DNA from: Leisingera sp. ANG-M7
GTDB taxonomy: Bacteria; Pseudomonadota; Alphaproteobacteria; Rhodobacterales; Rhodobacteraceae
DNA: 64,000 nt
NCBI RefSeq assembly: GCF_000813965.1
Contig: NZ_JWLI01000001.1
Coordinates: forward strand, 558,001 to 622,000
Direction: 5' to 3'
Part shown: positions 1 through 64,000 of the stretch, piece by piece
Numbering within the stretch: position 1 is the first letter of the stretch
Layout: each line of letters starts with the position of its first letter
The notes under the pieces: model-generated
Seen by the model: the letters and a program-made list of their open reading frames with translations, nothing else
The model's database searches: none
What the model was told of the DNA's origin: nothing
Made by a program: the position numbers and the translations under genes

Positions 1-48
1 GGCGGGCCTGTCAGAAAAGCCTCACTATATTAGTGGCGGACCGGTGCC

Positions 49-1113
49 TCAGGCCATGCCGCCGCCGATCAAGCCTTCGGCGATGCGGGCATATGCTTGG
101 GCCATCATCCCATCCCCCGCTGCAATAGGCGTGCCGCTGTCGCCGGCCAGCCGCGTCTCCAGGTCGATGGGCAAGGCGCCCAGGAGAGGCAGACCCAAAG
201 TCTCTGCCTCAGCCGCCACACCGCCGCGACCGAAGATGTGATGCTCGCCGCCGCAGTCAGGACAGGTGAAGAAGGACATATTCTCAATCAGCCCCAGCAC
301 CGGGGTTTTCAGGGTGCTGAACATATCCATCGCCTTGCGCGCATCCAACAGCGCCACGTCCTGCGGGGTGGAGACAACGATGGCACCGGTCAGCTCTGCC
401 TTGGTGCAGAGCGTCAGCTGCACGTCGCCGGTCCCTGGCGGCAGGTCGACGATCAGCACGTCCAGCTCACCCCAGTTCACCTGCCCCAGCATCTGCTGCA
501 GCGCGCCCATCAGCATCGGGCCGCGCCAGACCACCGCCTTACCCTCCTCCAGCATGAAACCGATCGACATCAGGGTGACACCATGGGCGTGCAGCGGTTC
601 GATGATCTTGCCGTCCGGGCTGGCAGGCCGTCCCTTGGCGCCCATCATCCGGGGCTGGGAGGGACCGTAGATATCTGCATCCAGCAACCCGACCTTGCGG
701 CCCTGTTTGGCCAGCGCCACGGCAAGGTTCGAGGACACGGTGGACTTCCCCACCCCGCCCTTGCCGGAGGCAATCGCCAGGATACGCTTCACCCCTGCAG
801 GCTTCAGCGGCTCCGCCTGCGGTTTCGGGTGGCCGCCGACCTTGAGGCTGGGGGCGGGCTGCTGGGGGGCATGGGCGGTCAGTGCGGCGGAGACGGTTTC
901 AACGCCTTCCAGCGACTGCACCGCGGCCTCGGCGGCCTTGCGCAGCGGCTCCATCAGTTTGGCGATCTCGGGGCTTGGCGCCTCGATTACAAAGCTCACC
1001 TTGCTGCCCTCAATCCGCAAGGCCCGCAGCATGTCGCGCGACACCAGGGTGCCGCCGTCCGGCAGCGCCAGCCGCTCCAGCACCGCGTGAATCTGTTCCT
1101 GTGTGACACCCAT
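49..1113 (-). CDS. apbC: Mrp/ApbC (NBP35-type) Fe-S cluster carrier ATPase
   Basis: This 354-residue protein is a P-loop ATPase that binds and delivers iron-sulfur clusters to apoproteins in the cytoplasm. It has an N-terminal MIP18/DUF59-like domain (about residues 1-85), a Pro/Ala linker, and the NBP35 ATPase domain with the deviant Walker A GKGGVGKST near residue 118. Further downstream are DADIYGPSQP and the cluster-binding CxxC in FTCPDCGG near residue 285. The ATG is preceded by AGGAGAG at good spacing. It stands alone on the minus strand, divergent from the DUF1127 gene. The length matches full-length alphaproteobacterial Mrp. Confidence 0.95.
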   Translation of the reverse strand: MGVTQEQIHAVLERLALPDGGTLVSRDMLRALRIEGSKVSFVIEAPSPEIAKLMEPLRKAAEAAVQSLEGVETVSAALTAHAPQQPAPSLKVGGHPKPQAEPLKPAGVKRILAIASGKGGVGKSTVSSNLAVALAKQGRKVGLLDADIYGPSQPRMMGAKGRPASPDGKIIEPLHAHGVTLMSIGFMLEEGKAVVWRGPMLMGALQQMLGQVNWGELDVLIVDLPPGTGDVQLTLCTKAELTGAIVVSTPQDVALLDARKAMDMFSTLKTPVLGLIENMSFFTCPDCGGEHHIFGRGGVAAEAETLGLPLLGALPIDLETRLAGDSGTPIAAGDGMMAQAYARIAEGLIGGGMA

Positions 1114-1456
1114 GGCTGCTCTCCTGCGTCAATTCCGGCCCATATATATGTGTGTGCCCGCGCGCAGGGAACCCGGCCTGCGCCTTTGCCGCATCTGCAG
1201 GGAGGCGGATATGTCAATCCGCAGCCGCACAAGCCCTGCGCCGAGCGCGGGCGGATGCCCGAAAATTATACAGGCGCATAACGAACTGCTGAAAATCTCG
1301 TCCAATAACAAAGGTCTACCCTGCGTCACCCATGCACATGCCGCATAGCAGCAATGACGAAGCACGGGATTGTGCATCCGCAGCATATCCTTAAATTGTC
1401 ATTCAAGAAATGCCACAGCGGCACACGACGAGACGGTTAGACGAAGGAACAGAACG
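1114..1456. other. Intergenic region between divergent apbC and DUF1127 genes
   Basis: This 343-base gap holds no convincing gene. It should contain the promoters of apbC (minus) and of the DUF1127/cuckoo RNA transcript (plus). I could not assign convincing -35/-10 boxes. The stretch just before the DUF1127 gene is AT-richer than its surroundings. In Rhodobacter the homologous transcript depends on RpoH-type sigma factors, but no clear match to that promoter is visible here. Confidence 0.4.
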
Positions 1457-1666
1457 ATGGCAGCAGCACAACAGATCTCCGCGGTGAGCTTTGCATCCCC
1501 GCTTGGCTTCCTGGATGCCCTGCTGGTCAAGTTCGTCCGCTACCGCCTGTACCGCCAGACCGTCAATGAGCTGTCTGCGCTGACCGCCCGCGACCTGGCA
1601 GACCTGGGCCTGAACCGGTCTGAAATCAAGCGCGTCGCCTACCAGGCGGCTTACGAGAACAACTGA
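1457..1666 (+). CDS. DUF1127 small basic protein (CcaF1-like) heading the cuckoo RNA transcript
   Basis: This is a 69-residue protein of the DUF1127 family. The C-terminal half carries the family pattern: YRQTVNELSALTARDLADLGL, then a basic helix with RSEIKRVAY. The ATG at 1457 has an AAGGAA ribosome site, whereas the longer upstream reading has none, so this start was chosen. It lies immediately upstream of four CCTCCTCCC-loop hairpins. The same arrangement is known in Rhodobacter sphaeroides, where the DUF1127 protein CcaF1 is an RNA-binding protein co-transcribed with the CcsR sRNAs and involved in their maturation. By position and family this is the likely counterpart; RNA binding here is inferred. 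Confidence 0.9.
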   Translation: MAAAQQISAVSFASPLGFLDALLVKFVRYRLYRQTVNELSALTARDLADLGLNRSEIKRVAYQAAYENN

Positions 1667-1675
1667 ATAGAGATC

Positions 1676-1707
1676 AGGCTCCTTCTCCTCCTCCCTTAGA
1701 AGAGCCT
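1676..1707 (+). ncRNA. Cuckoo (CcsR-type) sRNA hairpin 1
   Basis: The arms AGGCTCCTTCT and AGAAGAGCCT pair with one bulged C, and the loop exposes CCTCCTCCC (1687-1695), which is anti-Shine-Dalgarno in character. It begins 9 bases after the DUF1127 stop codon, so it is probably processed from the DUF1127 mRNA. Family knowledge: CcsR/cuckoo RNAs are stress-induced sRNAs of Rhodobacterales defined by this loop motif. Confidence 0.82.
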
Positions 1708-1713
1708 GTCTTC

Positions 1714-1749
1714 TGCGGCGGCATCCTCCTCCTCCCTGATGCCGCCGCA
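1714..1749 (+). ncRNA. Cuckoo (CcsR-type) sRNA hairpin 2
   Basis: A perfect 11-base-pair stem (1714-1724 with 1739-1749) presents a loop containing CCTCCTCCTCCC. The stem sequence is unrelated to hairpin 1, while the loop motif is kept. A small CCGGC/GCCGG hairpin (1757-1771) lies between this element and the next. Confidence 0.85.
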
Positions 1750-1779
1750 CCCTATACCGGCCGAAAGCCGGGCTTGGAT

Positions 1780-1811
1780 CACCGGGTTCTCCTCCTCCCT
1801 GATACCCGGTG
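1780..1811 (+). ncRNA. Cuckoo (CcsR-type) sRNA hairpin 3
   Basis: An 8-base-pair stem CACCGGGT/ACCCGGTG (1780-1787 with 1804-1811) encloses a 16-base loop with CCTCCTCCC at 1791-1799. Third member of the array. Confidence 0.82.
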
Positions 1812-1819
1812 TTTGACAG

Positions 1820-1868
1820 AACGGCGGTGCCCCTCCTCCTCCCTGGGCGCCGCCGTTTCTTATTTTTG
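1820..1868 (+). ncRNA. Cuckoo (CcsR-type) sRNA hairpin 4, doubling as terminator
   Basis: A 13-base-pair GC-rich stem (1820-1832 with 1845-1857, one G-U pair) closes a loop containing CCTCCTCCTCCC. It is followed directly by TTCTTATTTTT, so this last hairpin should also act as the intrinsic terminator of the DUF1127-cuckoo transcript. Confidence 0.85.
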
Positions 1869-1980
1869 GGCCAGGTTTGCCGCGTGCTGGCCGGAGCCCT
1901 GACGTTTTCCCGCTATCCCTTTCTTGCATCTGCTGATTTTATCGCCGGCATATGCAGCAGCGATTTGCGGGACCGGTGTC

Positions 1981-2769
1981 ATGAAATTCATTCATCTGAC
2001 AGATATTCACCTGATGGCACCGGGGGTGCCGCTGAACGGCAGCGATCCCGCAGAGAATCTCGGCCGGGTGCTGGCGGATATTGCCAAGTGGCACGCGGAC
2101 GCCGCGTTCTGCGTGATTTCAGGCGATCTGGCGGATGAGGGCGATCCCGCGGCCTATGGCTGGCTGCAGGAGCAATTGGCGGCATTCCCGCTGCCAACGT
2201 TTCTGATGCTGGGGAATCATGATGTGCGGGAGAACTTCCTGGGTGTCTTTGCAGATCACCCCCGCGATTCTGGCGGTTTCGTGCAGCACAGTCACGCGGC
2301 GGGTGGTGCCAGGTTCCTGTTTCTGGACACCCTGACCGGCGGGCCGGGTGTCCATGATGGCGAGTTGTGTGCACAACGGCTGGCTTGGCTGGAGGCGGAG
2401 CTGGAGCAGGCCGGGGAAACACCGGTGTTCCTGTTCCTGCACCATCCGCCGTTTGACATCGGTCTGCCCTATGTGGACGACATCAAGCTGCGCGATCCGG
2501 AGGCGTTTTACCGCGCCTTGCAGAAGGGGCGGAACATCCGGCATATCTTCTTTGGCCACATTCACCGGATGACCTATGTGAATTGGCGCGGCTACAGCTT
2601 CACCTCACTGCCCAGCACCAACCACCAGATCCCTCTGGTGCCGGAGCGGGCTGGCAGCGAGTACAGCGTCGAGCCGATGGCCTATGGGGTGGTGCAGATG
2701 AGCGGCGACCAGGTGACGGTGCATTTTGACGCTTACCTAGACCGGCCCGGACAAGAGGCCGCATCCTAA
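1981..2769 (+). CDS. Metallophosphoesterase (CpdA/GpdQ-like class III phosphodiesterase)
   Basis: This 262-residue calcineurin-like phosphoesterase is a cytoplasmic two-metal phosphodiesterase whose substrate is unknown (cAMP or glycerophosphodiester type by family). All metal ligands are visible: D8 and H10 in TDIH, D49 in SGDL, N79-H80 in GNHD, H154 in HHPP, and H193/H195 in GHIH. The start at 1981 was chosen because the family begins directly with MKFIHLTDIHL; a longer in-frame start at 1924 would add an unconserved leader. It ends one base before the following exporter gene, so the two are probably co-transcribed. Confidence 0.9.
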   Translation: MKFIHLTDIHLMAPGVPLNGSDPAENLGRVLADIAKWHADAAFCVISGDLADEGDPAAYGWLQEQLAAFPLPTFLMLGNHDVRENFLGVFADHPRDSGGFVQHSHAAGGARFLFLDTLTGGPGVHDGELCAQRLAWLEAELEQAGETPVFLFLHHPPFDIGLPYVDDIKLRDPEAFYRALQKGRNIRHIFFGHIHRMTYVNWRGYSFTSLPSTNHQIPLVPERAGSEYSVEPMAYGVVQMSGDQVTVHFDAYLDRPGQEAAS

Positions 2770-3633
2770 GTGGAGCTGCTGTGGATCCTGCTGGTGCTGC
2801 TGTCGGCGGTCACCCATCCGCTGCGCGACCTTGCGCTGAAGGGCGTGGCGCATCCGGTGTCCTGTTACACAGGGGTGTGCCTGTCGTGGGTGGTGTTTGC
2901 CGCTGCGCATATGGCGCTGGCGGGGCAGCCCCCTGCCCTGCCCGCCGGGCTCTGGCCTTTGGTGCTGGCCTCGGCGCTGGGGCTGACGATTTACTACTAC
3001 GGCACCTTGTCGGCCCTGCGGCGGGGCAACCTGTCGGCCTACTACCCGATTGTGCGCTCCTCGCCGCTGGCAATCGCGGCGTTCAGCTGGCTGGCGCTGG
3101 ACCGCAGCTATACCGGTGCGGCCCTTTTGGGGATGGGGCTGATCATCTGGGCCGGGCTGATGATCCAGAAGGGCAAGGGGCGGTTGCTGGATGACCCGCG
3201 CGCCTTTGCCATGGCGGCGATGGCGATGCTGGGGTCGGCCGCCTATTCGATTTCAGATGCCGCTGCGATGCAAGGCACCGCCAGCGCGCCGTTTCTGTTC
3301 TGGACCTATATCCTGGTGACGCTGGCGATGGGGGCCTTGCGCGCCTGGGAGGACCGGGGCCAATCCGCGCCCCTTCTGGGCGTGGTGCGCGGCTGGGCAC
3401 AGCACCCCTGGCGCATCCTGTTTGCGGGGCTGTCGTCCTATCTATCTTATCTGCTGATCTTGCGGGTATTTCAGCTGGGCGCAGAGGCCGCGGCGGTCAG
3501 CGCGGTGCGGCAGGTATCGATCCCGGTGTCGGTGATCCTGGCGGCGCTGGTGCTGAAGGAGCCGCGCGGCCTCAGCCGTTTGGGCTGGGCGGTGCTGATC
3601 GCCGCCGGCATTGCGATGATTGCGCTGCGGTGA
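2770..3633 (+). CDS. EamA/DMT-family membrane transporter
   Basis: This 287-residue inner-membrane protein has about ten hydrophobic segments in two repeated halves, as in the drug/metabolite transporter (EamA, RhaT-like) superfamily. It starts with GTG immediately after the TAA of the phosphoesterase gene, so translation is probably coupled. The substrate cannot be inferred. The C-terminal half contains the typical 'SAVRQVSIPVSVILAALVL' stretch followed by a conserved KEP. It converges on the helicase gene across a short GC-rich hairpin. Confidence 0.85.
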   Translation: MELLWILLVLLSAVTHPLRDLALKGVAHPVSCYTGVCLSWVVFAAAHMALAGQPPALPAGLWPLVLASALGLTIYYYGTLSALRRGNLSAYYPIVRSSPLAIAAFSWLALDRSYTGAALLGMGLIIWAGLMIQKGKGRLLDDPRAFAMAAMAMLGSAAYSISDAAAMQGTASAPFLFWTYILVTLAMGALRAWEDRGQSAPLLGVVRGWAQHPWRILFAGLSSYLSYLLILRVFQLGAEAAAVSAVRQVSIPVSVILAALVLKEPRGLSRLGWAVLIAAGIAMIALR

Positions 3634-3635
3634 AC

Positions 3636-3657
3636 GCGGCGGGGCGGCCCCCGCCGC
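3636..3657. terminator. GC-rich hairpin between convergent genes
   Basis: GCGGCGGGG pairs with CCCCGCCGC (9 base pairs) in the 27-base gap between the exporter and helicase stop codons. There is no U-tract on either strand, so the role as a bidirectional terminator is tentative. Confidence 0.4.
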
Positions 3658-3660
3658 TCG

Positions 3661-6162
3661 TCAGAACGGCACGTCGTCGGTGGCTGTGACGAATTTGGCC
3701 ACCACTTTCTTGGGGCCTGCCTTCTCGAAGTCCACTTCCAGCTTGTCGCCTTCTATGCCGGTGATGGCACCGTAGCCGAACTTCTGGTGAAACACCCGCT
3801 CCCCCATCGTGAAGCTTGAGGTGGCGGTGAGGTCAATCACCGTGTTCTTGCTCTCCTTGGGCTGGGACATGCCGTACTGGCCCGCGCGGGCCTGCATCCG
3901 TTTCCAGCCGGGGGAGTTGTAGCCGTCCGCCTGCGCCACCTTTTCTTCGATGGTGGACCGGACCTGCCCTGCCGCCGGTGCGGCGGCGCCATAGCCGCCG
4001 CCGTAGAGGCCCGGTGGGGTCAGCACCTCGACATGCTCTTCCGGCAGTTCGTCAATGAAACGCGAGGGCAGCTGCGATTGCCATTGGCCGAATACCCGGC
4101 GGTTGCCGGCAAAGGAGATGGTGCAGATCTGCTCTGCCCTTGTGATACCGACATAGGCCAGGCGGCGTTCCTCCTCGAGGCCCTTGAGGCCGCTTTCGTC
4201 CATCGAGCGCTGCGAGGGGAACAGCCCGTCCTCCCAGCCCGGCAGGAAGACGGCGGGGAACTCCAAACCCTTGGCGGCGTGCAGGGTCATGATCGAGACC
4301 TTTTCGTCCGCGTCCTGCTTGTCGTTGTCCATCACCAGGCTGACGTGTTCGAGAAAGCCTTGCAGGTTCTCGAAGCTTTCCAGCGCTTTCACCAGTTCCT
4401 TGAGGTTTTCCAGGCGGCCCGGGGAGTCGGGGTTCTTATCGTTCTGCCACATGGTGGTGTAGCCTGACTCGTCGAGGATGATCTCCGCCAGCTCCATATG
4501 GGTGATGTCCGCGTCACCCGCCATGCGGCCCCAGCGGGCAATGCCATCGACCAGTTCCCGCAGCTTGCCTGCGCCCTTGCCCTTGATATGGCCGCCTTCA
4601 ACTGCCAGACGGGCGCCTTCAACCAGCGAGACGCCGTTCTCGCGGGCAATCATCTGGATGGTCTGCTGCGCCTTGTCGCCTAGGCCGCGTTTTGGCGTGT
4701 TGACGATGCGTTCAAACGCCAGACCGTCATCAGGTGAGACCACAACGCGGAAATAGGCCATGGCGTCACGGATCTCCATCCGCTCATAGAAGCGCGGGCC
4801 GCCGATCACCCGGTACGGCAAGCCGATGGTCAGGAAGCGGTCCTCGAACGCGCGCATCTGGTGGGAGGCACGGACCAGAATGGCCATGCTGTTGAGGCCG
4901 ATCGGTGACTGGCCGCGGGTGCCGCGCTGCATCGATTCAATTTCTTCGCCGATCCAGCGGGCCTCTTCCTCGCCGTCCCAATGGCCGATCAGCCTGACCT
5001 TTTCACCGTCGCCGGCATCGGTCCACAGCTCCTTGCCCAGACGGCCGGCATTGCCGCGGATAACATTCGAAGCCGCCGCCAGGATGTGGCCAGTGGAGCG
5101 GTAGTTCTGCTCCAGCCGCACCACCATGGCGCCGGGAAAGTCCTTTTCAAACCGCAGGATGTTGCCAACCTCGGCGCCGCGCCACCCGTAGATCGACTGG
5201 TCGTCGTCACCGACGCAGCAGACGTTTTTATGGGCGCCGGCCAGCAGCCGCAGCCAGAGGTACTGGGCGACGTTGGTATCCTGGTATTCGTCCACCATGA
5301 TGTAGCGGAACCAGCGCTGGTACTGCTCCAGCACGTCCGGGTGGTTCTGGAAGATCGTCACCATGTGCAGGAGCAGGTCGCCGAAATCAACCGCGTTCAG
5401 CTCCAACAGCCGCCTTTGGTACTGACGGTAAAGCTCTACGCCCAGATGGTTGTAGGCAGCGGCATCTGCAGACGGCACCTTGTCCGGCGTCAGCGCGCGG
5501 TTTTTCCAGTCGTCGATGATGTTCGCCAGCATTCGCGCGGGCCAGCGCTTGTCGTCGATGCCTGCGGCCTGGATCAGCTGTTTCAGAAGCCGGATCTGAT
5601 CATCGGTATCCAGAATGGTGAAGTTGGATTTCAGATGAACGCCATGTCCATCGGCCTGTCTCCTGACAGGTTCCGGCTGCGGCGGCATTGGCACGGGACC
5701 ATGATCATAAGCATCCAGCCCACTGGCATTTAATTCTGAAACACCCGGCTTTGGGCGAGAATCCGTCTTCTCCGAAAGGCAAATAAGTTCCGCATGGCGG
5801 CGCAGCAGTTTCACGCAGATCGAGTGGAAAGTGCCAAGCCAGGGCATCCCCTCGACCGCCTGCCCCAGCATGCCTCCGACGCGTTCTTTCATCTCGCGCG
5901 CGGCCTTGTTGGTGAAGGTGACCGACAGGATCTCGTTCGGGCGCGCTTTGCCGGTGCTGAGAAGATGCACGATGCGGGTGGTCAGCGCCTTGGTCTTGCC
6001 GGTGCCGGCGCCGGCCAGCATCAGCACCGGGCCGTCGAGGCATTCAACCGCCTCCCGCTGGGCTGGATTCAGCGAGTCCATATACGGCATCGGCCGCGCG
6101 GCCATGGCGCGGGACGACAGCGATGCGCCCTCGAAGGCGTCCATTTCGTCAAAACTGCTCAT
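3661..6162 (-). CDS. uvrD: ATP-dependent DNA helicase UvrD/PcrA (SF1A) with internal insertion
   Basis: This 833-residue 3'-5' DNA helicase acts in nucleotide excision and mismatch repair and in removal of blocked complexes. Motifs are visible in order: Q-motif LNPAQREAV, Walker A GAGTGKT, TFTNKAAREM, Walker B VDEYQDTN, DDDQSIYGWRGA, QNYRST, motif V TLHAAKGLEFP and motif VI VGITRA. It ends in the UvrD/PcrA C-terminal Tudor-like region (VFHQKFGYGAI). The start MSSFDEMDAF at 6162 was chosen over an upstream start lacking conservation. About 47 residues (roughly 128-176) are inserted between RRHAEL and LKSNFTILDTDD, which are contiguous in ordinary relatives. The reading frame is intact. Confidence 0.95.
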   Translation of the reverse strand: MSSFDEMDAFEGASLSSRAMAARPMPYMDSLNPAQREAVECLDGPVLMLAGAGTGKTKALTTRIVHLLSTGKARPNEILSVTFTNKAAREMKERVGGMLGQAVEGMPWLGTFHSICVKLLRRHAELICLSEKTDSRPKPGVSELNASGLDAYDHGPVPMPPQPEPVRRQADGHGVHLKSNFTILDTDDQIRLLKQLIQAAGIDDKRWPARMLANIIDDWKNRALTPDKVPSADAAAYNHLGVELYRQYQRRLLELNAVDFGDLLLHMVTIFQNHPDVLEQYQRWFRYIMVDEYQDTNVAQYLWLRLLAGAHKNVCCVGDDDQSIYGWRGAEVGNILRFEKDFPGAMVVRLEQNYRSTGHILAAASNVIRGNAGRLGKELWTDAGDGEKVRLIGHWDGEEEARWIGEEIESMQRGTRGQSPIGLNSMAILVRASHQMRAFEDRFLTIGLPYRVIGGPRFYERMEIRDAMAYFRVVVSPDDGLAFERIVNTPKRGLGDKAQQTIQMIARENGVSLVEGARLAVEGGHIKGKGAGKLRELVDGIARWGRMAGDADITHMELAEIILDESGYTTMWQNDKNPDSPGRLENLKELVKALESFENLQGFLEHVSLVMDNDKQDADEKVSIMTLHAAKGLEFPAVFLPGWEDGLFPSQRSMDESGLKGLEEERRLAYVGITRAEQICTISFAGNRRVFGQWQSQLPSRFIDELPEEHVEVLTPPGLYGGGYGAAAPAAGQVRSTIEEKVAQADGYNSPGWKRMQARAGQYGMSQPKESKNTVIDLTATSSFTMGERVFHQKFGYGAITGIEGDKLEVDFEKAGPKKVVAKFVTATDDVPF

Positions 6163-6368
6163 GGCCGTGATCCTAGCGTGATTCAGGTCCGGCGGAAAGA
6201 GGACGTTCACAGTCTGTTCACTTGTCCGCCCGTAGTATCCGCGCCCTGCGTCAAGACCTGCTTTCACTTGCATTTTGCCTATTCGGCACAAGCGCAGGGC
6301 GGCATCTTCATGTTCTGTAAAGGCTAACGCGCAATTCTAGCGCAAACGCCTATTGCTTGAGGACTACT

Positions 6369-8168
6369 ATGACACAGGGGACGGCCTGGAAGCTGACATC
6401 CAAGCTCAAAACATTTTCAATGCTGCCGCTGCTGCTGGCGGCGGCCGGCCTGAGCGCCTGGGCGGTCTATTCTGTGCCGGCTCCTATCGTGGACCGGATG
6501 CTGGAAGCGGACCTGCGCAAGCAGGCCGACACCTGGCGGCGGGCGGTTCTGCTGCATCTTGAAAACAGCAAGGATGCCTTTGTGCTGGGTGATCTGGATG
6601 AGCAAGACCAGGAATACCTGGGCCTGGTGCCGGAAACCTCGGATGTGTACCGGCTGAAACTGTTTGAGGCGGATGGCACCATCTTCTGGTCGACCCGGCC
6701 CGAGGAAATCGGTGAGCGCAACACCAAGCCGTATTTTCAGTCTGTCGTCTCGCAGGGACTGGTCTATTACAAGCACGAGGAACGGCCCGCGACAGAGGTG
6801 GACGGGCTGCGCACCGCAGCCAATGCGGACGGATCGATCCCGGAACGCGAGGTGGCCGAGGTTTATTCCCCGGTGCTGCACGACGGCATTTTCATTGGCG
6901 CCATCGAGTTCTATTCGGACATCACCGATATCCGGAACACCTTCATTACCCGCGTCCGGATCTCGCTGGCCCTGATTTCGCTGGTAACAGTGGCAGCAAT
7001 GACCATCGTGTCGGTTGTTGTTTTCAAGACCAACCGCCGCAGCCTACGGCAGGTCGAAGAGCGTTCCGCCCGCGATCAGGAGGCGATGGCGAACCAGCTG
7101 CAGCTGGCGCGCGAGGTGAAGCTGCTGGGCGAACTGAACGAATGGCTGCAATCCTGCCGCTCCCTGGATGAGCTGTTTGACATGGTGTCGGAGTTCATGG
7201 GCCATCTGCTGCCCGACGCGGAGGGCAGCATCTATGTGTTCTCCAATTCGCGTGATGTGCTGGATGGCTGCTCCAGCTGGAACGGCGGAAGCCACAAGGA
7301 CCATATCCAGCCGGGCGAGTGCTGGGGGCTGCGCCGCGGGCGCACCTATGAGTTCGGCGCCTCGGAAGTGGAGTTCACCTGCGAACACGCAGAGCCGCAT
7401 GACGGGCGCCCCTATTTTTGCTTTCCGATTCTGGCGCATGGTGAGACAGTGGGCCTGATGCATCTGCGGGCACGGCCTAGCCGGGCCGGGGATTTTACCG
7501 GCTGCAAGCAGCTGGCGCAGATGTGCGCCGAACAGATCAGCATGGCAATTGCCAACGTGAAGATGCGCGATCAACTGCATGACCAATCGGTGCGCGATTC
7601 TCTGACAGGGCTGTTCAACCGCCGCCACATGACCGAGTCCTTGCGCAAATTCGTCGGCGCCAGCCAGAGCAGCGGCAAGCCGCTGAGCGTGGTGTCGATC
7701 GACGTCGACCACTTCAAGAAATTCAACGACAACCACGGCCATGATGCAGGTGACATGGTTCTGCGCGCTGTTGGCGCCGCGATGGAGCAGGCCTGCGATG
7801 GTGACGAGGTGGCCTGCCGCCCCGGCGGTGAGGAGTTCGCGCTGCTGCTCCCGGGCGTGAGCCCGGAAGATGCGGTCACCAAGGCGGAACTGCTGCGCCA
7901 GGCGATTGAGGATGTGGTGGTGCGCTACGGCGAAAAGGCGCTGCCGCGGATCTCGATCTCGCTGGGGGTGGCCCATTACCCGGCACATGGCACCATGCCG
8001 CAGGATCTGCTGCGCGCTTCGGATGAGGCGCTGTACGAGGCCAAGGCCAAAGGCCGCAATCAGGTCTGTGTGGCCGACGGCGCCAGCCCCCTGCCCCGCA
8101 ATCCCGCAGCACTGCCTGCTGCCGCCATCTCTGCGGATGCGGAGGATCGAAAGAAAGGCGCGGCGTAA
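6369..8168 (+). CDS. Membrane-bound diguanylate cyclase with GAF sensor domain
   Basis: This 599-residue signalling protein makes cyclic di-GMP. One membrane segment lies near residues 15-35 and another near 195-218. They bracket a periplasmic sensor region. A cytoplasmic coiled linker follows, then a Cys-rich GAF domain with ECWGLRRGR and two further Cys (FTCEHAEP, YFCFPIL), and a GGDEF domain with an intact GGEEF signature. The inhibitory RxxD I-site is absent: the equivalent position reads CDGD, so product inhibition is probably lost. The ATG at 6369 follows GAGG at good spacing. It is divergent from uvrD and ends at a strong terminator. Confidence 0.92.
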   Translation: MTQGTAWKLTSKLKTFSMLPLLLAAAGLSAWAVYSVPAPIVDRMLEADLRKQADTWRRAVLLHLENSKDAFVLGDLDEQDQEYLGLVPETSDVYRLKLFEADGTIFWSTRPEEIGERNTKPYFQSVVSQGLVYYKHEERPATEVDGLRTAANADGSIPEREVAEVYSPVLHDGIFIGAIEFYSDITDIRNTFITRVRISLALISLVTVAAMTIVSVVVFKTNRRSLRQVEERSARDQEAMANQLQLAREVKLLGELNEWLQSCRSLDELFDMVSEFMGHLLPDAEGSIYVFSNSRDVLDGCSSWNGGSHKDHIQPGECWGLRRGRTYEFGASEVEFTCEHAEPHDGRPYFCFPILAHGETVGLMHLRARPSRAGDFTGCKQLAQMCAEQISMAIANVKMRDQLHDQSVRDSLTGLFNRRHMTESLRKFVGASQSSGKPLSVVSIDVDHFKKFNDNHGHDAGDMVLRAVGAAMEQACDGDEVACRPGGEEFALLLPGVSPEDAVTKAELLRQAIEDVVVRYGEKALPRISISLGVAHYPAHGTMPQDLLRASDEALYEAKAKGRNQVCVADGASPLPRNPAALPAAAISADAEDRKKGAA

Positions 8169-8181
8169 GCCGCGGCTGGCC

Positions 8182-8212
8182 GCCGGCGCCCGATGCAGGT
8201 GCCGGCGCTTTT
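8182..8212 (+). terminator. Intrinsic terminator after the diguanylate cyclase
   Basis: GCCGGCGCC (8182-8190) pairs with GGTGCCGGC (8198-8206), with one G-U pair and a 7-base loop, and is followed by GCTTTTCC. Confidence 0.7.
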
Positions 8213-8249
8213 CCTTGCACAATCCCCTGCGGCGCGTACCAATGCGCAG

Positions 8250-9395
8250 ATGGATCTGCATCAGACGTATCCCGGCCTGGATGACCTGAAGCGCCGCGCA
8301 CAGCGGCGGCTGCCCAAGTTTGTCTGGGAATATCTGGACAGCGGCACCGGCTTAGAGGCCGCCAAGGCGCAAAACCGTGCCGGTCTGGACCGGATCGGCA
8401 TGCTGCCCTCGGTGCTGCACGGGCCGCTGGAGGCGGATCTGACCGTTGAACTGCTGGGCACCACACACGCCTTCCCCTTCGGGGTCGCTCCTGTCGGCAT
8501 GTCGGGGCTGATCTGGCCGGATGCTGAGGGCATCCTGGCCCGCAGCGCCAGGACGGCTGGCATTCCCTATTGCCTGTCCACCGTTGCCAGCCGGTCGCCT
8601 GAGGATCTGGCGCCGCATCTGGGGGCAAATGCCTGGTTCCAGCTGTATCCGCCCAAGGATGAGGGCATCCGAGCCGACCTGCTGAAGCGGGCGAAGGACG
8701 CCGGGTTCCGCACCCTGGTTCTGACAGTGGATGTGCCAGTGGCGTCGCGCCGGGAACGGCAGACGCGCTCAGGCCTGACACAGCCGCCGCGGCTGACACC
8801 CCGCCTGTTGGCGCAAATCGTCATGCGCCCTGCCTGGGCGCTGGGAATGGCGCGGGCTGGCATGCCGCATATGCGGACACTGGACAAATACACCAGCGGC
8901 GATCAGGCCAACCTGCCGCCAACAGCGCATATCGGATACCTGCTGCGGACCTCTCCGGACTGGGCCTATGTCGACTGGTTGCGGAGCAACTGGGACGGAC
9001 CGTTTATCATAAAGGGTGTACAGCGGGCCGCGGATGCGCAGCGACTGCAGGAGGCGGGCGCGGATGCAATTTGGCTGTCCAACCACGGCGGCCGCCAGTT
9101 CGACGGCTGCCCGCCGGCCATCAGCCTGCTGCCGGAAGTGCGGGATGCGGTGAGCGTGCCGGTGATCTTTGACAGCGGCATCGGGGGCGGGCTGGACATT
9201 CTGCGGGCGCTGGCACTGGGGGCGGACTTCATCATGCTGGGGCGCGCCTTTCACTATGCGCTGGCCGCCCTGGGAGAGGCCGGGCCGGCGCATTTGATCA
9301 GCATCCTCGCCAAGGATCTGGAGGCCAACATGGGCCAGCTGGGCCTGCCCGGCCTGGCCGAAGCGCGCGGTTTGCAAATCCGTCACCTGGGCTGA
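8250..9395 (+). CDS. lldD: FMN-dependent alpha-hydroxy-acid (L-lactate) dehydrogenase
   Basis: This 381-residue FMN flavoenzyme oxidises L-lactate (or a related 2-hydroxy acid) to pyruvate at the inner membrane face. Family signatures are the N-terminal LPKFVWEYLDSG, FGVAPVGMSGL, the catalytic His in LSNHGGRQFDG, and the FMN phosphate-binding FDSGIGGGLDILRALALGA. The start at 8250 gives the normal family length; an upstream in-frame ATG at 8193 lies within the preceding terminator. Its product pyruvate is the substrate of the carboxylase encoded next, a plausible but unproven functional link. Substrate specificity within the family is not certain. Confidence 0.88.
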   Translation: MDLHQTYPGLDDLKRRAQRRLPKFVWEYLDSGTGLEAAKAQNRAGLDRIGMLPSVLHGPLEADLTVELLGTTHAFPFGVAPVGMSGLIWPDAEGILARSARTAGIPYCLSTVASRSPEDLAPHLGANAWFQLYPPKDEGIRADLLKRAKDAGFRTLVLTVDVPVASRRERQTRSGLTQPPRLTPRLLAQIVMRPAWALGMARAGMPHMRTLDKYTSGDQANLPPTAHIGYLLRTSPDWAYVDWLRSNWDGPFIIKGVQRAADAQRLQEAGADAIWLSNHGGRQFDGCPPAISLLPEVRDAVSVPVIFDSGIGGGLDILRALALGADFIMLGRAFHYALAALGEAGPAHLISILAKDLEANMGQLGLPGLAEARGLQIRHLG

Positions 9396-9399
9396 TTGC

Positions 9400-9419
9400 G
9401 CGCCCTGTCGGCGCTTTTT
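9400..9419 (+). terminator. Intrinsic terminator of lldD
   Basis: GCGCC and GGCGC pair around the loop CTGTC and are followed by TTTTT, five bases after the lldD stop codon. Confidence 0.75.
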
Positions 9420-9438
9420 GCGCCAATTCGGATGAATT

Positions 9439-9474
9439 GCGCCAAAATGACGCATCCGCAGCGTCATTTTGCGC
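9439..9474. repeat. Long inverted repeat upstream of pyc
   Basis: The arm 9439-9453 (GCGCCAAAATGACGC) and the arm 9461-9474 (GCGTCATTTTGCGC) are complementary except for one bulged C, around a 7-base loop. It lies in the 322-base lldD-pyc gap, which otherwise shows no convincing gene. The rest of the gap is rich in TGCAGA/TGCAAA words, possibly regulatory. No U-tract follows the second arm. Confidence 0.6.
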
Positions 9475-9717
9475 TGCGCCGCAACAAAAAAAGTTACAAA
9501 AGCATGCTGCACGTGCAGAATTTCTGCAGAATCTGCAAATGTTAGCGCCAAGCAACGCGATAAGTTGCAAAGTCAGGATCCCCCGAAAACGCGGCCAGAA
9601 AGGAAAGGACAAGCCGCTTGAGAGCGCAATCATGCCGGAAATACCCAGAACTACTGTTGTGCGGTTCGATAATATCCGCCTAACACTGCACCAACTTGCA
9701 CGGACCCCGAGGGTGAC

Positions 9718-12700
9718 ATGACCGACTTCAAAAAAATCCTGATTGCCAACCGTGGCGAGATCGCGATCCGCGTGATGCGCGCCGCCAACGAGATGGGCAA
9801 GCGCACCGTCGCCGTCTATGCCGAGGAAGATAAGCTCGGCCTGCACCGGTTCAAGGCGGATGAAGCCTACCGGATCGGCGAAGGCATGGGGCCGGTTGCG
9901 GCCTACCTGTCGATCGACGAGATCATCCGCGTTGCCAAGGAAAGCGGTGCCGATGCGATCCACCCCGGTTACGGCCTCTTGTCGGAAAACCCGGATTTCG
10001 TGGACGCCTGCGCCCGCAACGGCATCACCTTCATCGGCCCCAAGGCCGAAACCATGCGCGCGCTGGGTGACAAGGCCTCTGCCCGCAAGGTGGCGATTGC
10101 GGCCGGCGTGCCGGTCATCCCGGCGACCGAAGTGCTGGGCGACAACATGGACGCGATCCGGGCGGAAGCGGCAGAGATCGGCTATCCGCTGATGCTCAAG
10201 GCCTCCTGGGGCGGCGGCGGCCGCGGCATGCGTCCGATCCACGCCGAGAAGGAGCTGGAAGAGAAGGTGCTGGAAGGCCGCCGCGAGGCGGAAGCTGCAT
10301 TCGGCAACGGCGAGGGCTATCTGGAAAAGATGATCACCCGCGCCCGCCACGTCGAGGTGCAGATCCTGGGCGACAAGCACGGCGAGATCTACCACCTGTA
10401 TGAACGTGACTGCTCTGTTCAGCGCCGCAATCAGAAAGTGGTCGAGCGCGCCCCTGCCCCGTACTTGAGCGAAGAACAGCGCGCCGAGCTGTGCGACCTG
10501 GGCCGCAAGATCTGCCAGCATGTGAACTATGAATGCGCGGGCACCGTCGAATTCCTGATGGATATGAACGACGGCAAGTTCTACTTCATCGAAGTGAACC
10601 CGCGGGTGCAGGTGGAGCATACCGTGACCGAAGAGGTCACCGGCATCGACATCGTGCAGGCGCAGATCCTGATCGCCGAGGGCAAGACCATTGCCGAAGC
10701 CACCGGCAAGGCCAGCCAGGGCGACATCCGCCTGAATGGCCATGCGCTGCAAACCCGCGTGACCACTGAGGATCCGCTGAACAACTTTATCCCGGACTAC
10801 GGCCGCATCACCGCCTACCGCTCCGCCACCGGCATGGGCATCCGCCTGGACGGCGGCACCGCATATGCGGGCGGCGTGATCACCCGCTATTACGACTCGC
10901 TGCTGACCAAGGTGACCGCCTGGGCGCCGACCCCGGAAAAGGCGATTGCCCGCATGGACCGCGCGCTGCGTGAATTCCGGGTGCGCGGTGTCAGCACCAA
11001 CATCGCGTTCGTCGAGAACCTGCTGAAACATCCGACCTTCCTGTCGAATGAATACACCACCAAGTTCATCGACGAGACCCCGGACCTGTTCCAGTTCAAG
11101 AAGCGCCGCGACCGCGGCACCAAGGTACTGACCTATATCGCGGACATCACCGTGAACGGCCACCCGGAGACCGAAGGCCGCGCAGCCCCCGCCGCCGACC
11201 TGAAGGAGCCGCGCGCGCCGAAGGCGGACGTGGGCAACCTGCCCTATGGCACCCGCAACCTGCTGGAGCAGAAAGGTGCACAGGCGGTGGCCGACTGGAT
11301 GAAGGCGCAGCGCCAGCTGCTGCTGACCGACACCACCATGCGTGACGGCCACCAGTCGCTGCTGGCGACCCGGATGCGCTCGCTCGACATGATCAAGGTG
11401 GCGCCGGCCTACGCGCAGCATCTGAACCAGCTGTTCTCGGTTGAATGCTGGGGCGGTGCGACCTTTGATGTGGCCTACCGCTTTTTGCAGGAATGCCCCT
11501 GGCAGCGCCTGCGCGACCTGCGCGAGCGGATGCCGAACCTGATGACCCAGATGCTGCTGCGCGCCTCGAACGGCGTCGGCTACACCAACTATCCGGACAA
11601 TGTGGTGCAGGAGTTCGTGCGCCAGGCGGCAGCCACCGGTGTCGACGTATTCCGCGTCTTCGACTCGCTGAACTGGGTTGAGAACATGCGCGTTGCGATG
11701 GACGCAGTGGTCGAGAGCGGCAAGGTCTGCGAAGGCACCATCTGCTATACCGGCGATATCCTGGACCCGAACCGCGCCAAATACGACCTCAAGTACTATG
11801 TCGGCATGGCGAAGGAGATGGAGGCCGCTGGTGCCCACATCCTGGGCCTGAAGGACATGGCCGGCCTGCTGAAACCCGCCGCAGCCCGCCAGCTGGTCAA
11901 GGCGCTGAAAGAAGAGGTCGGCCTGCCGGTTCACTTCCACACCCATGATACCTCCGGTGTGGCCGGCGCCACCATCCTGGCGGCGGCAGATGCCGGCGTC
12001 GATGCGGTGGATGCAGCCATGGACGCCTTCTCCGGCGGCACCTCGCAGCCTTGCCTGGGCTCCGTCGTCGAGGCGCTGCGCAACACCGACCGCGACACTG
12101 GCATCGACATTGCCAAGGTGCGCGAGATCTCCGGCTACTGGGAACAGGTGCGCGGCCAGTACGCGGCCTTCGAAAGCGGCCTGCAGGCCCCGGCTTCCGA
12201 GGTTTACCTGCACGAAATGCCGGGCGGCCAGTTCACCAACCTGAAGGCGCAGGCGCGCTCCCTGGGTCTGGAAGAGAAGTGGGCCGACGTGGCGCAGACC
12301 TATGCCGACGTGAACCAGATGTTCGGCGACATCGTCAAGGTGACTCCGTCGTCCAAGGTGGTTGGCGACATGGCGCTGATGATGGTCTCCCAAGGCCTGA
12401 CCCGCGATCAGGTTGAGGATCCGAAAACCGACGTGGCCTTCCCCGACTCGGTTGTCGACATGATGCGCGGCAACCTGGGCCAGCCTCCGGGAGGTTTCCC
12501 CGAAAGCATCGTCTCCAAAGTGTTGAAAGGCGAAGCGCCGAACACCGAGCGCCCCGGCGCGCATCTGGAACCGGTGGATCTGGAAGCAGTCCGTGCGGAC
12601 CTGTCCAAGCAGCTGGAAGGCTTCAAGGTCGATGACGAGGACCTGAATGGCTACCTGATGTATCCCAAGGTGTTCCTGGATTACATGGGCCGCCACCGCC

Positions 12701-13161
12701 AGTACGGTCCGGTGCGTACCCTTCCGACCCGGACCTTCTTCTATGGCATGGAGCCGGGTGAGGAGATCACTGCCGAAATCGATCCGGGCAAGACCCTGGA
12801 AATCCGCCTGCAGGCGATTTCCGAGACCGACGAAAAGGGCGAAGTGAAAGTCTTCTTCGAGCTGAACGGCCAGCCGCGGGTAATCCGGGTGCCGAACCGT
12901 CTGGTCAAAGCTTCGACCCAAGCAAACCCCAAGGCGGAAGCGGGCAACCCCAACCACGTTGGCGCGCCGATGCCGGGGGTTGTGGCGTCAGTCGCGGTGC
13001 AGGTGGGCCAGCAGGTGCATGAGGGCGACATGCTGCTGACCATCGAAGCGATGAAGATGGAAACCGGCATTCACGCCGAACGCGACGCGGTGGTGAAGGC
13101 GGTGAATGTTCAGGCCGGCGGCCAGATTGACGCCAAGGATCTGCTGGTCGAGCTGGAATAA
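9718..13161 (+). CDS. pyc: Pyruvate carboxylase (single-chain, biotin-dependent)
   Basis: This 1147-residue anaplerotic enzyme carboxylates pyruvate to oxaloacetate. The biotin carboxylase domain (about 1-450) starts with KILIANRGEIAIRVMRAA and has the ATP-grasp loop GGGGRGM and the EVNPRVQVEHTVTE signature. The carboxyltransferase domain (about 530-820) starts with LLLTDTTMRDGHQS and has the metal-site HFHTHDTSG. The C-terminal biotinyl domain carries EAMKMET, with the biotinylated Lys near residue 1108. Length and order match the alpha4 single-chain form. It depends on biotin, whose synthesis operon lies at 34.9-40.4 kb. A strong terminator follows. Confidence 0.97.
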   Translation: MTDFKKILIANRGEIAIRVMRAANEMGKRTVAVYAEEDKLGLHRFKADEAYRIGEGMGPVAAYLSIDEIIRVAKESGADAIHPGYGLLSENPDFVDACARNGITFIGPKAETMRALGDKASARKVAIAAGVPVIPATEVLGDNMDAIRAEAAEIGYPLMLKASWGGGGRGMRPIHAEKELEEKVLEGRREAEAAFGNGEGYLEKMITRARHVEVQILGDKHGEIYHLYERDCSVQRRNQKVVERAPAPYLSEEQRAELCDLGRKICQHVNYECAGTVEFLMDMNDGKFYFIEVNPRVQVEHTVTEEVTGIDIVQAQILIAEGKTIAEATGKASQGDIRLNGHALQTRVTTEDPLNNFIPDYGRITAYRSATGMGIRLDGGTAYAGGVITRYYDSLLTKVTAWAPTPEKAIARMDRALREFRVRGVSTNIAFVENLLKHPTFLSNEYTTKFIDETPDLFQFKKRRDRGTKVLTYIADITVNGHPETEGRAAPAADLKEPRAPKADVGNLPYGTRNLLEQKGAQAVADWMKAQRQLLLTDTTMRDGHQSLLATRMRSLDMIKVAPAYAQHLNQLFSVECWGGATFDVAYRFLQECPWQRLRDLRERMPNLMTQMLLRASNGVGYTNYPDNVVQEFVRQAAATGVDVFRVFDSLNWVENMRVAMDAVVESGKVCEGTICYTGDILDPNRAKYDLKYYVGMAKEMEAAGAHILGLKDMAGLLKPAAARQLVKALKEEVGLPVHFHTHDTSGVAGATILAAADAGVDAVDAAMDAFSGGTSQPCLGSVVEALRNTDRDTGIDIAKVREISGYWEQVRGQYAAFESGLQAPASEVYLHEMPGGQFTNLKAQARSLGLEEKWADVAQTYADVNQMFGDIVKVTPSSKVVGDMALMMVSQGLTRDQVEDPKTDVAFPDSVVDMMRGNLGQPPGGFPESIVSKVLKGEAPNTERPGAHLEPVDLEAVRADLSKQLEGFKVDDEDLNGYLMYPKVFLDYMGRHRQYGPVRTLPTRTFFYGMEPGEEITAEIDPGKTLEIRLQAISETDEKGEVKVFFELNGQPRVIRVPNRLVKASTQANPKAEAGNPNHVGAPMPGVVASVAVQVGQQVHEGDMLLTIEAMKMETGIHAERDAVVKAVNVQAGGQIDAKDLLVELE

Positions 13162-13185
13162 GCCAGCCGGAAAGCGCTAGAGTTG

Positions 13186-13221
13186 AAGCTGCGGCCAGCC
13201 CTTGGCCGCAGCTTTTCTTTT
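13186..13221 (+). terminator. Strong intrinsic terminator of pyc
   Basis: A perfect 12-base-pair stem AAGCTGCGGCCA/TGGCCGCAGCTT (13186-13197 with 13203-13214) is followed by TTCTTTT, 24 bases after the pyc stop. Confidence 0.88.
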
Positions 13222-13233
13222 GTGGAGTTTCAA

Positions 13234-13725
13234 ATGATCAGGCCTCTGATTATCGCCGCTTTCGTTGCACTTTCCCCTGCCGCCGCATTCGCCGGGGACC
13301 CCGTCATCCAGTTCGAGACTGAGAACGCGGAAATGAACACCGCCATCGGCTCGGCGCTAAGCTCGATGGATGCCTTTCTCAGCCATGTTCTGGACAGCCA
13401 GGGCAATGCGGCTGACGGGGCATTGGTCAAAGTGGCGCTGGAGACCAGCTATGGCCACGAGAACATCTGGGTGGACCAATTCACTGTTGCCAGCGGCGGT
13501 GGAATGACCGGCAAGCTGGCCAATGAACCGAATGACCTGCCGGGCAAGCATTTCGGCGACACCGTGAAATTTGACCGGGCAAGCCTGCGCGACTGGAGCG
13601 TGTTCCTTGACGGAAAATTGTACGGCAACTTCACCACTCGGGTGATGATACCGCATCTGGACGCAGACAGCCGGGCACAGCTTGAACAGGTTCTGTCAGC
13701 AACACCTGTGCCTCAGGATTGGTAA
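13234..13725 (+). CDS. Periplasmic DUF2314-family protein
   Basis: This 163-residue protein starts with a signal peptide (MIRPLIIAAFVALSPAAAFA, cleavage expected after AFA). The mature part is a DUF2314 (YegJ-like) domain with the typical ENAEMN opening, HENIWVDQF, GKLANEPNDLPG and the C-terminal GNFTTRVMIPHL. The family's function is unknown. The ATG at 13234 is preceded by GGAG, and the longer reading upstream runs through the pyc terminator and was rejected. It is probably monocistronic. Confidence 0.82.
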   Translation: MIRPLIIAAFVALSPAAAFAGDPVIQFETENAEMNTAIGSALSSMDAFLSHVLDSQGNAADGALVKVALETSYGHENIWVDQFTVASGGGMTGKLANEPNDLPGKHFGDTVKFDRASLRDWSVFLDGKLYGNFTTRVMIPHLDADSRAQLEQVLSATPVPQDW

Positions 13726-13803
13726 ACAAGCCTCTGGCAGAGAAAGCCCACCTTACGGGTTTTTCAATCACCGGATCGGCATAACGAAACGAGCATATCA
13801 GGA

Positions 13804-13989
13804 TCAGGCGTTCAACACAGCGGTTGCCGGAAGCGTTGTGGTTTCAACTGGAACCGGCTTGAGCTGCTCAGTCGAGCCCGCCCAGCTGTCCGCTTGCGGT
13901 GCGCTGCGGTGCTTACCGCTGTGCACCAGCAGACCCAGGGCAATCGCAGCACCCAAGCTGGCGATCCGCAGGTAATCATTGCAAGGCAT
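13804..13989 (-). CDS. Small hypothetical protein with one membrane helix
   Basis: A 61-residue open frame with one probable membrane helix (about residues 8-22, IASLGAAIALGLLVH) and a Pro/Thr-rich tail. AGGGGAG sits 7 bases before the ATG, the main support for it being real. It lies alone between the DUF2314 gene and the first tRNA-Gly. No family was recognised; it could be spurious. Confidence 0.4.
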   Translation of the reverse strand: MPCNDYLRIASLGAAIALGLLVHSGKHRSAPQADSWAGSTEQLKPVPVETTTLPATAVLNA

Positions 13990-14129
13990 GGGCTCAATCT
14001 CCCCTGAAGTTCCTCTTGTTTGACAGTCAAACGCACATCTTCTGCCTTTCCGTCGCGGCCCCGGCAGTTTTTTTCATCCCCCGCCGATTTTCCTCTTGCA
14101 GCCTAGCCTTCAAGATCCTATTTCACCGC

Positions 14130-14229
14130 TCACCGGATGGCAGCGCGGGCGTAGCTCAGGGGTAGAGCATTACCTTGCCAAGGTAAGGGTCGTGAGTTCG
14201 AATCTCATCGCCCGCTCCATCGGGAAACG
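14130..14229. repeat. 100-base direct repeat, copy A (tRNA-Gly unit)
   Basis: Bases 14130-14229 are identical to 16960-17059. The repeat covers the tRNA-Gly gene plus 15 bases upstream (TCACCGGATGG...) and 10 downstream (T CGGGAAACG). A third unit at about 16741-16831 shares the tRNA and most of the leader but has GAATGG in place of GGATGG. The repeats bracket the restriction-modification genes. Confidence 0.9.
14145..14219 (+). tRNA. tRNA-Gly (anticodon GCC), copy 1
   Basis: A cloverleaf is visible: acceptor GCGGGCG/CGCCCGC, D-arm GCTC...GAGC, anticodon stem TTACC/GGTAA with loop TTGCCAA, TTCGAAT T-loop, and encoded CCA. An upstream TTGCAG and a downstream terminator suggest an independent transcription unit. 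This copy is separated from the other two by the methyltransferase/endonuclease/Vsr genes. Confidence 0.97.
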
Positions 14230-14232
14230 GAC

Positions 14233-14262
14233 AGGCCGCCCTTCGGGCGGCCTTTCGCTTTT
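14233..14262 (+). terminator. Terminator of tRNA-Gly copy 1
   Basis: AGGCCGCCC/GGGCGGCCT (14233-14241 with 14245-14253) around TTC, followed by TTCGCTTTTC. Similar hairpins follow the other two tRNA copies. Confidence 0.85.
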
Positions 14263-14362
14263 CAGCATTTCCGCATAGTCTGGCCGGGCGCAGAAAACCT
14301 TGTGCGGAATCGCTTTACCGCCTAGGAACAGAGCAAGAACATAAACAGACGGGCAGAGCAGA

Positions 14363-15322
14363 ATGCTGACATCGGTAGAACTATGCGCAGGTGCGGGCGG
14401 CCAGGCCCTCGGTCTCGAGGCGGCGGGCTTTGACCACACGGCGCTGGTTGAGATCGACAAGCACTGCTGCGCCACCCTGCGCCACAACCGCCCGGCGTGG
14501 AACGTGCTGGAAGAGGACGTGCGCAAGTTCAAGGACGTCGCGGGCGACTACAAAGGCATCGACCTGTTGGCCGGCGGCCTGCCCTGCCCGCCGTTTTCGG
14601 TCGCGGGCAAGCAGCTGGGCGAGAAGGATGAGCGCAACCTGTTTGATGATGCGATCGAGATCGTCGATGCCACCCGCCCGCGCGCTGTGATGATCGAGAA
14701 CGTGCGCGGCTTTCTGGATGCGGTGTTCCATGACTACCGTGAGAAACTAAAGAAACAGCTTTCGAAACTGGGCTATGAAACCGACTGGCGGCTGCTGAAT
14801 GCCTCCGATTTTGGCGTCCCGCAGCTGCGGCCGCGGGTGGCGATTGTTGCGCTGCGCAAGGAGTTTGCCGGCCAGTTCAACTGGCCCGAGCCGCTGCCGC
14901 ACAACCCACCGACTGTTGGTGCAACCCTGATCGACCTGATGAAGGAACGCGGCTGGCGCGGGGCAGATGACTGGGCTGCCAAAGCAGATGAAATTGCGCC
15001 GACCATCGTCGGCGGCTCAAAGAAACACGGGGGTCCCGATCTGGGCCCGACCCGCGCGCGGCGCGCCTGGGCGGCTTTGGGCGTTGAGGGCCGCACGATT
15101 GCGAACGAGGCGCCGGATCCGTTTCACAACGACATGCCGCGCCTGACGGTGCGGATGGTCGCGCGTATCCAGGGCTTCCCCGATGCCTGGCACTTCACCG
15201 GTGCCAAGACCAATGCCTACCGGCAGGTCGGCAACGCCTTCCCGCCACCGGTGGCAGAGGCGGTGGCGCGAGAGCTGAAGGCAGCAATTGCCAAACCAAA
15301 GCTGCATGCAGTGCGGGCCTAA
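14363..15322 (+). CDS. DNA (cytosine-5-)-methyltransferase of a NaeI-like restriction-modification system
   Basis: This 319-residue 5mC methyltransferase has the canonical motif order: AdoMet motif I ELCAGAGGQALGLEAAGF, motif IV with the catalytic Cys in PCPPFSV (C75), ENV motif VI (near 112), QLRPRVAIVA motif VIII, a short target-recognition region around 190-240, and motifs IX-X ending RQVGNAFPPPVAEAV. It is the first gene of the island between tRNA-Gly copies 1 and 2, and a restriction gene and a Vsr gene follow. By analogy with NaeI its target would be GCCGGC, but the target-recognition region alone does not prove this. Upstream ribosome site is weak. Confidence 0.93.
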   Translation: MLTSVELCAGAGGQALGLEAAGFDHTALVEIDKHCCATLRHNRPAWNVLEEDVRKFKDVAGDYKGIDLLAGGLPCPPFSVAGKQLGEKDERNLFDDAIEIVDATRPRAVMIENVRGFLDAVFHDYREKLKKQLSKLGYETDWRLLNASDFGVPQLRPRVAIVALRKEFAGQFNWPEPLPHNPPTVGATLIDLMKERGWRGADDWAAKADEIAPTIVGGSKKHGGPDLGPTRARRAWAALGVEGRTIANEAPDPFHNDMPRLTVRMVARIQGFPDAWHFTGAKTNAYRQVGNAFPPPVAEAVARELKAAIAKPKLHAVRA

Positions 15323-15364
15323 CCCCGCGCCCGCTGCGTTGCCGGCCACCGGGCGGCTTTTGCT

Positions 15365-16267
15365 ATGAAACAGAAAATTCCTGACAGCCTGGTTGATTTC
15401 GACCACCAGGATTTCAACGTCCTGCTCCAACTTGAGATGGAGATCACCCAGCGCGCCGGCGGGTTGCTGGCGCTGGAACATGACGTGGCCTTCATGCTGC
15501 GTGACTGCATCGACGATGTGATCATGACACCCAAAACCGGGCGGCGGTCTTACGAAGAACTGGAGAAGACCGAAAAAACCTATATCGGCACCCGGGTGGA
15601 GATTGAGCTGCGGGCCTTGCTGGGCCTGCGGAAGGGACGGCTGGACACCGTGATTTTGGGCCATGACGTGGACATCAAGCACACCATGGGCAGCAACTGG
15701 ATGATTCCGACCGAAGCTGTGGGCAGCGCCTGCCTGCTGGTGGCCGCGGACGAAGCGCGGGCGCGCTGTTACCTGGGGCTGATCGTGGCCCGGCCCGAAT
15801 ACCTGACTACAGGCCAGAACAAGGATGCCAAGCGCAGCATTTCCGCTGAAGGGTTCAAACACATCCAGTGGCTGCTGAAGGACCACCCCTACCCGGCCAA
15901 CTTCTGGCGCACTGCGGATGCGGATGCCGTCCAGGTTATATTTGACTGCGACACGGGCAACGCCCGCATGGCCACACTGTTCCGGCTGATGCAGCGCCGC
16001 CCGATTCCCCGCGCCGCGGTGGAGGCGGTGGCGCAGCAGAAGGATTTCATGCGCCGCATCCGTGCTGACGGCGGCCATGGCACCCGCGACATTCTGGGGC
16101 GTGAGCAGATCGTGGTGCTGGAGGGACGCAAGGATGCCCAGCTGATCAAGGCACTGGAGCTGCCGCCCTGTGCGGCCAGCGAATTTATTTCCTGCCGGAT
16201 TGAAACGGAGTACCATGCCCGCATGGCCAGACAATCAGGGCATCCAATCGCGTGGCCGACAAGCTGA
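15365..16267 (+). CDS. NaeI-like type II restriction endonuclease
   Basis: This 300-residue protein is assigned to the NaeI family (type IIE, recognition GCCGGC, about 317 residues in NaeI) on catalytic-site spacing. NaeI uses E70, D86, D95 and K97. Here E79 (GTRVEI), D94, D103 and K105 (in GHDVDIK) give nearly the same spacing: D to D is 9 and D to K is 2. A winged-helix/topoisomerase-like C-terminal part is expected from the family and fits the length. It follows the methyltransferase by 42 bases and overlaps vsr by 16 bases. The specificity is inferred. An alternative is another endonuclease sharing this D-x8-D-x-K core. Confidence 0.75.
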   Translation: MKQKIPDSLVDFDHQDFNVLLQLEMEITQRAGGLLALEHDVAFMLRDCIDDVIMTPKTGRRSYEELEKTEKTYIGTRVEIELRALLGLRKGRLDTVILGHDVDIKHTMGSNWMIPTEAVGSACLLVAADEARARCYLGLIVARPEYLTTGQNKDAKRSISAEGFKHIQWLLKDHPYPANFWRTADADAVQVIFDCDTGNARMATLFRLMQRRPIPRAAVEAVAQQKDFMRRIRADGGHGTRDILGREQIVVLEGRKDAQLIKALELPPCAASEFISCRIETEYHARMARQSGHPIAWPTS

Positions 16268-16665
16268 CACCAGAGCGGCGCAGCGCCAATATGGCGAAAA
16301 TCCGCGCCAAGAACACCAAGCCGGAAATGCTGGTGCGGCGGATGGTGCATGGCCTGGGCTTCCGCTACCGGCTGCACCGCAAGGACCTGCCGGGCAAGCC
16401 GGACCTGGTGTTCGGCCCGCGCCGCAAGGTGATCTTCGTGCATGGCTGTTTCTGGCATCTGCATGACTGCCGCGACGGGCGCATTCCTGCCTCGCGCCGC
16501 GACTACTGGGAACTGAAGCTGCTGCGCAATGCCGAACGCGACGCGGAACAACTGGCAGCCCTGCAGGCGGCGGGGTGGAAGGTGCTGACCATCTGGGAAT
16601 GCGAGACCAAGGATCTTGCCGCCTTGGAAGACCGCCTCGCAGACTTCCTTGAAACGGCAGAATAA
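16252..16665 (+). CDS. vsr: Very short patch repair endonuclease Vsr
   Basis: This 137-residue Vsr nuclease nicks beside T:G mismatches created by deamination of 5-methylcytosine at the partner methyltransferase's sites. Signatures are RRSANMAKIRAKNTKPE at the N terminus, the catalytic Asp in PGKPDLVF (D51), VIFVHGCFWHLHDC with the zinc and active-site His/Cys residues, the R-DYW-KL-RN-RD pattern, and GWKVLTIWECE. It starts with GTG inside the end of the endonuclease gene, pointing to translational coupling in one methyltransferase-endonuclease-vsr operon. Confidence 0.93.
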   Translation: MADKLTPERRSANMAKIRAKNTKPEMLVRRMVHGLGFRYRLHRKDLPGKPDLVFGPRRKVIFVHGCFWHLHDCRDGRIPASRRDYWELKLLRNAERDAEQLAALQAAGWKVLTIWECETKDLAALEDRLADFLETAE

Positions 16666-16755
16666 TGCTTATCCACAGTTACTTGCGAGGTTCCGAAAAT
16701 TTCCTCTTGCGGCCCGTTTGGGAAAACCCTAAACACCGCCTCACCGAATGGCAGC

Positions 16756-16830
16756 GCGGGCGTAGCTCAGGGGTAGAGCATTACCTTGCCAAGGTAAGGG
16801 TCGTGAGTTCGAATCTCATCGCCCGCTCCA
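16756..16830 (+). tRNA. tRNA-Gly (anticodon GCC), copy 2
   Basis: Identical over all 75 bases to copies 1 and 3. Upstream CTTGCGG and TAAACA resemble a promoter; the leader CACCGAATGG differs by one base from the other copies. Confidence 0.97.
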
Positions 16831-16844
16831 TTCGAAAGCGGAAC

Positions 16845-16875
16845 AGGCCGTCCTTCGGGGCGGCCTTTCGCTTTT
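16845..16875 (+). terminator. Terminator of tRNA-Gly copy 2
   Basis: AGGCCGTCC and GGGGCGGCCT pair around TTC, followed by TTCGCTTTTCC. Confidence 0.8.
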
Positions 16876-16959
16876 CCGCACCGCAGCACCGGCGGCATTT
16901 TCTTCACTGAACTGTCATTTTCTACTTGCGGCCCGCGCAGGGATTTCCTATTCACCGCG

Positions 16960-17059
16960 TCACCGGATGGCAGCGCGGGCGTAGCTCAGGGGTAGAGCAT
17001 TACCTTGCCAAGGTAAGGGTCGTGAGTTCGAATCTCATCGCCCGCTCCATCGGGAAACG
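16960..17059. repeat. 100-base direct repeat, copy B (tRNA-Gly unit)
   Basis: Identical to 14130-14229. It marks the right side of the tRNA-Gly duplication. Confidence 0.9.
16975..17049 (+). tRNA. tRNA-Gly (anticodon GCC), copy 3
   Basis: Identical over all 75 bases to copies 1 and 2, with CCA encoded. It has its own upstream CTTGCGG...TATTCA element and its own downstream hairpin. Confidence 0.97.
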
Positions 17060-17062
17060 AAA

Positions 17063-17095
17063 AGACCGCCCTCCGGGGTGGCCTTTCGCTTTTTC
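17063..17095 (+). terminator. Terminator of tRNA-Gly copy 3
   Basis: GACCGCC and GGGGTGGCC form a slightly mismatched hairpin followed by TTTCGCTTTTT. Confidence 0.7.
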
Positions 17096-17201
17096 AAGCG
17101 CCCTCGTGAAATTTGATCAAATTCCTTTGACGCGGGCTGAAAAACAAGCCAATGCTACTGCCAAACAATGCTCACGGGCAGATCATCGCAGGAGTTTGGC
17201 C

Positions 17202-18554
17202 ATGGCCCCAGTCATCTATCCCACCACCAATTTCACCGCGACCGAACAGCTGTGCCTGGACCGCGGCGAAGGCATCTATGTCTTTGATACAGACGGCAAC
17301 AAATACATCGAGGGGCTGGCAGGCTTGTGGTGCACCTCGCTGGGCTACAGCAACACCGAAGTGATGGACGCAATCACCGAGCAACTGCACAAGCTGCCGT
17401 TCACCCACACATTCGGCGGCAAGACCCACAAGCCGATCATGGACTTGGCGGAGAAGCTGAAGGCGATGGTGCCGGTGGAGGATGCCTATATCTTCTTTGG
17501 CAACTCCGGCTCGGACGCCAATGACACCCACTACAAGATGCTGCGCTATTACTTCAATGCCATCGGCAAGCCGGAGAAGCGCAAGATCATTACCCGCGAG
17601 CGCGGCTATCATGGCGTCACAGTGGCGGCTGGGTCGCTGACCTCATTGCCCGCGAATCTGGCGCATTTCGACGCGCCGCTGGAGGCGCTGCACATTCTGC
17701 GCTCGGACGCGCCGCATTATTACACCGGCCGCCAGGGCAATGAGACCGAAGAACAGTTTGTCGACCGGATCATCAATAACCTGGAAGAGCAGATCCTGGC
17801 GGAAGACCCCGACACCATCGCAGCGATGATCGTGGAGCCGATCACCGGAGCGTCGGGCGTGATCGTGCCGCCGGAAGGGTATTATGAGAAACTGCAGGCG
17901 CTGTTGCGCGAACATGGCATCCTGGTTTGGGCCGATGAGGTGATCTGCGGCTTCGGGCGTACCGGTGCCGATTTCGGCTGCACCACCATGGGCATCAAGC
18001 CGGACCTGATGACCTTTGCCAAGCAGCTGAGCTCGGCCTATTTCCCGATCTCGGCCTCGGTCATTCCGGGTTACATGTATGAGGCGATGATCGACCAGAC
18101 CAATGAGGTCGGCGTCTTTGGTCACGGCTACACCTACTCCGGCCACCCGGCGGCCTGTGCCGCGGCGCTGAAGACACTGGAGATCTATGAACGCGACGAC
18201 CTGTTCGAGCACGCCGCGGACGTGGGCGCCTATATGCAGGCGCAGTTGCGCGAGATTTTCACCGATCATCCGCTGGTCGGCGAGGTGCGCGGCAAGGGGC
18301 TGATCGCGGCGCTGGAGCTGGTGTCGAACAAGACCACCGGTGCCAGCTTTGACAAAGGCGCTGCTGGCGCAGCGGCCCAGAAGGCTTGCCAGGAGAACGG
18401 CCTGATCCTGCGGGCGGTCGCGGGCAACGCGCTGGCGCTGTGCCCGCCGATCATCATCACCAAACCAGAGGTGGACGACATGCTGGCACGGATGAAATCC
18501 GCGGTTGATCAGGCCTTTGCTGAACTCAGCGAGCAAGGCCTGATCGCCGCCTGA
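17202..18554 (+). CDS. Class III (omega) aminotransferase
   Basis: This 450-residue PLP-dependent aminotransferase belongs to the class III family that transfers amino groups from omega-amino compounds (polyamines, beta-alanine, taurine) to a keto acid such as pyruvate. Visible motifs are FFGNSGSDAND (cofactor phosphate binding, about 99-107), ERGYHGVTVAAGSL, WADEVICGFGRTG, and the PLP lysine K274 in LMTFAKQLSSAYFPISA. The start at 17202 follows AGGAG; the longer upstream reading runs through the tRNA and was rejected. The exact substrate cannot be told from sequence. It is probably a single-gene unit with its own terminator. Confidence 0.9.
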   Translation: MAPVIYPTTNFTATEQLCLDRGEGIYVFDTDGNKYIEGLAGLWCTSLGYSNTEVMDAITEQLHKLPFTHTFGGKTHKPIMDLAEKLKAMVPVEDAYIFFGNSGSDANDTHYKMLRYYFNAIGKPEKRKIITRERGYHGVTVAAGSLTSLPANLAHFDAPLEALHILRSDAPHYYTGRQGNETEEQFVDRIINNLEEQILAEDPDTIAAMIVEPITGASGVIVPPEGYYEKLQALLREHGILVWADEVICGFGRTGADFGCTTMGIKPDLMTFAKQLSSAYFPISASVIPGYMYEAMIDQTNEVGVFGHGYTYSGHPAACAAALKTLEIYERDDLFEHAADVGAYMQAQLREIFTDHPLVGEVRGKGLIAALELVSNKTTGASFDKGAAGAAAQKACQENGLILRAVAGNALALCPPIIITKPEVDDMLARMKSAVDQAFAELSEQGLIAA

Positions 18555-18576
18555 CCGCGCGATGCCGCAAACAGAT

Positions 18577-18606
18577 AACGCCCCGCAGTGCGGGGCGTTT
18601 TGCTTT
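18577..18606 (+). terminator. Terminator of the aminotransferase gene
   Basis: AACGCCCC pairs with GGGGCGTT around a GC-rich loop (which can itself pair further), followed by TTGCTTT. Confidence 0.8.
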
Positions 18607-18629
18607 CCGTGGCTTCGCTGCCGGAAGCC

Positions 18630-18869
18630 TCAGAACACCTTGTAGGTCATCGTGGTCAGCGACCGCTCGATCCCTTCGATCTGCAGCAACTGGTCGTTGA
18701 TGTATTTCCCGACATCCTCACCCGTCGGGATGTAGAGCTTCATCAGCAGGTCGAAGTTGCCGCTGGTGGAGTAAAGCTCGGAGTGGATTTCGCGCAGGGC
18801 AATCTCCTCGGCCACTTTGTAGGTGGTGCCGGGTTTGCAGCGGATCTGGACAAAGACGCAGGTGGACAT
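18630..18869 (-). CDS. Stand-alone Lrp/AsnC ligand-binding (RAM) domain protein
   Basis: This 79-residue protein consists only of the Lrp/AsnC effector-binding domain: a ferredoxin-like fold with VFVQIRCKPGTTYKVAEEI, STSGNFDLLMKLYI and GIERSLTTMTYKVF. There is no DNA-binding helix-turn-helix. Such proteins bind small molecules (often amino acids) and oligomerise, and some influence other Lrp regulators. The ATG at 18869 follows GAGGG; an in-frame ATG four codons upstream is the alternative. It is transcribed towards the aminotransferase gene and lies just upstream of hisB on the opposite strand. Confidence 0.85.
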   Translation of the reverse strand: MSTCVFVQIRCKPGTTYKVAEEIALREIHSELYSTSGNFDLLMKLYIPTGEDVGKYINDQLLQIEGIERSLTTMTYKVF

Positions 18870-19070
18870 GGGGGCCCTCATGGCTGATCAGGAATTTGCG
18901 CCCAAGCTCGCATGCGGCGCAAGCAGGCGCAAGAGACAGGCTGGAGCCGGAATTGCTGCAACAGATTGACCGCCATGCACAATGCCGCACTTGAGCCGTG
19001 CCCCCTGCCCGCCCTATAAGCGCCCAGGCAGAATTAAAGTTCTTGCAGCATGACGAAGGATAAGCCGCTG

Positions 19071-19658
19071 ATGCGTACCGCCAAAGTGACCCGCAAGACC
19101 GCGGAGACCGATATCTCTGTCGAGATCAACCTCGACGGCACCGGGGTTTATGACAACCAGACCGGGGTCGGCTTCTTCGACCACATGCTGGACCAGTTGG
19201 CGCGGCATTCGCTGATCGACATGACCATCCGTGCTAAGGGCGATTATCATATCGACGACCACCACACTGTGGAAGACACCGGCATCGCACTGGGGCAGGC
19301 GCTGGTGCAGGCGCTGGGGGACAAGAAGGGCATCCGCCGCTATGGCGAGTGCCACCTGCCGATGGATGACGCCCAGGTGCGCTGCGCGCTGGACCTGTCG
19401 GCGCGCCCCTTCCTGATCTGGAATGTTGAGCTGCCCACGCAAAAGATCGGCACCTTTGACACCGAGCTGGTGCGGGAGTTCTTCCAGGCGCTCAGCACCC
19501 ATGGCGGCATCACCCTGCACATTGACCAGCTGCACGGGTTCAACAGCCACCATATCGCCGAGGCGGCCTTTAAGGCGGTGGCCCGCGCGCTGCGGCTGGC
19601 TGTGGAGACCGACCCGCGCAAGGCGGATGCGATTCCGTCCACCAAGGGTGCACTCTGA
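19071..19658 (+). CDS. hisB: Imidazoleglycerol-phosphate dehydratase
   Basis: This 195-residue enzyme catalyses the dehydration of imidazole glycerol phosphate to imidazole acetol phosphate in histidine synthesis. The two metal-binding motifs are present: [14 protein letters not shown] and the repeat [19 protein letters not shown] and [13 protein letters not shown] are also typical. It is the monofunctional form (no phosphatase domain), with normal length. The ATG at 19071 has GAAGG upstream, so it was preferred to the ATG at 19050. hisH follows after one base. Confidence 0.95.
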
Positions 19659-19659
19659 G

Positions 19660-20298
19660 ATGCTGACCGCAATCATTGACTACGAGTCCGGCAACCTGCA
19701 CTCGGCTGAGAAGGCGTTTCAGCGCATGGCGCGGGAAATGGATGCGGGCGAGGTCGTGGTGACCTCCGACGCCGATGTTGTGGCGCGGGCCGACCGGCTG
19801 GTGCTACCCGGCGACGGCGCCTTCCCCGCCTGTGCGGCAGAGCTGCGCGGCCACAAGGGCATCTATGACGCGATGGTCGAGGCGGTGGAGCAGAAGGGCC
19901 GCCCGTTCCTGGGCATCTGCGTCGGCATGCAGCTGATGGCAACCACTGGGCATGAGTACGAAGAGACGCCGGGCCTGGGCTGGGTTGGCGGCGATGTGGT
20001 GAAGATCACGCCCGCGGATGCCTCCTTGAAGGTGCCGCATATGGGCTGGAACGATCTGGTGATCGACCACGCGCACCCGGTGTTTGACGGCATCCAGAGC
20101 GGTGATCACGTGTATTTCGTGCACTCCTACCATTTCCGCGCGGCAAACCCGGCGGAGCGGCTGGCGCATGTTGACTATGCCGGCGACGTGACCGCCGTCA
20201 TCGGGCGGGGCACGATGGTCGGCATGCAGTTCCACCCAGAGAAAAGCCAGGCCACCGGCCTGCGGATAATCGGAAACTTCCTGACCTGGAAACCCTAA
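19660..20298 (+). CDS. hisH: Imidazole glycerol phosphate synthase, glutaminase subunit
   Basis: This 212-residue class I glutamine amidotransferase hydrolyses glutamine and channels ammonia to HisF. The nucleophile Cys is in FLGICVGMQLM, and the His/Glu pair in GMQFHPEKSQ. The N terminus MLTAIIDYESGNLHS is characteristic of HisH. The stop of hisB and the ATG of hisH are separated by one base, implying coupled translation. Its synthase partner hisF lies about 4 kb downstream, not adjacent. Confidence 0.95.
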   Translation: MLTAIIDYESGNLHSAEKAFQRMAREMDAGEVVVTSDADVVARADRLVLPGDGAFPACAAELRGHKGIYDAMVEAVEQKGRPFLGICVGMQLMATTGHEYEETPGLGWVGGDVVKITPADASLKVPHMGWNDLVIDHAHPVFDGIQSGDHVYFVHSYHFRAANPAERLAHVDYAGDVTAVIGRGTMVGMQFHPEKSQATGLRIIGNFLTWKP

Positions 20299-20302
20299 GG
20301 GG

Positions 20303-20325
20303 ACGGCGCTGAAGCGCCGTTTACC
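20303..20325. terminator. Hairpin between hisH and the convergent araC-type gene
   Basis: ACGGCGC and GCGCCGT form a 7-base-pair stem with loop TGAA, five bases after the hisH stop. The following tract is weak (TTACCTT), so efficiency is uncertain. Confidence 0.5.
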
Positions 20326-20365
20326 TTGGCTTTGAGTATTTGGGGAAGGATGAAAACCGCGGCGT

Positions 20366-21097
20366 TCAGGCCGCAGCGGAGCGCAGGGAGACCGGCGCGA
20401 CTCCATAGGCCTTGCGGAAGGCGCGGGTGAAGCCCTCGGGGCTGGTGTAGGCATAGCGGCGCGCGACGGCCTCCACCCGATCGCCGCGTGCGAGGTCCTG
20501 ATGCGCCAGGATCAGCCGCCAGCGGCGCAGGTAGCCGATCGGAGTTTCGCCCACTTCTGCCGCGAAGAGTTCCGCAAAGCGTGACAGCGACAGCCCTGCT
20601 TCCTGTGCCAGGTCGGCATTGGTCCAAAGGCGGCCCGGATGATCATGCATCGCCACGATGGCGCGGCTGAGGCGCGGATCGGCGAGGCCCGCCAGCAGCC
20701 CCGGCTCTGTCGCGCCCCTTTGGATCTGATTGCGCAACAGGCGCACCATCAGCACCTCCCCCAGCCGGTTGATCACCGATTGCGCGCCGCAGTGCTGCCC
20801 TTCGGCCTCATCGCGCATCAGCCGTACCAGCCCTTGTGCCTCGGCATTGCCGGAAACGTCATACTCCACCACCGGCGGCAAGGCGGCCAGGAACGGGTTG
20901 CTTTGCCCCGACCATTCCACCCGCGCTGCCCACATGACCGCACCTGGAGCAGGGTCCGCCAGCGGGCCGCGGGTACGGTAGAGGATCTGCACTGGCTCGC
21001 CCGCCCCGTCCGCCAGGGCAATCAAGTTGGCCCGGCCCGGAACAGCAGCCTGCACGGCGAGCTGGAAACGGTCCATCAATGTGGTGAGTCTATCCAT
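20366..21097 (-). CDS. AraC-family transcriptional regulator with Cupin_6 domain
   Basis: This 243-residue regulator has an N-terminal cupin-type sensor region (about 1-130). The C-terminal AraC double helix-turn-helix covers LWTNADLAQEAGLSLSRFAELFAAEVGETPIGYLRRWRL, and the second helix pair ends in YTSPEGFTRAFRKAYGVAP. The gene is divergent from the peroxiredoxin-like gene, the usual arrangement for a regulator and its target. It probably controls that gene, though the effector is unknown. A GGGAA site precedes the chosen ATG. Confidence 0.88.
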   Translation of the reverse strand: MDRLTTLMDRFQLAVQAAVPGRANLIALADGAGEPVQILYRTRGPLADPAPGAVMWAARVEWSGQSNPFLAALPPVVEYDVSGNAEAQGLVRLMRDEAEGQHCGAQSVINRLGEVLMVRLLRNQIQRGATEPGLLAGLADPRLSRAIVAMHDHPGRLWTNADLAQEAGLSLSRFAELFAAEVGETPIGYLRRWRLILAHQDLARGDRVEAVARRYAYTSPEGFTRAFRKAYGVAPVSLRSAAA

Positions 21098-21199
21098 CTT
21101 CCGGTGTTCCCATCAGGCTTTTCGGATTTATACGACACTAAACTGCGTCATACATTCAGACAAGCACCACCACTCACACCATTCACAAGGAACATTCAC

Positions 21200-21736
21200 A
21201 TGCTGATCCCCCGCCAGAAGACCCCGGACCTGACACTGCCGACGCTAGACCACGGGCAATTCGACCTGTCTTCGGAAACGGCCGAGCGCGGCACAGTGAT
21301 CTGCTTTTACCGCGGCCTGCACTGCCCGATCTGCGCGACCTACCTGAAGGAATTCGAGAAGAAAGTCGCAGCCTTTGCCGAGCGCGGCGTCAACTGCATC
21401 GCCATCAGCTCTGACGGCGAGGAGCGCACCCGCGCGATGGCCGACAAGATCGAAGCCAAGGAGCTGCGTTTCGGCTATGATCTGCCGCTGTCAGTTGCCA
21501 AGGAATGGGGGCTTTACATCTCTACTTCGCGCGGCAAAACCTCGATCGGGATTGAAGAGCCGGCGCTGTTTTCGGAACCTGGCCTGTTCCTGGTGACGCC
21601 GGAGCAGACGCTCTATTACGGGTCTGTGCAAACGATGCCGTTTGTGCGCCCGCACTTTTCGGAACTGGTGGCGGCGCTGGACTTTGCCATCCCCAACAAC
21701 TACCCGGCGCGTGGTGAGTACACCGGTGAGGTGTAA
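21200..21736 (+). CDS. Peroxiredoxin-like AhpC/TSA family protein
   Basis: This 178-residue thioredoxin-fold protein has a redox motif HCPIC (C42, C45) in FYRGLHCPICATYL, as in the peroxiredoxin-like AhpC/TSA family. The expected role is reduction of peroxide or a related thiol-dependent reaction, probably in the cytoplasm since there is no signal peptide. AAGGA precedes the ATG. It is divergent from the AraC-type gene with about 100 bases between, which should hold the shared operator. Confidence 0.85.
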   Translation: MLIPRQKTPDLTLPTLDHGQFDLSSETAERGTVICFYRGLHCPICATYLKEFEKKVAAFAERGVNCIAISSDGEERTRAMADKIEAKELRFGYDLPLSVAKEWGLYISTSRGKTSIGIEEPALFSEPGLFLVTPEQTLYYGSVQTMPFVRPHFSELVAALDFAIPNNYPARGEYTGEV

Positions 21737-21760
21737 GCGTCACAGCTGCCGCAGGGGACG

Positions 21761-22096
21761 GTGCACTTCACCGGTTTGAGCAATAGACAAGAGGTCTGCT
21801 TCGGGGCATACGGAGCGGACCTTTTTTCGCGCCCAGGGTCCCCCTTGCACATCCGTTTCGAGAAATACGACCACACCGAAGGCAAGCATCGCTATTGCCT
21901 CCTTAGCCTGACGCCGACGCTGTTCGGCGATTGGTGTGTTGAGCGTGTGTCCGGGCCGCTGAACGCGCCAGGCGGCGCGCAGAAGCGGACCTATTTCGCC
22001 GCGCACGCGGAGGCGCTGGCGATCTTCGAAGGGTTCCGGGACCGGCAGCTGAAGCGCGGCTATGCGCCGATCCCAGTGCAGCTGGGACTGCTCTAG
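21761..22096 (+). CDS. Small WGR-domain protein
   Basis: A 111-residue protein consisting essentially of one WGR domain (WCVERVSGPLNAPGGAQKRTYF, then a helix and LKRGYAPIPVQLGLL). WGR domains bind nucleic acid ends in PARP-like and MolR-like proteins, but single-domain bacterial copies are uncharacterised. The start is GTG at 21761 with AGGGG upstream. It follows the peroxiredoxin-like gene by 24 bases and could be co-transcribed. The W-G-R core itself is degenerate here (ERVSGP). Confidence 0.68.
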   Translation: MHFTGLSNRQEVCFGAYGADLFSRPGSPLHIRFEKYDHTEGKHRYCLLSLTPTLFGDWCVERVSGPLNAPGGAQKRTYFAAHAEALAIFEGFRDRQLKRGYAPIPVQLGLL

Positions 22097-22112
22097 GGGC
22101 AGCCCCATGGGT

Positions 22113-22499
22113 TTACTGTACGCGGGTCCAGGTTTGCTTGGAGCAAATCAGCCCGCCGACAACGCAGCCACGCAAGGCCAAGGAGCTGCCCGCCAGATCC
22201 ATTTTTCCAATGTAGATCTTGTCGTTGGAGGGCCGCCAGACCTTACCCTCATAGGAGCCGTCGCCGTTTGGTACCATGTCGATCACCAGCGTCTTGCCGA
22301 TGTTCGGGGACTTGTACTCGCCTTCGCTGTTGAAGGTACGGGCAATCTTGCCGCAGACCGCAGCGCCGCATTTCGCCATCCGGATATGGGCATAGGAGCC
22401 GTCATCAGCTTGCGTTTTCCAGACCCCCAGCACCGGATCCGCCGCCGCGGCACCTGCCAGACCGACGGCTACGGCCATGCCTGCCAGTAGATGTTTCAT
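22113..22499 (-). CDS. Periplasmic DUF2147-family protein
   Basis: This 128-residue protein has a signal peptide ([20 protein letters not shown]) and a DUF2147 domain: [25 protein letters not shown], then a beta-rich body ending [17 protein letters not shown] with conserved Cys pairs likely forming disulfides. Family function is unknown; members occur in envelope or stress contexts. The ATG at 22499 has a strong GGAGG site, so the longer upstream start was rejected. It is divergent from hisA. Confidence 0.87.
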
Positions 22500-22634
22500 T
22501 CCATTTCCTCCCTGTTTTTCAGGCAGCCTGTCCCTGATGCGGTCATTGAGGCAAGGTTGACTTCGGGTCGCGTTGCAATCTGCCCTTACGTTGTGCAAAA
22601 CACCGCCAGCTTGATTTCACGAAGGACCGCCCGG

Positions 22635-23357
22635 ATGATCCTCTACCCCGCGATTGACCTCAAAGACGGCCAGGCCGTGCGCCTGCTGCATGGCGAAATG
22701 GACAAGACCACCGTGTTCAACGACAACCCCGCCGCGCAGGCGCTGGAGTTTGTCGAGGCCGGCTGCGAGTGGCTGCATCTGGTGGACCTGAACGGTGCCT
22801 TTGCCGGCGAGCCGGTGAATGCCGCGCCGGTCGAGGAGATTCTGAAGCAAACCAAAGTGCCCGCACAGCTGGGCGGCGGCATCCGCGACATGGCCACCAT
22901 CGAGCGCTGGATCAGCAAGGGCCTTGCACGGGTGATCCTGGGCACCGTGGCGGTGGAGAACCCGGACTTGGTGCGCGAAGCGGCACGGGAATTCCCCTGC
23001 AAGGTTGCAGTCGGCATCGACGCACGTAAAGGCAAGGTCGCAACCAAGGGCTGGGCCGAAGAAACCGACGTGATGGTCACCGACCTCGCCAAATCCTTTG
23101 AGGACGCAGGCGTTGCCGCGATCATCTATACCGATATCCTGCGAGATGGCGCTATGAAGGGCCCGAATGTGGAGGCAACCGCCGATCTGGCCAATGCGGT
23201 CAGCATCCCGGTGATTGCTTCCGGCGGCGTCTCCTCGCTGGACGACCTCAGGGCGCTGAAATCCTGCGGCGCGCCTCTCAATGGTGCGATTTCAGGCCGG
23301 GCGCTGTATGATGGCGCCATTGACCTGAAAGAGGCGCTGGCAGTTCTGAAGCCCTGA
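22635..23357 (+). CDS. hisA: ProFAR isomerase
   Basis: This 240-residue TIM barrel catalyses the Amadori isomerisation of ProFAR to PRFAR in histidine synthesis. It starts [20 protein letters not shown], and the catalytic Asp residues are in AIDLKDG and [19 protein letters not shown] is the phosphate-binding loop. The ATG at 22635 follows GAAGGA. It is separated from hisB-hisH by four unrelated genes and is followed by a small membrane protein gene. Confidence 0.95.
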
Positions 23358-23383
23358 CGCCTCCCCCGGCGAAGGGAACTCTC

Positions 23384-23671
23384 ATGCGCCTTGTCCGCCG
23401 AATCCTTGCAACCCTCACCATAGGACCCATCGTCCTGTGGCTGCTATGCATAGCCTTTGTGATGCTGCTGGGGTTCGGCTTTGATTGCGAAATCCACGAG
23501 GGGTTTGCCAACCCCTGCATGGTGCTGGGCCAGGACCTGGGCGAGACGGCTTATACCATGGGGGTCCTTGCCGCCTGGGGGCCACTGATCTTCGGCCCGG
23601 TCTCCATGGGGGCCGGGCTGCTGTGGGGGCTGGCCATTGCGTTGTCGCGCTATCTGGCAGCGCGGCGCTGA
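23384..23671 (+). CDS. Small integral membrane protein in the his cluster
   Basis: A 95-residue protein with two or three membrane segments (about 8-32, 55-72 and 74-90) and two Cys in the connecting region (FDCEIHEGFANPCM). It lies 26 bases after hisA and converges with the DUF302 gene two bases away. No family was recognised. The position suggests co-transcription with hisA, but nothing in the sequence indicates a role in histidine synthesis. Confidence 0.65.
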   Translation: MRLVRRILATLTIGPIVLWLLCIAFVMLLGFGFDCEIHEGFANPCMVLGQDLGETAYTMGVLAAWGPLIFGPVSMGAGLLWGLAIALSRYLAARR

Positions 23672-23673
23672 GC

Positions 23674-24120
23674 CTACTCGGCTGCTTTTGCAGTCAGCTT
23701 GCCCAAGGCGCCCCGCATCTTGGCGATAAATTCAGCATCGGCAGGAACGTCGAGGCCTGAGAGCATTTCTGCCGGGTCCTGATAGGTCAGCCAGACATGG
23801 CCGTCGGCATCCTCATAAGCCAGCACCTTCAGCGGCAAATAGAGCCCTGCACGCATATCCGCCTGCATCGCCGGAGTGCCGAGCTTGGGGTTGCCGAAGA
23901 TCAGGAGCTGCGATCCCGCCAACTCCATTCCTGCCTTCTCTGCGCCGCCTGCATGGTCGACCCGGGCAAAGACAGTGGCGCCCGCACCCTCCACTGCCGC
24001 CTGCAGCGCATCCATGGTTTCGGCCACGGGTTTCTGGCTTGGCACAGTCACCAGCTCCGCGGCGGCGGGCAATGCAGAGACGAGCGCCAAGGCGCCTGCG
24101 AGGGAAAGAGATTTTTTCAT
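23674..24120 (-). CDS. Periplasmic DUF302-domain protein
   Basis: This 148-residue protein has a signal peptide (MKKSLSLAGALALVSALPAAA). The DUF302 domain follows: VAETMDALQAAVEGAGATVFARVDHA, LLIFGNPKLGTPAMQAD and LPLKVLAYEDADGHVWLTYQDP. The fold is known but the biochemical role is not. The ATG at 24120 follows GGAG. It sits on the opposite strand inside the his cluster, between hisA and hisF. Confidence 0.9.
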   Translation of the reverse strand: MKKSLSLAGALALVSALPAAAELVTVPSQKPVAETMDALQAAVEGAGATVFARVDHAGGAEKAGMELAGSQLLIFGNPKLGTPAMQADMRAGLYLPLKVLAYEDADGHVWLTYQDPAEMLSGLDVPADAEFIAKMRGALGKLTAKAAE

Positions 24121-24330
24121 AACGGATACTCCGGAAATCAGGGACATTTGCACATCATCGGGGCTGTCATCCCGCAGGGGCAATTCACTTCTGCGAGACC
24201 GCCCGGTTCCGGCGGTTCCGTGCGGACCGCGCAAGGGGTCCGGACCAAAACGCGCATATCCCTCCATATCTGTTGCGCTTGCCTTTTGGTTTGCGTACCC
24301 ACGGGGCAAGCAGCTTGAAAGGCACGATCC

Positions 24331-25092
24331 ATGCTGAAAACCCGCATCATTCCCTGTCTGGACGTCGCTGACGGGCGCGTGGTCAAGGGCGTCAACTTTG
24401 TCGGCCTGCGCGATGCGGGCGATCCGGTGGAATGCGCCAAGGCCTATGATGCGGCCGGCGCGGATGAGATCTGCTTTCTCGACATTCACGCGACCCATGA
24501 AAACCGCGGCACCATGTTCGACATGGTCCAGCGCACCGCTGAGCAGTGTTTTGTGCCGCTGACCGTGGGCGGGGGGGTCAGGACCAAGGAGGATGTGCGC
24601 GCGCTCTTGCTGGCGGGTGCTGACAAGGTCTCCTTCAATTCAGCGGCGGTGGCCAACCCGGATGTAATTGCAGAGGCCGCGGATCAGTTCGGCAGCCAGT
24701 GTATCGTCTGCGCCATTGACGCCAAGACGGTGGAGCCGGGGCGCTGGGAGATCTTCACCCACGGCGGGCGCAAGCCTACTGGCATCGACGCGGTGGAATT
24801 TGCCAGGCTGGTGACATCCAAGGGCGCGGGGGAAATCCTGCTGACCTCGATGGACCGGGACGGCACCAAATCCGGCTTCAACCTGCCGCTGACCAAGGCA
24901 ATTTCCGATGCGGTCGACGTGCCGGTGATCGCATCCGGCGGCGTCGGCAACCTGGATCACCTGGTGGAGGGCGTGACCAAAGGCGGCGCAAGCGCGGTGC
25001 TGGCGGCCTCGATCTTCCACTTCGGGGAGTACACCATCCAGGAAGCCAAGGAACACATGGCCGCTGCCGGCATCCCGATGCGGCTGAACTGA
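24331..25092 (+). CDS. hisF: Imidazole glycerol phosphate synthase, cyclase subunit
   Basis: This 253-residue TIM barrel uses ammonia from HisH to convert PRFAR into IGP and AICAR. It starts [23 protein letters not shown], and the catalytic Asp residues are in PCLDV and [20 protein letters not shown] and ASGGVGNL are the phosphate-binding loops. hisE follows after 11 bases. It forms a complex with HisH encoded at 19.7-20.3 kb. Confidence 0.96.
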
Positions 25093-25103
25093 AAGGGCAT
25101 GTG

Positions 25104-25421
25104 ATGAGCCTGCTGCACGACCTCGAAGCCACCATCCTGTCTCGCAAGGGGGCTGATCCTGACACCAGCTGGACCGCCAAACTGCTGGCCAAAGGGCCGG
25201 AGAAATGTGCCGAGAAATTCGGTGAGGAAGCCATTGAGACCATTATCGAGGCGGTGAAGGATGACAAGGCAGGGCTCGCCTCCGAAGGGGCCGATGTTCT
25301 CTATCATTTCCTGGTGATGCTGGCCGCCCGCGATGTGGCGCTGGACGATGTGCTGCAGGTGCTGGCAGAACGCCAGGGCCTTAGCGGCATTGCCGAGAAG
25401 GCCAGCCGCCCCAAAGGCTGA
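25104..25421 (+). CDS. hisE: Phosphoribosyl-ATP pyrophosphatase
   Basis: This 105-residue all-alpha MazG-like enzyme hydrolyses phosphoribosyl-ATP to phosphoribosyl-AMP, the second step of histidine synthesis. Visible are GPEKCAEKFGEEAIETIIEA (metal-binding Glu residues) and EGADVLYHFLVMLAARDV. ATG at 25104 was preferred to the adjoining GTG at 25101. It follows hisF closely, so the pair is one operon. Confidence 0.94.
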   Translation: MSLLHDLEATILSRKGADPDTSWTAKLLAKGPEKCAEKFGEEAIETIIEAVKDDKAGLASEGADVLYHFLVMLAARDVALDDVLQVLAERQGLSGIAEKASRPKG

Positions 25422-25523
25422 TCCTCGGTCAGAACCGGCAATCCGGCCGCGGATCAAGGGAGGCGCAGCCGGATTGCGCCAGCGCGGCTTGCCCTTGACG
25501 CGCACTCTGAAACACACTCGGCA

Positions 25524-25560
25524 AGGCCCTTAAGGGCACTCCTGCCCCTCAAGGGCTTCT
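25524..25560 (+). terminator. Hairpin downstream of hisE
   Basis: The arms AAGGCCCTTAAGGGCA and TGCCCCTCAAGGGCTT pair imperfectly around a short loop, about 100 bases after hisE. No good U-tract follows immediately, so a termination role is tentative. The remaining hisE-downstream sequence holds no gene. Confidence 0.4.
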
Positions 25561-25662
25561 CGGTAAAAAAATCTGCGCCGTGCAGCGGCGCCCGGCCCAA
25601 CTGTGGAAGCCGTCCGGCAGGACGGCGGGAACGGGCGGGAGCACCCTGCCCGGCCACAGGCG

Positions 25663-26133
25663 TCACAGTTTCGAGGAAATGATCCCGGTGGCAAAGCCGC
25701 CCATGCGCAGCTCGCCGAATAGGCGCTGGTATTCGATTTTTGGGCAGCGGTTCTGGATCACCGTGACGCCGCGCGCCTCGGCCTTGGCCGCCGCCTCGGC
25801 GTGCTCCACCCCGATCTGCATCCAGATGGTCTGCAGCTTCGGGAACGCCTCCAGTGCCTCGTCCACGACCGGCGGAACCGCCTCAGAACGGCGGAAAATG
25901 TCGACCATATCCACAGGCAGATCAATTTCGGAGAGGCTGGCCCGCACCGTTTCGCCGAACAGCGTCTTGCCGGCATGGCCAGGGTTGACCGGAATCACCT
26001 TATAGCCCTTCAGGCCCAGGTAGCGTGCCACATAGTAGCTGGGGCGCACCGGGTTCATCGACACGCCCACCACCGCCACCGTCTTGGCGCGCTGCAGGAC
26101 CTTCTTCAGATGCTCATCGCTGTAGTCTGTCAT
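25663..26133 (-). CDS. CoA-binding-domain protein (YccU-like)
   Basis: This 156-residue protein is a single CoA_binding_2 Rossmann domain: TVAVVGVSMNPVRPSYYVARYL, GYKVIPVNPGHAG, and the Cys in VTVIQNRCPKIEY near the C terminus. Stand-alone members bind CoA in structures, but their function is undetermined. There is no signal peptide or partner domain. It is probably monocistronic. Confidence 0.85.
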   Translation of the reverse strand: MTDYSDEHLKKVLQRAKTVAVVGVSMNPVRPSYYVARYLGLKGYKVIPVNPGHAGKTLFGETVRASLSEIDLPVDMVDIFRRSEAVPPVVDEALEAFPKLQTIWMQIGVEHAEAAAKAEARGVTVIQNRCPKIEYQRLFGELRMGGFATGIISSKL

Positions 26134-26190
26134 GCGGGAACCCTAGCGGCGGCGCTGGCGGCCGCATAGGCGGAAACGCCGCCTGGATAC

Positions 26191-26275
26191 AAAAATGCGC
26201 CCGGACGAACCGGGCGCAAGGTATGGAACGAGGGACAGTGAAAAAGATCTGCGGTGGTTCCACTCCGCAGTCTGT
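26191..26275 (-). ncRNA. Candidate small RNA with intrinsic terminator
   Basis: Reading the minus strand, a CCCATATACAAT element (about 26276-26287) resembling a -10 region is followed by a hairpin CTGCGG...CCGCAG (26248-26270). A linker and a terminator stem TGCGCCCGG/CCGGGCGCA (26196-26218) with ATTTTTG tail come next. No coding frame with a ribosome site fits. It lies between the YHS gene and the CoA-binding gene and could alternatively be a long 3' untranslated region of the YHS transcript. Confidence 0.4.
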
Positions 26276-26337
26276 ATTGTATATGGGTCACGGTTCGAAA
26301 AATAAAAGCATACATCACACATTTGTGAGATGACAGG

Positions 26338-26799
26338 CTATTTTCTGAGGGCTGCAGGCCAATGAATCCTGCCCGAGGCAATCATATGCGCCGTATCAGC
26401 CTGCCACAGCACATGCACACGCCTGTTATTCAACAGAAAAAGCTCTCCGTCGACAATTGCCCACAGTTGCGGATTGCCTTCGTGCAACTGACCCATTGAC
26501 ATGGCATAGGCGCAGTAGCCCCCGAAAGCAGGCGCATAGGCCCGCGGGTTGGCTTCGAATTGCGCCTGATTATGGGCTGAGGCAAAGCGCCAGACGACGC
26601 CCTTCCACATTACGGCATGGACAGGCCGTCCCTCCTCGGCCGCACCATGTTCAAAAAACGCAACCGCATCATATCCGCCGATGGCGACCCCGGCACGCGA
26701 GGAGTACACGGCCGGGTCAGCCCGCACCGCATCCGGCAGGGACAGGAACAATACCGCGGCGGCCATCAGCACCAGACGCAGGGTCACATTGAACTCCAT
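26338..26799 (-). CDS. Secreted YHS-domain protein
   Basis: This 153-residue protein has an N-terminal signal peptide (about residues 1-27, cleavage after VRA) and a YHS-type domain with GVAIGGYDAVAFFEHG, WRFASAHNQAQFEANPRAYAPAFGGYCAYAM and a conserved Cys. YHS domains are often metal-associated. This periplasmic form is common in Proteobacteria but uncharacterised. It is divergent from nothing immediate and follows the rlmB gene on the same strand by about 95 bases. Confidence 0.85.
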   Translation of the reverse strand: MEFNVTLRLVLMAAAVLFLSLPDAVRADPAVYSSRAGVAIGGYDAVAFFEHGAAEEGRPVHAVMWKGVVWRFASAHNQAQFEANPRAYAPAFGGYCAYAMSMGQLHEGNPQLWAIVDGELFLLNNRRVHVLWQADTAHMIASGRIHWPAALRK

Positions 26800-26893
26800 T
26801 CACTGCTTGCATCAGGCCTGCGACTTTGCCGCACCGCAGTGCCGTTGCAAAGACAGCTTACGCAGATGTGAACAAGGTGTGACACCAAGCGCC

Positions 26894-27670
26894 TCAGCGG
26901 GCGATGGATGCGTAAAGGGCAATCGCCGCTGCATTGGAGACGTTGAGTGACCCAAAACCGCCTGCGGCATCGATCTTGACCAGCCCGTCGACGGTTTCCT
27001 TGGTTTTCTGGCGCAGGCCCGGACCTTCGGCACCCAGCACCAGCGCCACCGGCAGGTGCTGCTTGCCCTCCAGCGCGGACTCAATGGTCTGATCGGCCTC
27101 ACCATCCAGGCCCAGCACGATGAAACCCATGTTCTGCAGTTCAGTGATAGAATCGGCGAGGTTGCGCATCCGCAGGTAGGGCTGACGCTCCAGCGCGCCG
27201 CTTGCGGTCTTGGCCAGCGCCCCGGTTTCAGGTGCCGAGTGGTGCCGGGTGCCAATCACGGCACTGGCGCCCAGCACCTCGGCCGAGCGCAGGATGGCAC
27301 CGACGTTGTGCGGGTCGGTGACCCGGTCCAAAAGAAGCACGCGCGGCGCTTCGCGGCCGATGCAGTTTTCAGCCAGGCCACCCCAGTTCAGCGGCTTCAC
27401 TTCAAGTGCTGCGCCCTGGTGCACTGACTGCGGATCGATCGGCGGATTGAATTTGCGCGGGTCGATGACTTCGGCCTCAATTCCGGAGTCTTCAATTGCA
27501 TCCGCCAGTTTCGCCTGCGCGTTCATGGTCACCATCAGACGGAGTTTTTCGCGCTTGGGGTTGAGCAGCGCATCGCGCACCGCATGCAGCCCGAACAGCC
27601 ATACGGTTTCCGCGGCAGCAGCCCGTTTGGCCTGCTCTTTTTCGACGACCCATTTGGGTTTCTTGGACAT
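26894..27670 (-). CDS. rlmB: 23S rRNA (guanosine-2'-O-)-methyltransferase RlmB
   Basis: This 257-residue SPOUT (TrmH-family) methyltransferase modifies 23S rRNA, by homology at G2251. It has an N-terminal SpoU substrate-binding domain and the trefoil-knot catalytic domain with DPHNVGAILRSAEVLGA, LVLGAEGPGLR and LNVSNAAAIALYA. The ATG at 27670 follows GGAGAG; the longer upstream reading was rejected. It is divergent from tRNA-Tyr, 119 bases away. Confidence 0.92.
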   Translation of the reverse strand: MSKKPKWVVEKEQAKRAAAAETVWLFGLHAVRDALLNPKREKLRLMVTMNAQAKLADAIEDSGIEAEVIDPRKFNPPIDPQSVHQGAALEVKPLNWGGLAENCIGREAPRVLLLDRVTDPHNVGAILRSAEVLGASAVIGTRHHSAPETGALAKTASGALERQPYLRMRNLADSITELQNMGFIVLGLDGEADQTIESALEGKQHLPVALVLGAEGPGLRQKTKETVDGLVKIDAAGGFGSLNVSNAAAIALYASIAR

Positions 27671-27789
27671 TTCGCTCTCCGGCAGAAAGAATTTGCGAGG
27701 CGTGCGAAAAACTTGCGTTTTTCCGGTTGACGCCCCTTTGGCCTGCTTGTAATCACGCCTCCACATCAGGTGCAACAAGCAACTGACAG

Positions 27790-27873
27790 TGGGCGACAGG
27801 CCGCAAGGTGTGGCAGGGGACTGTAACTCCCTCGCGGAGACGCACGCCTGGTTCGATTCCAGGGTCGCCCACC
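27790..27873 (+). tRNA. tRNA-Tyr (anticodon GTA)
   Basis: This 84-base class II tRNA has a perfect acceptor stem GGGCGAC/GTCGCCC, D-stem GCC/GGC with GG in the loop, anticodon stem GGGGA/TCCCT with loop CTGTAAC (anticodon GTA), a 14-base variable arm with GCG/CGC pairing, T-arm CCTGG-TTCGATT-CCAGG and encoded CCA. Position 8 appears to be A (27797) rather than the nearly universal U. It is divergent from rlmB. Confidence 0.9.
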
Positions 27874-27945
27874 ATCTTCTCTCTCTTCAGATCTGACGAT
27901 GGTGGTTCAGCAGCAAGCTGAACAGGCCGCGCACCCACGCTGCGC

Positions 27946-27980
27946 AGCAAAAAGCCCGCGTGAGCTTCGCGGGCTTTCCA
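27946..27980. terminator. Bidirectional terminator between tRNA-Tyr and the DUF2478 gene
   Basis: AAAGCCCGCG (27951-27960) and CGCGGGCTTT (27968-27977) form a 10-base-pair stem. On the minus strand it is followed by a run of T, so it serves best for the DUF2478 gene. Confidence 0.8.
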
Positions 27981-28006
27981 TTTGATTGGAGTAGATAATC
28001 CGCCGG

Positions 28007-28525
28007 TCAGGCAGTTTCGGCCACGGCCTGTTCAGCCCATTCGATCAGAGCTTCCACATCCGGGCCGGCCTCAACCGCCATGCCATCGGCAAACGCCTGG
28101 AACGGCTCCACGTTCATCTTGTTCACGCCGGAAATCACTGGAATACCCAAGGCCAGCGCTTCACCGATGATGGGACGCATGCCGCGCCCGTCGGCCTCGT
28201 GCTTTCCGAATTTATTGACGATCAGCAGCTGTGGCGCCGGGTCCGTTTGAAGGGTAGCGGAGACCTGCCCGACCGCCTGCTCCAGCGCCTCCGGGTTCAG
28301 GCGGCAGCCGCGGGCGCCTGCGCCCAGAGATTGCGAAATGCGGATGGTCTCGCCCGCGGGCAGCACCCGCACGTCCATGTCGCACAGCTCCTTGTCGTAG
28401 CATTCCACATTGGTCTGCACGATGCCGGCCAGGCGGATCCCCTTGGCCTCCAGTTTTTCAGCCAGTTCGCTCAGCAAACGGTCCGTGGCACCGCGCTCTT
28501 CGGTCATCACATAGGCCAGGTGCAT
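28007..28525 (-). CDS. DUF2478 (THEP1-like NTPase-related) protein
   Basis: This 172-residue protein matches the DUF2478 family. It has an N-terminal MHLAYVMTEERGATDRLLSELAEKL in place of a classical P-loop, a Cys-containing middle (NVECYDKELCDMDVRVLP), then GARGCRLNPEAL and LLIVNKFGKHEADGRGM. The family is often found near molybdenum-cofactor or nitrogen-related genes. No such neighbour is present here apart from the NnrU-type gene upstream. Function is unknown. GGAGAG precedes the ATG. Confidence 0.82.
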   Translation of the reverse strand: MHLAYVMTEERGATDRLLSELAEKLEAKGIRLAGIVQTNVECYDKELCDMDVRVLPAGETIRISQSLGAGARGCRLNPEALEQAVGQVSATLQTDPAPQLLIVNKFGKHEADGRGMRPIIGEALALGIPVISGVNKMNVEPFQAFADGMAVEAGPDVEALIEWAEQAVAETA

Positions 28526-28587
28526 TGGTCGTTCTCTCCAGTCTCATGTCGTTTCATAGGTGGTCATGAGGCGCCCGCGGTCAAGCC

Positions 28588-29250
28588 CTACCAGGGCATC
28601 GGGTTAAACCCGATGACCGGAGCATGCAGCAGTAAAAGCCCCAGGAACACCGCTGCGGCTGCCCCGGCCTCACTGGCTGCAGGGCGCAGGCGCATCAAAT
28701 TCAGCCGCGCGGTGTTGCGGCTGAGACGGTTCCATTCGCCCTGCCCCAACTGGCGCTGTTTGCGCTTGTCGATCAGCGCCATGCCCATCCAGGCAAAGCC
28801 CGCAAAGAGGCCGAACAGGATCACATGCGCCAGGTCGCCGTTTGCCAGCAGGTGCGCCCCGGCCCAAAGCGCCATCGCCGCCAAGAGAGGATGGCGGCTG
28901 ACAGCCAGTATACCGGGGGCTGCCGGATCAAAGGGCTTGATGCCAAGCCCGCCAAAACTGAAGGGGTTCTGCCGCATCATGCCACCCGCTGCCAGCAGGC
29001 AGGCCAGCGGCATCACCAAGAGCGGCACCCAGCGGAAACCTTCCCAATAGGGCAGCACGCCGACATAAGGCGCGCGGGCGGCGGCCACGACCAGCCAGGC
29101 AAGGATTGCCAGCGACAGCAAGCTGTAAGCGATGAAATAGCCGCGCAACCCCAAGCGGCTGACCAGCCAGGGCCGCACCGGCGGGCGCACGGGGATCGCG
29201 TGGCTGGCCAGGAACAGCAGCAGCGCAGCGGTGAATTCAAGCCAGCCCAT
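28588..29250 (-). CDS. NnrU-family membrane protein
   Basis: This 220-residue integral membrane protein has about six hydrophobic segments. It carries NnrU features: SHAIPVRPPVRPWLVSRLGLRGYF, the AVSRHPLLAAMALWAGAHLLANGD core, and GMALIDKRKQRQLG. NnrU was named for a role linked to nitrite/NO respiration, and this region is related to isoprenylcysteine methyltransferase-like and MAPEG-like membrane proteins. Its activity is not established. It lies just upstream of the DUF2478 gene on the same strand, so they may be co-transcribed. Confidence 0.85.
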   Translation of the reverse strand: MGWLEFTAALLLFLASHAIPVRPPVRPWLVSRLGLRGYFIAYSLLSLAILAWLVVAAARAPYVGVLPYWEGFRWVPLLVMPLACLLAAGGMMRQNPFSFGGLGIKPFDPAAPGILAVSRHPLLAAMALWAGAHLLANGDLAHVILFGLFAGFAWMGMALIDKRKQRQLGQGEWNRLSRNTARLNLMRLRPAASEAGAAAAVFLGLLLLHAPVIGFNPMPW

Positions 29251-29322
29251 CGGGGTCTCTCCGGGTATAGATCAGTCTTTTGTGCAGCTATAAGCGGATA
29301 GGCAGTCTATAACGTTGCCCCA

Positions 29323-29354
29323 GATCAAAAAAGGGCGCCGCTGGGGCGCCCTTT
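29323..29354 (-). terminator. Terminator of the betaine/choline ABC operon
   Basis: AAAGGGCGCC (29330-29339) and GGCGCCCTTT (29345-29354) form a 10-base-pair stem. On the minus strand it is followed by TTTTTT. Confidence 0.88.
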
Positions 29355-29373
29355 CCAGTGTTGTGCCAGAGGT

Positions 29374-31410
29374 TCACAGACCCAGGGCTTTACGCCGCTC
29401 TTCTGCAAAACCCTGCACCATGCGGTCGGCGATCAGAGCAAGGATCGCCATCGCCGCGCCAGCCGAGATGCCCAGCCCAACGTCGGCCTGCCCCAGCGCC
29501 AGATAGATCGACTGGCCAAGGCCGGTGGTGCCGATCAGCGCCGCAATGACCAGCATCGCAAAGGCATAGAGAATGGTCTGGTTGAGACCCAGCAGGATCG
29601 ACGGCGCCGCATAAGGCGCGCGGATGTCCTTGAGCATCTGCCATGTGGTGGCGCCAGAGGCAGTGGCGGCCTCAATCATTTCGTCCGGCGTCGAGACCAG
29701 CCCGTGCCGCGTGTAACGGATCATCGGCACGATGGCATAGGCGATGATCGCCAGAAAGGCAGAGAACTCGCCGATCTGAAACACCATCAGCACCGGGATC
29801 AGGAACACGAACAGCGGGATCGTCTGCAGCATGTCGCAAATCGGTCGCACCACGCGCCAGACACCGGGTGAAACCGCAGAGGCCAGACCAATGGCTCCGC
29901 CCATCAGCGCGCAGGCAAAGACCGCAGCGCCGGAGAGGTAGAGCGACAGAAGCGCCCGTTCCCACAGGCCGGAGAGCAGGATGGTGCCCAGCAGAACAAC
30001 GGTCAGAACCGCCAGCCCGCGCCCGCCTGCGACCCAGGCCAGTGCGCCTGCACCGACCAGCACAAAAGGCCAGGGCAGCTGGGAGATGCCTGTCTCCAGC
30101 ATTCCGGCAGCAATCAGCAGCATCACTCCCAGCGCCATCCGGCCACGCAGCGCAAAGACTATTCCGGCCGCAGCACCCGCCGCAAACAGCGCGGCACTCA
30201 TCATCGGGGTCCAAGCAAAGCCCCAGGTGAAGGGCAGCACTGCCTGATCCAGCCCGATCCTCATCGGCAGCAGCACATAGAACAGCACGTTGTTCTTGAG
30301 CGCGGTCAGGGCCTCCGCATTAGCGCTGGTGAAGGATGAAAGCCCCCGATCCACACTGTCCGCCACCGGGTTGAACAGGCCATAGGCGCCGGGCTGCTGA
30401 ACGCTGCCCCAGAAGGCCGCGCTGACCACGACGCCCAGCGCCAGGATACCCCAAGCAACGCGCGGGTCATGCTGGTCGCGCCGGTCCTGGGTCAGGGTGC
30501 CACTCATCCGGTCGATCAGGATTGCGAAGATCACGATCACCAGGCCGGCCAGCAGGCTTTGGCCGAACTGCGCCTTGCGCATGGTCAGCAGGACTTCCCA
30601 GCCGATGTCGTCAAAGCCGCCGATCACGGCAGCGATAATCACCATCGACAGCGCCGCCATCAGGCATTGATTGACGCCAACCATGATCTGTTGCCCGGCG
30701 GAAGGAATCTCGCACTGGAACAGCTGTTGCAGGCGGGTGCCGCCGGCCATGATGGCGGCTTCCTTGATCTCCGGCTCCACACGTTCGAGGCCCAGCAGCA
30801 CATTGCGTGCCATTGGCGGCGCCGCGTAGATGGCAGAGGCAATAAGGCCCACCACCGGCCCAAAGCCGAACAGCACCAGCAAGGGCGTGAGATAGGCAAA
30901 TGTCGGCACCGTCTGCATGATGTCGAGCACCGCCTGCACCGGCTGGCGGACGCGGGGGTATTCATTGGCAAGGATGCCGATACCGCCGCCGATGATCAGC
31001 GCCAGCGGCACCGAGACGGCAACCAGCGCCAGGGTGTTCATGCTTTCGGGCCAGTAGCCGGAGGCAAGCACAAAGCCGAGGCCAACCACCGCCATCAGCG
31101 CCATCCGAACCCCGCCCAAGGTCCAGGCCAGCGCCGTGGTGGCGCAGATGACCAGCGGCCAGGGCGTGTGGCTCAGCACATAGTTCGCCGCTTCCATCGG
31201 GTAGAACATCAGCGCCGAGAAGCTGCGCGCGGCGGGTTTGATCAGCGCCAGAAACCATTCCATGAAGGCCCCGACCCAGTCGGTGGCGGGCAGCACCCAG
31301 GCGGCGGGAAACTTGATCAGCCAAGGCATACTGCTTTCCAGCAACAGGCACAGGGCGCCAACAACGGCTGCGATCAACGCCGCAATCGAGCCTTTCGAAA
31401 GACCTGCCAT
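29374..31410 (-). CDS. Fused permease of a glycine betaine/proline/choline-type ABC importer
   Basis: This 678-residue inner-membrane protein contains two binding-protein-dependent permease modules in one chain. Each has an EAA-like loop (EPEIKEAAIMAGGTRLQQLFQCEIP near 240 and PDEMIEAATASGATTWQMLKDI near 600). It is related to ProW/OpuAB, with two halves fused. The ATG at 31410 overlaps the ATPase stop codon by one base (TGATG); GTG directly before it is an alternative. It works with the ATPase and binding proteins encoded upstream to import a compatible solute or its precursor. Confidence 0.9.
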   Translation of the reverse strand: MAGLSKGSIAALIAAVVGALCLLLESSMPWLIKFPAAWVLPATDWVGAFMEWFLALIKPAARSFSALMFYPMEAANYVLSHTPWPLVICATTALAWTLGGVRMALMAVVGLGFVLASGYWPESMNTLALVAVSVPLALIIGGGIGILANEYPRVRQPVQAVLDIMQTVPTFAYLTPLLVLFGFGPVVGLIASAIYAAPPMARNVLLGLERVEPEIKEAAIMAGGTRLQQLFQCEIPSAGQQIMVGVNQCLMAALSMVIIAAVIGGFDDIGWEVLLTMRKAQFGQSLLAGLVIVIFAILIDRMSGTLTQDRRDQHDPRVAWGILALGVVVSAAFWGSVQQPGAYGLFNPVADSVDRGLSSFTSANAEALTALKNNVLFYVLLPMRIGLDQAVLPFTWGFAWTPMMSAALFAAGAAAGIVFALRGRMALGVMLLIAAGMLETGISQLPWPFVLVGAGALAWVAGGRGLAVLTVVLLGTILLSGLWERALLSLYLSGAAVFACALMGGAIGLASAVSPGVWRVVRPICDMLQTIPLFVFLIPVLMVFQIGEFSAFLAIIAYAIVPMIRYTRHGLVSTPDEMIEAATASGATTWQMLKDIRAPYAAPSILLGLNQTILYAFAMLVIAALIGTTGLGQSIYLALGQADVGLGISAGAAMAILALIADRMVQGFAEERRKALGL

Positions 31411-32462
31411 CACCCCTGCTCCACCTGCAAGGCCGCGGCCAGATCCGCCGGGTTCACCACGCCGACCAGCTTGCCGTCATCCGTGCGGACCGGCACCGGC
31501 TCGTAGAGCTCCATGCAGCGCGCAAGGGCTGCATCCAGCGTCATGTCCTGGCGCAGGCCGGGATCGTCGGCGCCATAGACATGGTGTTCGCCGGGCTGCA
31601 TCACCGAGGACACATGCGCGTGCTGCCCCTTGGCCACGTCCTTGGAAAACTCGCGCACGTAGTCATCGACCGGGCGCAGCACGATATCCGCCGGAGTACC
31701 GATCTGCACCACCTTGCCGTCGCGCATGATGGCAATGCGGTCGGCGAGCTTCAGCGCCTCGTTAATGTCATGAGTGATGAAGACGATGGTAGTCTTCAGC
31801 TTGGCCTGAATTTCCAGGAACTCATCCTGCAGCTGCCGCCGGATCAGCGGATCCAGGGCCGAGAACGGTTCATCCAGAAACCAGACAGAGCAATCCGCCA
31901 CCAGCGAGCGGGCAATGCCGACGCGCTGGCGCTGGCCGCCTGAGAGTTCACGCGGGAAGTTCTTTTCGCGCCCGCCCAGTCCGACCAGCTCGATCACCTC
32001 CTGCGCCTTGGCGAGCCGCTGCTTTTTCTTCACCCCCTGCACCCGCAGCGGGTAGGCGACGTTTTCGGCCACGGTCATATGCGGGAACAGGCCAAAGTGC
32101 TGGAACACCATGCCCAGCTTCTTGCGGCGCAGCTCGATCAGCCGCTTGGGGCTGGCCTCGACGATGTTCTCGCCGTCGATGCGGATTTCGCCACCGGTGG
32201 CATGCAGCAGGTGCGAGATGCAGCGGATCAGGGTGGACTTGCCGGAGCCCGACAGCCCCATGATCACAAACAGCTCCCCCTCCTTCACATCAAAGGAGGC
32301 GTCCTGCACCGCGGGGATCAGCCCCTTGCCGCGCAGTTCCTGCGCTGCCGCTTCGGGTGTTTCGTGCCGCGACAGCGCCTCTTTCAGGGCGCTGTCTGCG
32401 TTGCTGCCAAACACCTGCCAGACATTCCGGCAGGTGATGGCGGGCGTTTCAGAGCCGGTCAC
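31410..32462 (-). CDS. ATPase of a glycine betaine/proline/choline-type ABC importer
   Basis: This 350-residue ProV/OpuAA-like ATPase has Walker A GLSGSGKST, Q-loop VFQHFGLFPH, signature LSGGQRQRVGIARSL, Walker B VWFLDEPFSALDP and the H-loop THD. The N-terminal extension, which includes ALSRHETPEAAAQELRGKG, is typical of this subfamily, and the C terminus resembles a partial CBS-type regulatory region. It lies 9 bases downstream of the binding-protein gene and is translationally coupled to the permease. Confidence 0.93.
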   Translation of the reverse strand: MTGSETPAITCRNVWQVFGSNADSALKEALSRHETPEAAAQELRGKGLIPAVQDASFDVKEGELFVIMGLSGSGKSTLIRCISHLLHATGGEIRIDGENIVEASPKRLIELRRKKLGMVFQHFGLFPHMTVAENVAYPLRVQGVKKKQRLAKAQEVIELVGLGGREKNFPRELSGGQRQRVGIARSLVADCSVWFLDEPFSALDPLIRRQLQDEFLEIQAKLKTTIVFITHDINEALKLADRIAIMRDGKVVQIGTPADIVLRPVDDYVREFSKDVAKGQHAHVSSVMQPGEHHVYGADDPGLRQDMTLDAALARCMELYEPVPVRTDDGKLVGVVNPADLAAALQVEQG

Positions 32463-32471
32463 GTGTGCGGC

Positions 32472-33437
32472 TCAATTGATGGCAGCGTCGACAACCGGGC
32501 GCCACTTGTCCTCATTGGCGGCCATCCATTCGGCAACCACCTCTTCGACCTTGCCGCCGTCCACGTCGACCGCGCCCATCATCGGCTGCTGGTCTTCCAC
32601 GGCCAGGGTATAGTTCGACAGGATCTCAAACGCTGCAGGCCAGGTTTCGGCAGTGCCGGACCAGGCGGCCTTGAAAATACGTGAGGGTGAGAAATCGCAG
32701 TCGTTCACGGCATCCGGGTTCGGGCCCCAGGCCGGATCGCTGAAGCAGGCATCCTCGCCGGGCGGCAGGTCGACGAATTTGACGTCATAGGCCGACATAG
32801 CCCAATGCGGCTGCCAGAAGGTGACCAGCAGCGGTGTCTTGCGTTCGGTGGCTGCGCGCAGCTCGACGATCAGCGCGGCCTCAGAGCCCGCAGGCACGGC
32901 CTTGAACGGCAGCGCCAGCCCGGTCATGCGGTCGGCGCCAGGGGTGCCCCAGTCGGCCGGATAGTCAACCAGGCGGCCTTCGGGCAGGGTTTCTGCAGTG
33001 GCGAATTGCGCGGCACAATCCTTCAGCGCCTCCCAGGCAGGCAGGCCGGGGCAGATTTCGGCCACATGCGCCGGATAGGCGATGCCCTCACGCGCGTTCA
33101 GCTCCAGGTCGCCCAGCTCGACAACGGTGCCTTCCTCAACCTTCTTGGCGTATTCGTCGGACACGTTGGAGGACCAGATTTCCAGCGTCGCGTGGATGTC
33201 GCCATCGGCAATCGCCTGGAACTGGTTCATCATGCCGGCAGAGACATACTCCACATCATAGCCCGCGGCCTTGAGCATTTCGCCCGCGATGTGGGTCGTC
33301 ACATGCTGGCCGGTCCATTCGTTCACCGCCAGCTTGATCGGTTTGCTGGTGTCGCCCAGCTCTGCCGCAGAGGCGATGCCAGCGGCAACTGTCATTGTTG
33401 CAGCGCCCAGCGCCAGCGCATATCCCTTGAAGTTCAT
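32472..33437 (-). CDS. Periplasmic binding protein of the betaine/choline-type importer
   Basis: This 321-residue OpuAC-family binding protein has a signal peptide (MNFKGYALALGAATMTVAAGIASA). Characteristic segments are KLAVNEWTGQHVTTHIAGEML, DIHATLEIWSSN, and FWQPHWAMSAYDVKFVDLP; aromatic residues form the quaternary-amine cage in this family. The start MNFKG at 33437 follows GGGAG. It is the first gene of the binding protein-ATPase-permease operon. The true ligand (glycine betaine, proline betaine, choline) is not resolved by sequence. Confidence 0.92.
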   Translation of the reverse strand: MNFKGYALALGAATMTVAAGIASAAELGDTSKPIKLAVNEWTGQHVTTHIAGEMLKAAGYDVEYVSAGMMNQFQAIADGDIHATLEIWSSNVSDEYAKKVEEGTVVELGDLELNAREGIAYPAHVAEICPGLPAWEALKDCAAQFATAETLPEGRLVDYPADWGTPGADRMTGLALPFKAVPAGSEAALIVELRAATERKTPLLVTFWQPHWAMSAYDVKFVDLPPGEDACFSDPAWGPNPDAVNDCDFSPSRIFKAAWSGTAETWPAAFEILSNYTLAVEDQQPMMGAVDVDGGKVEEVVAEWMAANEDKWRPVVDAAIN

Positions 33438-33756
33438 CTCAATACTCCCTGTCATTGTTTTTGCGCCGCCGGTTGTCCGGCTTGGCGCGTCATTGGAACC
33501 CGGCGGTTCATGGCTCCTGCCAAACGTTTTGGCAGTTCATCTTATTACGTGCAGGAGCCGGTGCTTTTAGTGTGGCCGGGGATAATGCAAGTATTGGAAC
33601 ATATTACGACCGCTTGTCGAGCAAATGCGACGCGAAGTGTGAAAAATTTTGATTGCCGATTCAAGTTTTTGTGCAAATAGACAAGTTCTGGAATCATCCT
33701 TGCCCTCCAGAGCCCGGCCTAAGGAGCCGGCAATCCGGCCGCAAGCCGCATCCTGA
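33438..33756. promoter_or_regulatory. Promoter region of the betaine/choline ABC operon
   Basis: This roughly 320-base AT-richer stretch lies between the first gene of the ABC operon and the terminator of the upstream binding-protein gene. It contains no convincing gene on either strand and should hold the operon promoter on the minus strand. No specific operator was recognised. Confidence 0.4.
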
Positions 33757-33790
33757 AAGCAAAACAGCGCCCCTGTTTTACAGGCGCGCT
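33757..33790 (-). terminator. Terminator of the second betaine-type binding-protein gene
   Basis: On the minus strand AGCGC...CTGT...ACAG...GCGCT forms a two-part hairpin (outer arms 33786-33790 and 33766-33770), followed by GTTTTGCTTTC. Confidence 0.7.
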
Positions 33791-33819
33791 GCTGAAGCGA
33801 TGAGAGAGGTTTGAGCGGC

Positions 33820-34788
33820 TCAGGAGCGTCCCTTTCCCGTGGCCTCCTCAACAATGGGCATCCACTTGGCGCGGTTTACCGCCATCCATCCGCGCGCTGC
33901 GCCTTTCGGGGTCTCGCCGCGGACGTCCACCAAGCCGATCAGCGGCTGCTGGTCCCAGATGCTCAGCTGGTAGTTCTTCAGGATCTCGTATGCGGCCGGC
34001 CAGCGGTCCTTCAGCTCTGGCCAGCTCGCCTTGACCACGCCGCCGCGGTAGAAATCGCAGTCGCCAGTGGCCTTGGGGTTCGGCCCCCAGGACGGATCAG
34101 TGTAACAGGCGGGCTCCGGCTTGGGCAGGCGCACGAACTGCAGCGCATAAGAGGACATTGCCCAATGCGGTGCCCAGAAGGTGGAGATCACCGGACGCTT
34201 TTCCCGGTAGGCCGTCTGGAAGGCCTCGATCATCGCCGCCTCGGACTCGGCCGCGACCACGTCGAACGGCAGTTCCAGCGCACGGATCCGGTCGGCACCG
34301 GGCGAGCCCCAGGATTCCGGGTAGGCCAGGTAGATGCCGCGCTTGCCCTTGCCATCCTCTGAGAAGATGCCAGCGCAGTCGCGCAGCGCCTCCCAATTCG
34401 GCAATCCAGGGCACATCTGCGCAACGTAAGGCGGGAAGACCACGCCATTGCGCGCGTCCAGCCCCATATCGCCAAGATTCTCCAGCTGCCCCGCATCTAC
34501 CAGATCGAAGTACTCAGCAGGGTCGCTGCTGGTCCAGACCTCCACCATCGCGTGCACATCGCCAGTAGCAATTTCGCCGTACAGGTTGCTCTGGTCCGCC
34601 TCGACATATTCGACCGTATATCCAGCCTCTTCCAGAATGCCGCCAGCAATGTAAGTCGACAGGTGCTGGCCGGTCCAGTTGTTCAGCGACAGCCGGATCG
34701 GAGTTCCCACGTCCCCCATGTCAGCTGCTTCGGCGGCTCCCGAAACCGCCAGCGCCGCAAACGCCGCGGCAATCACATTAATTTTCAT
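33820..34788 (-). CDS. Second betaine/choline-type periplasmic binding protein
   Basis: This 322-residue OpuAC-like binding protein has a signal peptide (MKINVIAAAFAALAVSGAAEA). It is clearly paralogous to the 32.5-33.4 kb protein: IRLSLNNWTGQHLSTYIAGGIL, DVHAMVEVWTSS, FWAPHWAMSSYALQFVRLP and the shared DPSWGPNP-CDF region. It has its own terminator and no ATPase or permease of its own nearby. It therefore probably feeds the adjacent transporter with a second ligand or at a different expression level. Confidence 0.92.
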   Translation of the reverse strand: MKINVIAAAFAALAVSGAAEAADMGDVGTPIRLSLNNWTGQHLSTYIAGGILEEAGYTVEYVEADQSNLYGEIATGDVHAMVEVWTSSDPAEYFDLVDAGQLENLGDMGLDARNGVVFPPYVAQMCPGLPNWEALRDCAGIFSEDGKGKRGIYLAYPESWGSPGADRIRALELPFDVVAAESEAAMIEAFQTAYREKRPVISTFWAPHWAMSSYALQFVRLPKPEPACYTDPSWGPNPKATGDCDFYRGGVVKASWPELKDRWPAAYEILKNYQLSIWDQQPLIGLVDVRGETPKGAARGWMAVNRAKWMPIVEEATGKGRS

Positions 34789-34910
34789 TGGCGTAACTCC
34801 CGTACTGCCAGTCGTCCCACACGCCGCGCCTCAGCGCAGCTCCGGGATCAGGCATATCAGGCGGGAGTTGACAAAGATTAACGGCACGCAGGACCGGGTG
34901 TGCCTTCAGA

Positions 34911-34943
34911 AATAAAAACGCCTAAAACTTGCCTCAAGGGCGC
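34911..34943 (-). terminator. Probable terminator of the biotin operon
   Basis: On the minus strand CGCC, an inner CTTG-AGG-CAAG hairpin, and GGCG are followed by TTTTTATTT, 8 bases beyond bioC. Confidence 0.6.
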
Positions 34944-34950
34944 GTCTGAT

Positions 34951-35742
34951 TCAGCCAGTGCGCCGCGCCACCAGCAGCACCGGATCGTAGGTCAACGGCA
35001 GCTTGCCGCCTTGGCCGAACCTTTCCCGGTAGGCATCCTCGAACAACCGCAGCTGCCGGCGGCTCCATCCCTGCTGGGCATTACCGTTCACTCCAGTCTG
35101 ACGCAGGTGCCTGAGCACATCAAGCGCACTATCAAATTCCAGCACGACCGTTCGCTGCTCAATTGCCTGGATCTCCAAGCCATCCGGCAGCAATGACGGC
35201 CATTCATCCGCATCCAGATAGCTCGGCGCCGCGGCAGTGGATCCCAGCGCAGCCAACTCATGGAACTGCCCCCGGCCGAAGCCCGACAGCGCCAGCCAGC
35301 CGCCCGGCTTCAGATGCATTGCCAGCCGGGCCATCAGGGCCCGCGGGTCGGGTATCCACTGCACGGTTGAGGCAGAAGCGATCAGGTCCAGATCCTGCGG
35401 CAACGGCAGGCTTTCGACCGGACCGCTTCTAAAGCGAATCTTAGCCTGGGTCGCCCTTTCCAACGTCTGCATCACCTGCGCTGCCTCCGGCACAAGGTCG
35501 TTCAGGATCAGACTGTCGGTGCCGAAACGCTGCAGCAGATTCCGGGTCAAATGTCCTGTGCCGCAACCGAATTCCAAAACGCTGCCAAAGTGCCGCTGTG
35601 CACCCTGATCCTGCAGCATCCGGGCCAGATGCCCGGCCGTTCCTGCCTGCACCGAAGCCGCGCCATGATAGCTTTCAAGCCCGCGGCGGAAGCTTTGCTG
35701 CACGCGGGACTGATCCAGATGCGGGGGCTGCATGTCCTTCAT
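34951..35742 (-). CDS. bioC: Malonyl-ACP O-methyltransferase
   Basis: This 263-residue class I SAM methyltransferase methylates the free carboxyl of malonyl-ACP to start pimelate assembly on the fatty-acid machinery. The AdoMet motif is VLEFGCGTGHLTRNLL, preceded by an N-terminal helix with SRVQQSFRRGLESYHGAA (the BioC 'FdraA..Y' region). ASTVQWIPDP is also characteristic. The start at 35742 overlaps the bioG stop by one base (TGATG) and was preferred to the longer reading. It is the last gene of bioBFDAGC. Confidence 0.92.
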   Translation of the reverse strand: MKDMQPPHLDQSRVQQSFRRGLESYHGAASVQAGTAGHLARMLQDQGAQRHFGSVLEFGCGTGHLTRNLLQRFGTDSLILNDLVPEAAQVMQTLERATQAKIRFRSGPVESLPLPQDLDLIASASTVQWIPDPRALMARLAMHLKPGGWLALSGFGRGQFHELAALGSTAAAPSYLDADEWPSLLPDGLEIQAIEQRTVVLEFDSALDVLRHLRQTGVNGNAQQGWSRRQLRLFEDAYRERFGQGGKLPLTYDPVLLVARRTG

Positions 35743-36356
35743 CAGAACAGCTCCTCCCACTGCGCAAACCGGTCGAACGGTGCATGCGGCGCGTCCAGAT
35801 GCGACACATTCTGCCCGGCCCAGGCGCGGGCCAGGTTGGCGGGCGGGAAGATCTTATCGCCAGAGCTGATCCAGACCCGGTTGAACCGCATCTGCGGCGC
35901 ATCCCCCCGGCGCTCCACCGCCAGAAGTTCTGCACGCCGGGCCTCTACATCCAGCGCCTCGGCGTCCTGAGGAGCACCGAAGACGCGGCCCAGGAACTGC
36001 TGGTAGCTTTCCGGGCTTAAGGTTTCCACGGTGCGGCGGAACACGGCAGGCGGAATGCCTGCGCCGCGACTCACTGGCTGCAGGCTGCCGTTCACTGCCG
36101 CCTTGCGCTGGAACGGATCCGGCCGCCCCTGCTGCCAATGGGCATAGGCGGCCACGCCAAACGACCAGGCCAGCAGACTGATCCGCTCATAACCAGACAG
36201 GTCCGGCAGCTCTGCATCCAGATCGGCATAACCATTGGCAAACAGGATGTCCTGTTCGCCATCCAGGTGCCAGAACACCTCCGGCCCCACAGCCCAGCCG
36301 CCGAAGACCACGATGGCCTCGGCTGCTTGGTTCTGTTTGAGCCAGCGGAACTCCAT
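35742..36356 (-). CDS. bioG: Pimeloyl-ACP methyl ester esterase, BioG type (DUF452)
   Basis: This 204-residue alpha/beta hydrolase removes the methyl group from pimeloyl-ACP methyl ester, doing the job of BioH. The Ser nucleophile is in AWSFGVAA (S65), with GGWAVGPEVF at the oxyanion side and a C-terminal catalytic His in LDAPHAPFDRF. DUF452 membership and the position between bioA and bioC support the call. It is separated from bioA by three bases and coupled to bioC. Confidence 0.92.
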   Translation of the reverse strand: MEFRWLKQNQAAEAIVVFGGWAVGPEVFWHLDGEQDILFANGYADLDAELPDLSGYERISLLAWSFGVAAYAHWQQGRPDPFQRKAAVNGSLQPVSRGAGIPPAVFRRTVETLSPESYQQFLGRVFGAPQDAEALDVEARRAELLAVERRGDAPQMRFNRVWISSGDKIFPPANLARAWAGQNVSHLDAPHAPFDRFAQWEELF

Positions 36357-36359
36357 GGC

Positions 36360-37658
36360 TTACAGCTCCCGCGCAAGCCGCAGCATGCCTACGGTGATTT
36401 CGCTCAGCTGATCCGGTGAGGTGATGAAGGGCGGCATGGTGTAGATATTGGTGCCGAAGGGGCGCAGGAATACACCCATTTCACGGGCACGGGCATGCGC
36501 CTCATCCGCCGAGACCCGGTGCTTCATCTCGATGACGCCAATGGCGCCCAAGACCCGCACGTCCGCCACATTCGGCAGGTCGCGGGCCGGGGCCAGTTCG
36601 GCCTGCATCTGTTCGCCGATAGCGGCCACCGTGCCGCGCCAGTCCTGCCCGGTGAGCAGGTCCAACGAGGCTTTGGCCGCGGCGCAAGCCAGCGGGTTGC
36701 CCATATAGGTCGGCCCGTGCATGAACAGCCCGGGATTGCCGCCGCCGATGCCTTCCGCCACGCGGTCGTTGGTCATGGTGCAGGCGAAAGAGATATGGCC
36801 GCCGGTCAGCCCCTTGCCGAGGCAGATGATATCCGGCTCCACCGTGCAAAAATTGGTGGCAAACAGTTCGCTGGTACGGCCAAAGCCGGTGGCGATTTCG
36901 TCAAAGATCAAAAGGATGCCCAGTTCGTCGCACAAGGCGCGGGCCTGGTTCAGATATTCCGGGTGGTAGAAATACATACCGCCGGTGCCCTGCACCACGG
37001 GCTCCAGAATGAAGGCGGCGATCCTCTGGGCGTTGGCCTCAAGCACTGCGCGCAGCTCACCCAACCCATTTCGGGCCGGATCCTCCACCCAATCCTCGCT
37101 GATGCGGACCGGCGGGCGGGACACAAAATGCTGCACGCTCAGCGCGCCCTGGAACAGGTGGTGCATGCCGGTATCCGGGTCGCAGACGCTCATCGCTTTC
37201 CAGGTGTCGCCGTGGTAGCCGGAGCGTATGGTGGCAAACTCCTTGCGGCCCGGCTGGCCGATCGCGTGCTGGTACTGCACCGCCATCTTCATCGCCACCT
37301 CGACCGAGACCGAGCCTGAATCACAATAGAAAATGCGCGTGAGGCTTTCGGGGGTGATCTCCAGCAGTTTGCGGCCCAGGTCGATGGCCGGATCATGGGT
37401 CAGCCCGCCGAACATCACATGCGGCAGGGTGTCAAGCTGAGCGTGGATTGCCTTGGTGATCGCCGGGTTTTTATGCCCGTGCATCATGCACCACCACGAC
37501 GACATGGCGTCGATCAGCCGGGTGCCGTCGTCCAGAGTGATGTACATGCCCGCGCTTTCCTTCACGACGAACGTCGGACCGGGCTTTGCGACATTGGTGT
37601 AGGGATGCCAGAGGTGCTGCTGGTCAAACTCCAGCTGGGTGAGGTCTGCGGCACTCAT
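36360..37658 (-). CDS. bioA: Adenosylmethionine-8-amino-7-oxononanoate aminotransferase
   Basis: This 432-residue PLP enzyme converts KAPA to DAPA using SAM as amino donor. It starts in the usual way with HLWHPYTNV and has [53 protein letters not shown] and the PLP lysine in CLGKGLTGG. The stop overlaps nothing upstream; the start overlaps the bioD stop by four bases (ATGA). Confidence 0.96.
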
Positions 37659-38281
37659 GACAGCGCCTCCTTGATCAGATCCACCCGGATGCTGGCCTGA
37701 AAGGCCACGGCCAGCGCGTCAGAGGTCAGCTCGCCCAGCACCGGCAGCCGCCCCAGGTGCGCCACCTGGCCGAATTGGCAGATGGTTTCCTCCACCGCCG
37801 GCTCCGCATCGCCGATGAATGCCACACCCGCGACCGCACAGCCCGCATCGCGCAGGGCTTTCAGCGACAGGAGCGTGTGGTTGATCGTGCCCAGCTGGGT
37901 CCGGGCGCAGAGGATTACCGGCGCGCGCCAGCGGGCGAACAGATCGAGATACAGCACCTTGCGGTTCAGCGGCACCATCAGCCCGCCTGCGCCTTCGGCC
38001 ACCAGCACGCCGTCAACCTCAGGCAAGGGCAGTTCATCGGGGTCGATCTCCACGCCTTCAGCCTCTGCCGACAGATGCGGCGAGGCGGGCAGTTGCAGCA
38101 GGTAGCCCTCGGGCAGCGCCGGGCGGCCCGACAGGCGGGACACAATCTGGCTGTCGGTCTCCTCCTCCAGCCCGGATTGCACCGGCTTCCAGTATGTGGC
38201 GCCCAGCGCCTGCACCAGGCCGGCCGAGAAGATGGTCTTGCCGATGCCGGTATCGGTTCCGGTGACGATCAGCGCGCTCAT
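37655..38281 (-). CDS. bioD: Dethiobiotin synthetase
   Basis: This 208-residue P-loop ligase closes the ureido ring of dethiobiotin from DAPA, CO2 and ATP. It starts [21 protein letters not shown] (Walker [10 protein letters not shown]) and has [14 protein letters not shown], and [11 protein letters not shown], all typical for BioD. Four-base ATGA overlaps couple it to bioF upstream and bioA downstream. Confidence 0.95.
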
Positions 38282-39417
38282 GGCTTGGTCTCCATTTCCC
38301 GGGCAAGGTCCTCGAACATTTGGGTGATGACCCCCGCCCCCGTATTCAACGTGATCGACAACCGCAGCCGCGAAGTGCCGCGCGGCACCGTCGGCGGGCG
38401 GATGCCGCGGATATCGTATCCTCGATCTTGCATGGCGGAGGCCAGCGCCATGGTGCGTTTGTCATCGCCAACGATCACTGGCAGGATCTGGCTCTGAAAT
38501 CCTTCCAGCCCGCACAGGCGCTTGGCCTCGCCTTGGGCGTGGGTAATCCCCTGCCACGCCTGTTCACGGCGGCCCGGGTTCTGCTGAAGTTCCTGCAAGG
38601 CCGCCCGCACCAGCGCCGCATTCAAGGGTGACGGCGCGGTTGCAAAGATGAACCCGCGCGCCTTGTTGATCAGCGTCTCGATCAGCACCCGCTGGCCGCA
38701 GATCAGCGCACCGGAAGCGCCCAGCGCCTTGCCGCAGGTGTGCAGGGACAAAACATTCGGACGGTGGGCAATTTCATGCGCCAGCCCGCGGCCCAGGTCG
38801 CCGAAAACGCCCGTCGAATGCGCCTCATCCACCACAAGCACGACGCCTTCTGCATCTGCCAAAGCCATCAGCGCATCCAGCGGCGCCAGGTCGCCATCCA
38901 TGGAGTAGACCGCTTCCACCGCAATCCAGACCTGACCAGTGCCGCCTTCAGAGCGCCAGTCTTTCAGAATACGTGCGGCGTCCTCCGCATCGCTGTGGGC
39001 GAAGCTGAGCGTCTCTGCCCGGCCCAGCCGCATCCCGTCATGGGTGCTGGCGTGGATCAGAGCGTCATACAGCACCAGATCGCCCTGCTGCGGCAGGGTG
39101 GAGAAGATCGCCTGATTGGCATTGAACCCGCCGCCCATGAACAACGCGGCCTCAGTGCCGAAGAATTCAGCCGCCTCAGCTTCCAGACGCTGGTGTTCCG
39201 CGTCATTGCCGCGCAAGAGGCGCGAGCCGCCCGCCCCCACCGGCACCCCGCGGGCCAGCGCGTCTGCGGCGGCGGCGCTCAGCACATCGCTGCTCGCCAG
39301 CCCGAGGTAGTCGTTGGAGGCAAAGTCATGCCCGTCCCGCGGCATCAGCTGCCGGTAGCGTCCGCGCGTGCGCAGCGCTTCCAGCGATTTCTCATGCCTC
39401 GGGAAGGCGCCCGCCAT
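38278..39417 (-). CDS. bioF: 8-amino-7-oxononanoate synthase
   Basis: This 379-residue PLP enzyme condenses pimeloyl-ACP (or -CoA) with L-alanine. Visible are [53 protein letters not shown] and the PLP lysine in [13 protein letters not shown]. The start at 39417 ([10 protein letters not shown]) overlaps the bioB stop by one base; the longer upstream reading is inside bioB. Second gene of the operon. Confidence 0.95.
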
Positions 39418-40394
39418 CAGCGGCTGCCGTCGCAGCCCGCGGCCATGGCGGTGATGCCCAGACGGTCGAACAGCTGCTGGTCCTTGTCCTCTTCGGGGTT
39501 GTCCGCCGTCAGCAGCGTGTCGCCCACAAAGATCGAGTTGGCACCGGCAAAGAAGCACATCGCCTGCATTTCATCCGACATATCGGTGCGGCCAGCAGAC
39601 AGGCGGACATGCGACTTCGGCATCAGGATGCGGGCCAGCGCCACGGAGCGGACGAATTCGATCGGGTCCAGCTTCTCGACATTGGCGAGCGGCGTGTCGG
39701 CGATCGGGATCAGCATGTTCACGGGCACCGAGTCCGGGTGCACCTCCAGCGTTGCCAGCGCCAGCATCATGTCGATGCGGTCGAGCTGCTTTTCCCCCAT
39801 GCCAACGATGCCGCCGGAGCAGACCTTGATGCCTGCTTCGCGCACCCGGTTCAGGGTGTCGATACGGTCTGCGAAGGTGCGGGTGGTGATGATCTCGGAG
39901 TAATAACGCTCCGAGGTGTCGATGTTGTGGTTGTAATAATCCAGGCCCGCATCTCGCAGGCGGAACACCTGCTCCTCGTCCAGCATGCCGAGCGTCATGC
40001 AGGTTTCCATACCCAGGTCCTTGACGCCCTGCACCATCGCTTCCAGCGCGGCCATGTCGCGGTCCTTGGGCGAACGCCAGGCGGCACCCATGCAGTAACG
40101 AGTCGCGCCGCCTTCCTTGGCTTTCTTGGCCTCGGCGATCACCCGCTGCACTTCGATCAGCTTGGAGGCCGACAACTGCGCGCCGTTGCGGGCCGACTGC
40201 GAGCAATAGGCGCAATCCTCGGCGCAGCCGCCGGTCTTGATGCTCAGGAGCTTGGATTTCTGCACCTGGTTGGGGTCGAAGTGCTGCCGGTGCACGGTGT
40301 GCGCCTGAAACAGCAAGTCCATGAAGGGCTTGTTGTAAATCGCTTCCGCTTCCTCGCGGGTCCAGTCGGTGCGGATGGGTGCAGCGTCCAGCAT
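39417..40394 (-). CDS. bioB: Biotin synthase
   Basis: This 325-residue radical SAM enzyme inserts sulfur into dethiobiotin. The [4Fe-4S] cluster motif is [13 protein letters not shown] (C57, C61, C64). Other family segments are [46 protein letters not shown] and the auxiliary cluster Arg in [12 protein letters not shown]. It is the first gene of the biotin operon and follows a BioR operator 53 bases upstream. Length is close to the usual 320-350. Confidence 0.97.
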
Positions 40395-40447
40395 GCTGTC
40401 TCCTGTTCTCTATACCTGTTGGCCATGCGCGGATGGCGTTTCCGGTT

Positions 40448-40457
40448 TTATAGATAA
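40448..40457. promoter_or_regulatory. BioR operator (TTATMKATAA box)
   Basis: TTATAGATAA matches exactly the consensus TTATMKATAA known for BioR, the GntR-family biotin repressor of alphaproteobacteria. It lies about 53 bases upstream of bioB, in an AT-rich stretch expected to contain the promoter. This supports biotin-responsive control by BioR, whose gene is not in the window. Confidence 0.82.
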
Positions 40458-40610
40458 TTTTATGGCCGCCAATCAAGCATCAAAGCTGCGCTGCAGCGAT
40501 TTGCCCCAATGTCGCGCCAATAAGGCCAATATGAAACTGATTTTAATACCAAAAAATAATCTACAAAGATTCCGGTTGACGCAAACCCCGTACCTCCCCT
40601 AGCCCTATAG

Positions 40611-40724
40611 GCACGCAGGGGAGTCCCGCCCAAGGGACTGAGAGGCGTCATGGTGCGGGGCATCCCGGACCGGCGGCGCGACCCTTTGAACCTGACCCAG
40701 TTGATACTGGCGTAGGAAGCAAGA
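40611..40724 (+). promoter_or_regulatory. TPP riboswitch (THI element) of the thiamine operon
   Basis: Conserved THI-box parts are visible in order: GGGGAGTCCC near 40618, GGGACTGAGAGG (the CTGAGA core at 40638-40643), GACCCTTTGAACCTGA (40680-40695) and GTTGATACTGGCGTAGGAAGC. It binds thiamine pyrophosphate and represses thiC expression when TPP is abundant. About 150 bases of leader separate it from thiC. A TTGACG (40576) upstream is a candidate -35 box without an obvious -10 partner. Confidence 0.95.
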
Positions 40725-43652
<2,928 letters not shown>

Positions 43653-43819
43653 AGTTTCGGCAAGTGACCTGCAATCTGCCCTTCAGGAGCTCGGCTTTGC
43701 CGGTTCCGCCGTTGCGACCGCGCTGAACGGCACGTTTGTTGCCCGTAGCCAGCGGGCAGAGGTGCAGCTGGCCGCGGGCGACTGCCTGGAAGTCCTGGCC
43801 CCGATGCAAGGAGGCTGAG

Positions 43820-44587
43820 ATGAGAGTTTACGGAACAGAGATCGCCTCGCGGCTGCTCTTGGGCACGGCGCAGTACCCCTCGCCTGCGGTGCTGGCAGAG
43901 GCGGTGAAATCAAGCGGCACGGAAATCATCACCGTGTCCTTGCGCCGGGAGACCGCCGACGGATCCGGCACCGCCTTTTGGCAGGAGCTGCAGAAGACCG
44001 GCTGCCGCATCCTGCCGAACACCGCGGGCTGCCATTCGGTGCAGGAGGCGGTGACCACCGCCCGTATGGCGCGGGAGCTGTTCGGCACGCCATGGATCAA
44101 GCTGGAGGTGATCGGCCATTCCGACACGCTGCAGCCGGATGTGTTTGGTCTGGTGGAGGCCGCGCGGGTGCTGAGCGGCGAAGGGTTCCAGGTCTTCCCC
44201 TATACCACCGACGATCTGGTGGTGGGGGAGAAGCTCTTGGAGGCGGGCTGCGAGGTGCTGATGCCCTGGGGCGCGCCGATCGGTTCCGGCCAGGGGCTGC
44301 GCAACCCGGATGCCTTGCGGGCGATGCGGGCGCATTTTCCGGGCGTACCGATGATTGTGGACGCTGGGATCGGGCGGCCCTCGGACGCGGCCCAGGCGAT
44401 GGAGCTGGGCATGGATGCGGTGCTGCTGAACACTGCGGTCGCCAAGGCCGGCGACCCTGCCGGGATGGCCCGTGCAATGGCGCTGGCGGTTGAGGCAGGC
44501 CGTGCCGGCTTTGCCGCCGACCCGATGGAGCGGCGCGACATGGCGGTGCCCTCAACCCCTGTTCTGGGAATGGCGGAGTTTGCATGA
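43820..44587 (+). CDS. thiG: Thiazole synthase ThiG
   Basis: This 255-residue TIM-barrel synthase forms the thiazole phosphate ring from DXP, dehydroglycine and ThiS thiocarboxylate. Visible are [44 protein letters not shown] (the Schiff-base Lys), [13 protein letters not shown] and [30 protein letters not shown]. It starts one base after the thiS stop codon and its stop overlaps thiE by four bases. Confidence 0.96.
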
Positions 44588-45192
44588 TGGAACGGTTTTA
44601 TTTGATTGTCGGTCATGTCGGCCGTCTGGAGCTGCTGGTTCCTCAAGGCGCGAAACTGGTGCAGTTGCGCATCAAGGACCGGCCGGAGGCAGAGGTGCGC
44701 CGCCAGATCGCCCGGGCGCGGGATTTCTGCGCGGTGCATGATGCCCAGTTGGTGGTCAATGACCACTGGCAGGCGGCGCTGGACCTGAACTGCGGCTTTG
44801 TGCACCTGGGACAGGAGGACATGGACACCGCCGACTTTGCTGCGCTGCGCCGCAAGGGGGTCCGCTTTGGCCTGTCGACCCATGATGAGGCAGAACTGGA
44901 CCGCGCCTTGTCCCTTGGACCTGCATATGTGGCGCTGGGGCCGGTCTATCCGACGCTCCTGAAGCAGATGAAATGGGGACCGCAGGGGCTGGAGCGGGTG
45001 ACGCGCTGGAAGCAGATGACGGGCGATGTGCCGCTGGTTGCCATCGGCGGACTGACCCCGGAGCGGCTGCCGGGGGTTTTTGCCGCGGGCGCCGACAGCG
45101 CAGCGGTGGTGACGGACATCCAGCTGGCAGACGATCCTGAGGCCCGCACCCGCGAATGGGTGCAGGCTTGCCGGATCCAGGAAGACGCATGA
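44584..45192 (+). CDS. thiE: Thiamine-phosphate synthase ThiE
   Basis: This 202-residue TIM barrel joins HMP pyrophosphate and thiazole phosphate. Features are [31 protein letters not shown], the LSTHDEAEL loop, [13 protein letters not shown] and [29 protein letters not shown]. It fits the ThiE2-like alphaproteobacterial form. The first two codons are both ATG. Four-base overlaps couple it with thiG and thiF. Confidence 0.93.
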
Positions 45193-46160
45193 ATCGCTAT
45201 GCGCGTCAGGTGATCCTGCCGGAGGTGGGTGCGGAGGGGCAGGCACGCCTCGCACGCGCCCATGTGCTGGTGGTTGGCGCCGGGGGGCTGGGCTGTCCGG
45301 TGCTGCAATACCTGGGCGGCGCGGGTGTCGGGCGGATCACGGTAATGGATGGTGACGTGGTGGAGGAGAGCAACCTGCACCGGCAGGTGCTCTATTCCGC
45401 CGCGGACATCGGTTTACCCAAGGCGCAAGCGGCCCGGCGGCACGTGCTGGCAGCCAATCCTAGCCTGCAAGTCACAGCACAGTCACTGCGCCTTGATGCG
45501 GCCAACGCAGAGCAGATGGTAGCAGCAGCTGATCTGGTGGTGGATGCGGCAGACAGTTTTGCGGTGTCCTATATCCTGTCGGATGAATGCCTGCGTCAGG
45601 GCAAAGTGCTGATTTCGGCCTCTGCACTGGGGCAATCGGGCTATGCAGGTGGCTTTTGCGGTGGTGCGCCGTCGCTGCGGGCGGTGTTCCCGGACCTGCC
45701 CGCACAGGCAGCGACCTGCGCAACCGCCGGGGTGATGGGGCCGCTTGTGGGCATGATCGGCGCGCTGCAGGCGCAACTGGTGCTGAAAGCGCTGCTGGGT
45801 CATCGGCCCTCGCCGCTGGGGCAGCTGTTTGTCTTCCGGCTGGAGGATCTGCAGGTAAGTTCCTTCCGCTTTGACGGGGCTGAGGAACCGGAGGATGCTC
45901 TGCCCTTTGTTTCAGCCGCGCAAATTCTGCCCGGTGACACGGTGGTGGTCGAACTGCGGGACACGGCAGAGGCACCCCAACCGGCGGTGCCGCAGGCCCT
46001 GCGGATCGCCCGCACGGATCTGCCCGCCGCCGGGCTGCCGCGCGAGGGGCGGATTGTGCTGTGCTGCCGCAGCGGGCTGCGGGCCTGGGGCGCGGCGCGG
46101 GATCTGCGACAGGCGGGATACCGCAACCTGGCCTTGCTGGCGGCAGGGGACAGCAATTGA
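45189..46160 (+). CDS. thiF: ThiF/MoeB-type adenylyltransferase with C-terminal rhodanese-like segment
   Basis: This 323-residue E1-like enzyme adenylates the C terminus of ThiS. The nucleotide-binding motif is VLVVGAGGLGCPVLQYL, with DGDVVEESNLHRQVLY and a catalytic-type Cys in TCATAGVMGP. The zinc-binding CxxC pairs of MoeB are not evident. The C-terminal part reads IVLCCRSGLRAWGAARDLRQAGY, like a rhodanese active-site loop, suggesting it can also handle persulfide sulfur. ATGA and TTGA overlaps link it to thiE and thiD. Confidence 0.88.
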   Translation: MNRYARQVILPEVGAEGQARLARAHVLVVGAGGLGCPVLQYLGGAGVGRITVMDGDVVEESNLHRQVLYSAADIGLPKAQAARRHVLAANPSLQVTAQSLRLDAANAEQMVAAADLVVDAADSFAVSYILSDECLRQGKVLISASALGQSGYAGGFCGGAPSLRAVFPDLPAQAATCATAGVMGPLVGMIGALQAQLVLKALLGHRPSPLGQLFVFRLEDLQVSSFRFDGAEEPEDALPFVSAAQILPGDTVVVELRDTAEAPQPAVPQALRIARTDLPAAGLPREGRIVLCCRSGLRAWGAARDLRQAGYRNLALLAAGDSN

Positions 46161-46861
46161 CCGTTATTCTGGCCATCGGCGGCACCGACAGCAGCGGCGG
46201 TGCGGGGCTGACGCGGGATACGGCGATGGCTGCAGAACTGGGCGCCACGGTCCGTCCGGTGGCGACCGCCATCACCGTTCAGACAAATGCGGCGGTTCTA
46301 AGTGTTCACCCCTGCCCGCCCCAAACTGTGGCGGATCAGGTCCGCGCTGCGCTGGCAACTGCCCCGGCGCCGGGGGCTGTGAAGATCGGCATGCTGGGCT
46401 CTGCCGCCGCGGCAGAGACTGTGGAGGCCGCCTTGCCAGCGAGGCTGCCCATTGTGCTGGACCCGGTCCTGAAGGCGAGCTCCGGCGGCACATTGATGGA
46501 CGCAGACGGGTTTGGCGCCCTGCTGCGCCGTGCCGCGCTGGTCACTCCAAACCTGAGTGAACTGGAGGTGCTTGCCGGCACTGGCGGCCCGCTTGATGCG
46601 CAAGCCGCGGCCCTGCTGGCCCAAGGCGCGCAGGCGGTGCTGGTCAAAGGCGGACACGGGACCGGCGCCGAAAGCACGGATCTACTGTTCATGCCGGATG
46701 GGTCTGTCACGCCTTTTGCGGCGCAGCGGCTGCCTGTTTCGAAACGCGGGACAGGATGCAGTCTCGCCACCGCCATCGCCTGCCACCTGGCGCAGGGTGC
46801 TGATCTGGACGGCGCCTGCAGCCAAGCCAAGCGCGCCGTCCACAGCTGGCTGCGCCGCTGA
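46157..46861 (+). CDS. thiD: Hydroxymethylpyrimidine/phosphomethylpyrimidine kinase
   Basis: This 234-residue ribokinase-fold enzyme phosphorylates HMP and HMP-P. It has AIGGTDSSGGAGLTRD, TAITVQTN, VKIGMLGSA, PIVLDPVLKASSGG, ALVTPNLSELEVL, VLVKGGHGTG and the GTGCSLATAIACHLA catalytic loop. The start appears to be TTG at 46157, overlapping the thiF stop (TTGA) with AGGGGA upstream; no ATG fits. It is the last gene of the thiamine operon. Confidence 0.92.
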   Translation: MTVILAIGGTDSSGGAGLTRDTAMAAELGATVRPVATAITVQTNAAVLSVHPCPPQTVADQVRAALATAPAPGAVKIGMLGSAAAAETVEAALPARLPIVLDPVLKASSGGTLMDADGFGALLRRAALVTPNLSELEVLAGTGGPLDAQAAALLAQGAQAVLVKGGHGTGAESTDLLFMPDGSVTPFAAQRLPVSKRGTGCSLATAIACHLAQGADLDGACSQAKRAVHSWLRR

Positions 46862-46975
46862 CCGCAGCGAGGTCGCAGGCAGACGTTTTTCGGGACGGTT
46901 TCAGGACGGAGATGAACGGGCGGTCTTCTTAGGGTCGCCGCAAACCTCCACTCCAAAACTCGGGAGACCTGCCCC

Positions 46976-48334
46976 ATGACCGATATCACCGCGCTCACCG
47001 CCGAAACGATGGCTGCCAAGCTGCGTGCGCGGGAGATGAGCGCGAGTGAGGTGCTGGCGGCACACAGGACGCGGACCGTAGCGCAGGAACCCACGGTCAA
47101 TGCTTTTGTCACCCTGGACTGGGACGCGGCAGAAGCGCGGGTAGCGGAGCTGGATGCGATGGCCGCACGCGGAGAGTTTGCCGGCCCGCTGCACGGCCTG
47201 CCGGTTGCCATCAAGGATTGCTTTGAAACCAAGGGGCTGCGCACCACATGGGGGTCCAAGAGTTTTGAAAATCATGTGCCGGACTATGATGCGCTGCATG
47301 TCGCCCGGTTGCGGAACGCAGGCGCGGTGATCACCGGCAAGTCCAATACACCGGAGTTCACCCTGTCCGGCCAGACAACCAATCTGGTCGCGGGCACCAC
47401 CCGCAACCCGCTGAACCCTCAGAAATCGGTAGCGGGCAGTTCAGGCGGTGCGGCAGCAGCGCTGGCGGCAGGCATGGCGGCACTGGCCGATGGTTCCGAC
47501 CTTGGCGGCAGCACCCGCACGCCCGCCGCTTGGTGCGGCGTGGTGGGGATGCGCCCGACCTCCGGCCTGATCCCCTATGGCCCGAACCCGTCCCCCTTTG
47601 ACGGGCTGTCGGTGCCGGGGCCGATGGCACGGACCGTGCGGGACCTGGTTCTGATGCTGGAGGTGATGCAGGGCAATGCGGCCTGCCAGCCCCTGGGGTT
47701 CTGGCAAAGTCTGCCGCGGCTGGCGGGCCTGGACAATCCCCCGGCCCGGCAAACCGGACGCGTGGCTCTGTCACTGTCCCCTTTTGGTGCCAGCGTAGAG
47801 CCATCCGTGCAGGCGGCAATTGCCCAGGCGGAAACTCTGTGCCGCGGCCTTGGCTGGCAGACCGCAGAAGACGCGCCGCCGCTGGAGCCGCTGATGGCGC
47901 ATCAGGACGTCATCCGCGGCCAATGCGCGCTGCAGATACGTGCAGCGCTGCAGCCTGAGATGGCGCTGGCGGGTGAAAGTTTCCGCACCGCCTGCGCCCA
48001 GGCCGAGGGACGCAGCCTGGCAGAGCTGATCGCCTATCAGGCAACCCGCGCCCGGGTCTGGACAGAGGTCTGCGCTTTCTTTGAGCGCTACGATTTCGCC
48101 CTCTGGCCCACCGCGACGGGGATGCCGTTTTCCGCTGACCTGCGCGATGGAGAGATCACCGAAGACTGGCGCACGGTGACGCTGACGCCGCCGTTGGAGC
48201 TGCCGTCTGTTTCAATTCCCTTTGGCCAATCTGCTGACGGGATGCCGACAGGGCTGCATATCACCGGGCCAAAAGGGTCGGATGCACGGCTGCTGCAATT
48301 TGCCCGCAGCATCGAGCGGGCACTTAAGGGCTGA
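46976..48334 (+). CDS. Amidase-signature family hydrolase
   Basis: This 452-residue protein has the Ser-cisSer-Lys triad of amidase-signature enzymes: Lys in GLPVAIKD (K80), the cis-Ser in AGSSGGAAAALAAG (about 154-158), and the nucleophile in DGSDLGGSTRTPAAW (S179). Substrates vary widely (amides, ureido compounds, Glu-tRNA amidation). The absence of gatB/gatC neighbours argues against GatA. GGGAG precedes the ATG, and the gene follows thiD by 114 bases on the same strand, possibly with its own promoter. Confidence 0.9.
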   Translation: MTDITALTAETMAAKLRAREMSASEVLAAHRTRTVAQEPTVNAFVTLDWDAAEARVAELDAMAARGEFAGPLHGLPVAIKDCFETKGLRTTWGSKSFENHVPDYDALHVARLRNAGAVITGKSNTPEFTLSGQTTNLVAGTTRNPLNPQKSVAGSSGGAAAALAAGMAALADGSDLGGSTRTPAAWCGVVGMRPTSGLIPYGPNPSPFDGLSVPGPMARTVRDLVLMLEVMQGNAACQPLGFWQSLPRLAGLDNPPARQTGRVALSLSPFGASVEPSVQAAIAQAETLCRGLGWQTAEDAPPLEPLMAHQDVIRGQCALQIRAALQPEMALAGESFRTACAQAEGRSLAELIAYQATRARVWTEVCAFFERYDFALWPTATGMPFSADLRDGEITEDWRTVTLTPPLELPSVSIPFGQSADGMPTGLHITGPKGSDARLLQFARSIERALKG

Positions 48335-48340
48335 CGCGGC

Positions 48341-49330
48341 TCAGCGCATCCAGAACCCCTCGGACTTGATCCGGTTGCGGATCGCCTGCTCGCGCCGGGG
48401 CAGGTTTTCGCGGTCAAACAGCGCCCGCACCTTCTCGCCGCGACCCTGATAGACCATGCGCTTGATCGGCTCGTAGCTCTTCAGCACCTTCTTGATCCGG
48501 TTCGGTGCGGCGACCTCGTGCAGCACTTCGACCACGCGGTCGCTTTCGCGCGCATAGAGCAGCGGGAACAGCCGGTAGTGACAACTGGTTTCGCCGTCGA
48601 GATACCTTGCTGGCAGCGCATCGCGCCCGCCGCCAGAGGAATGGATCACCAGCGGCAGCACAATCTGGTCCAGCCAGGGATCGAGGCTCTGCCCCACCAG
48701 CTCCGGCGGCGGATCGTTCCTGACCGATTGCGCATATTCCAGGAACCGCGCGCCAAACACCCGCGGGCAGGCACCGTAGAAGAAGCCCGCGTTGAAATAA
48801 AGGTAGCGTTTCCAGTACTCATCCGGCTGGCTGAGGTCGAGGCTGGACTGGAAGTCGAGGCCGAAGCGGTCATAGAGCGCCTGCCAGATCCCTGCATATC
48901 CCGGCCCGTAGAGCGTCGGCTTGGGCCAAGTGCCCTCGACCCGCAGCGACGCCGAGGGGCGGGAGAAATCAAACGGCACCTCCGCCAGCTCGCCGGTGAT
49001 CAGCGTGTCGGTGTCGAAGAACACAAAAGGCTCTCCCTCAGGCAGTACCTGCAGCGCCTCGATCTTGTTGCCATAGGGGTAGGCAGCGCCGAACACCTTG
49101 CTTTCGAACGGCAGGATCTCCGCATCCAGATCCGCAAGGGCCTGGAGGACATCCGGGTTGCGGATGCCGGGATCCTTGTCCCACAGCGGTCCTGCCTGCG
49201 GCACCGCAACGAACAGGCGTCCGGAAAATCCCGGGGAGCAGCGGCGCAGCGAGGCCGCAAAAAGCAGCGCCTCATACTGCAGCCGCCCCGTCTGACCGAC
49301 GATCATCACATTGAAGGGGGCATTTGCCAT
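48341..49330 (-). CDS. Glycosyltransferase-like protein of unknown function
   Basis: A 329-residue cytoplasmic-looking protein with a DxD-type motif in PFVFFDTDTLITGEL (about residue 105) and a Rossmann-like start (NVMIVGQTGRLQYEALLFAASL), which together resemble GT-A glycosyltransferases. The C terminus is rich in basic residues. The exact family was not recognised; proteins of this kind are frequent in Rhodobacteraceae. It converges with the amidase gene across six bases. Confidence 0.65.
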   Translation of the reverse strand: MANAPFNVMIVGQTGRLQYEALLFAASLRRCSPGFSGRLFVAVPQAGPLWDKDPGIRNPDVLQALADLDAEILPFESKVFGAAYPYGNKIEALQVLPEGEPFVFFDTDTLITGELAEVPFDFSRPSASLRVEGTWPKPTLYGPGYAGIWQALYDRFGLDFQSSLDLSQPDEYWKRYLYFNAGFFYGACPRVFGARFLEYAQSVRNDPPPELVGQSLDPWLDQIVLPLVIHSSGGGRDALPARYLDGETSCHYRLFPLLYARESDRVVEVLHEVAAPNRIKKVLKSYEPIKRMVYQGRGEKVRALFDRENLPRREQAIRNRIKSEGFWMR

Positions 49331-49496
49331 TGTTTTCCCCGTTTTCCGCCGCTGCCGGACGGTTAGGACTGCGCGTTAAGGCCGCAAAGAGACTTGCCTG
49401 CTAAGCTAGCTACAAGTCGGCAAACTGCCGCGCAACCGGCCAATGGAATTTCGGGCCGCCTTGTGACGCAAAAGGCGCCGTAAGTGGAGAGAATCG

Positions 49497-49988
49497 ATGT
49501 TTGATGTGATCCTGGCTATTATTGCAGCCTCCGCGCAGCCCGGCACAGACGGCGGCACACCGGAAACCGCGGCTGCCGCGCCAGCACCCGCCGCCATGCA
49601 AACCGCCCTGGCCGCGGAACCGCAGGAGGCCACTGGCCGCTTCACCACCGCGCTGGAGGTCAAGCCGATCCTGGCCGCGACCCAGGCCAACTGGATCCAT
49701 GTCCGCGAATTCGACGGCCAGGACCTGCTGTATGTGACCCACCTGTGGTCCTGGCGCTGCGGCCTGGCGCAGGTCAAGCTGGGCGTGAACGGCCAGCCAC
49801 CGGAAATTTGGCCGCTGCCGGACTGCCATCTGGACGAAGGCTTTCCCAACATGATCAAGGAAGAGGACGGCCTGCCTTACCGCAGCTATCCGCTCGGCTC
49901 GATCGAGCAAATCGCGGTCGAGGTGACCTATGACGACCTGAGCACCGAAAGCCTGACCTTCAGCCGCAACGGCCAGCCCCTGCAGTGA
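49497..49988 (+). CDS. Hypothetical protein with N-terminal signal/anchor
   Basis: A 163-residue protein beginning MFDVILAIIAASAQ, followed by an Ala/Pro-rich low-complexity stretch (about 15-45) and a folded domain with WIHVREFDGQDLLYVTHLWSWRCG and CHLDEGFPNMI. Two Cys residues in the domain could form a disulfide. The good GGAGAG ribosome site supports it. No known domain was identified. It is divergent from the glycosyltransferase-like gene. Confidence 0.65.
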   Translation: MFDVILAIIAASAQPGTDGGTPETAAAAPAPAAMQTALAAEPQEATGRFTTALEVKPILAATQANWIHVREFDGQDLLYVTHLWSWRCGLAQVKLGVNGQPPEIWPLPDCHLDEGFPNMIKEEDGLPYRSYPLGSIEQIAVEVTYDDLSTESLTFSRNGQPLQ

Positions 49989-50453
49989 CCCGGCGGCTCC
50001 TGCCGCGCTCCAGCCTGCGGCCTGCGGCAGTCAAACGCGGCCGAAGAAATTGCCAGACGCGCTTAACCGGGCACACCTGCTTGTGCTGATGCAAACAATT
50101 TCGCGGGGGAACCGTCCAGCTCAAACAAGTCAAACGGTTGCGGAAAGGGACTAGCGGTGACCTCGGCGGAACGGCAGTCCTGTACATTGCGCCACATGCC
50201 CCGCATTCGCAATGCTTTCTGCGCGATTTCAAATACTGAAAATCTGCCGCCGGTGTTCATGCCAAGAGTCAAAGTGATGGAAGCTTTTTGGGCTGGTATC
50301 TCCCGCAACTCCAGGGTCAGGAGCCATTGATTTCGCTTCACTACCGTCAAAAGCTGAAGTCGCAATATCACAACTCACAAGACTCAGGCACGGTTGCTGC
50401 CCAGGCTGTGAGGCGCTGCCTCAAACGCCCCTGCGGCAGCGCGCACGAAGAAC
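49989..50453. other. Intergenic region without recognisable gene
   Basis: These 465 bases are less GC-biased than the flanks and have only unconvincing open frames on both strands, without ribosome sites or recognisable similarity. No terminator or repeat stood out. It may hold remnants of a lost gene next to the shortened SnoaL-like gene. Confidence 0.4.
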
Positions 50454-50819
50454 TTACTTACCGGAAGGCTGCCGTAACGCGCCAGCCCAATCTTCGACGT
50501 GATAGGACTGCGCGATCACACCGTCCGCAAGCTTGTGAAAGTCAATCGTCAGGATATCAGTTAAGCGGCCCTCGCCGTCAACGCCGAACAGGAGGCCTGC
50601 GGGCGCGCCGGTGGCGTGGCGTCGGACAACCACAGTGTCGCCATCCTGGTGCATATCCTGCACTGCCCATTCGAGATCGGGGACGAGCTTGGCAAACCCT
50701 CCCCCGAATCCCGGAAATAGCCCCGTTGCCGGATCCGAAACCCATTCAGGATGCGGCGGGACGTTGCCGACTTGCTGATCCGTGTCCTGTTTTCGGCGCA
50801 AACTGTCAAAACAAGCCAC
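50454..50819 (-). CDS. Short SnoaL-like (polyketide cyclase-type) protein, possibly truncated
   Basis: A 121-residue frame resembling SnoaL-like ester cyclases: DPATGLFPGFGGGFAKLVPDLEWAVQDMHQDGDTVVVRRHATG, then LTIDFHKLADGVIAQSYHVEDWAGALRQ. The usual N-terminal helix of the family is missing and replaced by an unusual 20-residue sequence with a GTG start and no clear ribosome site. The gene is therefore likely degraded or N-terminally replaced. It lies just downstream of cuyA on the same strand. Confidence 0.55.
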   Translation of the reverse strand: MACFDSLRRKQDTDQQVGNVPPHPEWVSDPATGLFPGFGGGFAKLVPDLEWAVQDMHQDGDTVVVRRHATGAPAGLLFGVDGEGRLTDILTIDFHKLADGVIAQSYHVEDWAGALRQPSGK

Positions 50820-50880
50820 CGCTCTCTAATGATCGCCGGAGCTCGCTTCACTCGACCTCAAATCCGAGGTGCCTGCCGTA

Positions 50881-51903
50881 TCAATTTGGCTGAAGCTCTT
50901 CCTGGTAGCCAAACAGAGCCGGCTGACCGCCGGTGTGCAGCATGACGACCTTTTGCCCCGTACGGATCACCCCCTCCTCGAGCAGGCCCAGAAGCCCGGC
51001 AAAGGTTTTGGCGGTGTAGACCGGGTCCAGGAAGATGCCCTCACTGCGGGCCATCAGGGTCAGGGCGTCCCGGGTGCCGCTGCCGACGCGTCCGTAGCCC
51101 GGCGCCAGCGCGCCATCCCAGACGTTGATGCTATTCATAACCAGCGCCGGATCGAACTGCATCAGGTCAGCCAGCTTGCCGAGCACCTTCTGCATCCGTG
51201 CGTGCTGCTGGCCGTGGTCGCGGCGCACGCAAATGCCATAGACAGGCGCGGTTTGCCCTGACAGCCGAAGGCCGGTCAGAAATCCGCCATGGGTCGAACC
51301 GCTGCCCGACGGAACCACCGCCGCGTCGAAGTCCCCGATCTGTTCCTTCAGCTCCGCCCCTCCGGCCACATACCCCAGCGCACCAAGCGGCGGGTGATCA
51401 ATCCCAAGATGGATCACATAGGGCTTGCGCCCCTCCGCCCGCAGCTGCTCGGCCCGTTCGTGCAGTGCATTGTCCGCTCCGGTTTCATCCTCTCCCAAGG
51501 GGTAGCTCATATGCTCAGCGTCCAGCAGCTGTGCCAGCAGCACGTTGCCGGACCGGTAGTAATACTCGCCCATGCCCGGCACGCGCTCTTCCAGCTGCAG
51601 CACCGACTGCATGCCCAGCTTTGCTGCCGCAGCAGCCGCAGAGCGGACAAAGTTCGATTGCACAGCGCCTGTGATCAGAATGGTATCCGCTCCCTGCTGC
51701 TTCGCTTCACCGAAATAGAACTCCAGCTGGCGGGTCTTGTTGCCGCCAAAGCTGAGGCTTGTGAGGTCATCCCGCTTGATCCACAGGTCGATCCCAAGGC
51801 GGTCCGACAGGCGGTCGAGCCGCTCAACCGGCGTTGCACTGCTCATCAGCCTGGCACGCGGGAACTCCGCAAGCTTTGCATCAATGTTCATCGGTTCTGT
51901 CAT
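50881..51903 (-). CDS. cuyA: L-cysteate sulfo-lyase (D-cysteine desulfhydrase/ACC deaminase family)
   Basis: This 340-residue fold-type II PLP enzyme has the PLP lysine K56 in SFGGNKTRQLEF and the cofactor-binding VVPSGSGSTHGG and VMLHTGGQPALFGY. By sequence alone it could be D-cysteine desulfhydrase. The adjacent TauE/SafE-type exporter gene matches the known cuyA-cuyZ pair of Ruegeria (Silicibacter) pomeroyi. CuyA releases pyruvate, ammonia and sulfite from L-cysteate, and the exporter removes sulfite. The start at 51903 follows the cuyZ stop by six bases; an ATG four codons later is also possible. Confidence 0.8.
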   Translation of the reverse strand: MTEPMNIDAKLAEFPRARLMSSATPVERLDRLSDRLGIDLWIKRDDLTSLSFGGNKTRQLEFYFGEAKQQGADTILITGAVQSNFVRSAAAAAAKLGMQSVLQLEERVPGMGEYYYRSGNVLLAQLLDAEHMSYPLGEDETGADNALHERAEQLRAEGRKPYVIHLGIDHPPLGALGYVAGGAELKEQIGDFDAAVVPSGSGSTHGGFLTGLRLSGQTAPVYGICVRRDHGQQHARMQKVLGKLADLMQFDPALVMNSINVWDGALAPGYGRVGSGTRDALTLMARSEGIFLDPVYTAKTFAGLLGLLEEGVIRTGQKVVMLHTGGQPALFGYQEELQPN

Positions 51904-51909
51904 GTCTTG

Positions 51910-52638
51910 TCATCCGATCAGATAGGCGCGCCGGAACAAGGCGGCACAGGCGAAAAGAGAAATCACCCGGATTGCGAGCGAGATCACGGCTTGCGGCAGA
52001 TGCGGGCCGGTCAGGCGGCCCAGCAGGCTGCCGAGAACGGTCGCCGCCGTGAACTGCCAAAGCCAGGGGGCACGGGCGAAAGCTACCCAGTCCGACAGGC
52101 AATGCAGGGTGAAGGCCGATCCATAAGCAACCAGCGCAACAGGCTGCACCAGCTTGCGCGCTTTCCCGGCGCTCCGTCCGGCGGCCAGCAGGCCGAGAAC
52201 CATCAACGGCCCGGGTGTCGCAGCCCAGACTGTTGCCAGCCCCGACAGGCCTGAGATAGTCCGGAACCCATGCCGACCGACAGTTTTGCTCTGCGGTGTC
52301 AGCGACGAAGCGACACCGATCAGGAGCAGCACAGCAGTTAGCGACAGGACCGTCCGCTCTGACAATAAGGGATAGATCAGCAGCCCCAAAACGATCCCCG
52401 CGAGGCATCCGCACACGGCATTCCGGATCAGGGATTTGTCCCGCAGCCAAGCCTGTCGGTCGGTCGCCAGAGCCGAGACCACCGTGTTCAGCATAAGCAG
52501 CACCGGAACGGCCGTGGCGGTTCCCAGCAGGACCATCATCACTGGAGCAACCACGATGCTGAAGCCGACCCCGACGCCCGCCTGGAGCCCGGCGCCAGCA
52601 GTGATGGCAAGCAGCAAGAGAGCAAGTTCACCGGGCAC
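51910..52638 (-). CDS. cuyZ: TauE/SafE-family putative sulfite exporter CuyZ
   Basis: This 242-residue integral membrane protein has about seven to eight hydrophobic helices and the duplicated TauE/SafE pattern (GAGLQAGVGVGFSIVVAPVMM and the later GLATVWAATPGPLMVLGLL). It lies directly upstream of cuyA in the same operon, the arrangement expected for an exporter removing sulfite formed from cysteate. It is divergent from a LysR-type regulator. Function is inferred from family and context. Confidence 0.8.
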   Translation of the reverse strand: MPGELALLLLAITAGAGLQAGVGVGFSIVVAPVMMVLLGTATAVPVLLMLNTVVSALATDRQAWLRDKSLIRNAVCGCLAGIVLGLLIYPLLSERTVLSLTAVLLLIGVASSLTPQSKTVGRHGFRTISGLSGLATVWAATPGPLMVLGLLAAGRSAGKARKLVQPVALVAYGSAFTLHCLSDWVAFARAPWLWQFTAATVLGSLLGRLTGPHLPQAVISLAIRVISLFACAALFRRAYLIG

Positions 52639-52741
52639 AGAAGTTTCCTTTAGCAGGTCGCAGCCCGAAACCTAACGCCGTCCATTCGGGATTAAAAATC
52701 ATCTTATTGAATTTTTCGATACTCAAATGTTATCAATCCAA

Positions 52742-53614
52742 ATGCGTATCACAGCCCGCCAGATCGAACTTTTCCAAGAAGCTTACCGCCATCGCTCCAC
52801 CCGGAGGGCTGCAGACGCGCTGCATATTTCGCAACCAGCGATCAGCAGGGTTGTGGCCGAGCTAGAAACCGAAATGGGCGTGACGCTGTTTGACCGGTCA
52901 GGCCGCAAATTCGAACCTACGGCAGCCGCGCACAACCTGCAGCAGGCCGTACAGAAGCACTATCAGGGCCTGGAGAGAATCCGTGAAACAGCCGCGCAGA
53001 TCGCCTCTGGCACGGGCGGCCACCTTCGCGTTGCAACGGTGCCCGCCGTGGCCGACACACGGGTTGCTGTTGCCGCCGGAAAGCTCATGGCGGAGTTTCC
53101 TGCCCTGCGAATAGACGTGGATGTTCTGAATGAACACGCCGGGCTGGCCGCACTGCGCGAAGGCCGCGCCGATTGTGCTGTTGTTTCTTCTGATCCCGGA
53201 GATCCCAATCTGACCTGCACCAGGCTGGCCGACATTCATCCTGTCGCCATTCTGCCCCCGGGGGATCAGCTGGCCGGAAACCAGGCAATTTCTGCTGCTG
53301 AACTTGCAGAGAAGCCGCAAATCATGCTGCCCCCGCTCAGCCCCTTCCGCCGCGCGGTCGAAAACATGTTCGATAGGGAAGGAGTGGCATTTCAGATCCG
53401 CGCAGTAGGCCGAACGCAAACCGCAGTTGCAGGAATGGTCGCGCAGGGGGCCGGCCGGGCCATTGTCGACAAAAGCATCTTGGCGGCGGCCAAAGGCGTT
53501 GATGTCTCAGTTGCAGCTCTGACTTCAGAGCTGAGCTGGCCGATAAGGCTGATTACCCTTTCAGCCTCTCAGGACATACCAGGGCTTCGAAGATTTACAA
53601 AAGAACTGCTGTAG
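52742..53614 (+). CDS. LysR-family regulator of the cuyZA operon
   Basis: This 290-residue LysR-type regulator has an N-terminal helix-turn-helix (RQIELFQEAYRHRSTRRAADALHISQPAISRVVAELETEMG) and a periplasmic-binding-like effector domain. It is divergent from cuyZ, with about 100 AT-rich bases between, so it very likely activates cuyZA in response to cysteate or a product. The start at 52742 was preferred because family members begin a few residues before RQIE; ATG at 52727 is also possible. Neither has a clear ribosome site. Confidence 0.85.
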   Translation: MRITARQIELFQEAYRHRSTRRAADALHISQPAISRVVAELETEMGVTLFDRSGRKFEPTAAAHNLQQAVQKHYQGLERIRETAAQIASGTGGHLRVATVPAVADTRVAVAAGKLMAEFPALRIDVDVLNEHAGLAALREGRADCAVVSSDPGDPNLTCTRLADIHPVAILPPGDQLAGNQAISAAELAEKPQIMLPPLSPFRRAVENMFDREGVAFQIRAVGRTQTAVAGMVAQGAGRAIVDKSILAAAKGVDVSVAALTSELSWPIRLITLSASQDIPGLRRFTKELL

Positions 53615-53845
53615 ATCCTGCACCCGCACAAAGGCATTTGGCCGGCCGCATCAGAGCTATTGCCCCTGGTATCTGCGGCCGGCTTCAAAACCTTGCACAG
53701 CTTGTTCGGACTTCTTTCAGACGGTTGAAGTGACGGCCTGTCTCCGAACTGAAGTATTGCTACGGGTTCCACTCCTCCTTCTGGATGCCATTTCCCGCAA
53801 ATTGATGCGTTGGCAGGTTTTACTCACCCAATCAAAATTCAGCTG

Positions 53846-55870
53846 CTAACGGCTGCGCCAGGCCTGTGTTCTCCTCAGAATGCCGCGGGACGCCAGCAGG
53901 TGAATGACCCGGGCCAGCGCGTTGGTGTAGAAAATCATCATCCCCATCGCCGCTGCCGGAGCAATGTCGCCAGCATCGTCCATGTTCAGCACAGCAATCG
54001 AGGCCAGCGTGGTCTTGGGCGAATAAAGGAACACCACCGCCGACACCGTCGTCATCGCGTTCACAAAGAGGTAGATGGAGATGTCGAGCACCGCGGGCAG
54101 GCAGACTGGCACCGTAACGCGGGCAAACAGCTTCATGGTCGGCTGCTTGAGCGAGGCCGCGACTGATTCAAACTCCCGGTCCATCTGCTTGAGGGCGGTG
54201 ACCGCTGTCAGATGCGACACCGTGTAAAAGTGGGTCACGGTGCAAACCACCAGGATTGCCATGGTGCCGTAGATTGCATTCAGCGGATTGGCGGGGTTGT
54301 TGAAAAAGAAGATATAGGCCAGCCCCAGCACCATGCCCGGAATCGCCATCGGCAGCATCGCAAACATCTGGAAGATGGCGCGCCCGGTGCGGAAGCCCTT
54401 GGATTTCTCCACCAGATAGGCACCAAAGAACACCACCGCGGTGCCGGCCACAGCTGTCATCAGCGCCAGCTTGATCGAGTTCACATAGGAGCCCCAGCCG
54501 CCGCCGTCCATCTTGTCGAATTGGTAGTTATTCAGGCTGAGGCTTAGGTCATAGGGCCAGAACTTGATCAGCGCCGCAAACTGGCAAACGGCCAGCAGCC
54601 CTGCGATGAACAGGCCGATAAGTGTGCAATAGGCAAAGAAGATACGATCCATCTTCTTGTTCGGCTGCGGCTCATACGGGACCGAGCGCGCCGACAGCAG
54701 CGCCACCTGCTTCGACTGCACCATGCGGTCGATGGCAAAGGCGAGGATTGCCGGGATCACCAGCACTACGGAGACCACCGCGCCCATTTCAAAGTTCTGC
54801 TGGCCGATCACCTGTTTGTAGATGTCCACCGCCAGCACGTTAAACTGGCCGCCGATCACCTTGGGCAGGCCAAAGTCGGTGATCACAAGATTGAACACCA
54901 CAAAGGCCGCTGAGATCAGACCGTAGCGCGCACCCGGCACCGTGACGGTCCAGAAGGTGCGCCAGGGGGTCGAGCGCAGGCTGGCGGCAGCCTCGTACAG
55001 GCGCGCGTCAGAGATCGCCAGCGCGGTTGAGATGATGATGAAGGCATGCGGGAAGGTGAAGAAAACCGAGCCGATCACAATGCCTATGGGGCCGTATATG
55101 CTGGCGCCGAACAGAAGTTCTTTGATCATGCCCTGGTTGCCGAACAGATAGACCAGCGCGATACCCGGCAGCAGCGACGGCACCAGGATCGGCGCCATGG
55201 CAATGAGGCGGAACACGCCCTTGTACTTCATGCAGCTGCGGTTCAGCGCATAGGCAAACCAGAAGGCCAGCGAGACGGTCACAACCGTGCTCAGCACCGC
55301 AATCCACAGCGAGTTCTTGATCGAGTTGAACAGCGCGGGCGTCGAGAAGTAGGAAACGAAGTTGTCTATGCCTTGTGCCTTCACGGGGCGCAGCTGCACA
55401 CGGCGGAAGGTGTTGGAGTCGAGCGTCACCCAGTCGGTGCCGGTCTGCAGGTTAGAGCCGATCAGAAAGCGGCCGGTATCGGAGGTATTGCGGATTTGGT
55501 ACATCACCGGGCTGCGGAAGCTGAAGTCCGGGAAGAACCCCGTGACCGGCAGCCGTCCGTCAGCGCCTGTGGACAGCTCGGTTTCCGCAAAGGTGCCGGT
55601 GAGGGCGTTCAAATCGGCACCGGTCAGCACAGTGCCGTCAAACTGCCCGGCCTCGTCGCTGACCTGGAATTCATACTGCGACAGCTCCATCCGATAGGTC
55701 GAGAAGGATTTGGACAGCATCGCATAAAGCGGGAAGACCATCGACACGACCAGGTAAAGCGCGATGATGATCATGCTGCCGCGCATGATGATGTCGTCGC
55801 GGCTCAGCTTGCCTTTGATCACAGGACCAGCGGGCATGACGGATTGCGTGGTATCAGTCATCTGCGTCAC
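53846..55870 (-). CDS. Fused permease of a 2-aminoethylphosphonate-type ABC importer
   Basis: This 674-residue inner-membrane protein has two fused permease halves, about 12 helices, with EAA-type loops (DARLYEAAASLRSTPWRTFWTVTVPGA and DREFESVAASLKQPTMKLFARVTVPV). A sizeable extracytoplasmic insertion follows the first helix (about residues 65-190). The architecture matches the PhnU2-like permease of 2-aminoethylphosphonate importers. The ATG overlaps the ATPase stop by four bases. It is the last gene of the binding protein-ATPase-permease operon. Confidence 0.87.
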   Translation of the reverse strand: MTQMTDTTQSVMPAGPVIKGKLSRDDIIMRGSMIIIALYLVVSMVFPLYAMLSKSFSTYRMELSQYEFQVSDEAGQFDGTVLTGADLNALTGTFAETELSTGADGRLPVTGFFPDFSFRSPVMYQIRNTSDTGRFLIGSNLQTGTDWVTLDSNTFRRVQLRPVKAQGIDNFVSYFSTPALFNSIKNSLWIAVLSTVVTVSLAFWFAYALNRSCMKYKGVFRLIAMAPILVPSLLPGIALVYLFGNQGMIKELLFGASIYGPIGIVIGSVFFTFPHAFIIISTALAISDARLYEAAASLRSTPWRTFWTVTVPGARYGLISAAFVVFNLVITDFGLPKVIGGQFNVLAVDIYKQVIGQQNFEMGAVVSVVLVIPAILAFAIDRMVQSKQVALLSARSVPYEPQPNKKMDRIFFAYCTLIGLFIAGLLAVCQFAALIKFWPYDLSLSLNNYQFDKMDGGGWGSYVNSIKLALMTAVAGTAVVFFGAYLVEKSKGFRTGRAIFQMFAMLPMAIPGMVLGLAYIFFFNNPANPLNAIYGTMAILVVCTVTHFYTVSHLTAVTALKQMDREFESVAASLKQPTMKLFARVTVPVCLPAVLDISIYLFVNAMTTVSAVVFLYSPKTTLASIAVLNMDDAGDIAPAAAMGMMIFYTNALARVIHLLASRGILRRTQAWRSR

Positions 55871-56982
55871 GCCCCCTGCCCGTCTTGCGCAAAGGCCATC
55901 AGCCGGTTTTCAGGCAATTCGATTTCCATCTGGCAGCCGGCCTCCAGATCCAGGCGCCGCACCGCATTGATGGAGAAGTCGGCGATCAGCTCCTTGCCGC
56001 CGAAACGCTCACTGGTCAGGCGGCAGCGCCAGAAGGAGCCGAGGAACTCCATTTCCGCCAATTGAACGTCGATACAGTTCCGGTTGCCGCTGCTTTCAAG
56101 GTATCCAGCCTCATGCGGGATAACATCCTCGGGCCGGATGGCGGCAATGACCGGGGTGCCGTCGGAAAAGTCATGCGGCAGGCAGGCAAAGGTTTTTTCC
56201 CCCACAGCCAGACGTCCGCCCTTGGCAACCGAGGAGCTGATCTGGTTCATCTCGCCGATGAAGTCGGCCACGAACAGATTGGCCGGCTCGCGGTAGATTT
56301 CTGTGGGGGAGCCGACCTGTTCAATCACACCGTGGTTCATCACCACGATGCGGTCGGCCATGGCCAGCGCCTCTTCCTGGTCATGGGTCACCATAATAGT
56401 GGTCACACCCAGCTTGCGCTGCAGTTCCTTGATCTCGTGGCGCAGGTGGACGCGCACCTTGGCATCCAAGGCAGACAGCGGTTCATCCAGCAGCAAGAGG
56501 CCCGGATTGGTCGCAATGGCGCGCGCCAAGGCGATCCGCTGCTGCTGGCCGCCGGACAGCTGTGCCGGGTACTTGCGGCCCTGATCGGGCAGGCCGACCA
56601 GTTCCAGAAGTTCAGCGACGCGCGCATTGATTTCCTGTTTGCTGCGGCCTGCGTTTTCCAGGCCGAAGGCAATGTTCTTCTCAATGGTGAGGTTCGGAAA
56701 CAGCGCATAGGACTGGAACACGATACCGAAGTCGCGTTCGGACGGCGGCAGGTTGGACACGTCCTGACTGCCCTGGGTCACGGTGCCCTTGGATTGCAGA
56801 TCCAGACCCGCAATGGCGCGCAGCAGGGTGGTCTTGCCGCAGCCGGAGGGGCCGAGGAAGCAGATGAATTCACCCTCCGTCACGTCCAGGGAGATGTCTT
56901 TGAGCGCGATGAAGCTGCCGAAGGCTTTCCAGAGGTCGCGGATGCTCAGGTAGGTTTCTTTTGGCGGGGTCATTTGAAGCAC
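55867..56982 (-). CDS. ATPase of a 2-aminoethylphosphonate-type ABC importer
   Basis: This 371-residue PhnT2-like ATPase has Walker A GPSGCGKTT, Q-loop VFQSYALFPN, signature LSGGQQQRIALARA, Walker B LLLLDEPLSALDA and the H-loop THDQEEAL. A C-terminal TOBE-like domain follows. The chosen start is GTG at 56982, which has AAGGA eight bases upstream; ATG at 56973 is the alternative and ATG at 57051 is less likely. It lies between the binding-protein and permease genes. Confidence 0.88.
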   Translation of the reverse strand: MLQMTPPKETYLSIRDLWKAFGSFIALKDISLDVTEGEFICFLGPSGCGKTTLLRAIAGLDLQSKGTVTQGSQDVSNLPPSERDFGIVFQSYALFPNLTIEKNIAFGLENAGRSKQEINARVAELLELVGLPDQGRKYPAQLSGGQQQRIALARAIATNPGLLLLDEPLSALDAKVRVHLRHEIKELQRKLGVTTIMVTHDQEEALAMADRIVVMNHGVIEQVGSPTEIYREPANLFVADFIGEMNQISSSVAKGGRLAVGEKTFACLPHDFSDGTPVIAAIRPEDVIPHEAGYLESSGNRNCIDVQLAEMEFLGSFWRCRLTSERFGGKELIADFSINAVRRLDLEAGCQMEIELPENRLMAFAQDGQGA

Positions 56983-57077
56983 GTCGTTGGTCCTTGCATA
57001 TGCCAACGCGGCACCCTGTCTTTTGTCAACGGGCGGCATGGCTCTGGGCATGGGCAGTGAAAATGGGGAAGGCAGAA

Positions 57078-57101
57078 GGGCGGAAGGCTAACCCTCCGCC
57101 C
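57078..57101 (-). terminator. Hairpin between binding-protein and ATPase genes
   Basis: GGGCGGAAGG pairs with CCTCCGCCC (one bulge) just after the binding-protein stop codon. No U-tract follows, so it is better read as a transcript-stabilising or attenuating hairpin that raises binding-protein expression over the rest of the operon. Confidence 0.5.
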
Positions 57102-57109
57102 CTGAAGGC

Positions 57110-58129
57110 TTATTTCGCTTCCGACTTGCTGTCGTAGCGGGCTTGCCATTCTTTGAGGATCGCAGCGCGGTTGTTGGCCGCGAACTCGAAATCATTGTCG
57201 ATCATCGCGTCCAGCAGCCCTTCGGGGAAATGTTCAACCGGCTTGGCGACGCCCGGGTAAGCCACAACCGCATAGCCGGTGTTGTACATTTCGTTGGCTT
57301 CCTTGGTGACCGTGAAGTCGACCAGTGTCTGCGCGGCTTCCAGATTTGCGGTACCAGCTACGATGGCGGTTGCCTCCATGTCCCAGCCGACGCCCTCCGA
57401 CGGCACAATGATTTCCAGCGGTGCGCCTGCAGCCTTGGATTTGGCGCCGCGGAATGCAAAGGAGATGCCGATTGGGATTTCACCAGCCGCCGCCAGCTTG
57501 CAGGGTTTGGAGCCGGAATGGGTATAGCGCGCAATGTTTTCGTGCAGCGCGTCCATGTACTTCCAGCCCTCATCCTCGCCGAACATCTGCAGCCAGCTGG
57601 ACACATCCAGGAAACCGGTGCCGGATGAATTGGGGTTCGGCATGATCACATGGCCGGCATACTGCGGATCGGTCAGATCCTTCCAGGACGCGGGCGGCGT
57701 AAGGCCGAGTTTTTCTGACTCAACCGTGTTATAGCAGACAGAAGCCACCCAGGCGTCCATACCAACCCAGCTGGGCGGGTTGTCGCCGTCAACGAATTTC
57801 GGATCCAGCTGCTCCACGCCGGCAGGCGCATAGGGTTCCAGCATGCCCTCGGATTTCAGCAGCAGCAGCGAAGTAGCCGCCAGCCCCCAAACCACATCCG
57901 CCTGCGGATTGTCGCGCTCGGCCAGCAGCTTGGCAGTGATGATCCCGGTCGAGTCACGCACCCAATTGATCTTGATGTCCGGATGGCTCTGATTGAAGGT
58001 TTCGGCATAGCGGGCAAGATCTTCGGCCTCAACCGCAGTATATACGGTCAGCTCCGTTTCGGCGAAGGCCGCGCTGGCAGCCGTCATAGTAAAGGCCAGA
58101 GCAGTTAAGAAAGACGCTTTCTGTGTCAT
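57110..58129 (-). CDS. 2-aminoethylphosphonate-type ABC importer binding protein
   Basis: This 339-residue periplasmic binding protein has a signal peptide (MTQKASFLTALAFTMTAASAAFA) and resembles the PhnS2/AepX group. It shows ELTVYTAVEAEDLARY, NWVRDSTGIITAKLLAERDNPQADVVWGLAATSLL and MPNPNSSGTGFLDVSSWLQMFGE. It belongs to the broader iron/thiamine-like family, so iron(III) transport is the main alternative. The PhnS2-specific N-terminal segment and operon makeup favour 2-aminoethylphosphonate. GAGG precedes the ATG. Confidence 0.85.
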   Translation of the reverse strand: MTQKASFLTALAFTMTAASAAFAETELTVYTAVEAEDLARYAETFNQSHPDIKINWVRDSTGIITAKLLAERDNPQADVVWGLAATSLLLLKSEGMLEPYAPAGVEQLDPKFVDGDNPPSWVGMDAWVASVCYNTVESEKLGLTPPASWKDLTDPQYAGHVIMPNPNSSGTGFLDVSSWLQMFGEDEGWKYMDALHENIARYTHSGSKPCKLAAAGEIPIGISFAFRGAKSKAAGAPLEIIVPSEGVGWDMEATAIVAGTANLEAAQTLVDFTVTKEANEMYNTGYAVVAYPGVAKPVEHFPEGLLDAMIDNDFEFAANNRAAILKEWQARYDSKSEAK

Positions 58130-58680
58130 GGATTTCCTCTGTTGGTTGGGTGTTATAATTGGTCACCCTCTAACGGGGCTTTCTGGTCTTAGTTTTATCT
58201 TCGACTGGCAGTTTGACAGGTTTGCTCATCAATAAAAATCGGTAATACCCATCACATCATAGGCCGGGCTTATACATCTTGCCCGCCTGGCGCGGCTGGC
58301 CCAGTCCGGCCGCAGACGTTGCAAGTGCCGGGCATTTGACACACGCGATTCAGTCCGAAGCAGAAATACTCACAGGATTGTGGCATGGAAGCCGTTCAAT
58401 CGGCCCGCCAAAGCGAGGGGAATTGTGCGCTCATCAGCAGGAATGAAGGGTATTCCAAAAATATGCCCCAATCGCCAACTGGGCCAAAAACTGACACCGG
58501 GGGCTGTCCAAGCAGCAGCCACGGTGAATGGCGGCACCGGTCTCCAGCGGCCACGACGCCAAGAGGCCCGTTGCAAATCCTCGGCCATTGCGCAGCATGG
58601 TTCCAGCCCTAGAACGAGAAGGGCAGCAAACTTAACCCGCTGCACCCTTTACGATTGCCTGCTTCTAACCAGAAGCAAAA
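58130..58680. other. Promoter region and unassigned sequence upstream of the phosphonate importer
   Basis: The first 130 bases are AT-rich and should contain the importer promoter on the minus strand; TTATAAC around 58152 resembles a -10 box, but I saw no good -35. The remaining about 420 bases contain only low-quality open frames (for example 58370-58645 minus), without recognisable domains. They may be degraded coding sequence. Confidence 0.4.
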
Positions 58681-59352
58681 TTACCGCAGACCTTTACCGG
58701 CTGGGGTTTGAGCCAGCACATCAGTTATTACTGAACCCAGTTCTGCGCGCATTCGGGCGGGAGTTCCGTGGCCCAACTGCCATTTTCCGTTAAAAACCGC
58801 AAGCGAAGGCACAGTGCTGATCCGCCAGGAGGCCGCCAGCTTCCGGTCCTGGGAAACCAGCCGCGCAACTTCGGCACTGCGCATGTCCATGCGCAGACGG
58901 TCGGCGTCCAGCCCGCAGGTGCGGGCCGTATCCAGCAGCACGGTGTCATCAGCAATATTTCGGTTTTCCGTCAGATGCGCCGCCTGCACCGCATCGAAAT
59001 AGTCCCAGTGCCCTGCGTCTCCGGCCTGCAGTTCCGCCGCCTTGCAGGCTTTGGCGCTCAGCAGTCCAGTGGGATAGGGAAAGGGCTGGCGGCGCATACC
59101 TTCCACATTGATGCGGCTGCTATCGTCATGTTCGCCGCATCGCTGCCAATGGTCCAGGATGGCATCCTTGGCTTTCTCAACCGACCCGAAGGCGGCGGCC
59201 AGCTTGGCGGGCGTGTCTTGCAGAACAAACGTGCGGTGGTGCACCCGGATTGGAAATTCAGCTGCCAGTTTGCGCAGCTTCGGAGACATCACAAAGCACC
59301 AGCCGCAGACTGCGTCGTGGAAGAAGTCGATGGTAAGCACGGGGGATTTCAT
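58681..59352 (-). CDS. DsbA-family oxidoreductase (2-hydroxychromene isomerase/FrnE-like)
   Basis: This 223-residue thioredoxin-fold protein has a redox CxxC in FFHDAVCGWCFVMSP (C16, C19), the alpha-helical insertion of the DsbA family and the cis-Pro loop WRISTVPSLAVFNGKWQLG. There is no signal peptide, so it is cytoplasmic, like FrnE-type proteins. It is the last gene of a probable three-gene unit with the unknown periplasmic protein and the glutathionyl-hydroquinone reductase, suggesting a thiol or quinone redox role. Confidence 0.85.
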   Translation of the reverse strand: MKSPVLTIDFFHDAVCGWCFVMSPKLRKLAAEFPIRVHHRTFVLQDTPAKLAAAFGSVEKAKDAILDHWQRCGEHDDSSRINVEGMRRQPFPYPTGLLSAKACKAAELQAGDAGHWDYFDAVQAAHLTENRNIADDTVLLDTARTCGLDADRLRMDMRSAEVARLVSQDRKLAASWRISTVPSLAVFNGKWQLGHGTPARMRAELGSVITDVLAQTPAGKGLR

Positions 59353-59416
59353 CAGATCACCAGGATGAGAGGGAAAGGGACTGCCGGCGGGCGGGTCGCC
59401 GGCAGCCGTGTCAGTG

Positions 59417-60229
59417 TCAGTCGCCGGTCAGCGGCGCATCCAGAAGCAGAGGCTTGTCCCCGGACATATCGATCCATGCGTTGGTGCCGTTCAGGCGGGA
59501 TCCGGCGATATTGTCCGCACCGAAGTGGATCTCGAACTGCTCCGGCCCGTGTGCGTAGGCGACAACCAGACCATACTCCGGGTCCAAGAATCCGCCGTGC
59601 GGGCGGATGCCGGGGTAGCTGATGCGCCAGGCTTCGCCTTCCGGGCCGACATGGCCAAGCGTCAGCTTGCCGATGACATCGCCGGGCAGCTCAAAGAACC
59701 AGACCCAGGGGCCGCCGGAGACAATGGTCATCACCTCATCAATGCCGGTGCCGTCCTCGGCGTGGTTGATGTGCAGCGGTCCGAATTTCTTGTGGACCCA
59801 AACCCGGGTGTCCGCATCCATCTTGTTCATGTCATAGACCTTGGGATAAGGCGCGACGCCCGGCTCGTAGGTAGTGAGCGAGCCGCCGTTTTCGACCGTG
59901 GGCTTCCGCCCCGCGGCGGCGATTTCTGCCAGCAGGTCTTTGCGGCTGAGGGCAAAACCGGAGATCAGCTGCTCCTCCTCCTCCGCGGTGATGGCGCGGC
60001 TACGCGAGGCTTCGAGGATGGGCCGTGCCTGGTCCGGGATCGCAACTGTGCTGACGCGGACCCCAACACTGTGCAGCACCGTGTTCACATCCTCCACGCC
60101 GATCGAGGCGGGACGGCCATCGGTGTATTCCAGTTTCAGGAGGCCAGCGGTGCCCTCAGCGCCGGCAAGACCCTGGGCGGGCAGCCACAGCACGGCGACG
60201 GCGGCAGCAAGTTTCGAAAGCAGTTTCAT
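59417..60229 (-). CDS. Periplasmic protein of unknown function
   Basis: A 270-residue protein with a signal peptide (MKLLSKLAAAVAVLWLPAQGLA). A helical middle (AEEEEQLISGF) precedes a C-terminal beta-rich part containing GGPWVWFFELPGDVIGKLTLGHVGPEGEAWRI, which gives a cupin-like impression but no clear metal His cluster. I did not recognise a family. GGAG precedes the ATG. It lies between the hydroquinone reductase and the DsbA-like gene, all on one strand with short gaps. Confidence 0.68.
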   Translation of the reverse strand: MKLLSKLAAAVAVLWLPAQGLAGAEGTAGLLKLEYTDGRPASIGVEDVNTVLHSVGVRVSTVAIPDQARPILEASRSRAITAEEEEQLISGFALSRKDLLAEIAAAGRKPTVENGGSLTTYEPGVAPYPKVYDMNKMDADTRVWVHKKFGPLHINHAEDGTGIDEVMTIVSGGPWVWFFELPGDVIGKLTLGHVGPEGEAWRISYPGIRPHGGFLDPEYGLVVAYAHGPEQFEIHFGADNIAGSRLNGTNAWIDMSGDKPLLLDAPLTGD

Positions 60230-60291
60230 GATGGAACTCTCCATTTCTGTTTCCGGGGAAGCGGCCCCGGTCCGGTTGCGGGGTTAGAGGT

Positions 60292-61257
60292 TCAGGCGCG
60301 CAGGGCTGTCCTGTCCCGCCCGAGAGGCTGGCTCAGATCCTGGTCCGGACCGGCAGAGATGATCCCATGCGGGTTGATGTGCCGGTGGCTCAGGAAATAG
60401 TGCTGGCGGATCGCTTCCATATCGATCGTGCCGGCCACGCCGGGCACCTGGTAGAGGTCGCGCAGGTAGGGGCCGAGGTTGCAGTAGTCGGCGATCCGCT
60501 TGCGGTCGGTTTTGAAATGGGTCGCATAGACCGGATCAAATCGGACTAGGGTGGTGAACAGACGCCAGTCCGCCTCGGTGATCCGCTCCCCGGTCAGGTA
60601 GCGGCGGGTGCCGAGCAGGGCGTCCAGCTCGTCCAGCTTGCCAAACAAGGCGGCAATAGCCGCGTCATAGGCTGCCTGTGTGGTGGCAAAACCTGCTCGG
60701 TAGACGCCGTTGTTGACCGGAGCGTAGATTTCGGCGCTGATCCGGTCAATGTCCTGACGCAACCGCTGCGGATAGAAATCCGGAGTTGCGCTTGTCAGCC
60801 CGTCGAAGGCTGAATTCAGCATCCGCATGATGTCTCCGGACTCATTGCTGACAATGCGGCCGGTCTGTTTGTCCAGCAGCACTGGCACCGTAACCGGCCC
60901 GGTGTGGGCGGGATCTGCCCGCTGATAGACCTGATACAGGTAAGCGTCCTGCGGTACCCCAGCTGCCGGATCATGCACTGCGGTGTCGATCTGCCAGCCA
61001 TCAGGACCTGCCAGCGGCAGCATCTGGGTGATGGTGATGATCTCCTCCAGCCCCTTCAGCGCGCGCAGGAGCGTGGTGCGGTGGCTCCACGGGCAGGCCA
61101 TGGAAACATAGAGGTGATAGCGGCCATTTTTAGCAGGGAACTCCGCATCCGCCCGCGGCTCGATCCATCCGCGGAAGCCGCTGCTCATGCGGCGGAATAC
61201 CCCGTCGCCCGGTTTCGGCTTTTCGGTGAGCACACCGTCGATCAGCATCTTTGCCAT
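60292..61257 (-). CDS. yqjG: Glutathionyl-hydroquinone reductase (Xi-class GST)
   Basis: This 321-residue enzyme reduces glutathionyl-hydroquinones to hydroquinones using glutathione. The catalytic Cys is C55 in SMACPWSHRT, and family segments are FRGWIEP, RIVSNESGDIMRML, VNNGVYRAGFATTQ, LTGERITEADWRLFTTLVRFDPVY and HKxxH-like FLSHRHINPHGI. The length is typical. AAGGAGA precedes the ATG. It is divergent from a LysR-type gene 110 bases away, which probably regulates it. Confidence 0.92.
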   Translation of the reverse strand: MAKMLIDGVLTEKPKPGDGVFRRMSSGFRGWIEPRADAEFPAKNGRYHLYVSMACPWSHRTTLLRALKGLEEIITITQMLPLAGPDGWQIDTAVHDPAAGVPQDAYLYQVYQRADPAHTGPVTVPVLLDKQTGRIVSNESGDIMRMLNSAFDGLTSATPDFYPQRLRQDIDRISAEIYAPVNNGVYRAGFATTQAAYDAAIAALFGKLDELDALLGTRRYLTGERITEADWRLFTTLVRFDPVYATHFKTDRKRIADYCNLGPYLRDLYQVPGVAGTIDMEAIRQHYFLSHRHINPHGIISAGPDQDLSQPLGRDRTALRA

Positions 61258-61367
61258 GGCTCGTCTCCTTGATGACCCGGCAAAGGTATGTGGTTTCCCT
61301 CGATGCGATAATCCGGCTACATTGAAACCTCATGTTGAGAAAAATTCACCGCATCGGGAGGAGGCGT

Positions 61368-62285
61368 ATGGAAGGAATGGGAGACATCCCGGTGGTGGTG
61401 GCGGTAGCCGAAACGCAGGGGTTTGCCGCGGCGGCGCGGCGGCTGGGCGTAACCAAGTCCGCGGTCAGCAAGCGGATTACCCAGATCGAGAAGCGGCTGG
61501 GGGCACAGTTGTTTCACCGCTCCACCCGCAAAGTCAGCCTGACCGAAGCAGGCGAGCATTTCTATGCCCATGCAGTCCGGGCCCAAGAAGCGGCGCAGGA
61601 GGCCGAGGACAGCGTGCTGGCGCTGCAGGAGGCGCCCAAAGGGCGCCTTAGGGTGAATGTTCCGATGGCCTTCGGCCGGTTGCATGTGGCGCCGCTGATC
61701 TCTGGCTTTCTGGCGCGCTATCCCGGCGTGTCTGTGGACATGGTGATGGATGACCGGGTGGCCGACCTGTTCGCCGGCGGATTTGACCTGGCGCTGCGCG
61801 GCGGAACGCTGGCGGATTCCGCGCTGGTGGCCCGCAAGATTGCGCCATTGCACAATATTCTGGTTGCCGCCCCGGCATATCTGAAACGCCATGGCGTGCC
61901 GGAAACGGTCAGCGATCTGCGCCGCCACAACTGCCTGCAATATTCGTACAGCAGGGATTTTCAGGAGTGGGTCTTCGACTGCAGCGGCGCGATGGAGACT
62001 TTCCGGCCCGGCGGCAGCTACAGCGTTAACAACGGCGAGGCGCTGCGCGAAGCGATCCTAGGCGGCACAGGCATCGGCCGGCTGCCGACGTTCACCGCCG
62101 GGCGGGACTTGGCAGCAGGGCGGCTGGTGCGGGTGCTGCCGCACTGCAGCCTGCCATCCCAGACGCTCTATGCCATCTATCCTGAACGCCGCTATCTGCC
62201 TGAAAAGGTAAGAGTTTTCATTGATTTCATCCTGGAGCGCCTTGGCGGTGAAATACCGCCTTGGGACCAGGGCACGCTGGAATGA
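61368..62285 (+). CDS. LysR-family regulator divergent from the hydroquinone reductase gene
   Basis: This 305-residue LysR-type regulator has a helix-turn-helix DIPVVVAVAETQGFAAAARRLGVTKSAVSKRITQIEKRLGAQLFHRSTRKVSLTEAG-type N terminus (residues about 4-60) and a LysR substrate-binding domain. The ATG at 61368 has an excellent GGGAGGAGG site, so the longer upstream start was rejected. Its position divergent from yqjG implies control of the yqjG-unknown-DsbA unit, with an aromatic or quinone effector as a guess. Confidence 0.88.
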   Translation: MEGMGDIPVVVAVAETQGFAAAARRLGVTKSAVSKRITQIEKRLGAQLFHRSTRKVSLTEAGEHFYAHAVRAQEAAQEAEDSVLALQEAPKGRLRVNVPMAFGRLHVAPLISGFLARYPGVSVDMVMDDRVADLFAGGFDLALRGGTLADSALVARKIAPLHNILVAAPAYLKRHGVPETVSDLRRHNCLQYSYSRDFQEWVFDCSGAMETFRPGGSYSVNNGEALREAILGGTGIGRLPTFTAGRDLAAGRLVRVLPHCSLPSQTLYAIYPERRYLPEKVRVFIDFILERLGGEIPPWDQGTLE

Positions 62286-62715
62286 AGGCCGCCGCTGAAC
62301 TTTGTTGAACCAATCGGGTTCTGAACGCAGGCCCATCGGCCCCGGGCGAACCTCCCCCGCAGGCTCTGCGGCAGATATACCAAGAGCTGTGTCGCGGCTG
62401 AGCGCGGCGGCGCGGACTTGGGTGGCCGCGCCCTGCCGGTCAAAGTCCCACGCCAAGCAGAGTTGTCCCAAAGGGCTGACGCAGGCTGTGCACATTGTTT
62501 GTGACAATCCGGATGACGGCTGAAACAGAAGTTCACTGCAGTCTCTTGCGCGTCCAGAGACTGGAAAGACGTCGGCGATGGAACCGGCATCCAGACTGTT
62601 GCTCCACAGCAGGACGCTACCCGAGCAGTGCGGCGGCGCTCATTGGCCGAACCCCTGAAATTTTCCAGAGGGAAGCTCGTTGACGCGGAAAAGTTCTGTC
62701 AGGCTGCTGACGGGT
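62286..62715. other. Intergenic region without recognisable gene
   Basis: These 430 bases between a LysR gene and the convergent TetR gene hold only short, unconvincing open frames. No terminator, repeat or tRNA was seen. Confidence 0.4.
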
Positions 62716-63390
62716 TTAACTGCCAGCCTTTGCCTGGAAAGCATCCGCATGGCCGGGGAACAGTGTTTGAAGGAAGTTCAGCGTCTGCTCCAGCGCCCCC
62801 TCACGGGTGTAGATGTGGGGAAACAAATGCAGCTTCTGCCAATACCCGTCTGTCAGCGAGTCGATCCACCCGCCGGCCCTGTCCGCCTTCACGGGATCCT
62901 CCGGCATTAGCCTGTGGCAGATTTCAGCAAGCATCTGAGACCTCTTTTCCTCAAACTCACCGGTGATCTCGGCGTATTGCGGGACGAAATTCTGCTCCCC
63001 GAAGAAGGCAAACCAGATGGCGAGCACGCTGGAATTGCAGATCTTGGGGCTGAAGTCCGCCTCAATGATCTTGCGCAGCCGGACCGCGGGATCCGCGGGT
63101 GCCTTTTCCAGCGCCGCCTGCCAGTGGGACTCGTAGGTCTGGTACTGGTCTCGCAGCGCCTCGGTCAGAATGCCGGTCTTGGACTTGAAGTAGAAGACGG
63201 CAACGCCCTGCGACAGCCCGGCCTCATTGGCCACAGTTGCCAGCGTCGTTTTGGCCAGGCCATTGGTAACAATGGATTTCAGCGTTGCATCCAGAATCTG
63301 CCGCCGCCGCATGTCGGCGTTTTCCTTGCGTTCCTTGCGCGGTTTCCTGCCGCTGCCCTGCGATGCCACCATGAGAAATCCAAACTTCAA
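62716..63390 (-). CDS. BetI-like TetR-family repressor
   Basis: This TetR-family repressor of about 224 residues has an N-terminal helix-turn-helix: RRRQILDATLKSIVTNGLAKTTLATVANEAGLSQGVAVFYFKSKTGIL spans the region in pieces typical of BetI. A ligand-binding C-terminal domain with WFAFFGE follows. AGGAGGAG sits before a TTG at 63390, giving the best start; ATG at 63372 (MVASQG) is the alternative but lies far from that site. It is divergent from an oxidoreductase gene, with a palindromic operator between. Confidence 0.85.
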   Translation of the reverse strand: MKFGFLMVASQGSGRKPRKERKENADMRRRQILDATLKSIVTNGLAKTTLATVANEAGLSQGVAVFYFKSKTGILTEALRDQYQTYESHWQAALEKAPADPAVRLRKIIEADFSPKICNSSVLAIWFAFFGEQNFVPQYAEITGEFEEKRSQMLAEICHRLMPEDPVKADRAGGWIDSLTDGYWQKLHLFPHIYTREGALEQTLNFLQTLFPGHADAFQAKAGS

Positions 63391-63441
63391 TTCTCCTCCT
63401 TGTTCCACAATTCCCTGCGCCTGTCAGCTTCATTGTTTTTA

Positions 63442-63455
63442 TTTGAGCGCTCAAA
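63442..63455. promoter_or_regulatory. Palindromic operator for the TetR-family repressor
   Basis: TTTGAGCGCTCAAA is a perfect 14-base palindrome in the 131-base gap between the divergent TetR and oxidoreductase genes. Its size and place suit binding by the TetR dimer, giving autoregulation and control of the oxidoreductase. Confidence 0.6.
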
Positions 63456-63521
63456 AAAACTTTACGCGGAAAATCTTCTCCATTAGGCTCCGGTCAGCAC
63501 CAGCCGAACCTGGAGTATCTT

Positions 63522-64000
63522 ATGGGGCAGCACGACAGATATGACGCCATCGTGGCCGGCGCCGGGCATAACGGCCTGACCGCGACCTGCTACCTGGCCA
63601 AGGCCGGGCTGAAGGTGCTGGAAGTGGAAGGGAACGATTGGTTCGGTGGCGCAGCGGTGAGCCGTTCGCTGCACGAGGGCTGGACCTGTTCCAACTGCTC
63701 CTATGTCTGCTCGCTGCTGCGCCGCGAGATTGTGCACGATCTGGAGCTGCCGAAATACGGGCTGCAGGTAATCCCCTATGAAGTCGGTGCCAGTTTCAGC
63801 CGCGACGGCGGTTACTTTGCCTACATGTCGGACCATGACGCCCTGCGCCGGGAAATCTCCCGCCACGGCGCGCATGATGCGGACGCCTACGACCGGTTCA
63901 GCCGAACGGTCATCCGCCGGTGCCGCTTCATCCGGCCGTTCTTGCTCCGCAACGCGCCGGACTCAACCTCGCTGAATCCGCGCGACATCGGCGAACTGTT
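63522..64000 (+). CDS. Phytoene dehydrogenase-like FAD oxidoreductase (partial, runs off the window)
   Basis: The first 159 codons of an NAD(P)/FAD-dependent oxidoreductase are present, continuing past the right edge. The dinucleotide-binding motif is YDAIVAGAGHNGLTATCYLAKAGLKVLEVE, followed by WFGGAAVSRS, as in CrtI-like/phytoene dehydrogenase-related proteins. GGAG lies before the ATG at 63522. It is probably the target of the divergent TetR repressor. Substrate cannot be told from the visible part. Confidence 0.85.
   Translation, partial: MGQHDRYDAIVAGAGHNGLTATCYLAKAGLKVLEVEGNDWFGGAAVSRSLHEGWTCSNCSYVCSLLRREIVHDLELPKYGLQVIPYEVGASFSRDGGYFAYMSDHDALRREISRHGAHDADAYDRFSRTVIRRCRFIRPFLLRNAPDSTSLNPRDIGEL

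Follow-up and report, generated by a model that had tools for sequence, protein, structure and literature searches.

A two-unit ccaF1-CcsR-type locus in Leisingera with a putative LsrB/VtlR-type promoter box

Described systems

The closest described system is the CcaF1-CcsR1-4 (CIN1) locus of Rhodobacter sphaeroides, in which ccaF1 is reported to be cotranscribed with four CcsR RNAs (sources including PMC10253847). In the published accounts, RNase E and CcaF1 mature the Rhodobacter CcsR RNAs, these RNAs bind Hfq, and the flhR mRNA is a reported target. CcaF1 itself has been reported to bind RNA in Rhodobacter, and RNA binding by DUF1127 proteins has been disputed in Salmonella. RpoE, RpoHI, and RpoHII are reported to control CcsR and other stress sRNAs in Rhodobacter, and the Rhodobacter transcript RS0680a is described as two stem loops (PMC3927594).

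The cuckoo RNA family (including alpha-r14/NfeR1, RF02344) is described as adjacent hairpins with a constant CCUCCUCCC loop and variable stems. NfeR1 of Sinorhizobium is an alpha-r14 RNA with anti-Shine-Dalgarno (anti-SD) motifs reported in all of its loops (PMC7143759), and these identical loops are reported to act redundantly at translation starts. LsrB binds at -72 to -57 of the NfeR1 promoter and is described as indispensable for NfeR1, and its site there is given as TGCA-N6-GCAT within -72 to -60 (PMC10746234). The LsrB/VtlR circuit of Rhizobiales comprises LsrB or VtlR, the AbcR sRNAs, NfeR1, and DUF1127 genes, and VtlR/LsrB is reported to activate the DUF1127 genes and the AbcR sRNAs. 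A 15-bp VtlR motif has been published as CAATGCAGCCATGCA (PMC12595884). The PDB entry 9HH1 is LsrB of A. tumefaciens (PMC11975290), and the same 2025 report states, from a tree of selected species, that LsrB appears unique to Rhizobiales.

The Leisingera locus

We analyzed a window of 64,000 nt from the marine Leisingera sp. ANG-M7 (contig NZ_JWLI01000001.1, positions 558,001-622,000, forward strand). Coordinates without a contig label refer to this window, and the features of the locus are as follows.

49-1113, minus strand: Mrp/ApbC-type P-loop ATPase gene (Pfam), the divergent neighbour that marks the locus
1332-1356, plus strand: putative LysR-type (LsrB/VtlR-like) box, with TGCA-N6-GCAT at 1333-1346
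1370-1396, plus strand: predicted core promoter in a conserved block, TTGTGC at 1370-1375 (within TTGTGCATCCGCAGCAT) and TTAAAT at 1391-1396
1443-1449, plus strand: probable ribosome-binding site GAAGGAA, from the sequence
1457-1666 (stop included), plus strand: DUF1127 gene, ccaF1-like, 69 aa, PF06568 at E 7.2e-14
1675-1708, plus strand: hairpin 1, first hairpin of CcsR unit A, CCTCCTCCC in the loop, 5 both-sided pair changes
1715-1748, plus strand: hairpin 2, second hairpin of CcsR unit A, CCTCCTCCC in the loop, 4 both-sided pair changes, RF02791
1757-1771, plus strand: separator hairpin between the two units, without the motif, 97.7% of cells paired, 1 both-sided change
1780-1811, plus strand: hairpin 3, first hairpin of CcsR unit B, CCTCCTCCC in the loop, 3 both-sided changes, 87% of cells paired
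1820-1867, plus strand: hairpin 4 (1820-1857) with a U-rich tail, second hairpin of unit B, CCTCCTCCC in the loop

The 69-aa ORF matches PF06568 with 51.7 bits in the Pfam search (cut-off 23.3), and an NCBIfam search with the protein at 1e-5 returned no match. Its stop codon lies 8 nt before the first stem, on the same strand, and in the loci examined the array is always directly 3′ of the DUF1127 gene and on the strand of that gene. The Mrp-type gene is found in the DNA adjoining the array in 39/51 and 28/30 loci, and because it neighbours the array in most loci, orthology of the locus is supported. Open reading frames on the minus strand across the array were set aside as mechanical only. 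Elsewhere in the window, a trio of tRNA-Gly(GCC) genes, apparently identical in Rfam alignments, lies within 3 kb (14145-14219, 16756-16830, and 16975-17049), and a TPP riboswitch is found at 40607-40735 (61.5 bits, above cut-off).

The earlier note had likened this arrangement to the CcaF1-CcsR1-4 locus, and the comparison holds. As in R. sphaeroides, a DUF1127 gene is followed by same-strand CCUCCUCCC-loop hairpins in two-hairpin units, here with two matches to the CcsR1 model of Rfam (RF02791), a likeness judged through that model and published descriptions. CcaF1-CcsR1-4 has four CcsR RNAs, whereas the Leisingera locus has two units, with RF02791 scores under the cut-off. Judged from its sequence, the locus is of the ccaF1-CcsR (CIN1/cuckoo) type, a kind already known.

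Promoter and LsrB/VtlR-type box

The promoter, which the earlier note had left as a question, can now be described in part: its core is conserved and is accompanied by an LsrB/VtlR-type box, with transcription predicted to start at ~1403. Relative to that position, TGCA-N6-GCAT (1333-1346) lies at about -70 to -57. The upstream block shared among related loci consists of TATGCAnnTGCTGCATA/GGCAGCATTG and, after some nine bases, TTGTGCAnnnGCAGCA, together with an CCTATCTT-, CCTTAAATT- or CCCATGTT-like element. As for the sigma factor, the ccaF1-CcsR promoter probably depends specifically on RpoHI/RpoHII.

The exact TGCA-N6-GCAT box is present in 45 of 51 related upstream regions compared to 10 of 2040 shuffles, the TGCR-N6-GCAT form in 46/51 compared to 16/2040, and the box stands 37 nt from TTGYG in 42 of the 45 measurable loci. 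The five upstream regions (of 51) from which TGCR-N6-GCAT is absent are those of two Shimia and three Paracoccus (L086-L090). Among the 30 loci found via RF02791, 12 have the exact box, 24 have the TGCR form, and four have a degenerate box; two members of this set (L186 and L197) lack the -35 element used to seek the box, and the box of L186 is visible in a separate listing. What is new here, we infer, is a promoter box that links the ccaF1-CcsR array to an LsrB/VtlR-type regulator. No direct link between CcsR and LsrB/VtlR was found in the literature searched, and an earlier mention is possible.

A candidate regulator and its neighbouring sRNA

The candidate regulator is the LysR-type gene C55:337926-338828, whose protein has 9HH1 as its best PDB match at 245 bits (next 98). 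An LsrB-like protein from a genome of another family (G025), which matches 9HH1 at 341 bits and whose gene sits after an ORF labelled by eye as thioredoxin reductase-like, finds the Leisingera protein in a reciprocal search at 304 bits (next 139). From these PDB and reciprocal searches, it is clear at the level of sequence that the genome encodes one LsrB/VtlR orthologue. Matches to the Leisingera protein at E <= 1e-80 occur in 30 of 41 genomes. Unlike in the Rhizobiales circuit, trxB is not beside the regulator gene in this genome, and the sole cysteine of the regulator (position 190) does not align with the cysteines visible in 9HH1, so that the signal sensed by the regulator may differ.

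The 3′ side of the regulator gene carries the exact TGCA-N6-GCAT in 26/30 loci and CCTCCCTGT in 28/30. In the Leisingera genome, the stretch after this box matches SorX at 54.6 bits (cut-off 46.6) and SorY at 56.8 bits, the latter under its cut-off of 111. At this locus of regulator gene and sRNA (C55 ~337750-338828, L103/L138), the SorX-like sRNA has a CTTGAA/CCCTAAAT-like promoter, a CCTCCC motif, and a strong terminator, and most of the 30 loci keep box, promoter, and SorX/SorY-like sRNA behind the regulator gene. As in the Rhizobiales circuit, the LysR-type gene has an anti-SD-type sRNA as its neighbour and DUF1127 genes are preceded by a related box, while the Leisingera sRNA differs in fitting SorX/SorY better than suhB/AbcR-type models.

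Across the genome, the pattern TGC-N6-YGCATAGC has 13 occurrences (12 sites) compared to 1 for the reversed control. It stands upstream of 5/7 DUF1127 genes, inverted in two of them, and a binomial estimate for this grouping is ~7e-14. One site is directly 3′ of the candidate regulator gene, and six of the 12 sites lie away from the DUF1127 genes and the regulator, most of them within ORFs. The pattern exceeds its control in every one of 20 genus relatives, and such an excess was generally not seen in genomes outside the family.

A different LysR-type regulator (e.g. OxyR) or some other factor may occupy the promoter box in place of the LsrB orthologue, though in our judgment this is unlikely. 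T-N11-A is a generic LysR box, the genome encodes many LysR-type proteins (the G025 LsrB-like protein has 40 matches in it), and the VtlR 15-mer CAATGCAGCCATGCA fits the window poorly, with 11 of 15 positions matched, a score that 90/1020 shuffles reach. The same 15-mer is found at 13 or 14 of 15 in 28 of 51 related loci and in 0/1020 shuffles. What argues for the LsrB orthologue is that both the box and its position in the window equal those published for LsrB at NfeR1, itself a CCUCCUCCC-loop sRNA, that the box recurs directly behind the gene of the orthologue, and that LsrB/VtlR is reported to activate DUF1127 genes in Rhizobiales.

Other DUF1127 genes of the genome

The genome contains seven DUF1127 genes. 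Behind the second (C56:14006-14221; L006/L202, to ~14300) lies a single CCTCCTCCTCCC anti-SD hairpin before a terminator; across 21 genus genomes, a CCTCC motif follows this gene in 20/21 and a GCTATGC/GCATAGC box stands in front of it in 20/21. In the tandem pair C56:327471 and 327950 (L200, ~327400-328260), each gene is preceded by a LysR-type box and followed by a C/T-rich CCTCC loop and a terminator, and the CCTCC motif behind the second gene is kept in 3/3 relatives looked at. The remaining three DUF1127 genes have no CCTCC-type loop near their stop codons. For the VtlR 15-mer, the other DUF1127 paralogues score 9 to 11 of 15, no better than shuffles, and the link between paralogues and regulon therefore rests on the shorter TGC-N6-YGCATAGC pattern. 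Two genus relatives (G014 and G006; L039 and L040) carry an extra DUF1127 gene with no CcsR-type array right behind it, and by eye a further DUF1127-like frame may be present in the DNA that comes next.

On balance, we lean towards the view that LsrB/VtlR is not confined to Rhizobiales and that, in Rhodobacterales, its orthologue controls a regulon made up of DUF1127 proteins and anti-SD sRNAs. The proposed regulon would include the SorX-like sRNA behind the gene of the regulator itself, the ccaF1-CcsR array, and additional DUF1127 genes, some of them with a single anti-SD loop in the 3′ UTR. On this view, the CcsR array would be a fused form of a circuit of regulator, sRNA, and DUF1127 protein that Rhizobiales encode as separate genes, and this circuit would be older than the split between Rhodobacterales and Rhizobiales.

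Structure and conservation of the hairpin array

The earlier note had described hairpins with the same loop and unlike stems behind the DUF1127 gene, and all four are found, with CCTCCTCCC at 1687, 1728, 1791, and 1835 on the plus strand. The loop core, CTCCTCCTCCCT, is constant (the constant loops read CUCCUCCUCCCU), and the stem sequences are unlike among the four hairpins. Together with one unrelated copy at 61356 on the minus strand, the window has 5 copies of CCTCCTCCC compared to 0.84 expected, and 0/100 shuffles reach 5. Over the whole genome, the 12-mer CTCCTCCTCCCT occurs six times forward and 0 times in reverse (control 0 and 0). Four of these copies are the array and one belongs to the 3′ UTR of the second DUF1127 gene; the sixth, at C1:401381, was set aside, as it lies inside a 534-aa ORF. 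The loops were also said to expose an anti-SD-like core, which we judge to be right. In sequence, the CcsR loops are presumably similar to the anti-SD end of 16S rRNA.

The four stems pair 1675-1684 with 1699-1708 (one C-A mismatch in the window row), 1715-1725 with 1738-1748, 1780-1787 with 1804-1811, and 1820-1832 with 1845-1857. RNA spanning 1664-1870 folds into the four motif hairpins and the small separator hairpin at -95.4 kcal/mol (z -7.42), and 0/200 shuffles fold equally well. Covariation was assessed in an alignment of 26 sequences, comprising 21 genus genomes (including this one) and five other records. Standard pairs fill 96.5% of 1214 cells over five helices, and both-sided changes occur in 15 of 47 pairs compared to 6.0 in shuffles, with 0/500 shuffles reaching 15 and slid controls giving only 2 to 4 such pairs. 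Some rows (e.g. L025) are one column off in hairpin 3, and the partly misaligned L035 was kept, so that these counts are lowered. Pairing is kept while the stems change, as the earlier note had argued, and the comparison of stems across relatives that it proposed finds covariation, with both loop and pairing conserved.

In hairpin 4, 99.7% of cells are paired and 2 pairs have both-sided changes; with the U-rich tract, this hairpin is likely a terminator. The separator hairpin is conserved, with weak covariation. In 51 related loci, the median stem at the motif has 11 pairs, taken after dropping stems of fewer than 5 pairs, compared to a shuffled-flank mean of 5.2. The idea that hairpin 1 pairs with the ribosome site of its own gene was discarded, since by eye the part of hairpin 1 concerned varies among relatives. 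The array is a real observation: a well conserved structured RNA locus.

Two CcsR units and growth of the array

The RF02791 model has 83 positions and two hairpins. It matches the window twice, at 1665-1753 (39.6 bits, E 4.9e-8), covering hairpins 1 and 2, and at 1772-1861 (37.3 bits, E 2.4e-7), covering hairpins 3 and 4. Both scores are below the curated cut-off of 65.3 bits, and formal membership of RF02791 is not claimed. The cuckoo model RF02344 (alpha-r14/cuckoo), suggested earlier for this array, does match at 1665-1776 with 38.9 bits, but under its cut-off of 58.8. The alpha-r14 RNA is described with three hairpins, whereas the Leisingera array has 2 + 2 behind a DUF1127 gene.

Because RF02791 spans two hairpins and matches twice, the window holds two CcsR units and not four, and the earlier count of four CcsR RNAs was twice too high. 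A scheme of one CcsR per hairpin is rejected by the two-hairpin model, by RS0680a, and by genome G147 (L169), where four RF02791 matches cover eight loops with a spacing of 37/67/35/69/35/67/34. Since that genome has four matches and eight loops, the window can be read as a two-unit version of the CcsR1-4 array.

Loop spacing follows the same alternation elsewhere. In 39 of 51 loci, short steps (mostly 37-44 nt) alternate perfectly with long ones (mostly 60-73 nt), and in 12 the alternation is imperfect; by script, hairpin number is even in 45/51 arrays and odd in 6, with the script undercounting in places (4 for 8 in L062, 3 for 4 in L050 and L078). The two-hairpin pair is the usual unit of growth, that of most arrays. 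Very long arrays occur in Paracoccus (L087, L088, and L090; 12 to 14 motif copies) and in another family member (L168; 18 copies). At E <= 0.001, RF02791 finds a match in 243 of 295 genomes from the family, over the cut-off in 10/295, and in 1 of 14 control genomes (Thermus composti), under the cut-off.

Proposed mechanism and targets

We consider it probable, from the sequence comparisons above, that this is a two-unit ccaF1-CcsR locus under LsrB/VtlR-type control that yields two repressor sRNAs. Under stress, the LsrB/VtlR-type LysR regulator would act at the box, together with a core promoter of the kind assigned in Rhodobacter to alternative sigma factors, to give a single transcript. RNase E with the DUF1127 protein would cut the linkers to release two CcsR sRNAs, whose loops may pair with purine-rich GGGAGGAG-type ribosome sites and repress several mRNAs, by analogy with NfeR1. 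Extra units in other species may mainly raise the dose, which is a guess.

Candidate targets were collected with the filter GGGAGGAG-N3-9-ATG over the genome, giving 34 start-like sites (one of which is the array's own complement) compared to 4 in the reversed control. Thirty of the 34 sites were made into loci, of which 20 have an ORF of at least 85 aa; the Pfam scan covered 18 of these and omitted L132 and L137 as likely wrong frames. Transport components account for 6 of the 18 ORFs (TctC, DctP twice, DctQ, an Na:Ala symporter, and an ABC ATPase), which is a candidate list and not an enrichment.

A sponge, whose repeated loops would titrate away the DUF1127 protein or purine-rich RNAs with no repression at start sites, seems improbable to us. 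A transcript with many identical loops (as many as 14 in Paracoccus) would suit such a role, as would a co-encoded protein reported to bind RNA in Rhodobacter, but the flhR mRNA has been reported as a target of CcsR and the NfeR1 loops are reported to act on translation starts. Slightly less probable again is a role in cis only, where a structured 3′ UTR protects and terminates the DUF1127 mRNA and there are no trans-acting sRNAs. The terminator-like last hairpin is consistent with this, as is the constant place of the array directly 3′ of the gene on the same strand; however, a merely stable hairpin would need neither an identical loop in each copy nor a two-hairpin unit, and the Rhodobacter CcsR RNAs are reported to be processed and to act on other mRNAs. 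Chance C/T-rich repeats in GC-rich DNA, for which the GC-rich stems might speak, are rejected as having a negligible probability, since motif count, fold z-score, and covariation all contradict them when set against shuffles.

Implications

Taken alone, the array adds one further example to a known class of stress sRNA loci. If the reading of the promoter is true, CcsR and SorX, stress sRNAs of the Rhodobacter type, would be tied to the LsrB/VtlR circuit of rhizobia and related bacteria, and the 2025 statement that LsrB appears unique to Rhizobiales (PMC11975290) would be contradicted. The same reading would help to account for the joint occurrence of anti-SD sRNAs and DUF1127 genes.
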